Shown: in pieces, positions 1-64,000 of the stretch
Numbering within the stretch: the first letter of the stretch is position 1
Layout: every line of letters begins with the position of its first letter
Assembly: GCA_036674765.1 (NCBI GenBank)
Contig: JARVKI010000041.1
Coordinates: forward strand, 295,773-359,772
DNA: 64,000 bases
DNA from: Seiridium cupressi
Taxonomy: Eukaryota; Ascomycota; Sordariomycetes; Amphisphaeriales; Sporocadaceae
Reading direction: 5' to 3'
Program-made: the position numbers and the translations under genes
Notes under the pieces: generated by a model
Seen by the model: the letters and a program-made list of their open reading frames with translations, nothing else
Databases searched by the model: none
What the model was told of the DNA's origin: nothing

Positions 1-231
1 CGGAGGCTCGGGTGGCTGCGGTGCTGGTGCTGCGGTAAGTTGTCTCTCATCTGGTTTTTTAGGTCCCTTGCTGACGAAACTGCAGTGTTCCGGAGGAGCA
101 GCGGCGTGCGGCGGCGGTGGTGGATGCGGAGGAGGCGGCGGTGGTGGAGGTGTAAGTTCAACTTTATCTTGGTTTATGATAGTGCATAAAAGCTAACGAA
201 TGCATAGTGCGGCGGCGGTGGCGGCTGTTAA
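1..231 (+). CDS. 3' end of a glycine/cysteine-rich protein gene (partial, three exons visible)
   Basis: Three short exons in one frame encode a Gly/Cys tail: exon to 34, intron 35-85 (GTAAGT...CTGAC...CAG), exon 86-151, intron 152-207 (GTAAGT...GCTAAC...TAG), exon 208-231 ending in TAA. The reading is Gly-Gly-Ser-Gly-Gly-Cys type, then a run of Gly with Cys every six to seven residues, finishing CGGGGGC. Both introns are phase 0 and lie between Cys-Gly blocks. The 5' part lies outside the window, so the protein class is unknown. Tails like this occur on small fungal proteins of unknown function and may bind metal or form disulphides; that is inference. The joins are convincing because both introns carry complete splice and branch signals. 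Confidence 0.6.
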
Positions 232-684
232 TCGTAGAGACTGTGACGGTCTCGACTTTCAGCTGCTCATGCTGATTGCTTAAGAGGACTCTTCCTGGTG
301 TGCATTGATCCGTGGTTCGATGGCCTGTGGCTTTCCCTTGATAGTTTTCCTAGCAATTGATTTCGAGATATCCATTGTGCTTGTCTACAATAATCTCATC
401 TCACTGTGCAAGCTTTGGTCTGATCTCGAATACTAAGAATGATCTTATCCTATGTTATACATACCTAACCGTTTCCTCCAAGTGCCCTCTACAGTCTTCA
501 AAGAACCGACATTTAGCTCAGACAATGAATGTGTTTGTGTATTTCTCGGTCACGCTTCTCGCCATGTAAACTACCTTATAAGCTTTTGCCAAGTCCTCAA
601 GCACTCTGGCGCCGAGACTATTTCCCCACAATCTGCAGGAACGCGCCAGGTCGATGACGCATCTTCCTTGGCATTGAGAAAATC
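232..684. other. non-coding stretch
   Basis: No gene is visible. Short open frames here have no family features, and the minus-strand frames of 571-1172 are Leu/Ser-rich antisense readings of the acidic pseudogene that follows. Confidence 0.6.
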
Positions 685-1396
685 ATGGTCGAGACAGACA
701 AGAGTACGGGGAAGGTCGAGGAGAGCTCCCATGACATTGAAGAGAGTACGGAAGAACTGCCCGAGAATGACGAAGAGTATGGAGAAGACAGTGGCGATGA
801 TGCCGTGGCCGGAAAGGAGCATGGGGGAAGTGAGAGTGAGGGCGGGGATAAATTTGAAGCAGATGACGAGGACAAAGACGAGGAGTGAAACGACAAAACC
901 GATGATGAAGCGCAATATGAACATGATGGAAAGGAGGAAGACGGAGGGGCCGAGGACGCTGGCAGTGACCAAGATGGCGAGGAGGAGCAGTCCAACCAGG
1001 ATGAGGATGACGAGCAGAAAGGAGCCAAACGCGAGCCCACACCAAACTCCCAGTCTGGTTCTTTGAAGAAGCAGAGGACTAGCAAGTTTTCCAATATCGA
1101 TACCTCCGAGCCCAATGGTGCAGCCGCCGAGGGCAAGGTGGGCACGAAACACGATGAACCGCGGGACCCCAAGTCACGGGGCTCGGCTAATCGTCTGCCT
1201 AAGAAGGGCCAACAGGTTCACTAGAAAGCGCTGCTGGGATACGTAGATGGAAAGGTGGTCGAGATTATTGACTGGAAATCAAAAGGTTGAAGGGAAAAAC
1301 GTCAAGGCTACCGCTGAGGATCCCAGTATTGTACTGGAGAGCAACAAGAGTGGGAAGATATGCGTGCATAAGCCCGAAGCTGTATATTTTGACTAA
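685..1396 (+). pseudogene. decayed Hva1/TUDOR-domain (DUF2945-like) protein gene
   Basis: Starting at ATG 685, an acidic Glu/Asp-rich region (MVETDKSTGKVEESS...) is stopped by TGA at 886-888 and continues in the same frame through another acidic stretch, a Lys/Ser linker and the motif LPKKGQQVH. A TAG at 1222-1224 follows, then KALLGYVDGKVVEII, a TGA at 1288-1290, and after a shift of one base VEGKNVKATAEDPSIVLESN and KSGKICVHKPEAVYFD with TAA at 1394. The last part matches the small Tudor-like domain of fungal 'hypervirulence associated' (Hva1) proteins, which normally read QVxWK where the TAG now sits. Two stops and one frameshift make this a pseudogene rather than an intron-split gene; no splice signals fit. 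The TAG is what a G-to-A change in a Trp codon would give. Confidence 0.65.
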
Positions 1397-2102
1397 GTAG
1401 TTATATGGGAGTGTTAGCTTTGGTTGGAACTCTTTATAATCTGGAAAAACAGTAATGATACGTGCGGTGTCGAGGATGAACATGTAATTCAATCACTGGT
1501 TCTTTTGATGGTGCGAAAACCTTGACGGAGATACCCTTGGTAAAAATGGAGATTTGGATAAGAGGCTATGAGTATCCCAGATTGTGGCTTTATCACGCGA
1601 TGTGGCGCAAACAAGATAGGTTCTGCCTATCATGTTCATGGGTTCAGAAGCACACATGTCCATGCGTAGTTGTGGTAGGAGATGACTCAGCCTTGCACGC
1701 GGACCTTGACAGATATTCGACTCTAGGGCGAGACTCGGCATGGACGCTCTTCTGAATCTGAATTAGACAAGAAGTGATAAGCTGGTGTTGAAAGATGTTA
1801 TATAGCAAGGTTTTCATGTAGCGGTACTGTTTCTAATGAGAGCCAGCATCACTTGAACATTTGAAAGCCATTTAAGGAGCGAATACTATATATTATGAGT
1901 CCACTAATTGGCGATGAGCTCACAGCTCCACACATCACAGCTCCCACCAAAGTATCATCGCCAAAGAAGGAAAGAATGTAAACTCAGTCCCCGGTACACC
2001 CCAATCAATCGCTTAGGTCTAGATAGATCTGAAGCAGCCCAAGAGAACACCTCGAGATCCTATTTCATCCTTAAAGAGAGTAGATGCCTAGTGAAAATCG
2101 CC
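1397..2102. other. non-coding stretch downstream of the RiPP-like precursor
   Basis: Only short frames on both strands (around 1493-1755), none with a recognisable domain or good splice context. The plus-strand frame at 1908-2288 runs antisense to the precursor gene and is a shadow. Confidence 0.55.
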
Positions 2103-2540
2103 TCATTTCTTCTTGTCAGTGGCATCGCCTTCGCTGTCAGTAAGGAGCGTCGAAGCCCAGTAGAGTGGGGTGTCTCGTTTTTTCTCATCCTTCTCTCCGT
2201 CAGTGAGAAGGGTGGAAGCCCAGTAGAGCGGAGTATCTCGTTTCTCCTTGACAGCAGCATCATCTGCGCCATCGGTCAGAAGCGTTGAAGCCCAGTAGAG
2301 CGGAATGTCTCGTTTCTTCTTATCATCCTTGCCGTCAGCGAGAAGGGTGGAAGCCCAATAGAGCTCCGCACGCTCCTTGATAGAGGCAGGGTCGATTGAG
2401 CCCTCCGCGCCACCCTGATCCATTGTTAGCAACGGGGAAGGGGGTTCTGGTGTCAGTGAGTAGCTCACGGTAACAGGGGCAGCTATTCCAAGGGCAGAGC
2501 AAAAGCTCAAGATGACAGTGACAGCTGACTTGGCAATCAT
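2103..2540 (-). CDS. Kex2-processed repeat precursor peptide, likely dikaritin-type RiPP precursor
   Basis: The single-exon frame gives 145 residues. Residues 1-20 form a signal peptide (Lys near the start, hydrophobic core, likely cut after ALGIA). A Pro-rich leader (21-57) follows, then four copies of LYWASTLL[A/T]D[G/S] at residues 60-70, 81-91, 105-115 and 126-136. Copies 2-4 are each preceded by a basic site and a short linker, KKKR-DIP, KEKR-DTP and KKR-DTP; copy 1 has KER-AE. Acidic spacers (KDDKK, ADDAAVKE, EKDEK, EGDATD) separate them and the protein ends in KKK. A secretory signal, tandem cores, KR sites and acidic tails are the architecture of UstA-like precursors. The UstYa gene 2 kb upstream supports this. 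No Cys lies in the repeats, so it is not a normal alpha-pheromone precursor. The final peptide and its chemistry are unknown. Confidence 0.82.
   Translation of the reverse strand: MIAKSAVTVILSFCSALGIAAPVTVSYSLTPEPPSPLLTMDQGGAEGSIDPASIKERAELYWASTLLADGKDDKKKRDIPLYWASTLLTDGADDAAVKEKRDTPLYWASTLLTDGEKDEKKRDTPLYWASTLLTDSEGDATDKKK
2133..2363 (-). repeat. four tandem core-peptide repeats inside the precursor gene
   Basis: The cores are encoded at 2331-2363, 2268-2300, 2196-2228 and 2133-2165, that is 63, 72 and 63 bases apart. The 33-base core units are nearly identical at DNA level (the complement of CCCAGTAGAG recurs), while the spacers differ in length and sequence. This pattern suggests recent duplication or homogenisation with selection on the core. 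Confidence 0.85.
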
Positions 2541-2680
2541 GATAGCGATTTATGACTTGGTAGTGTCAAGAAGGCTTTAGGCAGTTAAAAAGTGGCAATT
2601 CTGATGGCAATGGCAAGTGACTAGAAATGAGGTGCTCTGTAGTCCAAGTCAAGCACAGGAATTGATAAGATTGAGGAAGG

Positions 2681-2690
2681 TTTTTATAAT
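2681..2690 (-). promoter_or_regulatory. possible TATA box of the precursor gene
   Basis: On the minus strand the sequence reads ATTATAAAAA about 145 bases upstream of the precursor ATG, a plausible TATA element. No other promoter evidence is available. Confidence 0.3.
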
Positions 2691-4546
2691 ATTCTACGGA
2701 GCATACAGAGGCTCTACATAGATGGAGTATCGCCTGCTGAACCACGAGCCTCTGGCTGAGAGGGCTCACGGAACCGGCATACCCTCTCCTTACTCGGCGA
2801 TGTGATTGTCGCTTTCCAATGTGCTCATCAACGGTGGCTTACGCTACATTGCACGCAAGCAGGAGCAAACATCCCGTTCAGCACACCGCCGTAGATGTTG
2901 CCCCTTCACCATGCAGATACAATGGGTTGTCTTAGACTGGTCGGCTTTCTGCTTTTGACTTCTTGCATGAAGCCTAGAAGTCCAATCACAGCGCTCCTAA
3001 GCACGTATCGAGTCTCCATCACATAATCTAAGCAGCCAGAACGGACTATGTCGCCTTACAAAAATACTTTGCATTTTCTGTGGCACTAGTCAAGTCGATC
3101 ACAAGATCAATGATTAATTAGCAAATAACTAAGTCATAATCTACTGAGAAACAATGCTGTCTGTCCATCAAGCCGTAGCCTTCGAGCCCGATGTCAACGA
3201 TTGCCACATAGGAATTACAATAAGGCTTAGATAGTACAACAGATCGCAGCCAGTGGAATGCAGAGATCATGAAATTTTGTGTGGAGCACGCTAAATACTT
3301 CCCGTGTTAAGAATCAGGTCATCTCTCCGTAGTTATTCTAACTAGTGTATAAGCCTATGAAACGCTAGATTATGAGACATGATTGACTCTTGATTAGTAT
3401 TAAGACAGTATCATGACAATTGTGGGAACTGTGGTCGCGTATAACGGTCCGGTGCAAGTCCACGTTGTATGGCTCCTTGAACTAATTCAACAGAAATACC
3501 TTGCAGATTGATCGCGGCCGAAATAGAGGCTTGATTTCCTGCAGGACCGGGCAACCTAGCATCGAATCCTGACGCCTCAGATTCCTATTGGCCCATGCCC
3601 GAAAGCACTTCATCACGCATATGGCCAGCCAAGCGGGCGCGTGGATAGCCTGTGCTGGCCGGCCATGAAGCGGAAGCCAGCTGGAGCTAATCGGATTTAT
3701 TTTTAGAGATTTGGGGATACAGTTCGACAACGAAGACTTCAGCTGGATTTAGCAGCTTCTACCTCTACAGATGTTGAAGGCAGTCTTCTGTTGTATGCTC
3801 TTAATGCATACGATCACTTCATATGATCGACTACTTCTTCGATCCTTTTCCAGATTTTCCGCTGATTTTCCGACGATTACGCCCAAAGCGCTGAAGTGTG
3901 GTCCACATTGTTCGGCCGTGTACTAGGTGGTGTCACTTTATTGCGCAATGTTTGCTCTGAATCAGTGAGTGGGCCGAGTATTCGGAGCTTGAAAAGCGGA
4001 CCGGTGCAACTTTATACAATTCAGACCCGAAGGGGTTGAGGGTCGGGGAACTCTGGCTGACACAAGCTGATGACAGGCCCAAGCAAGTTGCTTCTTCTAA
4101 GCAAACAATCTGATTTCGGTGGACATCAGCGAGGATGTTAGTGGAGCTCATTGAGCACATCTTGCGGTGATCGAATGTCCGAGAGATGCCCTGGGCTGGA
4201 AAATGGCACGGGTACGTGGACGTCGCTGAAACCACCCGTATGCACGGTATTTCTGCAAAACCATGCTTTTCCATGCCAAGTCTTGTATCACCGTCAATTT
4301 ACCGGGCATAATTGCCAACTAGTGCTAGTGCATTGAATAAGCGCTGATTGGGTACCACTAGTCTGGATATACTACGATTGGGTGTGTCAGTGTACTATGA
4401 TAGCCTTGCTGGCAGAAAAGCATTGTCGTGCAAACACAATGGACATGGATGCAAGTTGCAATTTTCAATTCGTATCACAACAAAAGTTCGGACCCACTAT
4501 ACACATCCAAGAGGCAAAGCGCCGCATGCTAGCAAAAGGGTCTGCT
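2691..4546. other. non-coding stretch between precursor and UstYa gene
   Basis: About 1.9 kb without a recognisable gene. Short frames at 3482-3730, 3933-4274 and 4348-4647 have no family features. It should hold the upstream region of the precursor and the 3' region of the UstYa gene. No further cluster gene could be read here. Confidence 0.5.
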
Positions 4547-5753
4547 TCACAATATGTGGTCATCATCCTGGTCACCCCCACTCAGATGATTCGGGTTCTC
4601 CTCTCCAAACAGCTCATAATACCGATCTGGAGCTGGTAACTGCGTGACCCCTTTGGGTTTAGACATGACTTTCTTGTACTTGTCCATGTCTAGTGAGACC
4701 TGCTTCCTGAACTCGGTCAGGCCGTCAAAATCGATGCACTGGCGGTTGATACTCATATCTGGCCAGGGCAGGTCCTGCGTTTCTACCCCTAGTGGAAAGG
4801 GAAAGACAAATATGTTAGCTTCTTACTTCCATCGTCAAATAGTAGACTCCCGCCGCTTCCAATACAGCCAGCTTCTTCGAGTGACGCGTTGATTCCGCCG
4901 ACAGAAGATACCAGAGTACTGGCTACCTTGAAAGTGCAAAGAATACTGTACTTACAATGCAAGGTCATCAGATTAACGTTGCCACTGCATTGGATAGCCT
5001 GGAAGAGAATGTCTGCGCAGTGGTTGATATGCATTTCGCGCAACTTGAGTGTATGCGCTCGACCTTGGGAGACGTTGTAGTAGTTACCATAGGCGATCTT
5101 GCGAAGGCTGTTTAGACAGTGAAGCTGGTGGTAAACATCAAAAACTGCACCGTATGCGTTGTCACCCAGGCCCCAAATATGGTCTTCGAGCTTGATGGCG
5201 GTATCGGGATCTTTTCCAAGCTTTACGATAGTCTCTTTGGTGACTGGCATGACACGGAGTAGCTCGTATTCCCACCAGAGCTCATCGGCCTCGTCATTCG
5301 GCTGGTGGCGCGCGATTGAGGGACTTCTGGGTGGGAACAGCGTGCCGTTAATCGTCGCTACATGCGGCTGCAAATCAACCATATCGTGTATAGGAGCTGT
5401 TGTTTTACATCAGTGGATGATCGGGGGATGGTGCTGTTGGCCTGGTCGTTTTATGGCGACTTGAGTTTTCGGAAGGACTTACACCAAGAAGATGTTCGTC
5501 TCAGATCAGGGTTCAGGGTTTTGGATTGATGAGAGGGACCAACAGATATTGTTAAGAAAATAAGCGAAGTGACGAGAATGAGACAGTTGATGGCCGTGAG
5601 TATGAAATACCACCGAACGGATCTTGGTGTGCGCTCATCTGACTGCGTCGGTAACAAGGTCTCCGTTTCGATGTCAGGTTCGGTGCCAGGGAGCGTCGAC
5701 GTCTCCATGGACCCCCTGATGAGCGAGTACTTGGACTCAGATACGTGATCCAT
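4547..5753 (-). CDS. UstYa family (DUF3328) oxidase-like protein
   Basis: Three exons, 5753-5483, 5396-4956 and 4788-4547, give 317 residues. Introns are 86 and 167 nt with GTAAGT donors and CAG/TAG acceptors, and all joins keep frame. Features in order: cytosolic N-terminus (start chosen at MDHVSESKYSL, typical of the family), one membrane helix at about 48-72, the family segment around INGTLFPP (106-113), the first copper-site motif HQLHCL (180-185) and the second, HINHCAD (213-219). These two HxxHC motifs define DUF3328 proteins, which carry out oxidative cyclisation or halogenation of fungal RiPP cores and act as single-pass secretory pathway proteins. A tail of about 80 residues (HWVETQDLPWPDMSI...) follows. 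All motif His and Cys residues are present, so it should be active. Its neighbour, the repeat precursor, is the natural substrate; that link is inference. Confidence 0.88.
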
Positions 5754-6510
5754 GACGTTTGCAAGAATGGAACGTAGGCAAAGAACTGAGAGTATCTGAA
5801 TGACTTGCGGAAGATGATAGTTGAGATGTTCTGAGTAGGAAATCTGTTCTTGGAGACTGACAAGGAGAGTTGATCCATAGCCATAATGCGTTGTGCCCAA
5901 TCAGGATCAGAACCATCAAAGTCGGGGCTATGAACCAGAACGGTATTAGTTACACCGCCAGATTCATCACCTGGTGGCTGAAAATCGGTGTTGAACCATA
6001 AAATACATACCGTTCGCTACACACCTTAATGACAAGTCAGTTAGTGCCGATCGGGGCCACTCGGGCATGCTACAAGCCGGGCATACCCTTGCGCATGTGC
6101 TGCTGCATGATGTGGTTGAGGCCGCGGAGTGAGTAAACATGATCCCTGCAACATGAGATGTCTAGACAACAGATATTTTGTGGCGCTGATAAAAGACCAT
6201 GTGTCTGAAGCGAGGCCGTCATTCTTGATTTCCCCTCTCCGAATCACTTAAGATCCCCGTAGTAGCACGCAGACACATGACTCGATTTCTGTGCCACTGG
6301 GATCAACCAATTAAGTGACTGTCCATTCTTGGCTCAAAGTGAGCCTGCTAGTGCTAGGTATAACCTCAAGCCTAAACGATATCATAGCTTAGATAGCGAG
6401 TAATTTTGCTGGTACTAACGAAGAAATAACGTTGTCTTAGTATGTAGTGGTGAAGAAAGAGGAAGGAAGACTCGAGGATATTCTCATTTACAATCTTCCC
6501 TTGCTTCATG
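5754..6510. other. non-coding stretch upstream of the UstYa gene
   Basis: Holds the UstYa promoter and the 3' flank of the monooxygenase gene. The UstYa frame stays open upstream to 5900, but the extra residues do not resemble the family. Confidence 0.5.
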
Positions 6511-7957
6511 CTAAGCAAAAAACCTGTTTCCTGGCCGTCTGAGTCCCAAATGATCCCTGAGTGTCTGGCCATCATAATCCTTCCTGAAAATGCCCCTCTT
6601 CTGCAACTCGGGAACTAGCCGTTCAGCTACATCATCTAACCCCTGGGGTAGATAGGGAAAGACGACATTGAAGCCGTCCGAGCCCTCCTCCATGAGCCAC
6701 CTTTCCATCTCATCTGCGACGGTCTCGACCGTTCCCACGAAAGCAAGACCAGAATATCCTCCGTAGCGCTGAGCCAACTGTCGCACCGTCAACCCCTCTG
6801 CTGCTGCAAGTTTCAGCACACCCTCTCGAACTGACTTGCTTGCGTTTGTCTCGGGGATGTCCGTCGGTAAAGGAGCGTCTGGGTCGAACTTCGATGCATC
6901 TGTGCCTAGCGAGATCGACAGAGACGCGATGGAGCTATCGTAACTGACTAGACTATCTAGTTTCAACCTTTTCGCCTGTGCGTCTTCTGCAGTATCCCCA
7001 ATGACTACGAACGCTGCGGGGAGCAATTTGATCTGCCCGGGATCTCTGCCCGCGGCTTTCGCTCTGGACTTGACGTCGGCGTAGAACGCCTTGCCTGCCT
7101 CCAGATCCTTGGGCGCACAAAACACAACCTCAGAGGTTTCCGCCGCCAGTTGTCTTCCGGGCTCTGACTGCCCAGCCTGAACAATTACGGGCCAGCCCTC
7201 TGTGTCAAATTGGGATTAGTCATTGCTATTACGGCAAATCATCCCGGTCCTGCAACGGGGTATATTGCAAGAACAAGCCAGACGATGTACGACAGGTGCC
7301 AAGAAATTACCCACGCGGCGGTCGTGCGATATTCAACGGACCTCTAACCTGAAGGTCAGGGCCTTTATGGTCTAGCACGTGTATCCGCTCAGGATCAACG
7401 TATATGCCACTCTCTAGGTCCCGGATGAATGCATCATCTGCGAAGCTATCCCACAGCCCCGTGACGACATCGTAGAACTCACGGGCGCGAGCGTATCGCT
7501 CCCCATGCTCCGCATGCTCATCGAGACCAAAGTTCCGCGCCGCATCTGGGTTGGCCGTAGTGACAATGTTCCAGCCTGCCCTGCCACCGGAGATGTGATC
7601 CAGGCTAGCAAATCTTCTAGCAATATGGTATGGTTGATCATATGTTGTGGAAGCAGTGGCGACCAACCCGATCTTACTTGTCACGGCTGCCAGTGCAGAG
7701 AGCAGCGTGAACGGCTCGAAGGATGTCACGGTGTGGCTGCGCTTAAGTGCCTCTACTGGCATGTTGAGAACTGCCAGGTGGTCCGCCATGAAGAAGGCGT
7801 CGAATTTGGCGGCTTCTAGTTTCTGTGCGAACGAGACTATGTGGCCGAAGTTGAAGTTGGCATCCGGGTATGAGCCTGGATATCGCCAAGCGCCCGTGTG
7901 CAGGCTCACAGGCCGCATGAAAGCGCCGAGGTGGAGCTGTTTCTTCTTTTCAGCCAT
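6511..7957 (-). CDS. FMN-dependent monooxygenase, NtaA/SnaA/DszA (luciferase-like) family
   Basis: Two exons, 7957-7315 and 7199-6511, joined across a 115-nt intron (GTGGGT donor, CAG acceptor), give 443 residues, the usual length of the family. Start MAEKKKQLHLGAFMRPV was preferred over the upstream ATG at 8068 because family homology begins there. Visible motifs: FDAFFMADHL, then FEPFTLLSALAAVT, then SGGRAGWNIVTT (flavin region), and PPQGWPVIVQAGQSE, which is restored exactly by the splice join. The family uses FMNH2 from a separate reductase to oxygenate or desulphurise small substrates. It is the nearest neighbour of the UstYa gene and in the same orientation, so it may tailor the RiPP product, but this class is also common as a stand-alone catabolic enzyme in fungi. 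Confidence 0.85.
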
Positions 7958-10863
7958 GGTGAATATAGGCCCACGTTGACCGGGACTACCGTTGGTTAGC
8001 GACCTGTGATATAACAGAGCTATAGGATTGTAAGGACCCTTAATAGTTGATGCCGGAGGAGTCGGCATGGCTTATACACATTAGGGATGACGCGATTGGC
8101 GCGGATAATGGCGTATGCTCCGGATTACAAATCCGTGGTGGGGCCTGCATTCAGCCGGAGCAACAAGATCTACTATGTAGACGCCGGGTTTCAATGGAAT
8201 TCTGAGCCTCTATAATTGCATCAACGCTAAAGTCGGAAGAGCTTGCTATGAAGTCAAGGGCGTTCAACGGCGAGGAGTATTATCCAGAAGAACGCTACAA
8301 CTCGGTATCGCGTAGGATGAATGAGATTGTACTTAGTGAGTATATACCCCAACTGTAAAACGACCAGGTACCGAGTTTATCACAGGATTAAGAATACATG
8401 GCAAACTTTGATCTTGTCCATCTGCAGGTGCCTGTCGTGGATACTATAATAATGTACGTAAAATGCGAAATACTGAGTCGGCAGCTTCTTGAAAAGACCT
8501 CATAAGTGCCGAAACATCAGTGACTTCCAATGCGATTATACGTAGTCGAGAAAATTTCATTTTCTCTTCACGGCCCGATCAAAGCAAACTCGCTGTACGT
8601 CACAAAAGACAGAATTAAGTACCCTACCTGCCTGTAGATGCTATTAGAATGCTGCTTCAAAATTAACCACGCGCTCAGATGTGTTCTATGGTCACACAGC
8701 CTCACATAGACTGGCCTACTGTATGCCACATAATCTAAGACCCGTGAAGAATTCGATAATATATTTCTCGGACTGAAAGTTGCTGTCACCAGTTAGATCC
8801 AGTGTAGCAAGTCTCTGCTGTGTGAGATATACAATATTGGTTCATGATTCACGATGTAATATTCACGAAATTATGGAATGACCCGACTCTTTAATACTGG
8901 ATTTGGAGACTTCTCGATATTATCATACAATGATTTAAGTTTGTAAAGTTATGACTTGCCTCGTTACGGTGTCGGCAATAGCTGGTTCAAAGATGACAGA
9001 CCTTACATTCTGTCAAGATGTAAATGCTCTTCCACCATGAGATGAGTCCAACAGGACACGACCTTCCTGTCTAATCGTAGTGATAGGTTGCTGTGAATCG
9101 AGAGCCTAACCTCTTTCTAATTGAAATTTGACATTTGAGTTTGTACCTCTTCTTCTACTTGGAAGCAGCGACAAGGACACTAAAGGTATCAATACCACGA
9201 CACAGAATGTCTGTCCACTTCAGGATCTGGTGGTCGCAGCAGAGGTGAACCCCCTCGGCGGCGACGCGACAAGCCTTAGCGAAAAGAACTTCACAATCTG
9301 TATAACGCCGAGGATCTCCAGGAGGAAGGATTTCCGCCTTCTTTCTTAGGCTGAACATGCTGCGGACGCGCGAGAGTGTGCGGCTTCTGTTGTATGCATC
9401 GGCCCCAAGGACGAGATTTGTCACGGGGTGCGATCAGAAGGATGAGGGGCTATATACTCATGGATACTACACCAGTCAAAATTACACGATTGATAGAAAG
9501 AACAAATTGGATTCCCAAGTGGCTAGGAGAGAAAAGCTGTGAAAAGTTGTATAACACAGAATTTGAAGCAGAATATTTTCTAAATGACACCGGCACAGCT
9601 AGTCAGCAATTAAATAAATGGGTGATTTTATCCGTAGACCTCGTAGAGCGGCTCATGGACCGAAACATCCAGGAACTAGGCCATAGCAATACAGTATCGC
9701 TCCAGTCCTTGATTGACCATTCCGTTGATATCTGTTCGCAATCATGATGTGACCGTAGGCAATCTGCGTACGTCGTTGGCATGGGCATCTGTGAGGAAAC
9801 CTCTTACGCTATAGGTAGTCCGCCAAAGTGGGAACAAGACTCAAAGGACATGATTCGGCATGCCGAGTGCCGAGTTGGTTCTGTATGCGTGCGGGCTGTG
9901 CAAACGCACAGGTCCGCCAATAATGACGACGACGACGACGATGATGGAGCAGTTCGTACAAGCGAGGGCAGCGTCCAGTGAAGCTTCTGTGGGCCTAAGG
10001 TACGTCGCGCAGTGTACTGTTCACCGCTAGTGGGAGTTAGCAGCACTATGTGGCCTGTGCGTTTTCTTATCAAATGCCGCCAAATTTTTTCCAGGCCGCA
10101 CGACTTGACATGTGCATTCCATACCACGAAGAAACTGAGGAACAGGATCCGAAGGCGTCGAAGGCCCAGCGGTCAGATACGTGCTCAATACCACGGTAAG
10201 AGGGACCATGGGGTCTATTTCCTTTCTCTTTCTCTTTGTCATGTCTTTTACGGTTACGCAGTAACTTGACTCCGGCTACTCGCCTTTCTACGAGTCCTCC
10301 TCTGGAGGGTCTTGGAGCCGCTTCGCGTCTTGTGTTGTGGTGACAAGTTGGCATGGCTAGAGCTGCTGGCGGTGCTTTCGCATTGCCAGCCGAAACGCTG
10401 CAAGAACAAAACATTACTGGGCCATCATAGTCCACGCTCGTCATCTTTTATTGCTACACTTGAGCGTGGCTCCCAGCGCTCCAACATTTATTTTGACCGA
10501 GAAGCACGGCGCTTCCCAGCTAGAATGCACATGTACATACGCTACATTGGCTAGCAGGTCTACGGTACACCACATTAGTGAAGCTTGATGCTCAGTCAGC
10601 CTTTGGGAAGCTTGCTGTCCCGCCGGTGCCCGCCAAACCCATCAAACCCCCCACAATGCTCATCCGTCGAATCGGTCCATTTGCTCCTCAGTGCCCGTAC
10701 TTGTTTGGCAACAACGACGTCACACATGCAAGTCCAGCAAGCTAGCTTGGTCCTCTGTTCTGTGCTTGTACGCTGCCAAGAAGTTTCCTAGCCATGACTG
10801 GTAGTATAGAATATAAATCTTCAATGTGTTAGACTATTTCACCTCGTACACTCGAGCAATTAC
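7958..10863. other. long non-coding stretch
   Basis: About 2.9 kb without an assignable gene. A minus-strand frame of about 90 residues between stops (around 9155-9436) has coding-like composition but no start codon and no family I recognise; it could be a relic exon. A short GAC microsatellite lies at about 9923-9945. The last part is the malic enzyme promoter. Confidence 0.5.
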
Positions 10864-12972
10864 ATGTCTTTGAATCGCACTCTGCTACGTCGCCCTGCAT
10901 TTTCTCTGCTGTCTTGTGCCCGGTTTCACAGCTCTTCCAAGATGGCATCCGAATCCAAGTCAAGGTGGTCGCATCTCCCGCTCAGCACCAGCGGTCCCGT
11001 GGACTGCGCCGTGAGCGGTACCGTGCTGCTCAATGCTCCTTATTTCAACCACGGATCCGCACACAGCATTCAAGAGAGACGCGAGTTCGACTTGACTGGA
11101 CTTCTTCCAGCGAGCGTCCAGACCTTGGACCAACAGGCCAAGCGAGCCTACCAGCAGTACTCTTCGAAGCCTGACGATCTAGCTAAGAACACCTTCTTGA
11201 CCTCCCTGAAGGAGCAGAACCTCGTTCTATACTACAGAGTGAGACATTCGTTACTACTCTGCACTCGATACGAGAGTCGTTACTAATCAGCCAGTAGCTG
11301 TTACAAGATCACATGCAGGAGATGTTCAGCGTCGTCTACACCCCAACCGAAGGAGACGCCATCGAGAACTTTTCACGCATATTCCGGAGGCCTGAGGGCT
11401 GTTTTCTCAACATTCACGACGTAGACCGAGTTGAGCATGACTTGTCGCAATGGGGTACTGCAGAGGAAATTGACTACATCGTCGTGAGTGGTAAGTCGAA
11501 TCACCATGCCAGGCTTTCTGGCGTCAAGACTAACTGTAACGGCCAGATGGCGAAGAGATCCTTGGTATTGGAGACCAAGGAGTCGGCGGTATTCTCATCT
11601 CCAGCGCCAAGCTGACGCTGACTACACTGTGCGCCGGTATCCACCCAGACCGGACGTTACCAGTGGTTTTAGATTGTGGTACAGACAATGAGAAGCTACT
11701 GGACGATGAACTTTACCTTGGGCTTAAGGAGAAGCGCGTTCGCGGTGAGAAGTATGACAAATTTGTCGACGCCTTCGTCACTGCTGCTCGCAAGCTATAC
11801 CCGAAAGCGTACATTCACTTTGAGGACTTCGGCCTCACAAATGGTAAGCTACGACGCCCAGCTTGTTTTTTGGCCGGATCTAATATAGCCCAGCTCGACG
11901 GATCCTCGAGAATTACAGACCCGACATCCCCTGCTTTAACGATGACGTCCAAGGTACTGGGTGCGTAACGCTGGCAGCTATCATGGCTGGTCTTCATGTC
12001 AGTAAGCAAAAGTTGGACGACCTCAAGCTTGTCGTCTTCGGCGCTGGGACCGCTGGTGTTGGAATCGCAGACCAAGTGAGAGACGCCATAGTCACATACA
12101 AGAACTGCAGCAAGGAAGATGCTGCCAAGCAAATTTGGTATGTCCTTCAGTTTCAATGTTACTTAAAAGAAGAATGAAGCTAAGTGCATCATAGGTTGGT
12201 TGATAAGCCTGGCTTGCTTACTACCAAGACCGACAACCTTTCGCATGCTCAGCAAGCCTATGCAAAGGAAGATCCTGGATTCGCCGGCAAGGGAAGCGAT
12301 CTTCATGAAGCTATAAAGCACGTCAAGCCGAACGTGTTGATTGGCACTTCCACGAAGCCAAAGGCTTTCACCGAGGAGATCGTCAAAGAGATGGCCAAGC
12401 ACACTGAACGACCCATCATTCTCCCCTTGTCCAACCCTACAAGGCTTCACGAGGCTGTCCCGGAGGATATATTGAAGTGGACTAATGGCAAGGCTCTCGT
12501 TGCCACCGGTTCACCCTTCAAGCCAGTCAAAGGGCCATGGGGCGAGAATGGCAAAGATATTGAGATCGAGGCCGCTGAATGCAACAATTCCGTAGTCTTC
12601 CCCGGTATTGGTTTAGGCTCCGTCCTCTGCCGTGCTTCCAAGGTTACGGATAAGATGTTGGTCGCCGCGGTCACGGGAGTCTCGGACATGAGCCCAGCGC
12701 TCAAGGATCCCACCGCGCCACTTGTACCTGGTGTCGACATCGTCAGAGCAGTGAGCGTCAGGATAGCCCGCAAGGTCATTCAGGCTGCCGTAAAGGAAGG
12801 CGTTGCTACTGAGAAGGACATTCCAACTGACGAGAAAGAGTTGGACGAGTGGATCAAGGAGCAAATGTGGGATCCTATTTACCGCCCTTTGAAGCGTGTT
12901 GCACCTCACGGCGCAAGCCGCAAGGCCAAGGCGGAGCTGAAGGTGGTCGGCAGTCTCGAGAAGGGCTCCTAA
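10864..12972 (+). CDS. MAE1: NAD-dependent malic enzyme, mitochondrial
   Basis: Five exons (10864-11238, 11298-11490, 11547-11843, 11894-12137, 12195-12972) encode 628 residues; the introns are 50-59 nt. The enzyme decarboxylates malate to pyruvate, linking the TCA cycle to pyruvate. The first ~27 residues are rich in Arg, Ser and Leu without acids (LLRRPAFSLLSCARF), a mitochondrial targeting peptide; a second Met (MASESK) follows directly. The N-terminal domain holds VVYTPTEGDAIENFS and RRPEGCFLNIHD. The NAD domain holds HFEDFGLTNA, FNDDVQGTGCVTLAAI and the Rossmann loop VVFGAGTAGVGIADQ; the C-terminal part has IILPLSNPTRLHEA and NNSVVFPGIGLG. Several introns fall beside conserved motifs and the spliced product restores each motif exactly. 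Symbol follows the yeast orthologue. Confidence 0.93.
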
Positions 12973-13866
12973 GGGTATCATGACTAAGTTCACAAGACAT
13001 CTTATCAGTTTAGTTTACACCGAGACCACGTAGTTAGACTTGATTAGGTTGGTGGTATTTGCAGCTCATATATATCTAAGATCAGTGACCTTTATACTAA
13101 TTTGTGTCCATCACGCTATTCGGTGCAGAGACTCGTGTACGTTAGCACACCGCAGCGGAATCTCCAGCAAGTGTTATTTGTCTTAGCATCCCAACCAAAC
13201 AGTATAAATAAAATCCTTGGCTCAATCACGATCTTGCACTTAGCGGTTACTGTTTCAACCACTTTAACATTCATTTTGATATCGTTTACCAAAGATGCAC
13301 TTGCGTCTCCAAGGGAGTTCCTGAACTCAAGCTAAAATGTCTCACTTTCGTAGTAGTCCGTTCTGATTAATGGTTACTTGCGTGAACAGAGTTATGCTTT
13401 TCATCTATTTGGTGGTCATTCATCTTAGAACTCGACTAACACCATTCATTGCACAATCCACCCAAGATAATGTACGTGAGTCACAAACAGAAAGCACATG
13501 CGAGATGATAATCACGAGCATCGTGACTTGCTTCATCGCACCTGCTCTCGGAGATAGATAGACCATCTATTATAAGGTGGGAAGCCCCACCCATGGGCCA
13601 AGGTCCGTCCTGCCTTCTTCTTTACTCCCTCGTCATCAAAGGCAACACAGTCATCTACCATTTCCGCTTTTCAACCAGCTACTAGTGAATTGCACTCAAT
13701 CCGTTTGTGCACAACTTACCTTGGACTGAAACAATTACTGCGAGATCAGTGACGCATATTCATATCTTGCATTCTTGCTTTCCTGGCCTGCGAATTGGGA
13801 GTTCTAATTTTTCCCCATATCAACAGCCATCATCGTTGCATCACCTTTACCGCTTCGCTGGAGAAA
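12973..13866. other. non-coding stretch
   Basis: Malic enzyme 3' flank and the upstream region of the next gene; a TATA-like TATTATAAGG lies at about 13568. No gene seen. Confidence 0.55.
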
Positions 13867-14559
13867 ATGGCGGTTCTGAGTGGAAACCCATACGCGATTT
13901 TACGCGATCTGGAGTCCGACACGCAGTCCAACAGAGAACCCGAATCTATCAGCTCAAGTCCCAGCAGTTCGCCGACGACCTCGACTGCAACTATACCTTC
14001 TCCCCGAGAGCCTGTGCATTTGTTCCACAATGGCTGCGAAGAGGTCCTTGATGATCTACTTCAGGGAATCGAGCATGAACTATCCAGAGAGGCAGGCGGC
14101 ATTCTCAGCGGAACGGACATCTGCCTGAAGTCTATGAGGGTGACTACGAAGGCTGACATCCCCGAGAGAAAGCTTCACTCAAGTGAGCGCAATCAAACAA
14201 GCCCGGCGTCTATTGGAATTGGGCCTACTCACAGAACTGACATTGAGACACCCGATCCTCCCAAAGCAGAGCTTGTACGGGCTGCCCTGGAAGAGCTTAT
14301 CCACATTGAGAAGGATTCCATGGCGGACTACAGTTCGCTCTTGGCAGACAACCTAGGAGACGTCCACTTGGCCAGCGTGAGTCCTAGCGACTCTGTCTCT
14401 TCTGATTCGGAAGAGGATTGTGAGTTCGGCCCATCCCCAGAAAAACCAACGTGTTCAATCCAGACACTCTGCGACCTCCGCAACAGCATTATACAAGATA
14501 TCTACACCAATCTGACGGCACTCATCACAAACGAGCTTCCGTCCACGGATCACATGTAA
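13867..14559 (+). CDS. hypothetical protein, Ser/Glu-rich, 230 residues
   Basis: Single open frame of 230 residues from MAVLSGNPYAIL; an upstream in-frame ATG at 13795 would add 24 residues, but the stretch between has no protein-like character. The N-terminal third is Ser/Pro/Thr-rich and probably disordered (SISSSPSSSPTTSTAT). A predicted helical segment follows (LFHNGCEEVLDDLLQGIEHEL), then ELVRAALEELIHIEKDSM, an acidic serine patch (SVSSDSEEDCEFG) and a C-terminal helix (LCDLRNSIIQDIYTNLTALI). No signal peptide or membrane helix. I do not recognise the family. Its length, balanced composition and pyrimidine-rich upstream region favour a real gene. Confidence 0.55.
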   Translation: MAVLSGNPYAILRDLESDTQSNREPESISSSPSSSPTTSTATIPSPREPVHLFHNGCEEVLDDLLQGIEHELSREAGGILSGTDICLKSMRVTTKADIPERKLHSSERNQTSPASIGIGPTHRTDIETPDPPKAELVRAALEELIHIEKDSMADYSSLLADNLGDVHLASVSPSDSVSSDSEEDCEFGPSPEKPTCSIQTLCDLRNSIIQDIYTNLTALITNELPSTDHM

Positions 14560-15243
14560 GGGGAAACATCTGGATGTGGAATAGTCGAGTCTGAGCCTCA
14601 AGGTTCGAAGAAACATGCTTTCTTATTAACAACAATCCCGACAACAAGGAAGAAACCGAAGAGCCAAAGTGTTTGGATGGAGCTTTGAGTTATACTAGTG
14701 GACACAGCCGCGGTTACATTTGGTTCCGAAGGAAGATGGCGAATCAAAACCATCGAAGCTGAGACAGCTTCCAGGCCGTCAAAGCTCGGTATAGCTATCT
14801 AATTCGATAGCCAATATGGAAATGAGCATTGGACAGCCTCAGGAATGGCCTAAAATGAAAGAAGAAGAAAGGCGAAAACAAGGATAGCGGGTCAAATGAG
14901 CAAGGATTCTTGTTTGAAACTGAATGCGGTTGGGTGCTTTTGGGCCAGGCTATCGGAAGATGCTAAATAGCGTAACACGTTAAGGTTTTTACAAAGTAAA
15001 TAAGTGAGGAAGCCGTAAAAAGATGTTCTTTTAATAACTGGAAGTTTTATTAATAAAATGTTCCAAGACGTCGTCCTACTATCTTTAAAACACCAGACGG
15101 TGTAGACAACAGCACTCCACTGTCCGCTGTACGGATTCAACTCCTTCGGACTTCGTGTCATGGGCGATGCGCATCAAGGGACGGTAAAGACATTAGAACC
15201 TAGAACCTGTTGGACCAGTTGGGTAGTTGGATAGCGCTGAGTT
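14560..15243. other. non-coding stretch
   Basis: No gene seen; short frames only. Confidence 0.55.
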
Positions 15244-16000
15244 CTAGACCTTATCCATTGCCTCGTCCGCAAGATTCTCGTTCTTCTCATCAGTGAAAGC
15301 GATGCCATTCATTTTGTATTGTACGAGTGCTTCGTCTCTGATATCCTAAATTAACTCATCTCGGGCTTCAGCCAAGACCTCATCCTGTTTCTCCTGCTTT
15401 CTCTCTTCAGCCATAATGCGCATGCGTTTTACGGCCTTCCTTATCCAGATTTGCACCAAATCGTCTCTACTATGCTAACGAACAGGGTTGATATCTTACC
15501 AATTATCTAGAGTAAAAGGCCTAGGGTTCGCAAAAGAGAATGTTGTGGTAGGTGGTGGTTGCGATCAGATTCGCAGACTATACCAGTATCATTAAATGTT
15601 CGCTCACGGGGAAACTCAACTCCTAGACGTGTGCGACCAGGCGGAGTGAAAATGTTCTCTGAAACAGAACTAACAGGTGTTGGTGTATTAGCCGCGGCGG
15701 GAGTCTACGTAGCAGAAGGCTTTGCATTATTAGCTCGCTAAGCTACAATTTTATGTGAAGTCTGAGCAGTACCTAGTAGCAACCCCTGTAGTTATTGTAA
15801 CAATTTGAACAGCGATTGGGCCAGGCCTTCTTGGTGATAGTCGCAGGCCGGCATCATTGAGGGTACGCGCAAAGGCATCTGGATCCTTTGCTTTATCGCC
15901 CAGGCCTCACTCACACAATCGTCGGCAAACGAGCTACCAAATTCCCCGGATGTTGAGGCTGCTGACAACCTGTTCCATCATCCGAGTGTGACTCAGCCAT
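15244..16000 (-). pseudogene. decayed coding relic of unknown family
   Basis: On the minus strand, coding-like segments can be read with frame changes and stops: MAESHSDDGTGCQQPQHP from 16000, then a segment around KDPDAFARTLNDAGLRLSP, then SENIFTPPGRTRLGVEFP and FNDTGIVCESD, and finally a charged helix around IRKAVKRMRIMAEERKQEK and DEVLAEARDELI, a TAG at 15346-15348, DIRDEALVQYKMNGIAFTD and a TAG at 15244-15246. The pieces are collinear but lie in different frames. It could be an eroded transposon or retroelement gene or a lost host gene. No terminal repeats were found around it. Limits are approximate. Confidence 0.35.
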
Positions 16001-17122
16001 TTTTGGTACTTAGGTGAAGCAAGTCGGTGGTACTCGGAAGGTGTTTATGACGAAAATTTGGTGGTGAAATGTGCTTTCCTTCCCCGAGTACGGTGGTAGC
16101 AACCGATCAGGTCTAAGGAGCGCCGCAAAAGTGAATGAATGAAACCGAGGGAAAATAAAGCTATCTAGTAGCAAGAAAACTAGAGCTTCTGCATAATGCG
16201 TCCGTGAGATAAAGTGAAGAAGAAGCTTGGGCAGAGACAATCATGAACAAGTTATGTGGCATAAAAAATGGCACTCACCTTGGTCGGTCACAGGATTGAC
16301 AAACGATAATCGAAAAAAGCAATGTCCGATGTTTTGGTATGAGGCGCAGTTTCTGCCTCTGTTAGATACTTTTTTGTGTGATGATTTTGGGAGAAGAGTT
16401 GACAGGTCTTGTTGATGTTTGCGGAAGAGAGTTAAGGAACGTAGGTGAAATATGAAATTGAACAGACTTGTGAGATTTGGTTCGTTGATTTGTCCCCGAG
16501 TCTCGAAGATCAAGTGAGTTGCAAATTGTGATTTGTTGCGCGTATTATTGGTATTGATAGGGTGCAAAATTGGATTTTTATAGGCATCAGGAGGTCCAAG
16601 CTGAAGATTATAGTTCACATCAAATCAATCAAAACGTCACCAAAATTGTAATAGTAGAATCGAGGCAGAGTCGTAAAATCATTGAGTTTGAAAGTAAAAT
16701 ATTTATGTTATGTCAGATACGCATGTGATTTTTAAAAAATATATTATTTTATTATGGTTAAGTTATGCATTTGCAAAAAAAATCGTAGCTAGTAAAATGT
16801 ATGTACACCTTGGACCTTTGACACCTTATTGCAAGGGTGATGCAGGGATGGAGACTCAGCCAATGAAAGAGAGCGCCGAATGCGCTAAGTGGGCCGCATT
16901 TATCGCCCTGTCTTTTGAGCTCCCGCCGAGGATGAGCTTGTGCATCTCTTTCTCCCACCAGCTACATCACCGTGTGCTTGCGCCGTATGGTTCGAACGTA
17001 ACAATCCTCCTCCCGCACATTAATAAGGCGCGCTTCTCTGAGATATTCACTTCAACTCACCTTCTCCCTTCTTATACCGACGACTACTGTCCAAACCCTG
17101 CGCCTATTAGTTCCCAAGAGCC
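16001..17122. other. non-coding stretch, AT-rich, upstream of the histone deacetylase
   Basis: Contains an AT-rich block at about 16640-16800 and the pyrimidine-rich upstream region of the histone deacetylase gene. The 16241-16618 minus-strand frame looks random. Confidence 0.5.
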
Positions 17123-19242
17123 ATGGCGCATGCCGTCCCGGTTGACATTGCCAATGGCAACGGCATTGCGCTTGGCGCACCTTCTGCCAAAAAGGTTGCC
17201 TACTTCTACGATTCCGACATCGGAAACTTTGCCTATGTTGCTGGCCATCCTATGAAGCCTCACAGAATACGTCTGGCTCACAGCTTGATCATGAACTACG
17301 GCGTCTACAAGAAGATGGAAATCTACCGAGCGAAGCCGGCCACAAGGCTCGAGATGACCCAGTTCCACACCGATGAATACATCGACTTCCTGCAGAAAGT
17401 CAGTCCCGAGAACATGGAAAGCTATCAGCGTGAACAGACCAAGTTCAACGTCGGAGATGATTGCCCCGTGTTCGACGGCCTTTTTGAATTTTGTGGTATC
17501 AGCGCTGGTGGAAGTATGGAGGGCGCAGCTCGATTGAACCGGCAAAAATGCGACATTGCCGTGAATTGGGCAGGAGGACTTCACCACGCCAAAAAGAGCG
17601 AGGCTAGTGGCTTTTGCTACGTGAATGGTGAGCCCCGTTGTGACCGCTTGGGCACATCGCATGTCTGCTAACTCTTTGCGCTAGATATCGTTCTAGGCAT
17701 ACTCGAACTCCTGCGATTCAACAAGCGTGTGCTGTACATTGACATCGACGTCCACCACGGAGATGGCGTAGAAGAAGCCTTTTATACCACAGACCGAGTC
17801 ATGACGGTGTCCTTTCATAAATACGGCGAATACTTCCCCGGCACCGGCGAGCTTAGAGATATCGGTATCGGCCAAGGCAAATATTACGCCGTCAACTTTC
17901 CCCTCCGAGATGGCATAGACGACTCATCGTACAAGTCCGTCTTCGAGCCTGTCATTGCGAGTGTGATGGAATTCTATCAGCCTGATGCTGTTGTATTACA
18001 ATGTGGTGGTGACAGCTTGTCGGGGGATCGCCTCGGCTGTTTCAACCTGAGCATGGAAGGGCATGCCAACTGCGTCAAGTTTGTCAAGAGTTTCAACCTT
18101 CCCACGCTAGTTCTTGGTGGCGGTGGTTACACCATGCGCAACGTCGCTCGTACCTGGGCTTTCGAGACAGGATTGTTGGTTGATGCCAACATGCCGAAGA
18201 CTCTGCCTTTCAACGAATACTACGAGGTGAGTGGAGATGGCCTCGCGCCTAGTGTACGCCGCGCCTGAATACTGACTTCATGTAGTACTATGGACCGGAT
18301 TACGAGCTTGCCGTTCGTGCTTCGAACATGGAGAATGCAAATAGCCCGGAGTATTTGGAAAAGATCAAGAACCAATTGGTAGAAAACCTCAGGAGAACGG
18401 CGCATGTACCTTCCGTTCAGATGCAGGATATTCCGCCAGACTTCCCTCATACACTCACCGAGGAAGAAGAGGCTGAACTGGATGACTTGGATGATGACGA
18501 GAACAAGAACGTGCGCATGACCCAACGGCAATGGGAGAAGCAGAGGGAGCCTGATAACGAGTATGAGGAAAGCGACAACGAAGAATTGGACAGAGCCAAC
18601 GGTGTGCAACCTCAGAACGGCGATGCCGGCCGAAAGCGTCCATTCCTAGACTATCAGAAGTCCGATCTGGATGACGAAAGCGGCGCCCCTACCCCGACAA
18701 ATGGCAACAACGCCGAGACTATCATCAAATCTAAGGAGGTTGACGAGGTGATGGAAGATGCTCAACCTGAGAAGGAGCCCGAGCCTGAGGGTATTGCGGA
18801 GCAGGAGGAACAGCTGAAGAAGGCCCAAAGAGCTACGAGCAACGTGGATCGGGACGGTGATGTCGATATGAAGGGAGCCGAGGCCACCAAGGCCCCCGAA
18901 AATGCCGAGGTCAAGGAGGAGGACGCCGGCTCGCCAAAGGCCGGGTCTAGAGTTCCAAGTCCAAAACCAGCGGAGAAAGCGCCCGAGGCAGAGATGAGCA
19001 CAGCACCAGCAACGAGTAGAGGATCCCCTGCTCCTGCCTCTGGTGAGAACACAGCTCAGAGCTCAGCAGAGTTGTCATCCGAGAAGGTGTCGGAAGGGAG
19101 TGGGGACGCTATGGAAGTAGATGAGCCCAAGAACGAGGCAGAGACGGCACAGGAGGAGGACGAATCTGCTAAACCTGCAGCGAGCGCTACGACGGAGGCG
19201 TCTGGGGACCGTAAAACCGAGGGCGAAGGGCCAGCAGAGTAG
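17123..19242 (+). CDS. RPD3: class I histone deacetylase, Rpd3 type
   Basis: Three exons (17123-17627, 17685-18226, 18286-19242) with 57- and 59-nt introns give 667 residues. The enzyme removes acetyl groups from histone lysines as the catalytic subunit of Rpd3/Sin3-type corepressor complexes in the nucleus. The catalytic domain spans about 22-400: [15 protein letters not shown], the active-site [30 protein letters not shown] with zinc ligands Asp190 and His192, the third ligand in [11 protein letters not shown], and the catalytic Tyr in [14 protein letters not shown]. All catalytic residues are present. The last ~260 residues are a low-complexity acidic tail rich in Glu, Ala, Pro and Ser, a usual extension of filamentous-fungal Rpd3 orthologues and absent in yeast. 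Both splice joins restore family motifs ([24 protein letters not shown]). Confidence 0.95.
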
Positions 19243-21730
19243 CCGCCTGCTCGTTGCGAACTCTCATGAATATCCTCCAGATACCCCCACAATTTTCCTT
19301 ACTCCACTCACGCGGCTCGACCCTGTCCTGCCCGTTACCTGCTACTATAGGTATCACACATGTATTCTAGCGAGGAATTGACCACAGGAAAGGCGTTTCG
19401 GATTAGCTCAGGAGAAGCTTTGCAACGTAATTCCCAGCATGGTTGGGCACAGGTTCCCCTATGGATAAAAGCTGCTGCTTACATTTAGTCCTCTTATTTG
19501 AGAATTGCAATACGTGCATGAGAGTAGGAAATCTTTCGATTCAATGGCATGGCATAGAATAATTCCATGTGCTTTGGTGTTCAACATGAGTCCTTCCAGC
19601 TAATTTCGTTTCAATCATCATGCAAACTAGCTTTCGCTTTCGCTTTATGTCCCCTCGAAAAGTTGAAAAGACGGATTATCTATACCAAACTCAACTTGGC
19701 AATTTGAAGCTTCGTCGTTCTAAAGATCAAAGGCCATTTCCGTTCTGAGTTCCTCTTTGAGCTTAGCCGGGTGAAGGTAGCTCAGCTGGGGGAACGAGAT
19801 GAAAACACAAAAAGTCAGCTTTGACAACGATAAACTCTATCTACGCTCTGGCGGTTCAAATGATCAGTTTCATAAACAAAATCCGCAAGTATGGTATACT
19901 GAATGTTGCTGCAGCACTGATGGATTCCGTATACAAGCAGTGGTTGATTTGCCGTACATCTACGTTGTATCCACCGGCCATTGCCAAGACTTTGGACGAT
20001 CCCAGTATCGTATCGCACGTGCCATTACCCACCCCTCAGACTTGAGCGTTTCTCAAAGCCATCCCACATTCGTGGGCGCATTAGAGCATAACTAGTTACA
20101 CAACAACAACACCACAACGACTACACCACCGTAAACCGCCACATGCTAATGGACCAGCGATAGTCAACATCCCGTAGTTTTACACGACGCCCGCCCTGCG
20201 ACTTCTCTGCCCCGGCTTCGGCTGTCTGAGAACGCTCGAGTTACGATTGCGGGGTACTACTAGCAATACAACGACGGCTCGCCGGAAAGAGGAGGAAATG
20301 AAGAGCGATAAGAAGAACTGCAATCGAGGTGTTACTCGAGTTGACTACGTCGAAACACAGAATATCCTAGACAAGAGCTCCTGGTTTTCGATCGAGATCT
20401 AGCTAGACCATTGGTGGGTTAAAGGAATAGCAGTCTTCGGATTCCGCAGCTGTTCGCCAGCAGGTCCGGTGTTGTTATGGAGATCGGTAGTCAAACTCAA
20501 GAAGACGTCCCCGGGAGCAGTGATTAGAAGGACCATCTGTCTCGCCTTTGCTTGGCCTTGACAGAATCCATGAATGTGAGTGGCATCTGGTGCCCCATCG
20601 ACTGTTAATATGCGTTACAAACGGCTAGTCGGGCAAAATTGTTTTTATGCCGAAGTTTATTTTTCATTAAAAGAGTTTCGTAGCCTGTGCCCAGCACAGT
20701 AACTAAGGCAGAATGATTACATGACGTGATTTGTCAAACTCTTCTTCTCCGCCCGGTCATTCCTCCCACTGCTGATTCGATGATAATGATCTCTCTGGCT
20801 CTTGGCTGTCCCAAGTAATAAACGATACATGTATGTATATACTATATGTTACCTATGGGACTATTTTATGGCAGTTTTAATTCTTAAAGCTTCCCACCCG
20901 CGTATAATCCTCTGTGCTGTGCACTATCAGCAGGGATATGATACACGGTGCGTGGCTTTCGAGTACAACTCCGAGTCGCCCTAGTAGTCGAGTGTAGGGT
21001 AAGCGCACCGAGAAACTTTTTAAAATGCTCCTGCCCAGCAAGTGTTCCTAAACTATTGGTATATAAGTCAACTATCGGAAATTTTCACATGAAGACATCA
21101 TATATCGTCTATTACACTATCTCGAGAAGATTCTCCCTCGACCTCAAAAGCCTTTAGAAATGCGAAAGTCTTCCAAGTTTCCAGATATGGACCTCAATGG
21201 AGATTAAAAGAACACAAAAGCTGTAGAGTACTCTATATATATACTCGTGCTTGTGCGTGCTATGTTAAACGCCCCCTGCGAACAAGACTTTATTTGCCAA
21301 CTCGCGGCGTAGTCGCTAGACGTAAAAGATCAGGCAACGCTCCAGTGTATCAATATGCTGGGAAGCAGAACGTCGAATGCTCTCATGTGTACCAATCCTA
21401 ATAATACCAGAAAATAGAAGGTAATCGTTTCCAAGCTGCGTTACCTGGTGTGCCGTCCATGCAAACATTTTTGGTGGCCTGTAAATGCTGGGTGCGAATG
21501 CGATATAAATATACGAGAAAGTGGTGCGGACCTTGAGTTGACTAGCAAAGGGCGGTGCCTTCCAAGTCTTAGGTCTAGTAGATAGGTTACGTTACAATTT
21601 GTGTGTGGTATGTCACTTGTCCGCACCACTTTCTGGGGGGTGGGGGGAATGGTAAGGCGCCGCTGATGCCTGGACCATTTCGTCCAGCTCGGTATTCATG
21701 TGTGTAAGTCGTATAGAAGTAAGTGGTGAT
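19243..21730. other. long non-coding stretch with a small inverted repeat
   Basis: About 2.5 kb without a recognisable gene; several 60-100 residue frames (for example 19799-20095) lack any features. It holds the inverted repeat listed separately. Confidence 0.5.
21516..21634. repeat. 16-base perfect inverted repeat around an 87-base spacer
   Basis: AGAAAGTGGTGCGGAC at 21516-21531 and its reverse complement GTCCGCACCACTTTCT at 21619-21634. It could be the ends of a tiny MITE-like relic or a hairpin in the 3' region of the AT-hook gene. No target-site duplication is obvious. Confidence 0.6.
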
Positions 21731-24535
21731 CTACAGCAGTTGCTGCTGCTCTAGCTGGTCTATACCAGTGTCTGGAGTGCCCTCGGGTACTGGGGTCTGA
21801 GTTGCCGCCTTCTTGGCAGCAAGTGTAGCGCGCCTCTTAGCGACAGCGTTTGACATGGAACCAGAAGCCCAGCGAGCTGTATCATGTTAGTCAATGTGAA
21901 CTCTCGTAGCGACAGAAAATATCATGGTGTGTTTTCAAGTACCTTTCATGCTGGCAGACATCTTCTCAGACTTGGTCATTTGACCGTAATCTTTGTTGTC
22001 CTCGAGAACTCCCATCGTTGCATCGCCATTCATCACCTGTCCAGGTGTGGAAATCCCGCTTTGGGGGACACTCATCGGATCGCTAGTCGGCACAGTCGTT
22101 GGACCAGACCCAGGCATAGACGGTGCAGCACCCTTGATCCTAATCCTGGGGGCTTTCGTCACAGCGGCAGCGTTGGGCTCTGTTTCGGGGATATTGCTGG
22201 CAGGAATATTGGCGAAATCCTGCTCTTGGACTTTTTTGGGCACACGACGGATCCGTTTTGGCTTTGGCTGCTCCTCGTCCTCGAAATCTTCATCGTCATC
22301 ATCCAGTGAAAACCGCTTCTGTCGTTTCTCACGGAGACCGTAGGTTGACGTAGTGGTAGACACAGTTCCAGTCGAGGAGGACGTATTGGGCCGGGACTCA
22401 TCGTTAGGCTGCGTGGAGGCATTGCTATAAAAAGACCCTGACGGGATCTCGCCGAGACGGGAGTTGCGTCGTCGCGTCCCCACACCGGGCAAAGCCTGTC
22501 CGTTCGTGCCGTTTACGGGGAGATCATCCTCTTCGAAGTGTCTTCTTCTACGTTTACGAGCAGGCCGGCCCTCTTCGTGAGCATCTGGCTCCGCTTCGAG
22601 ATCCGGGGCTGGAACACTCTCTGGAATGGCAGTGGGCAAAGGATGTTTACGAGGACGACCACCCTTACCACGTTTCTTCGGGGTTTCCTCCACCACTGGT
22701 TCGGCAACGGGGGCAGGGAACGATGAGCCTTCGCTATCTTCCGCCGGTTGACGACCACGACGCTTTCGCGGTACCGTCGGGACGGGAGTTGAGCCTCTGC
22801 TAGCCGACTCAAAGTCTCCGAACAAATTAGGGGCCTTTCTGGGTCGTTTGCCGTGAAGCACAGGGCCATCATCAGCTTCAGCTGCCTTTGCCGTTTGCTT
22901 GGGTCTGTCACGAAGGCGGCCCTTGCCAACACCGCCTCTCTGACCAATTGGATCTTGTTGAGACACCTTCGAGTCTCGATCGTCATACTCAAAGCCATAA
23001 GCGTTGGCCATGACTCTATCTTGCTGCTTGGCATGTTCGATCATCGCATCTGACTTTGGCGCTCTAATGCCCTTGACGACAAAATCCTTGCGGATGGGGT
23101 CGGCATTTGAATCCTTGCTGCGAGCCAGTTTTACGCGGTGCTGGAACAATGCTTCTTCTTGGTGATACTTGACAGAATTTTCTTCGTCGTCTATTATCTT
23201 TCGACAATCATTATGCTCGTGCTGAATCGTCTCGAGAACACTGGTCAGATGATCCAAACGGGCCCATAGTTCCGGGTAAGACAGCGACTCGTAGTCTGAG
23301 ATGAAATCGATGAAGTCCTGTGCCGGCCGCAATTTCTTGTACGAATACTGCTTCTTGGGAATAACTGCTGGGACGTCTGGTGTACCGATATCTGGCGCGG
23401 GAGAGTTGGCAGCAGTATCCTCAATGGCGACGGGTGAACCAGCGGGGGTGCTATCATCTGGGGCTTCATTGTTGTCTTCTACGACTTCATCGACTGGCGT
23501 CTCTTCTGTAACGCCATCTTGGTCGGCCGAAGGCGCCAAGGTAGTGGCTCGGAGTGTGGGGTAGAGGGTAGTTGCTCCATTGATGTAGGGCGTGAGACGT
23601 GCAAAAGGATCATCAGGGCCTTCATCCACTACCGGGAGAGGTGAAGGTGGCGCTTGGACCGGCGCTGGACTTGATGAGGGCAGTCTTCCATGGCCATTGA
23701 CGCCAGGCTGTTGAACAACCATAGACACTGCCTCTTCGACCTCAATTTTAGGAATTTGCAACTCTTGAGTAGGCTCCGACTTGATGTCGGTCTCGGGCTC
23801 CTCGGTAAACTCGAGCGCCCCAAAGGCCGGAAGGGGAAGTGGAAAAGTCGCCTTTGTTGAGCTCTGCGTGAGGGCTGGGCCAGAGACGACAGGATCTTTC
23901 TGGGAAGAATTAGAGCTTCTTCGGTGCGATGACGCCTCAGATGCCTGCTGAGAACGATGCCCACCGACCTCAATAGTGTCTTGGACGGTAACTTCTTCAT
24001 CTGGCTGCTCTGCGACAAGTGGTTGCGGTTCAACAGTAGACTTTCTACCAACATTGCGCCGTGCAACGGGCTTAGATGGTTGTTCTGATTGACGTCGCTT
24101 GGTCGTCGACTCAAGGTCTTCTTCGAAATCCTCGTCAACGAACAGAGGGTCAGTCTTGCGTTTCTTCAATGAGCGTGTGGCCGTGGGCGTTGCCTTGGCC
24201 TCATTACTCTGTTCATCCTCATCAGGTTGGTCAAATGAATAGTCAATGCGAGTTCGCTTCCGAAGGGAGCGACCACCTTTGCTTGTGGCCTCTTCGGGCG
24301 AATGAATTACACCATCAAGATTCCGCATCCGTGTCCTTGTACCCCGAGCGGTAGACGGACTTGGAGTCTCGAAAGTGAAAGAGGTCGAGGCCGGCGCCAC
24401 TGGCGCAGCTGGAGTGGAGGATGACGGCATCTCAGAAGGTTCCGAGCGCCGCTGTGAAGACGAGCGAGCTGGAATCGTGCTACGTTTTCTCGATGAAAAA
24501 CGACCTCTACCACGACCACTATTGGGAGATTCCAT
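21731..24535 (-). CDS. AT-hook nuclear protein conserved in filamentous fungi, function unknown
   Basis: A long exon 24535-21943 and a short one 21876-21731 (66-nt intron) give 912 residues. The first ~390 are charged and Ser/Pro/Glu-rich with several basic clusters (RSLRKRTRIDYSF, RSLKKRKTD), likely disordered with nuclear localisation signals. The middle (about 395-530) is the conserved part: KLRPAQDFIDFISDYESLSY, PELWARLDHL, a coiled helix, then RKDFVVKGIRAPKSDAM. Two AT-hook-like motifs follow, RKRRGRQPAE and KGGRPRKHPLP, which bind the minor groove of AT-rich DNA. The splice junction sits in ASMKARWASGSMSNAVAKRR, a coherent basic segment, which supports the second exon. The layout suggests a chromatin-associated factor; I cannot name the complex. 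Glu/Gln-rich short tail. Confidence 0.8.
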
Positions 24536-26309
24536 GAAGGCGGTGATGTGAATTGGAGGTCTAGTCCAGAGATTCCTAGTCGGAGATTAGGTGCGTGCTG
24601 TAAGTGGGGGAGCGAAAATGCCAACCTCAATTAAAGCTTCTGCCAAAAAGCAGAGTAGCAAGTCGTGCCAGTGCAATGAATCAGTAAAACGCGAAATACG
24701 TAGCGTGAAGTTGCAGTGATTTGTTGTGGGCGAATGAGAAGTCGATTCAGCCGATGCCAAAATATTTCCAAGCTGACACGAAGGCTCAACAGCCAACCTG
24801 CCAAGGCACAGGAGCAGTACGTCAGATAGCCCGATGATCAACGACAAACTGTCAAATAGCACAGGCGGCGAGTTGACAGTGTGAAACAAATGTGAATAGT
24901 GTTGAAGTCGCCTGGATGACTTTGGTGTTAGCAAGCCCCGTTGGGTCGGTCGACGTGGAATGGAAGATCACGGGATATTGATGAAAAATCGGATCAGGTG
25001 TAAGGCAACGGGAATATCGGCGATGATGAAAATTGCCGGCCAACAGAGGGTGGCAGTGGAAAGGTCTAACTTACCGGGCAATACCTTAATGAGATCCGAA
25101 AAGGTGTTTTTGACCACTTGCGTCGACAATGTGATGGCGGATTGCCGGCAAAGTGCAGATAGGAGAGGAAGTAGTGAGAAGGGCTAGACCTTGTAAGAGG
25201 CCAATGAATGTGGATGATGAAGCAAGTCCAAATAGACGCAAGCGTTGTGGAAGACTTCCCAAGTGGAACGGAAGGTTTCTCGGGATGGCTGTTGATGATG
25301 TGAGAAGATCTGGAGGAAGTCAGTTGGTCAGGGCCGGCTCCAGTCTGGCTGTTGTCGTGGAGGCGACTGGTGATGAAGCCAAAGTCATTGTTTTACATAC
25401 GTGGGCTAAGATGTCCGAATGATTAGTGGCCGGGGACAATCAACCGGCTTGTCGCGATGGCTGAAAAAGTGCAAAGAACAATCTCCAGTGTCCTCTCGGC
25501 AGGGTACCGTGCCATACGAACAATGGAAGACAGACGGACTTATTATTATCGCGACGTCTTATTCAGGCGCTCTCGCCGTGTTGCTGCGTTGCCAAATTTT
25601 GGAGGTTCCAGCGCATGGCGCACCAGCCACAGCCCAGCGCAGACTGTGTCCGGTGTCCCCAGTGGCCTCGAGCAGGGGGGAACAGTGGGTCCTCGCCGTC
25701 CGTCTATGCGAATTTGGGAACAATCCGGGGCCAATGAGCGAACTGCATTTGCCGGCGGCTTGCTCTACTCCGGGTTGGGCCTAGTGTTGCCTTTCCCCTT
25801 TGGATTCATCGCATGCGTTGAGCTCCATCCTGTGACGACAAGCTCCCAGCACGGCTTCTGCTTGGTACCAAAGCTGTTACAGTATCAGAAGCGAGCCTGT
25901 AACTCTACGCAGAGACTGTCGTTCCGACTGCTCTATCTCGGCTATATCTTCACGAATTGCCTAGAAGCTTGGCCCTGGTCACATTGGTAGATTGTCTGCT
26001 CTCCAAGCTCTCGTGCCCTGCGCTGTGTCGTTCGTCAGCTTCAGTTCTGCGAACTGCAATCAGGGTCCGAGGGACACAACGCCGGGGTCTAACTACTACT
26101 ACTGTACCTGTGTTGCATCGGCCCGCTTGTCACATTGCATACCGACGTCAACAACCCTTTCGCAGTCAGACCTGTACTACATCTTCCAGCTGCACTTTCG
26201 CTCGGGTTCTTTGCACGCACTGATCTGCTCCTCTTGATTCCTGTTCCATCTCGACACCGTTCCTTGCCCAATCCCGAGCCCTTGTTGACCCAACCCCGCT
26301 ACGCTTAAC
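24536..26309. other. intergenic region between divergent AT-hook gene and MTC1
   Basis: Shared upstream region of two divergent genes. Just before 26310 it is strongly pyrimidine-rich, typical of fungal 5' leaders. The 25457-25990 plus-strand frame (177 residues) has no features and is treated as chance. Confidence 0.5.
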
Positions 26310-28147
26310 ATGGCGTCCAAGAAGAAGGCACCCATCGACGACGAGCTTGGGGAGCTCTTCTCCGGCATTGGCGATGACGGAAACTCCAAGAAGCCGCCCA
26401 AGCCCAAGACGACCACTTCCAAGGCGCGTGCTGACATGGCCGACGATGATATCCTCGCCGAACTCGAGAATCTCGGAGACCAGCCAGCCCGCCCCCATAC
26501 GCCTCGAGTCAAAGACGCAGTCAAGCGCTCCAACACTGCGACTCCTCCACCAGCGGCCAACCGACTATCCGAGGACAAGCCGAATGTCCCTCGCAAGTCG
26601 GGCGAGAGCACTCGGTCGTACCATGCCAGCTTCACTCCAAGTGCAACAAGCTCCGAGTTTCAAGAGAACGAGAAGAAAGGCCCCGTCGAGCAGTCTGTTC
26701 CGGCATCTGCTGCAGCCGCCGGCGGTGGCTGGTGGGGAGGTATATTTGCAACAGCCACTGCTACCGCGTCTGCTGCAATCAAGCAGGCAGAGGTAGCCTA
26801 TACCCAGATTCAGCAGAACGAGGACGCCAAGAAATATCTCGAACAGGTCAAAGGCAACGTGGGCTATATCAAGAGCTATGGTGAGTCGATTCTTCAGTCA
26901 TGCTGTCTCGTCACTTGCTTTGACACCAAGTATATTCTGGCTTGTGGCGACCGTCACTTGATGGATGTCCAGTCCAAGTGAATTAATTAACCCAAGCTCG
27001 TCGCACGAAACGAAACTTCACGCAAAACCGTTGTTAGCCCTTTGTCCTAGCCATTGCACCCTTAGCTTTCATCTCATGTGCTTGCCCATGGTCCAATCTC
27101 CATACCATGTATCTTTTAGCGATCAATGCAAACAACATTGCTAACGTACTCGTTCATATAGGCGACGAACTACGGCATCGTGCTCTACCAACATTCGCCG
27201 AAATTCTGCACACTTTGGCGCCACCAATTGCCTCCCACGAACGTCTTCTTATTCACATCACCCATGACCTCGCCGGTTATCCCTCGCTCGACCCCCTCAT
27301 CTATGGTGTTTTCAGCCGCGTCATGTCACAAGTCGAGGGAGGGGACTTGCTAGTCATTCAGAGAGGCCATGAGAGCACTGCCCGCCGCGCCTCAGATGCC
27401 GCCTTTTACACGGCAACGTCTTCGTCAGCTGGCTGGCGTGATGGTCCGTGGTGGCGTCAGGTTGACGTGCCTAGAGACCTCGGTACGGTCAAGGGCCTGG
27501 TCGAGGGGACAAAGCTTTGCCGAGTAAGTGCTGAAAGCTATGCCAACGACTACTTCGCATCTAGCGGTGGCGTCACAGAAGCGCAGAAACGAGCTCTTGA
27601 GCCCCTTAGTGAGGACAACCCCGTCAGAACGAGCGACATTTTCCTTGCAGTCCAGGCCATTACTGTTGAGGCTGATAGCGCCCTGTTTGCGGGCAGTGCA
27701 ACCGGCGAGAAGGAGAAGGAAGAGAGCCTAGTTGTGGAGGACAACACCGATACCCAGGTTTGCTTCGCTATCTATGTCCTGGATCCGGTCCACGATATCA
27801 CCTACAGCACGGTTTCTCAAAGCATCCCCGCCAAATGGATCCGCTGGCTTGATGCGCCCAGCCCACTCACTCCTGCCAGCAGCGAATCCGAGAGCCAACA
27901 TGGCAACGAACTCACTCATGTGCCTGACGAGATTCGTGAGATAGTCGAGAGCGGCGGTGTCGACCCCCGAGAGTGGGTGGCTGAATGGGTTGAGGAAACA
28001 CTTAGCTTAAGTGCTGGCGTAGTTGCCCAGCGATACGTTGCCCGAAGAATGGGCGTTGGTGAAGGCGGTCTTGGAAAGGGCAAACAGAAGGTTGATGCTG
28101 TAGTTCAAGAGGGCGGCGGTGAGGCTGCTAGGGCTGGTTTAATTTGA
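26310..28147 (+). CDS. MTC1: Mtc1-like protein (maintenance of telomere capping protein 1, DUF5427)
   Basis: Two exons, 26310-26880 and 27162-28147, give 518 residues across an unusually long 281-nt intron (GTGAGT donor, branch GCTAAC, TAG acceptor). The N-terminus (MASKKKAPIDDELGELFSGI) is acidic and disordered with Pro/Ser stretches. The conserved core begins at GGGWWGGIFATATATA and runs through the helix AYTQIQQNEDAKKYLEQVKG, across the splice site SYGDELRHRALPTFAEIL, to LLIHITHDLAGYPSLDPLIY, GDLLVIQRGHES and a C-terminal part with DPREWVAEWVEETL. Yeast Mtc1 was found through telomere-capping genetics and is linked to COPI vesicles; the biochemical role is not settled. The exon 1 frame stays open for ~100 bases into the intron, so a retained intron would give a truncated protein. 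Confidence 0.85.
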
Positions 28148-28649
28148 GATGGAAACAGTTGGAGCAAGGCCTCGCCTCTGGAGATGTCGCCGTGAGATAA
28201 TACGCCTGGGCGTTCACATCTCCCTCTCTGGTTATGGTGATCTGTATGCCAATCGCTCGATCGCGGAGTTATTGGAGTTGGTTGGCTTGACCCAACTTGG
28301 TTCTTTGATTCTATTTAGCAGTCTAGGCTTGAGCATAATCATGATTTCCAGTTGGCCCACTGTTACACATGCTTTAGTGCTTTGCAGTCGGCGCGGAATA
28401 AGCGAGTCTACACCTGTGATGTGACAGGTGTATCAATGGAGGCGCTTGCTGTAAGTGCCTGTTTCTGGTAACTTGTAAAATGAAAATGTCGAAATATGTG
28501 GCCAGTCTTCAGTATAAAACACGGAGGTTCGAGCAGGGTAGGAACTCATGAGCCAACAAATGTTCATGTCTGTAAATGGTAGAGTGAATAATTATATATT
28601 CTGATCTACGACTTTATTCTGCTGTAGCTTCATACAGTCGCCTAGGTGC
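28148..28649. other. non-coding stretch between convergent genes
   Basis: 3' flanks of MTC1 and the secreted-protein gene. No gene seen. Confidence 0.6.
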
Positions 28650-29081
28650 TCAGTCAACCCACCAAGTGACCTTCTTCCCCTCACAAGTCATTGTACCTGT
28701 GGCCGCAGTCCTGCCACTGCTACCGAACCGCGAAATTGCCCCGTCATATACGTCCAATATATCTTGGTTCGCAAATGAGAATGACAGAGGGTCCGCCTGT
28801 CCAGGTCCGCGGCCGATGGAGAATTGGCACGGAAAGCCGACGACGCTTCGTCTCTCGCCCGGGGCACTACCAGTCAGGTTGGCGAACCAGTCACCGGCAT
28901 CGGAGGCCACGCCGTGGCAGGCGTCCTGACATTCGGCGTTAGTTGGGGCCGACGAGTTGATGGGATGTGCTGTCCATGTGTCTGGAGTGCAGTAGCCCGC
29001 GACAGACTTGTCACCAGTGCACGACTGTGCAGAAGTGAAGGCAGCCAGAGAGGCAAGGAGAATAAGGGCATATTGTTTCAT
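28650..29081 (-). CDS. small secreted six-cysteine protein, effector-like
   Basis: Single exon, 143 residues. A clear signal peptide (MKQYALILLASLAAFTSAQ, cut before Ser20) is followed by a mature protein of about 124 residues with six cysteines at 21, 31, 51, 55, 85 and 133, enough for three disulphides. Recognisable segments: SVAGYCTPDTW, AECQDACHGVASDAGDWF, VGFPCQFSIGRGPG and the end MTCEGKKVTWWVD. Similar small secreted proteins with the CQDACxGV...DAGDW pattern recur in ascomycetes that live on plants or insects, some viewed as effectors, but no activity is established and none is claimed here. Small size, secretion and the Cys pattern make it effector-like. Confidence 0.78.
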   Translation of the reverse strand: MKQYALILLASLAAFTSAQSCTGDKSVAGYCTPDTWTAHPINSSAPTNAECQDACHGVASDAGDWFANLTGSAPGERRSVVGFPCQFSIGRGPGQADPLSFSFANQDILDVYDGAISRFGSSGRTAATGTMTCEGKKVTWWVD

Positions 29082-29655
29082 TTTGCTTGGCTGAAGTGTT
29101 GGAAGGAGCGAAGTGCTGGGCTCAGATGGTGGCGCGAATTATGACAATTATTGTTGGTTCTCGAGATGGGTATGTGAGAAAGAAAGACTTAGGTTTGCTC
29201 TTACGATGCTCTTGATCAGGTATTTATAGAAAAGTTGTAGGGCAGTATCAGACAACATCACCTCCGAGGTTTGTGATGACAAGGCGAGCAAAGTACAAAT
29301 GTTCAGAGTCTGGAACACTCGATTCAAGTGAACAGGAAGTCCCGGGTCTAGGCTTTGATGGACCACTAATAAAGGATTCACCATAGTGTAATATAAGACG
29401 AGGGAAAAAGAATCCCATTGACTGCCGTCAGCAGCCACTAGTTAGTACTTACTAGAACTGCATATTATTTGTCACTCCTATTGCCCTTGGCAAAACTTTC
29501 TGGCGCCCGTCAGCGTGACTGCAGTTTGCTAGCTCGTCACCATTAGGATCAATAGTGCTGCATTTTTGGGATCTTCATCGAGAGATTTGCTTCGCACGTA
29601 CGACATTTCAGCAGATAGAGACTGAATTGTAAGAACAGCTAGCACTAATTTTGGT
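29082..29655. other. non-coding stretch
   Basis: Upstream region of the small secreted protein and 3' flank of the esterase. No gene seen. Confidence 0.6.
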
Positions 29656-31679
<2,024 letters not shown>

Positions 31680-32268
31680 CCAATACTCTGTGCGGAATGG
31701 CTTAAAATTCAAGAGCTCGTTCTGAAAATATGCCGGCGAACAGAGCAAGCGCTCAGGGTTTGGGGATTGCCCACGATGCGCCTGATACCTCGTTGTAATT
31801 ATATAGAACCGCTCCATGATGACTTGATTTCTCGAGTTGGCTTAGCATGGTGAGGTCGGCACCCAAGGATGAGGACTCCAGAATAGGCAACGTGATCATC
31901 GCCTAGAATCGGGCCTGCAGATAACGGTGCATTAGATCTGCGCTATTTGCTAAATTCAAGTGCAGAGACCCTGGTGGATCTGTATACGGTGACATTTTGC
32001 GGGCGGCGGATGTTGATGCTTCAGGGATTCTAGCGGGGCACCTCTTTAGAGAGAACACGGCTCGGACGATATGGCTACCGCTTTCGGAAGGCGCCAAGTC
32101 CAATGAATTCAGAAACCTCCGCGACTCAGTATACATGTGCTGACTGCACTCTTTAAACCAATGTGAGCGGTGATATCCATACTCCCTAAGGATTGTATCT
32201 CGTACAAAAGTGATGATGAGATGAGTGACTCTATTGTATCCAATCTTGTAGTAATATGTCAACGTTGT
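31680..32268. other. non-coding stretch between esterase and regulator
   Basis: Esterase upstream region and regulator 3' flank. The minus-strand frame 31903-32262 has no recognisable features. Confidence 0.55.
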
Positions 32269-34844
32269 TCAGGGAAATGAGTCGGCATTGTTGAGATCGT
32301 CGAACGACACGTCGCACATAAACTCCTCCCACAGTTTCCACGACTGATCCCATACAGTATCGTCCGGATTGAAGCCAAGGTCCGCGGCTACAGATGTTGG
32401 CTGCGCCTGGTCCAACAACGTCTCAGGGGTCCGGGAATCGTCTAACGACAAACTTGTCACGTCAGTTATTACGGTTGTTTTTGGACTTGCGTCCATTTGA
32501 GGGGTCCAACAGTCTTGTGCCGGGTTTCGGTGATGTAGGCTTTAATGCTTGAGGTTGAGTACGTGTGGTATAAGGGACCGTATAATCGTTGGCGGCAGAG
32601 ATCGCCAGCTTCTCACGGGTTCGGCTCATGAGTTGTCCGAGGGGTCCTTGCAAATGACCACCACTATGTTTCGTGAGGACTGATTCGTAGCGTTGGTATA
32701 AAGACTCGATCAACGTCCACGCTTGTAGTGCGAGAACGCGGTCCGTACACACATAGCACTCAGCAATGGCAATAGCTAGGATCTAAACCAAGTCCCAGTT
32801 AGCCACTACTCTTTCCGAAAATTTCAAACCAGGCCTCAGCCTTCAAATTAAAGACTTGGATTATGTTCCGAAGGAAGAAGAGGGGAGAAAAAAGCAGAGC
32901 AGATAGAGTTCAACACGTTACTTACGTGCCACTGGATGCTGACCATCCAGCGAAAGCGCTCAGCGCGAGGGTCAGTGTGCATGAGCTCTATCTTTTCTAA
33001 CGCTCTGATGGTCTGATGGAGAAGTTCTTTATTATCAGTCAGCCGGGGAGGGGCCTCTTCTCCAGACAGCTGCGCGCGATGCAACGGACGCAGTGCTGCG
33101 AGTCGCCCACCAGCGACAAACAACTGTGTACTGTGCCACGTGAACCATGCGTATGGCGAAGATTCGGGATCGCAGAAGTGCAGGAGGTGGAGAGCTTTTT
33201 GTTCGAATTGCTGCGCGTGCTGCTGTGCTCTCTCCCACTTTAGTTGAAGACCAGCCACGAATGACGTCGGGCCCCTGCCCTCACCAATTTGCCGTCCATA
33301 AACCTGCAAATGGAACTTAACAAGCGCAAAAGTTGTGTCGGTGAGGTCTTCCCTTTCAGGGACAGGTTCGATTGTCGTGGGCTCAAAATCAGAATCATTG
33401 ATGTGTTTGACCAATGTTATGGAGCTTGTCACCTCTTCAATGCCAATGAGTGGTTTTGAGGCATGGGCCAGTGAGGTTTGAAGATCCATCACGGATATCG
33501 TAAGCCAGAGGCGATTTCTCAATTGTTGATCGAAGAATGTCCTACATCCCGGCGTGCCTATAGGTAGGTCTACATGTAGACGCAAAGCTTTAGCAATTCT
33601 GACGGCTATGGCAACCAACGTCCACACGGCCCGAGTACGTTCTGCTGACGCCCTGGCAGCCTATATCACGCACAGCGTGGCACGTCAAAATCTGTCTCAA
33701 ATTTAAGTGGCGGGTTGCGTTAGAACGTACAAGATACAAGACGAAAGCTTGCAAAGCGGTGATATCTCGTGTCGTCAGGAGTCCTGACTTTTCAATGGCA
33801 GACTCACATGCCTTTCGACAGTCCGCCACCATGCCGGATTTTTCAATGTTGAAGATAGCACGACTTTGGTCTTCTGTCATGCTGTTGGCGGATGAATAGC
33901 ACACCGCAGCGGCGAGGGCAACTGCGGAAGGATGTTGATCGGGATATTTCATGTACGTCTGTCCCTGCATCATCCATCTCGAGAGCGAAGGCCGATGGAG
34001 GATCTTGATGATAGGGTCGACTTGGTCGAGATAGATCCCACATAGTTGACTTGCCAAATCCTTGTCTTGATGGAAGGATATATGGTTGGGAATCCATTGC
34101 CAATCAGCCGGGGAAGTAGTGCTACTTGATAGACCTAGCGCCATAAACCCACCGTCAGAGGAACCAAAATTTTCTTGAGCAGGAGCTTGTGCAATTTCAC
34201 TGTCAGCCTCGCCGGGTTTCAGCGTCACAATATCGCGAAGCTGTTCCACCTATACAAGGAATAATAAGTTACAGACTACCAAAATGACAGGACTCTAAAC
34301 GAAACTTGCCAAATTATTGCATATATCGGCCTGGAGAAATGAATTATAGCTTTATACGCAAATAATGCCGACCAGTGAGCAAAGTCACTGCTGACCAGTT
34401 GAACACCGACTTCACCAGGATTCAGATGAAATAAGAACTCACTTCTTGCACTAGATCCTCCCAGAAATCATCTGGCCCTTCCTGTCTCTCACTGCCGTTC
34501 GGGACTGCTGAGCTCGGCGGCAAGAAAGCGGCGCGAGTCGAGCTCATGGCCTGCACGAGAGTCTCCAATCTACGGATGCGGTCTCTGAGCTCTCCATTCG
34601 TCTCGTCTACCACTTGACCTTCAGTGTTCAATGGAGACGATGCAGAAGTTGGTAACGCGCAACGGGTCCGATGGACATGCCGGCCTCTTGGGAGTCGGTG
34701 CCGATGGACTGGGACACACGTCGCCCCGGCCGAGAGGCAATTGGTGCAGGGCTCCAACTTGTCGCATTTTACCTTGCGTTCACGACAAAGCTCGCAGCTC
34801 AGCTGTGGAGCCCCTCGGCTTCTTTGCCTGTTGGAAGAAGACAT
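32269..34844 (-). CDS. Zn2Cys6 transcription factor with fungal_trans domain
   Basis: Five exons as read (34844-34443, 34249-33731, 33660-32926, 32782-32563, 32513-32269) give 706 residues. The DNA-binding cluster uses Cys17, 20, 27, 33, 36 and 43 (CELCRERKVKCD...CTNC), followed by a basic linker and a coiled coil (ELRDRIRRLETLVQAM). The fungal_trans regulatory domain runs through FHQDKDLASQLCGIYLDQVD, ITALQAFVLYL, RTRAVWTLVAIAVRIAKALR and NRLWLTISVMDLQ. The short final exon carries the acidic C-terminal region (WDQSWKLWEEFMCDVSFDD), typical of these activators. The last intron (49 nt, GTACTC...AAG) is inferred from frame and could instead reflect a frameshift; otherwise exon 4 would end at 32462. 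It is divergent from the MFS exporter gene, which it may control. Confidence 0.83.
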
Positions 34845-35674
34845 ATGGATTGAAGAAGGATTCGCTTAATTTGAGTGAGAGTCAGGAGCAACGTTCTGAT
34901 AGTGATGGGCTTGGCCAGCTGGACCCGCATCAGAGGATCGACGCTAGGTTAGGATCTTGAATACATCGTTACCCACTACTGTAGCTAGACTAAAACTCGC
35001 CATTTATGAAGACATTACTTTGGTTAACCACAGAAACATACTCGGAGAGTCTCAAAGAATTACTTCAAACGCCGTGTCTAAACACTCCCTTTTCTTTTGA
35101 AGAAGTAAAGTTAAAGTTCAAAACTTGCCATCAATAAATTTCTCTTTGCCTAATAAGACTTATGTCCATCTTCAAAGTGTTGACGTCATGGTATTGGGTT
35201 TATATAACTTGCTTTCCCGAAAGCGCAACAAAACCTACGTGATATGTTTTGCCTCTGCCTAATAATAAATGTCTTTTTCGATACTGCAATGCAAACTAAT
35301 AGCGAGTTTGCATAACGCCATTCCAAGGGAGGCATGCAGAAGGTAATTACCGTAGCTGTAAGCGGCCACTGAACACCAGGATATCCACCATGGGTCTCAT
35401 TTAGCCTAGCCCATCTTCAAAACCCGAACAGAGTGTATTATTGGCCAGCCGGCTTTTGTCGCTCGACTTTCATCGTACGCCAAAAGCGAATGATAGTATT
35501 GCGCCTCCGAGTTACTCAGACTTGGTGAACTAAGTACAGAGAGGTGAAGAAGGAATCGCACCTTGAGAGAGCCCAAATCTATAAATACACAGTTCCCCAA
35601 TTGGTATCAGAAACAATGGCAGAATATAAGCCTATATACCCAGCTTTGGCGTTTCCGGACAACCAACATCCAGC
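34845..35674. promoter_or_regulatory. bidirectional promoter region between regulator and MFS exporter
   Basis: 830 bases separate the divergent starts of the Zn2Cys6 regulator and the MFS transporter. It is the natural place for shared operators, such as CGG triplets bound by Zn2Cys6 proteins, but I could not pick out a convincing repeated site. Confidence 0.4.
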
Positions 35675-37291
35675 ATGACCCAAGTGAGAGAAGCTACGCC
35701 TCAAATGAAGGAATCGGATTCGAATATCAATACGCCGGCTTTGAGCCTGGAAACTCGTGGATTCCAAAACAATCCCGACTTGAAGGCTGCGCATCGATCC
35801 AGCTCGGAAATCAAGGATACCCGGAAGGATCCTGATCTTATGACCTGGGACGGACCTGACGATCCAGAAAACCCCAAGAACTGGGCGACTAGTAATAAGT
35901 GGATTGTCACTATCCTCATCTCAGCATTCAATTTCATATCACCCGTCGCATCCACCATGGCAGCCCCAGCGTTGACAACAATAGGTGCAGACCTCGGGAT
36001 GCAAAGCGAGGTCGAAGTCGAGATGGCATTGTCCATATTCGTTCTGGCTTATACCATAGGACCCCTTTTCTTCGGACCTCTTTCTGAAGTATATGGGCGT
36101 TCCCGGGTTGTGCAGCTGAGCAATCTGTGGTTTCTGGCCTGTAACCTCGGGTGTGGCTTTGCCCAAAACAGTGCGGAAATGTTTGTGTTTCGCTTTCTCG
36201 CCGGTATTGGCGGCAGCGCACCGCTCGCTATTGGAGCTGGAACTTTAGGGTAAGCACCTGCGTTTAGAAGCCTTATTGATCGACACCCTGTTAATGTCGT
36301 CTCGCATTCTAGTGATTGTTGGAGCCCAGCGGAGCGAGCAAAGGCTGTTGGAATATACATGCTCACGCCTCTTCTCGGTCCCGTTGTCGGTCCGATCGCT
36401 GGCGGGTTCATTGCCGAGAGGACAACATGGCGATGGATCTTCTGGTCTACCAGTATCGTAGCCGGCTTCATACAAGCATGCGGCTTTATCTGGTTGCGGG
36501 AATCGCACGCGCCGACACTCCTCAAACGAAAGAGAGATCGACTCGTGAAAGAAACCGGAAATAACAAATTTCATTTAGGTGACGATGCAGATCAGACCCT
36601 CTTCAGTACTGTAGGCACGGCATTGGCACGACCCTCACGTATGCTGGCCACGCAGCCTATCGTACAGCTGGTCGCTCTCTATATGGCTTACTGCTTCAGA
36701 ATAACCTACCTTATCGCCGTCACCTTCCCCGTCGTGTGGAGCGAGCTATACGGCGAAAGTCTTGGCATTGGTGGCCTGAACTTCATTTCGCTGGGCGTTG
36801 GCAGCATATTGGGCGTGTTCCTGAATGTGCGCTTCATCGATAGAATCTGCCAGCACCTCAAGGAGAAGAACAACGGAGTTTCCCTCCCAGAGTTCCGCGT
36901 TCCCGCCATGTTCTTCGGCTCCACGCTCGTTCCTGTTGGTCTCTTTTGGTACGGTTGGAGCGTACAAGGACGAGTCCACTGGATTATGCCTAATATTGGC
37001 ATTGCCATCTTGACTGCGGGAACGATGATCTGCCTTCAGAGCATGCAAGGTTACATCATTGACACATATACACGATTTGCGGCGAGCTGCACAGCCGCGA
37101 TCGTGGTGCTCCGTAGTTTGGCAGGCTTCGGCTTCCCTCTATTTGCACCTTACCTGTACGAAAAATTGAATTATGGATGGGGTACAAGCTTACTGGCTTT
37201 CATTAGTATTGCCATTGGGGTCCCAGCTCCGGTTATGTTCTACGTATATGGGGCGAGGCTGAGGGCCAAGTCAAAATTCGCAAGTGGTTAA
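35675..37291 (+). CDS. MFS multidrug exporter, DHA1 type
   Basis: Two exons, 35675-36249 and 36313-37291 (63-nt intron), give 517 residues, the usual size for 12-helix drug:H+ antiporters. After a hydrophilic N-terminus of about 70 residues, DGPDDPENPKNWATSNKW is the family entry motif, followed by TM1 (VTILISAFNFISPVAST). The DHA1 motif GPLSEVYGRSRV (loop 2-3) and GPVVGPIAGGFIAERTTWRW (motif C antiporter signature at TM5) are intact, and the splice join restores TLGDCWSPAERAKAVGIY. Expected in the plasma membrane, exporting drugs or metabolites. It is divergent from the Zn2Cys6 gene and convergent with the GST gene, a setting common for detoxification or self-protection. Confidence 0.9.
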
Positions 37292-37784
37292 AGGAATAGG
37301 AACTTAAAGTATGTCAGTACGGGTTGCAAAGATTTGGGCAAATCTACGGCATCCATTATATACTCTACTCAGGCATATCACGACCTTTTATTTTGCTGTT
37401 GTACTAAATATAATCAAAACATCTCAACCCAAGAAATGCGATTGATTAATACTGTATAAGCATGCGCCACACTTTATGCCACCAAATTACTACCAGGATA
37501 GCTACCTGATCTGCCGCTGACATCTCGGTTGAGCAGGCTCGTCTGAATCCCTTCATGCTATACCAAACTAGTGACGTAATTCATGGGGATCTCTTTAATG
37601 CATGCCAAATTATGAACATATCAACTTCAATTCTAGTAACAATAAATTAGCCATTAGATGGCAGTACCCTACTTATTGCAGTCTTCGATCACCCCATATT
37701 AAGCCTGATACAGAATAAGTAGCATTTGGTCCCACATCAGCAACGATGCGGTCCTGGGCGAAATGTCTATGAAGAATGTAATTT
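37292..37784. other. non-coding stretch between convergent genes
   Basis: Shared 3' flank of the MFS exporter and GST genes; AT-rich; no gene seen. Confidence 0.6.
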
Positions 37785-38692
37785 CTAGTGGTCATTTCTC
37801 TCTGTCCAAGGCTTTACAGCCTCCAGCAACTTCAGATGCACATTGTCGTTGTCGTACGCGTCGCCGCTAGCACTGATTATTTTTTGGAACACATCGTCCC
37901 CAATTCTCTGCCAAAATAGCAGGAATCCGACCCAGCAGAAGTCTGCATAGGTCACAGTCTTCCCCTCAAAGAATGGGCCCTCTGGGTTTTCCTTCAGCAA
38001 GCGCGTGAGCTCCCCGATTGGCTTCGCTACATTCTCCCACGCCTTCCCACCGCGCTCGTCATCAGTTATGTCACTGAGAGGCTTGCCGATCGCTTTAGGG
38101 CGAGTTTCCATCCAGTAGTCCACGCTGGGTGGGTTCAGTAAGCGCTCTGGGACAAGTGGAAAGAACACGCCCCTAACGCCAGTGCCGAATTCCATAGCAG
38201 CATTCAATAGCTGAACAACCTTGTCGACATAAGGAGAATCGAGATGGATGCTAGGTGAAGGATTCTTCTCCTCAATGTACTTTGCGATCTCCATACTATC
38301 CATGATATAAGTGCCATCAGGTAGCCGGATGGTGGGGATGGTGTAATTGGCCGAGCCTTCAGGAAGAGACACGCTGTCAGGTTTAGCGAGAATCGTGTTG
38401 ATAGATGAGCGGATGATGTGCTTACTGGCCTTGAAGCTTAGTTTTGATGTCCGGATATTCAGTCTATCATAAATCAGCACTACCTCACATAGTGGACTGC
38501 GCGCCAATGAGTTACGCACCCATGCTGTCTTGTAATCCAGGCCCTTAAAATTGAGGAGCAGCCGAGCTAATCAAGGGTTAATGGTATCCTATCAGTTTGG
38601 TTATAAGACTTGCTCTTCCAAGGGTTCAAAGACCAGCATTTGCAAGGTGCTTTGCTGGGAAGGTCAAAGAGGACAATGGGTTCTGAGGACAT
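37785..38692 (-). CDS. glutathione S-transferase-like protein (UstS-like), with one GC-AG intron
   Basis: Four exons (38692-38614, 38566-38520, 38463-38426, 38373-37785) give 250 residues. The N-terminal thioredoxin-fold domain is spread over three tiny exons: IVLFDLPSK and CWSLNPWK, then TRLLLNFKGLDYKTAW, then TEYPDIKTKLQG, then HVSLPEGSANYTIPTIRLPD and TYIMDSMEIAKYIEE. All joins match the family. The first intron (38613-38567, 47 nt) begins GCAAGT, a GC-AG intron. The single-exon reading from 38519 would replace the glutathione-binding region with nonsense. The C-terminal helical domain contains FFEGKTVTYADFCWVGFL. Enzymes of this type conjugate glutathione or isomerise metabolites; the named homologue UstS sits in the ustiloxin cluster. 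It lies 30 kb from the RiPP-like precursor, so a link is uncertain. Confidence 0.88.
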
Positions 38693-39723
38693 ATCGAATC
38701 ACCCTCGGGAAGCACGCAAGTCAGGATGGCAAAGAGATTGATGGAGAACTTGGGAATGGGTTAACTCTGGCCCAGGATACAGAGAGATATGGCAAGATTC
38801 AGTAAGAGTCGACAATGACAATCAATGACGCTACACTAGAGGGCGCAAACGCTACCCCACAAAAGAGCGCAAGGAGAAAGTGGGACTGTCCATGCATGCT
38901 ACGGCAGTGGCAGCTCGTGGCTTGGCGATAGTCGGAGGTCAATATTATCCCTCCAGGATGACCGATCAAAACAGTCTCCAGTAGCCTCTTGAGACAGCAA
39001 AAGAGATATTAGCTCATGGGGGTCATTGAATACTCCGAGAGGCGCATATCAGCGCCGCAGCGGGCGGTATCGTGAGTCGCAGGGCCCATCCGACTGGCTT
39101 CTACAACATTTGTAAAATAGATTCAAGTTTTGTAGGATCTGAAGTCTCAATCCCTACTCAGGTGAAGATGTACGACGCAGGCAAGCACTCTCACTGCGTA
39201 AATCAGATACGATTGAAATCCTCGGCGAACATGAGGGGCACGATTATCAGCCCATGATCATCTCTGCACTGGCCGGCCACTCGACCATATATACCTCTCG
39301 GCTGGAGACAGAAACATCGCAGTGAATCTGCAAGGCCATCATTCAACCCATGAATCGCTGCCAGTCCTAATCAATTACCTCTGATTAGGTTACACGGTTC
39401 GGGTATGTAGCCCAAGGATGTACAGATTCGTTATGATACCGGTACCTCAGCACTGACCAATTCTTAGTGCTCATCACGTGGTGGCCCAAGCTTCCGCCCA
39501 CCTATTTGCCCTTGCGCCTACTGGAGCTTTCCGAGCGCAAGGCAGCTCCGGGCGGCGTCAACACCAAACATCACCATCTGCAGCTAAGCTAGCTAATCTC
39601 TCCCAAAGGCGACCTTCGTCTCACAACAACTACCTCTGTCCACATACAGTACCCGAAGACCATAAGCCGGGCCTCAATTCCAGCCTATCCACTCGAACCT
39701 CCCATAATCACTTCGAAACCAAG
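38693..39723. other. non-coding stretch upstream of the GST and RPN11 genes
   Basis: Shared upstream region of two divergent genes. A CACGTG core lies at about 39475. The plus-strand frame at 39478-39906 spans the Rpn11 start out of frame and is a shadow. Confidence 0.5.
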
Positions 39724-40855
39724 ATGGATCGCCTCAACAGAATGCTGGCCGGCGCCGGCGGTATGGGCGGTCTTGGAGCCGCACCAGGATCAGTGAGTAT
39801 ACGCAACTGTGCCGTCGAGCATGACAATCGCCTGCTGACAAACCCCGCCACCAGGACAACTCCAACCTCATCGATAACTCCGAGACTGTGTACATTTCGT
39901 CGTTAGCGCTGTTGAAGATGTTGCGACACGGCCGAGCGGGTGTGCCTATGGAGGTCATGGGCCTGATGTTGGGAGAGTTCGTGGATGACTTCACAGTCCG
40001 GGTTGTCGACGTCTTCGCTATGCCTCAGAGTGGTACGGGTGTCAGTGTTGAAGCTGTCGACCCGGTGTTCCAGCAGAAGATGATGGATATGTTGACACAG
40101 ACTGGAAGGTAAAACACTACATGCGGCTGCTCTTGCCATTTGTCGGCTGGACTAACTTTACACCCAATAGGCCTGAATCCGTAGTCGGCTGGTATCACTC
40201 GCATCCTGGTTTCGGCTGCTGGCTCTCGTCCGTCGATATCAGCACCCAACAATCCTTCGAGCAGCTGACCCCCCGCGCTGTTGCTGTTGTCGTCGATCCC
40301 ATCCAGTCAGTCAAGGGCAAGGTGGTCATCGACGCCTTCCGCCTCATCAACCCCCAATCCTTGATGCTCGGCCAGGAGCCAAGACAAAGCACATCGAACT
40401 TGGGCCATTTGAACAAGCCCTCGATCCAGGCACTCATCCATGGCCTCAACCGACACTACTACTCGATAGGCATCAACTACCGCAAGACCGCTCTGGAGGA
40501 GAACATGCTGATGAACTTACACAAGCACGTCTGGACGGAGGCTCTGGAGATGGAGGATTTCAGGCACGAGGGCGAGCATAACAAAGAACAGTTCCAGAAG
40601 CTGGTCTCTCTAGCTGATGGATATGAGAAGAGAGTCAAGGAGGAGACAGAGTTGACCAAGGAGCAGCTGAAAACCCGCTATGTTGGCAAGCTCGATCCGA
40701 AGAAGCACTTGGAAGATGTTGGCCAGCAGCTTATCGAGGACAACATCGTTTCCGTCTCGCGGCAGATGATCGACAAGGAGGCTACAATGCCTAAAAAGGA
40801 CACTGCTGCTAATGGCCAAGCAAATGGCGATCACATGGATGTCGAGGAGTTGTAA
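39724..40855 (+). CDS. RPN11: 26S proteasome lid deubiquitinase Rpn11
   Basis: Three exons (39724-39792, 39855-40108, 40171-40855) with 62-nt introns give 335 residues. Rpn11 is the JAMM/MPN+ metalloprotease of the proteasome lid that removes ubiquitin chains from substrates. The N-terminus is Gly/Met-rich ([13 protein letters not shown]). The MPN domain shows [20 protein letters not shown], Glu56 in MEVMGLMLG and the zinc motif [17 protein letters not shown], with His117, His119 and Asp130 as ligands; the splice site lies just ahead of this motif. The C-terminal helices ([32 protein letters not shown]) are the lid-assembly region, and the protein ends [10 protein letters not shown]. All catalytic residues are present. 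Orthology is very clear. Confidence 0.96.
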
Positions 40856-41452
40856 TGAACGTATTCAAAATGACGTAACTTGCATTTAAGGGCATGGATG
40901 GTCTGCGGTTGTGTATCATAAGGCGTTGGAGGGATTCCTGGCCTGGTATAGAGGCTTCGGCAATGAGATGCGTATTTCTCAGCTTGGTTATCAAGCACAC
41001 AACGTTGAGTCCCAATCAAGTGCTTTGTGTGCTAGAGTTGGACAGACATCCGGGTGACGTGGTGTTACTACTACGAAAATTTAGATCCTGTGAAGGCATG
41101 ACCACCATCCTTCAACTGAATACGAACGCTGAGCGGTTCTAAAGGCCAGGTGGGATTGTAAATTACTGAAGAACTGATCTCTTTGTCGTAATCCTTTTGA
41201 GATAGACAACGGCCCCGTGATTAATCCTTGTGATATCTCGTTCAACAAATCACAAAAAAGGGATTGTGTTTCTTTCACAAATACAATACATATACTAAGG
41301 CCAGCCCCATGGTTTTCATCTCGAATCCTGCACTTCGCTTCGAGACTGTTCATTTGTTTTATATATACATCATAGAGCTGGGCTCAACGTTTGGATATTA
41401 CTTTGAAAGTAAATCCGAAATCTACGTATATTGTTCGTCACACAAAGCCACA
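40856..41452. other. non-coding stretch
   Basis: RPN11 3' flank and upstream region of the next gene. The next gene's frame is open upstream to 41264, but that part looks like leader sequence. Confidence 0.55.
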
Positions 41453-42736
41453 ATGTACAACCCAATGAACCTCGATACCCTAGACGCCGTCAAGACCTGC
41501 CTTGCTCCATGTTTCGGGCCTCGCGCCGAAAAGGCGCCTGAAACATCTTCCTACGACGAGAAGCATGCAAATAAAGTGCGTGAGAGGCTCAGAAAGAGGA
41601 CCATTGCGTCCGGTGGGACGGCGCCGACTCCTCGCACAGCATTTGAACAGTCCGCGCCCTTTTCTGCATCTCAACCAGAGCGACCCCAGGGTTTCACAGT
41701 ACCACTGACTCTTGTGGAGCTTGGAGAGCTCTTTGACACATTAGACGAGACTCTTTCTGGGCCTGGCATTCCGTATGCTGTCTGCGGTTTGGCAGCGCTA
41801 ATTTCTCACGGGGTCACAGATCGGGGAGCAAATACAGTCTCCATTCTGGTCCCGGCCGATTCTAGAATGGTAATCCGCCCCTGGGCCTTGACCTCGGGCA
41901 ATACTGTCATGCAGAACGGCTCCACGGGAGGTTTCGAGATACAGACGAAGAGCGGTATCAAGCGGGACATCAAGATCAGATGGGTAGATGGCGCTTGCTT
42001 CGAAAAGCTATTCACAGTCAAGTCACAAATCGGTACCCGAGGCGCGATGCTCCTGGGCCTAGCCAGCTGTCTCGACCAAGTCGCCACCGCGTTCATGAGA
42101 TTGTGTAAGAATGGCCAGCCTCCAGCAGCCAGTAAGGAGGTCGACACGATAATGCAAGATATTTACGGGATATTGGGGTGCGTAATCGAACGCAGCATCG
42201 TACTAGAGAAACCCTATCTAGATCTCTTCCTCAGCCCCTCTTTCTGGAGACCGTTCGAGTCCTATCTGGGCGACAGGATGCAAGAAATCATGGTCCTGTA
42301 TACAAAGGCTAAACTCCCCATCGCCGAGGTCCTAGAGATAGCTAAACGTCACAGCGATATTCGTCAGCATGATCGCCTGCTTGGCCAATACGGCATGCCG
42401 CCAATGCTCGTAGTGGAAGAGCAGCCCGGCGCGTTCCAGAAGATGAGAACACTCGGTCGAGTCCAACCGAGCATGTACACACTCAAGTCCAAGGACTCGA
42501 ATAGCGATATCTCGGGGCCGACTGTTGGGAGATCATTAACTAGGCCCCTCCCCGGCCCGAGCAGGCTTAAGACAGAGAGTAGGGTAAGTCTTGACGATGG
42601 TGTAAGGAGGGCTGATATGGCCCCGCGCCCCCCAACTAGGAGTAACAGCTATAGACCCCCATACGATGGTCATAAATTACGCGCAAGTATGGATCTCGTC
42701 AGTGGTGTGGCTGAAAGGCCGGAAGGATGGTTATAA
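41453..42736 (+). CDS. hypothetical protein, possible nucleotidyltransferase fold, 427 residues
   Basis: Single exon; start chosen at MYNPMNLDTLDAVKTCLAPC because the upstream 63 in-frame residues are hydrophobic and irregular. Residues ~20-80 are basic and low-complexity. A folded domain follows: LVELGELFDTLDETLSGPGI, then YAVCGLAALISHGVTDRGAN and VSILVPADSRMVI, which resembles the GG/A-L...T.D(h)D(h) start of minimal nucleotidyltransferases of the AbiEii or stand-alone NT type, though the acidic pair is not convincing. A helical segment (LDLFLSPSFWRPFESYLGDR) and a disordered Arg/Ser/Pro tail close the protein. Many filamentous ascomycetes carry unassigned proteins of this layout. Function unknown; the nucleotidyltransferase hint is weak. 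Confidence 0.7.
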   Translation: MYNPMNLDTLDAVKTCLAPCFGPRAEKAPETSSYDEKHANKVRERLRKRTIASGGTAPTPRTAFEQSAPFSASQPERPQGFTVPLTLVELGELFDTLDETLSGPGIPYAVCGLAALISHGVTDRGANTVSILVPADSRMVIRPWALTSGNTVMQNGSTGGFEIQTKSGIKRDIKIRWVDGACFEKLFTVKSQIGTRGAMLLGLASCLDQVATAFMRLCKNGQPPAASKEVDTIMQDIYGILGCVIERSIVLEKPYLDLFLSPSFWRPFESYLGDRMQEIMVLYTKAKLPIAEVLEIAKRHSDIRQHDRLLGQYGMPPMLVVEEQPGAFQKMRTLGRVQPSMYTLKSKDSNSDISGPTVGRSLTRPLPGPSRLKTESRVSLDDGVRRADMAPRPPTRSNSYRPPYDGHKLRASMDLVSGVAERPEGWL

Positions 42737-43463
42737 TTTGACCTGTACGGGGCTCGGGCGGCATGAATGCAGAGACTGGCAGGTTGGGACGCTCTTTTTT
42801 GTTGCTATATAATGCGTCATCTTCCACAATCTGTAAGCGAATACCAATAATACAGCTCGCAATTCAGTCGTTTTGTTCTTTCCATATTTTTCCTGATGCC
42901 CGCTAAAAATTCCACACAACCCTCTTCAGTCCACAAGTCGATGGCCAGCGAGATAAAAACAAACATATGTATCATGAAAAATCAATCGTGCTTAATAGCG
43001 ATAGGCATTTCTTCTTCTGCAATGTTCTTCCCGGCAGAGATATGGTATCTTCGAGCCTTGCGACTTAAGGTTCTTTATCTATTTGCTTGCTGCAATGTGC
43101 GGCGTTGGAAGTGAACGAGAATTATGATAACAATCTTGAATGTCGTCTTTCCGACCTTGGATACGACGTGATGCTTTAGGGGTCAATGCCAGTGGCGGGA
43201 GGGGCATTAGCGTATCACGTCAGTGGTTACATGCGTGTCGATTGCTGCCTTTGACGATTTTCCCACATTTGATGTATTTTAGCTGCCTATCATATTCCAG
43301 CTGCCTGACAGGCACCATTTTTCTCTCGCATTATATCAGACATGTCGACATCGCTGAAATAGACACGGATAAAATCTTGAAAACTTAAGAAGAAGAAGAA
43401 TAATAATAAAAAATCACAATCTCAGTCTACAAAATACCTGGTTTCTCTGCTCCTTCTTCAATC
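42737..43463. other. non-coding stretch
   Basis: 3' flank of the previous gene and upstream region of the small membrane protein; no gene seen. An AAG/AAT-rich run lies at about 43386-43410. Confidence 0.55.
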
Positions 43464-44017
43464 ATGGCCTGGATTCATATTCTTATGGTCATTCTTCCAC
43501 TCTCGTGCTTCATCTCGATAGCTGCCGTCGCCTCCAATATCCTGTATCAATCGCTGAACGACTACGACTACGTCCATGACGCTCCAGGGGAGACTCATAT
43601 TCCGGGTACGTCGTGATGGTCGTGAAGCTTACTACGTCGCTAATAGTACATGCTGCAGCCTTGGAGGCCTTGGCGTTGACCGCCGATACTGCCCTGAGCA
43701 TCGGCCTCCTTCTGAATAGAGTGGGAGCATACAACTCCTGGAGAGCGTTTTTCGGGTCAGTCCTCCCGGAGGTTTACCTGGTCATCATCCTCACCGCAAG
43801 AAGCTGGGCTATCGCGCAAAGCTCACACTGGGCTGGCCATCTCGAACTCCACTCTGCCGCTCTTTACGCTGTGAGGTTCTCGTGCGCTGTCATCGCCACG
43901 GGATACTCCTGGTATATGGCACCTGGGTGGCTCTCTGGGTGGTTGGGGCCCGCGCGCCTGCTGCTGCTGAGCACACTTATTTTGGTGCAGCCGCTGCCTT
44001 CGTTGTTGTCGCAGTGA
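43464..44017 (+). CDS. small integral membrane protein, unknown function
   Basis: Two exons, 43464-43605 and 43647-44017, give 170 residues; the intron is only 41 nt (GTACGT donor, GCTAAT branch, TAG acceptor). Hydrophobic segments: IHILMVILPLSCFISIAAVAS near the N-terminus, then VHAAALEALALTADTALSIGLL, VLPEVYLVIILTARSW, YAVRFSCAVIATGYSWYM and ARLLLLSTLILVQPLPSLL, so four to five membrane helices. The loop after helix 1 is acidic with Tyr (NDYDYVHDAPGETH). I recognise no family. The clean phase-1 join and hydrophobic periodicity on both sides of the intron support a real gene. Confidence 0.6.
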
Positions 44018-44625
44018 AACTCTGCATCAAAAGATGAACATGGATAGGTCGGTTATCCTTCAGTCTGCGTGAAAATCCAACAACTGGAAAGAAAGGGTGT
44101 GCAATTTATTGGGGGATGACGTCGAGTCGTCTGTCAAATGGGGTCTCTATGGATGTTTCGTTTCTAGTCGAGAGCAAAGACATCGGGCGTATTGGTAGTA
44201 GATATGACAAGTGGTTTATATTTTTATGCGGAGCTTGGAGTATAGCTTCCGGACCGTTAAGTAGCAAGTCTTTTGATGGCTCTGCTAGTACGGATGTCAA
44301 CATAACAGGAAACGAGAATGTATGATTAAACAGGCATGATGAGAAGAACAGTACCCAAGTCAGTAAATAAAATCCATAGATAATCGTATCGAAATTGGGG
44401 TTGCGCCGATGTTGACCAAGATTAGCATATGAATTGATACAGGTAGGACTGATAAAGAAGAGAAAGAATGGAAAAGACAAGGATCCCTTGGACCTGGGTT
44501 TCAAATATCTATGATGATGGTAGGAGTGATTTATGGTCCTAGAAAGCCTATCGCCAAGTCAAATCCACGTAAACATTGAGATTGGTTGCTTTCTGATTAC
44601 TTGATATATTTATTTTCCATGAGAT
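44018..44625. other. non-coding stretch between convergent genes
   Basis: No gene seen. Frames at 44106-44504 and 44116-44325 lack features. Confidence 0.6.
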
Positions 44626-45945
44626 CTATGACTGTACAGCACACGCTGATTCCCATCTTTCGTCACCATGGGTTACGTTGAGCGCGGCCTTTACAGTGTC
44701 GGCGGCAATGAAGTCGTCGAAGTTGCATGTCCCATACTCATCACTCTGACACCCAGTGGGACTCAAGTCAAAATTGGCTTCGTTCAGCAGAAGTTGAATT
44801 CTTGACTCGTCACCGCACGACAGGCTCCTCCAAAACATCTGTGCTGCAAAAGGCACTTGATTCGCGGTGCGCCAGGCGCGCGTAGCGTTCACGGGCCCCT
44901 CTGGTGGATACACCGGGTCTGCCGCAAGTCCAAGGGCAGTCAGGCCCAAGTCAATGGTAGTATCGTGACCAAAGCTGATTGACAAGTTCGGGCCGGATTC
45001 GTCTTTCAGGAATGTAGTGACGTTGGACACGAGCAGGCTGCCGATCACGCTGCCCATATCGTCCGGTAATCCGTATCCAAATGCACCTCGCATTAGCAGG
45101 TCGTACTCATACTCGTGGTTCAAGATTTCTTCCGGAAGGAATATGGGGCACCACGGGGATGAATCGATGCCGTAAACCGCGGTGCCGTAGACACATGCAT
45201 ACAACATACCGTGCACGTGTGCGGAAGTGAAGTTGACGTCCGGGTATGCGGCCGACAAAACACCATTGATTCGTTTGGCGATGGGTGGCAGGTAGACGGC
45301 ACCCCATTCCGAAACAAAAGCACCACCGAAGCTGTACTCCCAGCCTTCACACGCGTCCATCGGGGTGATCCAGCTAACAGTGACTTCGTCCTCCGCAATG
45401 CGGTTGAGAGTAGCCGTGGAGTTTACTGAGCGACCATAGTAGCCATCCATAAACCACACGGCGGACTCGACGACACGATCCTGGTCACCTGCAAGTACCA
45501 CGTCGGTGTACAGGTCTGGGTATTTGAGCTTCATCGCCACGCCATGGTCGAAGAGCTGTTGCCGGCCGCTTGCAGAAAGATCATTGATGGTGAAGGTGCT
45601 ATTCCAACCATCCGTAAGGAACGAGTATTCCTTCGGCAATTCGGTCTGTGGTGTCGAGAACAGTGCCGTATTGTTATTAATGTAGTATGACAGGTTTTGG
45701 ATGACACCAACTTCATCAGACAGAGGATTCCGACTGCCATGTCTATGAACGAGGAAGCCCTTGTCAACAGTACAGCCTGGCGGTGTGCCCGATTCTAGGG
45801 ACGGCAGAGTGTTCTCTGGAACGAAGTAAGGCGACAAATTACCAAAGTGCTTGTATAGATCGAACTTGCACGATGCCCCCGAAAGCACCGGCGATGCAAG
45901 GACCGGCAGGAGCCATACGGCCTTCTTCCATAATCCCACCGCCAT
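44626..45945 (-). CDS. secreted or membrane-anchored histidine acid phosphatase (phytase-like)
   Basis: Single exon of 439 residues from MAVGLWKKAVWLLPVLASP, whose first ~24 residues form a signal peptide. The family hydrolyses phosphate monoesters such as phytate outside the cell. The catalytic motif KGFLVHRHGSRNP has Arg68 and nucleophile His69, and the proton donor sits in SFGHDTTIDLG near the C-terminal third. Other supports: LSASGRQQLFDHGVAMKLKY, the Cys-rich segments DACEGWEYSF and YGTCNFDDF, and many N-glycosylation sites. The frame stays open upstream to 46323; a start at 46170 (MSTRPYTPTG) would add 75 residues and turn the same hydrophobic stretch (WLLLGLTIFIMAVG) into a type II membrane anchor. 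I prefer the shorter form. Confidence 0.87.
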   Translation of the reverse strand: MAVGLWKKAVWLLPVLASPVLSGASCKFDLYKHFGNLSPYFVPENTLPSLESGTPPGCTVDKGFLVHRHGSRNPLSDEVGVIQNLSYYINNNTALFSTPQTELPKEYSFLTDGWNSTFTINDLSASGRQQLFDHGVAMKLKYPDLYTDVVLAGDQDRVVESAVWFMDGYYGRSVNSTATLNRIAEDEVTVSWITPMDACEGWEYSFGGAFVSEWGAVYLPPIAKRINGVLSAAYPDVNFTSAHVHGMLYACVYGTAVYGIDSSPWCPIFLPEEILNHEYEYDLLMRGAFGYGLPDDMGSVIGSLLVSNVTTFLKDESGPNLSISFGHDTTIDLGLTALGLAADPVYPPEGPVNATRAWRTANQVPFAAQMFWRSLSCGDESRIQLLLNEANFDLSPTGCQSDEYGTCNFDDFIAADTVKAALNVTHGDERWESACAVQS

Positions 45946-47097
45946 GATGAAGATAGTCAAACCTAGCAGTAGCCATCTCGGGTCGCCGTGACGATGCTTG
46001 AATGATTTTATATCAGTGCTGCTGTTCCAGGAACCGTGCTGGCGGGTCTGCACATGCCTCTTAGCTGCATGAATTGATGGGTCGCGGTAGTCTAGCACAA
46101 TCTGGTGGTCGGAGGGCCGACGATTATCGCTGCAGCACCTTCCTGTTGGGGTATAAGGTCGCGTGCTCATTTCCGCTCGGGACGGAATCCTGGGCCTTGA
46201 ATGGGCAATCTCTAACTCGAGGCTCTTGTAAACACAATGGAATGACTTCACCGAACCCGTAGTGTCGTTGCTGGCTGTCGAACGGTGAGCTGATTGGGTT
46301 GTATGTTGATAGTCGCGAAGCACGGCGACCTGCTAACCGACAGCCGAGCCAGCAGCCAACCCCACCGAACCCACTGAAGTATCGGCGCCATAACCTGTAA
46401 TGTATATTAAACAAGCCATCCGCCCCATCCAACACCTCTTCAATTACATGTAGCACAGAATTGAAATTTCTAAAGAGACGTGTGCATGGACTAGTATCTC
46501 TTCAGGGAAATAAAAATTAGATGTGGTGGGTATAAGATGATTGTATAAACACGCCGGCGGAAGATGTTTGTATTGTGTCGTCGTGCTGGACACAACTAAA
46601 CAAGTGATAGACCATATGTGGCTAGGTAGTGTCAACCTAGGTCTATGATCACTATTTTTCGAAACCATCCCAGTGAAAGTAGGTCTTGAAGGTATTGCCC
46701 AAGAAAAGGGTGGCGATTAGACCCTCAAGTAGCGGTTTCAAACAGTAGATTGTGTTTTATAGTAGTTATACCTAGAGTTTCGCGTGTTCAAAGATGGAGA
46801 TGTGTACCTTAAGAAGCACTAATCATAAAAATATAGACTACCTTCCCGAGGACTAATTGGCGGAGAAGCAGTACGCAAGCCGTTCTCGGAACCGTTAGGA
46901 ATCACCAGTTGATGCTAGGTTCTGCACACACGTTGCTGGGAGCAGTAGAACTGAGCCGGTCACAGGTATGAAGTCTATGGTTTCTAGTAACTTAGGTGAT
47001 ATCTCCCATTAGTACACACAGGTAGGACAGTTCATCACATCCAAAGTTATTGAGCCATGCCACTTGCAACCAACCAGCCACACGGGTTAGTGATAAT
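45946..47097. other. non-coding stretch
   Basis: Upstream of the phosphatase gene (including the possible N-terminal extension to 46170) and 3' flank of the sugar transporter. No other gene seen. Confidence 0.5.
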
Positions 47098-48857
47098 TTA
47101 GTGCTTGGACTCTTGGTGGGTCAAAAACTCCTCGTCCTGGTCGATCTGATAAGAAGAAAACTTTCGGGCGGAGATCCCCTTCTGGAACATGAAGTCCATT
47201 TCCGCAAATGTACGGTCCTTGGTTTCCGGGAGGCGGAAGAAACCCCAGACCGTGGTCAAGAACGACAGACTGCCCCAGAAGAATGCCTGTAGCGTGGTTA
47301 GTTTGGTGACTTGAAAGTTCACAATTCAAAGACTCACAGTCTTTCCCTTGGCATTCCAAGCCGTTGGCGACATGAAATAGGGCTGCAGGACACCTCCAAT
47401 GATGTTTCCGACATAGTACGTGGCCCTGCCAAGAACCACTGTCTGTGTTCGGAGACGTGTTGACCCGATCTCGGCAACGATGGTATAGACGATAGGACCA
47501 ACACTCATGGAGTAGGCACCCAACCAGACCAGGCAGAGGCTGGACTGGGCCCAGGCAAGGGCCTGAGTCTGCTCAGGCACACATGCTAGAATTCCGATGG
47601 TGAATAGCACGACTACGAGAGCACAGAAACCACTCAACCAGATTGTGCGCCGGCCCCATTTCGAGATATAGAACCACGAGACTATGACACCCAAAAAGGC
47701 AATGGCCGTCCCGGCGAGCCCAATAGCATAGGAGGTGTCGTCGCTAATACCCGTCTGCTGGAAAAAGAAGGTTCCAGAGTAGCATAGGGCACCACCATCG
47801 GTGATCTGGGAGAGGAAGGCCATGCAAGCAATTTCCGTCCGGCGCCTGTTCGTGCCCCTGAAAGCATCCCAGTAACTGACACCAGCGCGTTCTTCTTTCT
47901 CAACCTTGTCGGTATGTACCATCAAGGCAATTGTAGCATCATGGTCGACATTGTGCCCCGCTTGGGACAGGCGCTCGAGGGATCGGCGGGCCTTCTCAAG
48001 CTGCCCGGTGCGGACCAGAAACCATGGGGACTCGGGCGCCATGAATGCTGCAATGAAGAGTGGGACGGGCCAGATCCATTGGACTGCAAAGGGGATGCGG
48101 TAACTCCAATCAGTCGGGTTGTTGACCAGTCCCTTGAGAACACCGGCGGAGATGAACTGGCCAATGCACCAGCAAAGGTTGATGTATGCAGTCAAGTAAC
48201 CTCTCAGGGCGAGGGGCGCAACCTCGGCCGCGTAGGCCGGGCCGGTGGTCGCAAAAGCTCCCCAGGGGATGCTACAGAAGAATTGACCGACCAGCTGGAC
48301 CTCGATTGAGGGCGCAAAGAAGGTCATGAAGATGAAGGCGGTCAAGAAGAATAGCATGCCCATCATGACCTTTCGATGTCCAAACTTTGCAGTGAGCCAG
48401 CCGTTTAGAAGGGCGCCAATGATGTTACCAACAGCACTGATATCGTTCAGACCAGTCTGCCATGCTGCGCTGATCTGAAACCCGGAATCGTCGTCGATAT
48501 ATGTGCCATACTTTCTTCTAAAAGCAGGGTAGCCGAAGAAAGAGCCCAGGAGGGTCACATCGTAACCTTCCATGATGACCGAGGTTGAGATGACTGTTCC
48601 GGATGGCATCAATTTCAGACCTCAGCGCAAGGGATCATATCGACTTGGGACTCACGGATGGACCAGAAGGCAGCTCTCTTGTAAGTCTTAAGGGCTTGGA
48701 TCAAACCCAAAGAGTGCTCATTTTCGGTCGCTTGTCTGGCTTCGGAGTTGAGGACTTTGTCGTGAAGATCGGCTTGGTCGAAATGGGTGTACTCAGCCTT
48801 GCCCTTCTCGAGTTGTGCAGAGCCGGCGCCCTGGTTCTTGCTGATTTCGTCCGCCAT
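47098..48857 (-). CDS. MFS sugar transporter, alpha-glucoside (maltose) permease type
   Basis: Three exons (48857-48656, 48593-47338, 47286-47098) with 62- and 51-nt introns give 548 residues. Family: sugar:H+ symporters of the plasma membrane. Visible: LKTYKRAAFWSILISTSVIM and EGYDVTLLGSFFG (restored by the first splice), the Sugar_tr motif WLTAKFGHRKVM, PESPWFLVRTGQLEKARRSL after TM6, YISKWGRRTIWLSG after TM8 and the terminal PETKDRTFAEMDFMFQKGIS. The EGYDV...SFFG...F start resembles alpha-glucoside transporters of the MAL/AGT group, so maltose-like sugars are likely; the substrate is inferred from this. Followed upstream by the MDR oxidoreductase and a second Zn2Cys6 regulator, all on the minus strand. 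Confidence 0.9.
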
Positions 48858-50156
48858 TATGCTGCCGGTTCCAAGCGATGTTCTCTTCCCGAGTCTCGTC
48901 AATTGATTGGGAGTCTTTGGCCTGCTTCACGCGAGAGAAGAGGTCACACGCGGGGGATGCAGAGCCCGGGCAGCAGCCCTTGATATGCATGTACATTCTC
49001 CATGGGCCCTTCTCCAAGGGTTCTTGGAGTGAGATATTGAATTGGGGTACGAGATGGATGTTCGGCCCGCTAGGCCTGCTGGCACAAAGCCCAGTGGAAA
49101 GAAAACCCCAGGCCGAATCTGCAGGATCAGACAACAAGCTTCAATTGCAGATGAGCGTCGACTAGGACCTCATCGGTCTCCACATGCTGCAGTGAAAGCT
49201 GAGACATGTCATTCGTCGACAGGACTCGGGTGGTGAGGTCTCGAACGATTTGGCGGGTTCGTCTGGACCGGGTGCCCGAACGGCTTTCTTACATGATGCA
49301 CTTCAACGTGATGTGTGAATGGTGGAAAATACATGTAGGGAGACGTGAACCGAATCTGGGGAAATTCGTGTCCCCACTCTCGGTTCTCTATCCCCGCAAA
49401 TCACAAGCTGGCGATCCCTTGGCTAGGTTGGAGAATCCCTGCTGTAGCCGGCAGCTCTGTTGCCCACCGAGACAAGACACTTCGCTTCGTACATGTAGTT
49501 TTGTTGTGTACCCTCAACCATTAACCCGAACACTCGGTTCGTGCTAACTTGCCTACGAGAGACCTGAAGGATGAAACGCTGTCGCAGCCGAGATTGATTA
49601 TGTTACAACCTTGAGTTGGCAGGTCATGGTCGGTAGCTATGTACCTATAGAGTGGCATGGCTTAGTTGCTATTTGCCAGCTTTTAGCGTCACGTTCAATT
49701 ACATGTACATAGTATAGCTCCTCGGCATCCTATGGGCTTCGATTCCCTTGCAGGCAGTATTCCACCCGTCAGAGTCTCCAGACAAGACCAGATTCATATT
49801 ACATAATTACTACCATATTTGTCCTCAGGATTTTACTTTGCCAGACTTTCTCACTGAGTAGAAATTAACTCTGCCAAACTGCCTCGGCTGCGCAACACCC
49901 GCCTCGCATATATAATCATCACGAATCATTTGACCTTGAAAATGCCGCATGAAGACGGATCTACCAAGAATCTCTTCGCGGCGATCCATCACTGTATAGG
50001 GCACTTTTCGTCACATTCAGTCAGGACCCAGTCGAAAGACGCGTCCTCGAGACCTGGCCGGCACCTCGGGCAGTATCGGCACTCGAGTTGTGGCCCGCTG
50101 CCCAGTCGCCTAGTCAAAGACATGTAGAGCAGCGGCGAAGATCTCGCCGAGTCGAA
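48858..50156. other. non-coding stretch
   Basis: Upstream region of the sugar transporter and 3' flank of the oxidoreductase; no gene seen. A TATATAA lies at about 49909. Confidence 0.55.
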
Positions 50157-51240
50157 TCACTCTTGGATTTTGATGACAATCTTGCCCGTGGCTCTTTTCG
50201 TCATTAGCTTGTCATATGCATGAACCACATCTTTCATGTTATACTCGGAGTCAATGAGGATTTCCTTGACTTGACCGTCTTCGATCCACTGAGCCAATTC
50301 GTGGGCATACCTGCCGGATGGTGCGAGGCCCAGGATTTTATACTGTCGTGGTGTACCGCCAAGGTATACCGGTCGCAGCTGGTTCATGATGAACGGAAGC
50401 ATGCCCTGTGTTCTACCGGGGACGATTTCAATGAACTTCCCCTTGGGCTGCAGATAAGCTGGGGACTTGGTGAACATCGCGTCGTCTCCAACGCAATCAA
50501 TTATCAGGTCTAGTGGGTCGCTGGCGTATGTGTCTGCAAGATAAGCATGCAGATCCTGATGTGCAGTGTAGTCGATTACCTGCTGTGAGTTGAGCCTCCT
50601 GGACTGTAATCAATGGACCAGATAGACGCACCTCGTCCGCTCCCAAGCGCTTTATAAGCTGCTCGTTCCTCTGAGAGCAGATTCCGACCACCCACGCCCC
50701 TCTTGCTTTGAGGATCTGGAGCAATACTGTGCCAACGCCACCACTGGCACCATTGACAAGCACTCGCACCCCTTCCACTGCTCCAGCTTCCCTCATGACC
50801 ATTACGGCGGTCTGACCTGCAATCCCGCATCCTAGGGCCTGCTCCGTCGTCAAATTCGGTGGCTTCAAGGCAACCAGCTCAGCCGGGACCTGCACGTACT
50901 CGGCCAGGGTACCGGCGCCCCAGAGTATCTGGTTCAGCCCAAGAGCGCCCACCACTTCCATGCCCGACATCAACCGCTTGATTTGCACCGGGACTTTGGG
51001 GCCTACGCCGACTACGGAGCCAATGAAGTCGAAGCCTGGTCGTCCGCGAAAGGGGATCCACGCATTGAAGAGCGAGGTGTCGGCCGGGTTGATGGCGGCA
51101 TGCGTCACGCGGATTAACAAGTTGGAGCCCGATGGTGGCGAAGGCGGCACTGGTACTTGCGACAACTTCAAGGCTTCGCGAGGCTCACCATTCGCGTGGA
51201 TGGCCCAGGACCACATCATCTTGGGGAGCGTGAAACTCAT
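50157..51240 (-). CDS. zinc-independent MDR oxidoreductase (quinone reductase-like)
   Basis: Two exons, 51240-50632 and 50579-50157, with a 52-nt intron, give 343 residues, the usual length of the medium-chain dehydrogenase/reductase family. The N-terminal GroES-like domain has NLLIRVTHAAINPADTSLF and GFDFIGSVVGVG and lacks the zinc-binding Cys/His of alcohol dehydrogenases. The Rossmann domain has VLVNGASGGVGTVLLQILKA, then CSQRNEQLIKRLGADEVIDY, where the splice site lies, then LIIDCVGDDAMF. The C-terminus ends TGKIVIKIQE as in zeta-crystallin-like quinone reductases and enoyl reductases. It should reduce quinones or alpha,beta-unsaturated carbonyls with NADPH. The substrate is unknown. Confidence 0.88.
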
Positions 51241-52127
51241 CAGAGCTATATCTGAGCGACAATGCCGCCGTTCCGCGCAGAACCGCAATACTAACTGACT
51301 TTGCAGGCTGAGAGGCTCTCTTCAAAGTGTGGTTGTCGTGGAAAAAGTCAAAAGTCACAAGTCAATAGCCAAGAACGAGGTTATGTATCGAGTGCATGCA
51401 AGAAGTGTATCAGCCGGTATTTAGACACGTTTGGGCATGCCGGTTCTTGATTTGAAGCAAGTCTTGGCATCGCACGAATGAAATGGGCGGCTAGTCTAGA
51501 CAACGGGGCGCATATCGAAAACTTGTCCTCCCCGAATCGACGCAGCGCGGTCCGCTCCAATCGCCCAAAGGGGGATGTTTCATGATGCTGGTCTGTGCTG
51601 GAAGCTGTACGATTGGATGCGATGCTTGTCTTCCAGCGGATCACTCCATCCTAAAGAGGCAACTGTCCCTCAAGGGCCAGTGTGCCCAGAGCTGCGGCTT
51701 AGCTGCATACAGCCGAGGTCGCAATCATCATCGCACTGCTCCTGCTTTCATATGCCTAAGTCGATGCGGGAACGTAGCAAGAGCCGAGATACGGAAATGC
51801 TTATTTTAAAGGGTCGTTATGGACCCTTGCCTCTCTATCTTGCTATATGCCTAATGCGGTATGGTTTGCTATATAACTAGCTGGATATCTATCTCACTTA
51901 CCACCACCCCTCATGCGTGGCTCTTTACTCACCCCAATTTGTGCCTTTCGAGAGCTGCTTGACTACAGCAATTTGCGCACTTGAAACCAGGTTTTGTTCC
52001 GGCTTCGAAGAGGCAAAACAAGTTGCTAGCCGAGCGGAAGCACAATTGACCTCACATATTAGCATTTCCCTTGCGAGCTTCAAGTGAAGAATTAATACCC
52101 ACGGACAAGCATTTCATTATTTGACGG
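51241..52127. other. non-coding stretch
   Basis: No gene seen; short frames on both strands at 51381-51880 look random. Confidence 0.6.
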
Positions 52128-54092
52128 TTACATCAGGAGTGATTGATAGCCAAGAACATTCAAGCATGTAGAAATATCCCACAAGTCTGCATCAATGCAA
52201 CTGCGATGATCCCAAACCGTCCCCATAACTTGGAGAGCCTCTTTGATCGTGCCAAAGACTTGCAACGAGCCCACATTGCTTGCTAGGTCACGGAAGAAGC
52301 CCTCTTGACCTGGCAATGACAAACATCCAGTCACGGCAAATGGCCAAACCAGTGTTCTTATACAGAGCGGGCTAGAAAGCTGGCGGAAAAGGTCCATTGT
52401 CTCGGCAATGTTCGTTTGTACCTCGGGCAGCGCAGGTTGAAACCCCGAGACAACTACCGTCAGATAGGTGAGCGCTGCTCTAGCCCATATAATGGTGTGA
52501 AAAGTCTGTGCAGCTGTCGTTCGAGTGCATCCGGTTATTGGCGTCGTCTGGAAAGCAGATTCTGTAAGCGGGTGGTCTGGGGCTCGAGCAGAAGGATCGT
52601 AGAATACATCCATTCGCACTGAGCTTAGCTGTTCAATGTATTCCTGAAGCCTTTTCTCGATGCATGACGCCTTTTTGACAAGTTCTACGATGGATAAGGC
52701 GCCGGACTTCTTCATCTCCTTCTTCCAAGCATGTAGGGCCGAGATTTGGCCAATGATGAGCATGACCCAATTGTGGCACCCGAGGAAGTCGGTAGCACGT
52801 AGGCTAGGATTGTCTCCTACGAGAAGCTGCTGGTGGAATCGCTCAAGCCTCGGGGCTCTTTCTAGAGCCGTGGATGCCAAGATGTCTATCCACAACAGAT
52901 TGATAGTCAGAAATCGGAATGACGCCTGGTCACTAGACCATGGACGTTGATCTTGGGGCAATGTAATCGCAAAGTACCTTTCATCCAAACTCGCGAGAAT
53001 AGAAAGCCATGGCCTTTCGTTGTCTGTTGCGTGATGCTCCATAATTTGCTCGAAAAGCGAGCATGCGGCCTCCAGATGCATCTGCCAGTTGCTTGCATTT
53101 CCTATCGTGGCATCAAATTGAAGGAGCTGTATGATGCCTTCCAGACAATGTATACCATCTGCCAAGGATTCGGAGACGCCTCGAGTCGTCAGATGTTGCA
53201 TGCTGTTTTGGAGAGCCTTGATGGAAAGTTCTTGCTGTTTCTGTAATTCCATCCAGTTGCTCCGCTGGCATGCTTCATGACCACGAACACTATCACCAAC
53301 CATGACAGAGAAAAAGTAGGATGCAAGCGAGAGAGCTGTGTGGTATAGTGGTCTGTTTCTCATAAGAAGAACCAGCAGCCATCCGCGTCCACCCTGTATT
53401 AGAGGCGGTCGGTAAAAAGGCGACATGTACGGAAAAACGTAGTCCAGATAAAGCATAGAAAACTCGAGCTCTCTCTCAGACGCAATGTCTGGGAAGTTTA
53501 AGGTGTGATAAGGTGACAATTCCATGCCCATCTGGTTGGAGTTGGGTACTTCTTCTGAGACGGGTTTGAACGGTTGGATATTTGCTGCCAGTCCATGCTC
53601 GCCCAGAGACATGTTGTCTGGACCAGAAGAGTCTTCTGTCGTACTAGTGGCAGGGGTGTATGACGAGCTGCTGCTCTCGTTGTTCTCATGTTCGGCGTTT
53701 GAGTCCAATCTGTGGCTGGCCATGCCTTGAGAAAGTATTTTGTCGTTGTCAGATGTGATGATATGGGCATTTTGTGATTCATTATTGTGAGCATCCGAAG
53801 CCCATTTTCTCTCGCGGCGTTCGCTAGCTCTGGTTTTGACCATGGCTTTCAGATGATCAGCCATCTGTTTCTCACGCTCGCCTCCATCCATCCAATCTGG
53901 TCGCTTGTCGCTGTAATGGCACTCGATCTCCAAGCCATTGCACATGGAACAGACTGGTCTCTGTTCATCACATTTCTTCCGGCGCAGACGGCATGTCCAG
54001 CACCCCTCTAGTGGGTGGTTAATGATGCATTTGCGACTGTCAGTTGGCCTAAACTTACGGGAACTTCTGATCTTGGCTGGTGCAGGCATCAT
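52128..54092 (-). CDS. Zn2Cys6 transcription factor with Fungal_trans_2 (DUF3468-like) domain
   Basis: Single exon of 654 residues. The zinc cluster uses Cys31, 34, 41, 48, 51 and 58 (EGCWTCRLRRKKCDEQRPVC), with the C-W-T-C-R/K-x-R-R-K-K-C start typical of the Fungal_trans_2 group. A basic helix follows (REKQMADHLKAMVKTR), then a Ser/Thr-rich acidic linker (NNESSSSSYTPATSTTEDS) and the regulatory domain with LEFSMLYLDYVFPYMSPFYR, GWLLVLLMRNRPLYHTALSL and FLTINLLWIDILASTALERA, a usual motif of this family. The protein ends LWDISTCLNVLGYQSLLM. It lies upstream of the MDR oxidoreductase and may control it and the sugar transporter; that is inference from position only. Confidence 0.9.
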   Translation of the reverse strand: MMPAPAKIRSSRKFRPTDSRKCIINHPLEGCWTCRLRRKKCDEQRPVCSMCNGLEIECHYSDKRPDWMDGGEREKQMADHLKAMVKTRASERRERKWASDAHNNESQNAHIITSDNDKILSQGMASHRLDSNAEHENNESSSSSYTPATSTTEDSSGPDNMSLGEHGLAANIQPFKPVSEEVPNSNQMGMELSPYHTLNFPDIASERELEFSMLYLDYVFPYMSPFYRPPLIQGGRGWLLVLLMRNRPLYHTALSLASYFFSVMVGDSVRGHEACQRSNWMELQKQQELSIKALQNSMQHLTTRGVSESLADGIHCLEGIIQLLQFDATIGNASNWQMHLEAACSLFEQIMEHHATDNERPWLSILASLDERYFAITLPQDQRPWSSDQASFRFLTINLLWIDILASTALERAPRLERFHQQLLVGDNPSLRATDFLGCHNWVMLIIGQISALHAWKKEMKKSGALSIVELVKKASCIEKRLQEYIEQLSSVRMDVFYDPSARAPDHPLTESAFQTTPITGCTRTTAAQTFHTIIWARAALTYLTVVVSGFQPALPEVQTNIAETMDLFRQLSSPLCIRTLVWPFAVTGCLSLPGQEGFFRDLASNVGSLQVFGTIKEALQVMGTVWDHRSCIDADLWDISTCLNVLGYQSLLM

Positions 54093-54419
54093 TGGAGCAA
54101 GATTGCTGTGATTTATGGGCCTGGTCGATGCTTCTCTTGGACCTAATTGATTTTGGACAATGCATCAGCTAGGCGCAGCGACTCTGGTCCTTTTTGTTTG
54201 ACTTTTGAGATCCGTGACTGGCAACAGTCTAACGGACGGACTGCGAGATGGATACGGCCAGACCGCTGATGCCAGACTTTCATGATCTGCGAAGTGCAAA
54301 TGCCAGAGGACGATAGGTATCATTTGTCATCACTGCTGATGCGAGGATTCGGCCCGCGGGGTGCTAGTGGTCTCAATCACTAAAGTCTGGGCCTCGGAGA
54401 TAAGACAGCTCAGGGATGG

Positions 54420-54767
54420 CTAATGGAACGCCATGATCCCAGAGGAAGTCCCACAGAGCAAGCCAGCACCAATGAGAAAATCACTTATATCTAGATATAC
54501 CAGCAATGTATCGATAAGTTGTCTTCTTAGTGCGTCGCGAAGTGTAAGCCTTGTCTTCAACAGTTTCTTCGCCCCGGATGCCACCGCAATGTCATCCAAA
54601 GCACCTGAGCGCAGGTAATCAATCATGACGAGAACATTTGCAAACGCACTGGAGAGAGCCATTTCAATATTTCCTATAACACTACCCTGGGTTGTCGCAA
54701 TGACAATAATAAATATGTCCTGTTGAAATTTCCTTAATGCTTGTCGTATACTCGGGGAATCACCCAC
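54420..54767 (-). CDS. unassigned open frame overlapping the copper transporter stop
   Basis: A 115-residue frame whose first 8 bases overlap the end of the Ctr gene on the same strand. The reading has helical, moderately hydrophobic stretches (QQDIFIIVIATTQGSVIGN, ALRRQLIDTLLVYLDISDFL) and no known motif. It could be chance, a decayed gene or a 3' alternative exon of the Ctr gene. There is nothing else to support it. Confidence 0.2.
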   Translation of the reverse strand: MGDSPSIRQALRKFQQDIFIIVIATTQGSVIGNIEMALSSAFANVLVMIDYLRSGALDDIAVASGAKKLLKTRLTLRDALRRQLIDTLLVYLDISDFLIGAGLLCGTSSGIMAFH

Positions 54768-55477
54768 AGCAGCCCGTCGGTTCTGTATGCTGTCCTGGCA
54801 CAGAGCCTTGTGGCCCTCCCATCCGTTCCCACTGGAAGATATAAGTTCCTATGAACGTACCAATGATGATACAAATGATGATATAACCGTTGTAGTACAT
54901 AGCTAGCAGCATGATCCAGTACGCCAATGCGAAGTGTACAGTGCGTATCAAGGTCCTGATCGCTTGCTGCATGAGGTTCGGTCGGAATGCTGCCACTGGG
55001 GAAAGGTCATGAGCATGCTTGGCAATTAATGAGCCATTGGTAGAGGCATTCTGCGTTGCTTGTGTGGCGAGGGCGACTGTTTTGTGTTGGTGTTGTCGGA
55101 CGAGGCGTTGATCGTAGTACTTTGCAAACCAGCCCAAACTCTGGGCAAGAATTGCCATGAGGATGATGGCGATGCAAAGACCCGCAAAGCCACCCTGTGA
55201 CCGTATCTTCCATGAGGGCGATAGGAAACAAGTATCGACCGTGTACCAGTTCCAGAGCATCTAATAATGGTTAACAACAACATTTCGTGGCGGCGGCCGG
55301 CTACTGTGTTTCAAAACGTACGGATATTTGGCAACCATCCATTGTCATTCCACTCATTCCATCCTTACCACTCGAGACTGTTCCAGTCGGAGATATTGAG
55401 CTTGTTGTTGATGTGGAAGCTGTCGCTGTTGCAGTTGCTGTCGCATCAGACATGGTCATGCCAGGCATCATCGACAT
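54760..55477 (-). CDS. Ctr-family copper transporter
   Basis: Two exons, 55477-55322 and 55260-54760 (61-nt intron, GTACGT donor, TAG acceptor), give 218 residues. The protein moves Cu(I) across a membrane as a trimer. The N-terminus is Met-rich (MSMMPGMTMSDA, GMSGMTMDGC), the copper-collecting domain, followed by CQISMLWNWYTVDTCFLS, a family hallmark restored by the splice. TM1 is FAGLCIAIILMAILAQSLGW, then a cytosolic loop, then TM2 with the selectivity motif MLLAM (MxxxM) and TM3 with GTFIG (GxxxG). It ends with a Cys pair (TGCCG) instead of the HCH of Ctr1. UstYa proteins need copper, but the gene is 50 kb from the UstYa gene and there is no sign of a link. Confidence 0.9.
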
Positions 55478-56229
55478 CGAATTCAGGGCCTCTTGCTCGA
55501 ATTCAGCTTTGACAGGATATGCCAGATCGAAGGCATGGGACCCCTCATGGAGACACGAGTGAATGCGACAAGTAATGAGGAAAAAGCGATGACAGTATAT
55601 CTGAGTGCAGTGGCCTTTGTTGCGATGGGTGGTGGCGCATGACACAAAGGCTCAAGGATCTATGGTCGCTTGCGCTTGGGGGGAGGAGAAAAAGTGCCCT
55701 GGCAGCTGTCATCACAACAAAGAAAGACATCTAGGAATGTGAAAAAGATTGCTCTGGATCAAGCCGTCGACAGTCTATTTTTAGATTTACCTAAACATGC
55801 CTGCCACGACAGGACGAAGCATGCCTTTCATCCCGTCTTGAAAGGTCATAACAATGATCAATGAGATCATGTCATTGCTGCTACTATATTACCAATGGCG
55901 TGGAAGCATTGGGAAAGTCAACTTACTCGCTATAACCTTGGCCAGGAGTGTGAGACATGTAACGTATACTTCTTGCCCAGAAAATTTCTCACACAATGTT
56001 CTTTGATACAAGTAGAGTTCCACAGGTTCCATAACCGTTGATAATTACTCTCACAGATTTGATGTCACAGGAACATGATATACTCGCAACATTATCCCGT
56101 GCCATCCACACTATAACTCATTCCGTATTAGAGCTTGATTATTGTAGCTTTCTGGCAGATAAGGAAAGGATAATATTCGTAGTCCTTCAGCGCCTCTGCA
56201 AGACACTTCTTCCATCTGTTGTCCATGAT
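55478..56229. other. non-coding stretch upstream of the copper transporter
   Basis: Promoter side of the Ctr gene; no gene seen. Confidence 0.55.
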
Positions 56230-56473
56230 TTACACGTTTCCGCTTGGTTCTAGTCCTCTGAGATAAGTCCCATACTCGTACCAGCTCATCAAAGTTGGAA
56301 ACAGTTGCCGAAGTACCTCAGCCAAGACAGTCGATTCTTGGGTACAATAGCCAGGGTTTGGGGCTGCGTAAGTCAAAGATAGCGTTGCATCGTACTTTGA
56401 GAGCTCTTCCTGGAGTTCTTGTACGACGGTTAAGCTGTTAAGCCCTCGGTCCCTTTCGCCTGTAAGGGTTGCC
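56230..56473 (-). pseudogene. orphan terminal exon of a lost gene
   Basis: On the minus strand, after a possible splice acceptor (CTCATAG at about 56474-56480), a frame of 80 codons runs to a TAA at 56230-56232: ATLTGERDRGLNSLTVVQEL, then QEELSKYDATLSLTYAAPNPG, then YCTQESTVLAEVLRQLFPTL, then MSWYEYGTYLRGLEPSGNV. Composition and motif-like blocks (PNPGYCTQESTVLAEVLRQL, MSWYEYG) are strongly protein-like, but no upstream exon can be read in the AT-rich 56480-56900 sequence. It looks like the surviving 3' exon of a gene cut or degraded on its 5' side. I do not recognise the family. Confidence 0.4.
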
Positions 56474-56906
56474 TATGAGGTCAATGAGGATTCATGTTTT
56501 TGGCTTATTACTTTATGCAGCACTATAGCAAAGGTAACAGTGATAATATATTTAAAGACTATTTTCGGCATGAATAAAGTCCTGATGTAGGCTATGACGG
56601 CACGCCTTGGATTTGATGAGATGTAGTACATTTGTATCAAATGCAACTAAGAACTTTTGAGGGTTTTACTTTGGAGCCGGGGGTTATTTTCTGCGACAGT
56701 CGTATAGCGCTGACAGGCTTCTCCATTAGTGTTGCTGACAGCTCACATGATCGACCAAGGGTGATTGGAAGTTGCCCTGACGGGTAAGCAGGCGATAAGA
56801 CGGAGGATTATGATGCCGGCGGCACAATCACACAACCGCCTTCGAGAAAAATGCATGATATTAAGCTTTCATAGGGACTCGATGATCTAAGATCCCGAAG
56901 CAAATC
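56474..56906. other. non-coding stretch
   Basis: AT-rich in its first half; upstream region of the next gene. No coding exon continuing the orphan exon was found. Confidence 0.5.
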
Positions 56907-58487
56907 ATGATGTACAAAGAGCCGTGGGTCGTCTCTGCAGTGCTGCTGTTCGCCGGCAGCTGTGCGGCATTACCGGCGCAAGAGGAGTTTGGGCCTAGCA
57001 TCGAGTCGGCGCTCCAGAATGCGCCGCAAATCTTCAATGCGGTCCACAACGCCATGCGCCAATTTGGCTCGTCACTCCACCATAATGGCATGTCCTTCTT
57101 TCAAGCGATTATTCCGACGGGGACTCTACTATACCATGGTGCTCCGACAACAAATATCCCGGCCAATCTAGAATGGTTGGCATTCGAGATCGAGCATGCA
57201 GAGAACTTTGCGCATGGGAGGTGGAGGAAAGCACCGAATGATGATGGAGACATGGTATTCCAGGAGCACTTACAAACCCCATTGCAACCCGACCGGCAAA
57301 GAATGCACAGCGTTCTCAACTCGCCCAAGGAGACCCAAACACTTCACACTCGGGACGTCGGTAGCCGTTGGGTGCGCGACGGTTGGATACGCGAGCCAGG
57401 ATATCTCCAATTATACCAGACAGCCAGGCCCTTGAATGTGTTATACCTCGATGGCATGGCTGCTGGCAAAACCAACATGGGAACGAATGATGCGGAAGAC
57501 TACATATTGACTGGAAACAAGACCCGACACGGTTTCGACGACTTGTTACGGGCAGCGGATCTCTGTAAGTGGGCTAGGGATTGGAATATCGATGGCTTTA
57601 TTCGAATGGAGCCTGGCTTTGAAGTTGTCTACTGTGACTTCCAAGACGGTGGCCTGCATCAGCTTTCTGCCACGAGGCGCTCGAGTGGTGGGCATTCCAG
57701 GGAAGCCCTTGTGTTCCGGGACTTCAAATGGCTTCAAGCTGCCTCTCAGAGGTATCATGGGATTGGTGGAAGTCGTGTGCTCATCGACTACTCCTCGATG
57801 GTCTCTGCCTTTTTCTACCCACTAAACCTGACAAACCCAAATACAACGTTCTCGGAACATCCGAGGTTAGTCGCTGCCAGCGAAAGCGAATTGGCAAATA
57901 TCAAGGAGCACGTCGAGCGCTTGACGCCAAAGCAGCGAGCGCGGCCGGTGGGCAGCATCGACTGGCAAGGCGTTACTGATATGGTCGTAAGTCGGTATGC
58001 TGATAGACTTGCCTTCATGGCGACCATCGGCTCCATAGACACAATGAACATGTCTCTCAATCACTTGTTGGAGACATTCATGGATTTCAAGGAGGACGAG
58101 GTGGACTTCGCAGATGCCATGCAAAAATGTGCTTCACATTATCTCGCAGGTGCTGTGCCGAGGACACTGGAAGATGAGCTCATATACGCAGGAATTTCAG
58201 GAACAACTCATAAGATTTGCCAGACGTTGTTTGAGGCACACGAGTTGGTCGCTAGAAATCCAAATCCCGATGACAAGTCATTGGCTGAAGCATTGTTCTT
58301 GGTCCATGGTTTGATGGCCCAGCTTGGTTGGTCAAAATGGAAAGAATGTGGCCCTTGCAAGGTCGATGAAATTTGTTTCATTGCCATGTGGCCTTTTGGA
58401 AATGTCGAGGATCATTATAATCCGAGCTGTCTCAACGCTTCAACTGCATTAGGACGGAGAACATACTGGAGATGGGAATGGTGGTAG
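56907..58487 (+). CDS. secreted protein of unknown function, 526 residues
   Basis: Single exon. The N-terminus MMYKEPWVVSAVLLFAGSCAALPAQ is a signal peptide cut near ALPA. The mature protein has a regular layout: QIFNAVHNAMRQFGSSLHHN, IIPTGTLLYHGAPT, ANLEWLAFEIEHAENFAHGR, PLNVLYLDGMAAGKTNMGTN, WNIDGFIRMEPGFEVVYCDF, VLIDYSSMVSAFFYPLNLTN and a Cys-bearing C-terminus (KWKECGPCKVDEICFIAMWP). N-glycosylation sites such as NKT, NLT, NTT and NMS fit secretion. This is a family of secreted ascomycete proteins of unknown role; LYLDGMAAGK looks like a nucleotide or substrate loop, but no catalytic motif is assigned. No transmembrane anchor. Length and coding character are convincing. Confidence 0.75.
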   Translation: MMYKEPWVVSAVLLFAGSCAALPAQEEFGPSIESALQNAPQIFNAVHNAMRQFGSSLHHNGMSFFQAIIPTGTLLYHGAPTTNIPANLEWLAFEIEHAENFAHGRWRKAPNDDGDMVFQEHLQTPLQPDRQRMHSVLNSPKETQTLHTRDVGSRWVRDGWIREPGYLQLYQTARPLNVLYLDGMAAGKTNMGTNDAEDYILTGNKTRHGFDDLLRAADLCKWARDWNIDGFIRMEPGFEVVYCDFQDGGLHQLSATRRSSGGHSREALVFRDFKWLQAASQRYHGIGGSRVLIDYSSMVSAFFYPLNLTNPNTTFSEHPRLVAASESELANIKEHVERLTPKQRARPVGSIDWQGVTDMVVSRYADRLAFMATIGSIDTMNMSLNHLLETFMDFKEDEVDFADAMQKCASHYLAGAVPRTLEDELIYAGISGTTHKICQTLFEAHELVARNPNPDDKSLAEALFLVHGLMAQLGWSKWKECGPCKVDEICFIAMWPFGNVEDHYNPSCLNASTALGRRTYWRWEWW

Positions 58488-58855
58488 ACTTGGATTGAGG
58501 AAGAGCAGGTATGAGCAGCTTTGCAACTCGATATACACTGGCTACATGTTGGGATTCCTTCGTCGTTACAGGCATGACTGATCCAGCCAAAAGGAAAAGA
58601 AAAAGTCTACTGGACCACCGATGAGGTTTCATGGTGGAAGACATGATCACCCGGAAATAATTGATTGGCAGGAGCAGATTTGGTGTCGTCTATTGTGAGA
58701 GTCATTCGTCTCCGCCGTCTCTTCGTCCAACCTCGTGCAAATCCTGCTTCTCTTTATTTCCAGTGGGAGCCTGTTGCCTGTACACTGAAGCTTTGGGGGA
58801 AAAGACGACGACGAGCTGCCAAATGTTTATCGATCTTTCCATTGTTATCAACATC
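58488..58855. other. non-coding stretch
   Basis: 3' flank of the secreted-protein gene and upstream of the tRNA gene; nothing else seen. Confidence 0.6.
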
Positions 58856-58946
58856 GCCGGAGTGGCGCAATGGCTAGCGCATCGGGCTTTTATCTAGGAA
58901 TTGAGATGAAATCCGAGGGTTCAGGGTTCGAGTCCCTGCTTCGGCA
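58856..58946 (+). tRNA. tRNA-Lys(UUU) with an 18-base intron
   Basis: The acceptor stem GCCGGAG pairs with CTTCGGC, followed by discriminator A. The D stem GCGC/GCGC includes the A box TGGCGCAATGG. The anticodon stem TCGGG/TCCGA closes a loop C-U-UUU-A-(intron)-A, so the anticodon is UUU (Lys). The intron TCTAGGAATTGAGATGAA sits after position 37, the normal place for nuclear tRNA introns. The T arm is CAGGG TTCGAGT CCCTG, containing the B box GGTTCGAGTCC. A Pol III terminator follows. It decodes AAA and AAG lysine codons. Confidence 0.9.
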
Positions 58947-58952
58947 GTTAAT

Positions 58953-58957
58953 CTTTT
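58953..58957 (+). terminator. Pol III terminator of the tRNA-Lys gene
   Basis: A CTTTT run a few bases after the tRNA 3' end, the usual RNA polymerase III stop. Confidence 0.65.
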
Positions 58958-59995
58958 GATCTCTCTTTTGCGTCATTCTCGCCTTAGCTTTCGAAATACT
59001 TTTTGATAAAAGCACGCCAGAGAATTAGGATATCGATGCAGTGCAGACCACACTCAGCGACCAGCTAATTCACCGAAGTATTTTCTTGATTCCATCATAG
59101 TAGAGACCCAGCAAATCATGGTATTGTCACCAAGATAATGCTTAGGTCCAGGCGACCAAATATCTCTGGGTTTCTTTCTGTAATGTTCGCTAATAAGATG
59201 CCTTGAAGCCATCTTGTTCTGAGCGAACCCAGTCACGATACTTGTGCAAGCATGCGAGGTATCGCTGTTCTAGATTATGCCATCTCTTCTTCCCGATATT
59301 AGTGTTATTTGATCATCTTGGAGTTCTATTCCTGATCTTATGCAGTATAGCAATATGGGGCGGGAATGGCGACAAGAATGAACATGATTATCATATCAGA
59401 ATGATCTCATGCGCAGGCATCAGAATGAAGGTTCTCTACACATCTTTTTGCATCCAGCGGACCGCTTGAAATTGATAGCTACCGAAATATCGTGGTCCTT
59501 CAGCAATAGGATTTCCGTCGTAGGGCCTGGTGATTGAGCAACTATGTGGTGCTTTGCCTAATGCAGATCTGTGATCGCACAGTGGGAGGTTCGTAGTAGT
59601 CATCGGAGGTCGGACCTTTTCCTAATAATCCGAGATCTCAGCCCGAAATCCCAACCCGAAATCCCATCCCGGGATCTCAGGAAACGGTAAATTGGATCCG
59701 ACGCTACGGTGGTGTGACAAACGCCGAGATGTGTCGGCATCGCGGGGTTTTAGCTGCAGCGTACCCCTGGCACTGGCTTGATCCAGATGCCCTAGCGCCC
59801 CTATCAAGGCCAATCACCCACTGGAATTATTCAGCAAAGCTTAAGACGGACTCCACTACGGGCGCTTGCCGAGCTGTTATCGCATGGTCGTCGTATGAGG
59901 TGCTTTGGAAGCTCGTTGGCGAACTTCCGTTGTGATGTGAAGCTCGCCGGTATACAAATAGAGAGTCGATCCGTCTGTCTTCCGAGCCTGTCAAG
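58958..59995. other. non-coding stretch
   Basis: No gene seen. At 59630-59690 a short direct-repeat-like stretch recurs (CCCGAAATCCCA type units). Confidence 0.55.
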
Positions 59996-61039
59996 ATGGA
60001 AACCCCCACCAAGCTCAAGCAGCCTCAACGAGGTCTCTTCAGCAATCCTCTCTTTATCGCCATTCCAATACTGATCGGGCTGTTCTTTACACGTTCACCG
60101 TACATGATGACGGCGACAACTCCGGCAGCGGGCAAGCCGTGGGCTGATGCTCCTATAAAGCTCATCACTACTCCGCAATATGAGACCAAGCAGGTACGCA
60201 AACCGCAGACAATTCAACCGGCACAGCCGTATCCCCAACGGGCATCTACGGGCCATGACTGATACTTGACTGGCACAGACGGATATTTTCACAACCGGAG
60301 CGACTCACATGGCATTGTTACACAATGCAATCTTCCGAGGATACAATTCCATCTATCAACAAGCCCCCCATGTAAAGCCGGCCGACAAGAGCGACTTCAT
60401 CGGATATGCCTTGACATGGCACAAGTTCGTGGTCTCGCATCATGATGACGAGGAAGAGAACCTGTTTACCAAAGTCGAGGCTGTCCTTGATGACAAGACC
60501 ATATGGGCGGATACAATCAAGGAACACGGTACGTAAAACGAGAACTGACGAGTGTGGTATGTATTTGTCATTAACACGAGTCCTAAGAGTCTTTCCTGGG
60601 TGGTCTTGCGCAGTTTCAAAAGTACTTGACCTCTCTCAAATCCCCCTCCGAATTCGATGGTGTCGAGCTCCAGAAGGTCATGGCGAGTTTTCAAGAACCA
60701 TTCGATCATCATTTCCACCACGAAATCACCACGATCGCATCCCTCAAAGACCACCCAAATGCGCCCAAGCCTGGGTCGCCTGAGGAGGCTACGGCCTCGG
60801 CAACCTTCAAGACTTGGGGCAAGAAGACTGTGACCAAGGCTGGTACCCTGGATGTCGTCCCCTTCTTCCTGCTCAACCTCGACGGTACGGTTGAAGATGG
60901 CCTGTGGGCGAACTGGCCACCTATTCCAGCTCCCATCAAATGGGGTCTCACGAATATTGGCGGATCATGGTATGGCAGTTGGTGGAAATTCAGTTCTTGT
61001 TCCAACGGGCAGCCGAAAGAACTCTACGCCTTGGAATAA
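59996..61039 (+). CDS. membrane-anchored hemerythrin-like (HHE) domain protein
   Basis: Three exons (59996-60193, 60279-60528, 60588-61039; introns 85 and 59 nt) give 299 residues. An N-terminal hydrophobic segment (NPLFIAIPILIGLFFTRSPY) is followed by the HHE domain: THMALLHNAIFRGYN, FIGYALTWHKFVVSHHDDEE, ENLFTKVEAVLDDKTIWADT, EHGESFLGGLAQFQKY and FDHHFHHEITTIASLKDHP. The His/Glu ligands for a di-iron site are present (His in each helix, the E of DDEEEN and the HHE). C-terminal part WPPIPAPIKWGLTNIG is unusual and Trp-rich. Such proteins bind oxygen, iron or nitric oxide; the role here is inferred. Secretory pathway or membrane location follows from the anchor. Confidence 0.83.
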
Positions 61040-61257
61040 AGAACAACGGCACGGATCTGGAACATCTACAAGCTTATTCCAAGACTCGGACTGTAGACAA
61101 TGTATTGGCTGGATCTGTATCGAGACGTTTTAACTCGTTAGTCGGCACACGAGGAGGACGATGATAGCGCTATGAAGGATATTATGAATGATGCCCCACC
61201 CGACCTATTTATATAATGCATAAAATACAAGTAGCACACTAGCCAAGTATAAACAAT
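61040..61257. other. short intergenic stretch between convergent genes
   Basis: No gene seen. Confidence 0.6.
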
Positions 61258-62134
61258 TTACACCTCAATCGCCTCCTCATCCGACACTTCATTCAACCAG
61301 ATAGAACCGTGGTATAGTGCCCAGGTAACAATGCCGAGAACGAAGATCCAGGCACTGAGCCCCGAGATGATGTGTCGTTGCCAAGTCTTCTCCGCTTCCA
61401 GCTTGCTGTTGTTGTGCGGGAAGGGCTTGTCGGGTATCGGGACATTAAGAATCTTGCAGAGAGGCTCCCAGCCCTCGCTGACATTGTACCAATGCAACTT
61501 CTCTGCTGGCACCACCTCCTTGAGGTGTTCCTCGTGGATGGCCTTGGTGGGCTCACGGATACCCTCGGAACCATATCTCCACTTGCTGAGCGCCTGGAAC
61601 TTGAACCCCCATTCTCCGTATCCCTGAGCCTTCCTCAGCCACATGACGACGAGGGGCAGGTACCAGTTGGACATCAAGCCATTCATGTGCTTCATACTCT
61701 TCCACCACGACCCCTGCTCACGAGTCGTCGCGACGACGATAGCGTCGGGGTATGCCCGCATGATTTCGGGGACCAGCGTCGCGGCCGGGCAGTCCATGGT
61801 TGCCACGTAGCCGTCGAAGAGCGATCGAATCAGGTGGTCCATCTGCTGCCTGTCCTCATCGGAGTTCTGTCGCGGTGCGAGATCCATGACCTCCAGCCAT
61901 GTCTTGATCTCGTGTAAGCTACCGCCGAGAGACTGAATGCCGGAGTCGTGGCAGGGTCCTTCGCAGAGAATACTGAGGGCTTCGTTCAAGGTCTTCGTAC
62001 CAGTACGGCACCTGGCTGGTGTTAGCTCTCCTTGCTCCGCAGAACATCCAAGACATGCGAACTTCGACTTACATGCCAGCACCGATAACCCTAAATTTAG
62101 CGCCCTTCTGGGGCTTTGACGGAAGTTGACCCAT
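61258..62134 (-). CDS. sulfotransferase-like P-loop protein with C-terminal membrane helix
   Basis: Two exons, 62134-62073 and 62011-61258 (61-nt intron), give 271 residues. The N-terminus KFRVIGAGMCRTGTKTLNEA carries the modified P-loop (G-M-x-R-T-G-T-K) of the fungal sulfotransferase/P-loop group (Sulfotransfer_4); the splice site lies inside it (GAGM|CRTG). Later parts include DCPAATLVPEIMRAYPDAIVV, ATTREQGSWWKSM (the arginine region for PAPS binding) and LHWYNVSEGWEPLCKIL. The C-terminus carries a membrane helix, ISGLSAWIFVLGIVTWALYH. Family members transfer sulfate from PAPS to small molecules, but many of these fungal proteins have no known substrate. The membrane-anchored tail suggests an organelle surface. 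Confidence 0.82.
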
Positions 62135-62301
62135 CGTGAAGTGTTTCTTTGCTTGGCTCACGATCCGCTTGAGAGTTCAACTCTTCGTAGTGTACCCCAC
62201 GTTTCTCCCAGTCGGTTGGAGGCAAATGGTGTCATCCGCTAGACAAATGAGGCGAAGCGAAGGACTGTTCCTTTATGGCTTTATAGCGAGGGGAAGGCTT
62301 G

Positions 62302-62685
62302 TTACAAGGCTTGCAGGGCCACATGTGTGATGCCAAGCGCCAAGAGGGAATCATCAAAGAGTAGACACATGGTCTTTCCCAGTGTGAGCTCCATTACAGG
62401 GTCGACGTTGCCACTGAGGCGAGCATCCAGGCCTCGCTTCTTTTCTGGAAGCTCGTCCATGCATCGCGGCCATTGTGTGTTGCAGAGAAGTGTACGGCCT
62501 GCCGTTCTGAGAAGCTCAAACGTGCTCCACTGATCACAGCGACCCCTGTCCGGCACATGGTAGACAGGGGACATCGCATTACCATTGGCTCGAATGAAAT
62601 CACTTGCTGCCTTCCGCAGGGCTTCTGAGCCCCTTCTGCATTCGCTCAATGGAGAATTACTGTCTGAAGTTGTCCTCCCTCGCAA
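62302..62685 (-). CDS. unassigned open frame
   Basis: A 127-residue frame without an ATG start (opens at TTG) contains protein-like blocks (RCDQWSTFELLRTAGRTLLC, MELTLGKTMCLLFDDSLLAL) but no motif I recognise. It could be an exon or a relic. No splice partner was found. Confidence 0.2.
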   Translation of the reverse strand: MRGRTTSDSNSPLSECRRGSEALRKAASDFIRANGNAMSPVYHVPDRGRCDQWSTFELLRTAGRTLLCNTQWPRCMDELPEKKRGLDARLSGNVDPVMELTLGKTMCLLFDDSLLALGITHVALQAL

Positions 62686-63885
62686 TACTTAACAGGCGTG
62701 TTATCACATGCCCTATCCGCGATGATCCCTTACAACCTTCCTAACACGTCCAAGCCGGCCGGACCCGCCAAGGACAGCGATGCAGGAACGACGACAACTT
62801 TCATTGCTCTAATCCGACACACCCAACCATTCCTAGGCCGTAGCACCGACTTCCGTCGCAGCCGAGACCGAGTCGAAGGGGCCGCCCGGAGATACCACAA
62901 GTGCCTATCAATCGGCAGCAAGTATAAGTAAGATTGGCAGGACACGATTTCTTGGCATTTCCAACCCTGTCCACTGGACGGGCTTGGCAGCGACGCGATA
63001 GGCGAAAAATCGACGTGTCTTTCTGGCCAAAGATAAAGAGGTCAGACCAAGAAGACTCCCTGGCCTATCTGTCTTCATCCCCGCAGGTTGCATGTGATGG
63101 CTTGACTTCTAAACCCTTCCGTATGCCATCAGATGTCGATCGAATCACTGGTTCTTTTGTCCTGAGTTGAATCGCATACTTAACCGTATTTGATGTGTTT
63201 TAATCTCTTTGCATCTAGGAACGGGCTCCTCGCCCCATATGTCTCCGGCGGCCACCGTTCCGTCCCACTTATGCTGTTGCAGTCAATCCCATAAGTGTTT
63301 CTTCGCGTCTGCATGCAAAGCTTTATCGACGTCCATAATAATCGACAGGGGTTATTTGCCATCGCCGGGCACATACGATGTGTTTATCTGAGCTGTTAGC
63401 GGTGTCAAATCTCCAAGTACTGTTAGCTTCGGGTTATACAAATGCCTGAAGTGCTTGATAATGATGCCCAGCTCAACGTTCAGCCAAGTCGGTAAGGCAA
63501 GTATAAGAAGATCTATTGTATGTAACGTGTCCCGCATGATATCTATTTGCCATCAGTTTATTTAAGTCCGAACCTTCTCAATTCTGAAACTCTTCAAGGT
63601 CACAAAAAAGTTTCTTATTCGCTTACATATCGAAATGGTCATTCCAAAGCTGGCACATCGACTTGTGTGTTGTCCAAGTCTGGCAATCATTCAATAGCCA
63701 AAGGGCTGATGTAAATTGAGTTTGTTGAGGACAAGTATAGGTGACTTTCAAATCTAAACTATCCATGCTATCGCCGTCTTGAAAAACTCTGCACAGCGCA
63801 AAGATAAAAATGTGCGGTTCCTAAGCTTTCCTTCTATATCTCTCTCTGATCCCTATATGTGAAAGAAGAGAAGAGGAAAAAAGAA
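62686..63885. other. non-coding stretch near the contig end
   Basis: Only short frames; no gene seen. Confidence 0.55.
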
Positions 63886-64000
63886 GGGGGGGGGGGGGGG
63901 GGGGGGAAAAAAACAAAAAATACACAAAAAAAACGTTTAAACCCAACCCAATAAAAAAAATAGTTTTTTTTTACGGGTTTAAATTAACAAAAAAATAAAA
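63886..64000. other. low-complexity window end (poly-G then A-rich), probable assembly artefact
   Basis: 21 consecutive G (63886-63906) are followed by A-rich sequence with few other bases. A 9-base inverted repeat TTTAAACCC (63936-63944) and GGGTTTAAA (63975-63983) lies inside it. No telomere repeat is present. This looks like low-quality end sequence rather than biology. Confidence 0.55.

Follow-up and report, generated by a model that had tools for sequence, protein, structure and literature searches.

The window, that is the whole stretch of 64,000 nucleotides analysed here, covers positions 295773-359772 of contig C41 in the 45.4-Mb assembly of Seiridium cupressi. Its minus strand carries a candidate precursor gene for a ribosomal peptide. 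The nearest gene found upstream of it, at a distance of 2.0 kb and in the same orientation, is a UstYa/DUF3328 gene (Table 1). The precursor is a single open frame of one exon, starting with ATG and encoding 145 aa. No gene was detected between the two; the sole wholly contained ORF of at least 110 aa in the interval 2541-4546 (3936-4298, minus) matched no family.

Table 1. Features of the locus (window positions) and repeat precursors at four other UstYa loci (L018 to L025, positions within the respective locus).
Feature	Position	Strand	Sequence or basis
KEP-type RiPP precursor gene	2103..2540	-	ORF reading; 906-frame repeat scan; single genome match
Signal-peptide-like N-terminus, ~residues 1-22, ends IAAPV	2475..2540	-	Hydropathy and sequence reading; cleavage site inferred
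Core unit 1, LYWASTLLADG	2331..2363	-	ER before unit, no KR
Core unit 2, LYWASTLLTDG	2268..2300	-	Sequence
Core unit 3, LYWASTLLTDG	2196..2228	-	Sequence
Core unit 4, LYWASTLLTDS	2133..2165	-	Sequence
TATAAAA, possible TATA box	2682..2688	-	148 nt before precursor ATG
UstYa/DUF3328 gene, 317-aa model	4547..5753; exons 5753-5483, 5396-4956, 4788-4547	-	Splice model; PF11807; motifs
NtaA/DmoA-type FMN-dependent luciferase-like monooxygenase, two exons	6511..7957	-	TIGR03860 positions 1-206 and 207-422; start 7957 inferred
L018 precursor, core GAWNAVVIT, 3 units	7071-7427		PGAWNAVVITSS; strict finder
L021 precursor, core NIIIKSSDTY, 3 units	6618-7055		IIIKS[T/S]DTYKRD; strict finder
L023 precursor, core GFLGEEEIWNSGKY, 2 units	8910-9152		GFLGEEEIWNSG; strict finder
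L025 precursor, 2 units	4862-5124		IKNPDEVDF-like; strict finder

The first-pass annotation had described the precursor as carrying a signal peptide, four tandem near-identical cores with adjacent Tyr and Trp, KR sites and acidic spacers. A signal peptide is suggested by the hydrophobic start, as judged from hydropathy and by eye, and the four cores are present as LYWASTLL from residues 60, 81, 105 and 126. The description of the remaining parts held partially. Three KR sites lie between units, and units 2-4 start with DIP or DTP after KR, but unit 1 comes after ER instead of a canonical KR, and the last three residues of the protein are KKK. Each spacer contains 3-4 acidic residues but also 3-5 basic ones, and is therefore better called charged than acidic. 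Among the 906 stop-to-stop frames of at least 40 aa in the window, a repeated complex 6-mer occurred in three, and in more than two copies in the precursor frame only. The protein fits the Kex2-processed repeat proteins (KEPs; Le Marquer 2019, Umemura 2020), for which the published rule asks for a signal peptide and three or more repeats, each 8 aa or longer, between KR, KK, RK or RR sites (PMC7329392). Searched against the genome at E up to 10, the whole protein matched only once, with no second copy, and a genome search with the core pattern returned the four precursor units and one place on contig C71, with four matches in the backward control.

Secretion and Kex2 logic, together with Trp in the core, are also shared with alpha-type mating pheromone precursors. 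We consider it highly improbable that the gene encodes one, since no MF_alpha Pfam match was found and KR is directly followed by DI or DT, not by the XA/XP Ste13 dipeptide named as the signature in PMC7329392. In the same survey, genes of mating-factor/pheromone KEPs nearly all lacked DUF3328 neighbours, with three exceptions (PMC7329392). A genome search with the pattern WC...G[Q/E]xC did not reveal the true pheromone gene; it gave 10 scattered single matches versus 3 in the backward control.

Among the 33 nucleotide columns of the four 11-codon cores, 8 variable columns were synonymous and 2 amino-acid-changing, and by codon position 1, 2 and 3 the variable columns numbered 2, 0 and 8. Eight third-position columns were reached in 40 of 100000 random placements, and Fisher's test gave p = 1.3e-4. 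Pooled pairwise pS among the units was 0.55 and pN 0.044. These mostly synonymous differences argue that the core peptide has been kept by selection; the units are old enough to have gathered synonymous change while the peptide stayed nearly constant. The codon-position pattern also favours the minus-strand frame over an overlapping plus-strand ORF (1908-2288). None of the four units has lost its Trp, which thus probably matters to the product, but this does not in itself imply a cross-link site. The synonymous drift in the cores and the apparently intact state of both precursor and UstYa speak against a silent relic cluster whose product is no longer made, which we regard as improbable even though stop-separated ORF pieces at 685-1221 lie just beyond the precursor.

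The UstYa gene was modelled by scanning splice combinations. Longer frames also arose, and the 317-aa model was preferred to them as the one that links up the conserved regions; its introns have standard borders, with donors at 5482 and 4955 and acceptors ending at 5397 and 4789. The model matches PF11807 over profile positions 3-219 of 220 (E 9.1e-49) and contains two HxxHC motifs, HQLHC at 180 and HINHC at 213, as well as a single hydrophobic helix, placed at about residues 48-71 by inspection of the sequence. In the fetched DNA 21 frames matched this UstYa, three being the window gene's own exons, and nine, its own included, contained both motifs in one frame. Since these nine made up the aligned set, it is partly by choice that its H and C columns are invariant. 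Each motif lies on a helix in an AlphaFold model of exon 2, which is of low confidence (mean pLDDT 60.6, 9 sequences). A sequence search with E up to 1 found no relative with a solved structure; four weak profile matches to an NADH dehydrogenase subunit (E 0.5-0.6) were taken as chance. In CctR, HxxHC(x)nHxxHC forms a binuclear copper site, the two coppers being bound by the motif and the domain placed in the organelle lumen, and the cyclase AprY is reported as copper-dependent (PMC12435403). A lumenal domain would share its compartment with a precursor that bears a signal peptide.

PF11807 matched 42 places in the genome, grouped as 30 loci, and 25 of these were scanned for repeat precursors: the window itself, 10-kb pieces for 19 loci and 6-kb pieces for five. 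With a strict finder of repeated 12-mers, Kex2-type repeat precursors were found at five loci, each with a different core, and none at the other 20; the finder reads single frames, so intron-split precursors can escape it. Three block shuffles gave no matches and reversed sequence gave seven. Five of the seven mirrored repeats already found in the forward sequence (L018, L021 and three in the window), whereas two (L024, L027) were not, and the two-copy matches at L023 and L025 are for this reason weaker than the others; these two calls rest also on signal-peptide-like starts and on location. All five precursors have a signal-peptide-like start ending in [AT]AP, by eye. At L018 and L025 a stop or frame change lies between this start and the repeats, where an intron is presumed, and in the L025 frame the second unit is followed by a stop. 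At the L025 locus (contig C10, about 649900-654500), ~5 kb also include one match to tyrosinase and two to UstYa, which recalls ustiloxin and phomopsin clusters. With a looser finder (9-mers), six matches were obtained in 314 kb versus seven in reversed sequence, and none in 62 kb away from UstYa; a looser-finder match at L030 was judged chance. P_proprotein (PF01483), a domain that Kex2 contains, has one match in the genome, a partial one. The five precursor-UstYa pairs place the window pathway as one of a set.

The closest paralogue of the window UstYa among the fetched frames, at L020, is 53% identical, and no repeat precursor was detected in its 10-kb piece; the clade of the window UstYa therefore need not be peptide-linked. 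Three PF11807 match rows at L020 2657-8890 apparently represent two UstYa genes, one being this paralogue, and similar His/Cys motifs were seen by eye in the frame 2657-3448. That most scanned loci lacked a precursor would also suit a linear Kex2-processed peptide, such as a hormone, effector or surface peptide, with the UstYa acting on something else. Such peptides are known, and for 78% of KEPs in one survey the 15 nearest genes include no DUF3328 member (PMC7329392). Regions lying 5 kb or less from one of the 30 UstYa loci make up about 0.7% of the genome, and a randomly positioned precursor would fall there that often, whereas here the two genes are same-strand neighbours and no intervening gene was detected. 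We therefore think a linear peptide unlikely. DUF3328 counts are also reported to peak at the gene adjoining KEPs (PMC7329392).

Beyond the UstYa gene lies the luciferase-like monooxygenase gene, a possible pathway member, and beyond that, further upstream of the precursor, a malic enzyme gene. To the left of the precursor, a glycine-rich protein gene ends near window position 230 by reading; two of its ORFs gave no Pfam match over a cut-off, and an ORF farther left is presumably HMG-CoA-reductase-like. On the plus strand at 685-1395 there are acidic ORF pieces split by stop codons, perhaps a decayed gene; the piece 889-1221 matched no Pfam family. The contig has a single DUF3328 match. It contains none of the 51 genome matches to tyrosinase (PF00264) and none of the three to S41 peptidase, and no methyltransferase was found among the ORFs submitted to family searches. 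An MFS gene at 36254 is ~34 kb away from the precursor. A Zn2Cys6 domain ORF lies close to the MFS transporter ORF (34425-37288), and at 28653-29138 (minus) there is an ORF with an Hce2 domain (putative necrosis-inducing effector family).

Asperipin-2a has the core FYYTGY, and its pathway partners are a reductase and a transporter. At the present locus the core is LYWASTLL, with Trp and a single Tyr; such partners were not seen among the scanned ORFs, and the neighbour is instead the luciferase-like monooxygenase. The two pathways share a signal peptide, Kex2-separated repeats and a single UstYa/DUF3328 protein (aprA/aprY, Aspergillus flavus; PMC7329392), and that of asperipin-2a is described as having four genes (PMC10512285). 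Ustiloxin B and phomopsin likewise combine a KEP precursor with UstYa and a Tyr-containing core, but their cores (YAIG, YVIG, YVIP) differ from LYWASTLL. They employ two and five DUF3328 proteins, respectively, and need a tyrosinase (PMC7329392), whereas here there is one DUF3328 protein and no tyrosinase match on the contig.

The class-defining enzyme of ust-RiPS/dikaritin pathways is a DUF3328/UstYa protein with two HxxHC motifs; an older, five-gene definition named tyrosinase, peptidase or transporter, and methyltransferase, and a later one rests on DUF3328 (PMC12048977). The pair of precursor and UstYa is the defining architecture of these pathways: a signal-peptide repeat precursor by hydropathy, Kex2 sites between the repeats and a nearby two-HxxHC DUF3328 gene are all present, and the tyrosinase of the older definition has no match on the contig. 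The first-pass reading as a Kex2-type repeat precursor beside UstYa is supported by a full-length UstYa 2.0 kb off, its two HxxHC motifs and mostly synonymous divergence of the cores. Adjacency, the intact UstYa, selection on the core, the four further pairs, the PF01483 match and the location of the two motifs on helices, in a low-confidence model, argue for a dikaritin-type reading. The missing tyrosinase and S41 peptidase on the contig, the first unit without KR, the L020 paralogue without a precursor and the 20 of 25 loci without one argue against it. On balance we consider it probable that the locus encodes a small ust-RiPS/dikaritin-type pathway, with a predicted product.

In such a pathway the precursor would enter the ER through its signal peptide, and Kex2 in the Golgi would cut at KR, and probably at KK too, to release DIP/DTP-LYWASTLL-TDG... 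peptides. The UstYa, whose family consists of dicopper oxidases anchored in the membrane and facing the lumen, would then oxidise the core. Kex2 cutting in the Golgi, dicopper oxidases of the UstYa family and the rings closed by a Tyr ether in ustiloxin, phomopsin and asperipin-2a are described in PMC7329392, PMC12186524 and PMC12435403. Most likely, a ring would be closed as it is in ustiloxin and asperipin-2a, by a bond between the phenol oxygen of Tyr and the beta carbon of a residue nearby. We infer from these systems that the window UstYa modifies the LYWASTLL peptide, that Tyr is the attacking residue, and which residue is its partner. Exopeptidases would trim the flanks and the product would be secreted; the luciferase-like monooxygenase may modify the product further or have no part in the pathway. 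Computed [M+H]+ values of the unmodified peptides are 966.5295 for LYWASTLL, 1239.6256 for LYWASTLLTDG and 2053.9601 for DTPLYWASTLLTDGEKDE, and one ring or one desaturation would shift these by minus 2.0157.

The enzyme might instead cooperate with the precursor in a non-ring oxidation of the core, i.e. desaturation, hydroxylation or halogenation, for which the Leu and Thr side chains of LYWASTLL would be possible targets. DUF3328 members have been implicated in halogenation, hydroxylation and isomerisation besides macrocyclisation (PMC12435403), and in desaturation in phomopsin (PMC10512285). We hold this reading to be rather unlikely, as Tyr is found in 65.6% of UstYa-linked repeats versus 38.2% of others (PMC7329392) and the asperipin-2a pathway achieves cyclisation with one DUF3328 protein.

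The first-pass annotation also pointed to the Tyr-Trp pair as offering side chains for cyclisation. Tyr-Trp cyclisation, like any part of Trp in the ring chemistry, is a prediction. A bolder reading, to which we give little credence, is that the single UstYa joins the core Trp to Tyr or Leu, so that precursor and one oxidase would form a two-gene pathway to a Trp-linked macrocycle resembling those of plant burpitides. No fungal RiPP is known to carry a Trp link that a UstYa installs. Amatoxins and phallotoxins contain Trp-Cys bridges (PMC9233826).

The core LYWASTLL, which had been put forward as novel, was not found in the open-access main texts searched; by title, none of the listed papers with fragments of it dealt with fungal peptides. 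This absence gives the claim slight support, and novelty is unproven: the survey by Umemura et al. (2020) holds 7878 KEPs in 838 types and 2560 singletons (PMC7329392). In that survey 1758 KEPs lie near DUF3328 genes, with Tyr in 65.6% and Trp in 20.5% of the repeats, and Trp is singled out as a feature of one UstYa-linked type, P-3 (PMC7329392). Because both are present among these UstYa-linked KEPs, neither the architecture nor a Trp-bearing aromatic core is new, and the precursor is, from its sequence, probably a new member of a known fungal ribosomal peptide family. Few dikaritins have been reported, five according to a 2022 review (PMC10512285), against 1758 predicted UstYa-linked precursors. 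A precursor paired with one UstYa and an invariant Tyr-Trp core would make it convenient to test the range of reactions open to a lone UstYa and whether Trp is a substrate, and the four further precursor-UstYa pairs with different cores in the same genome provide material for comparison.
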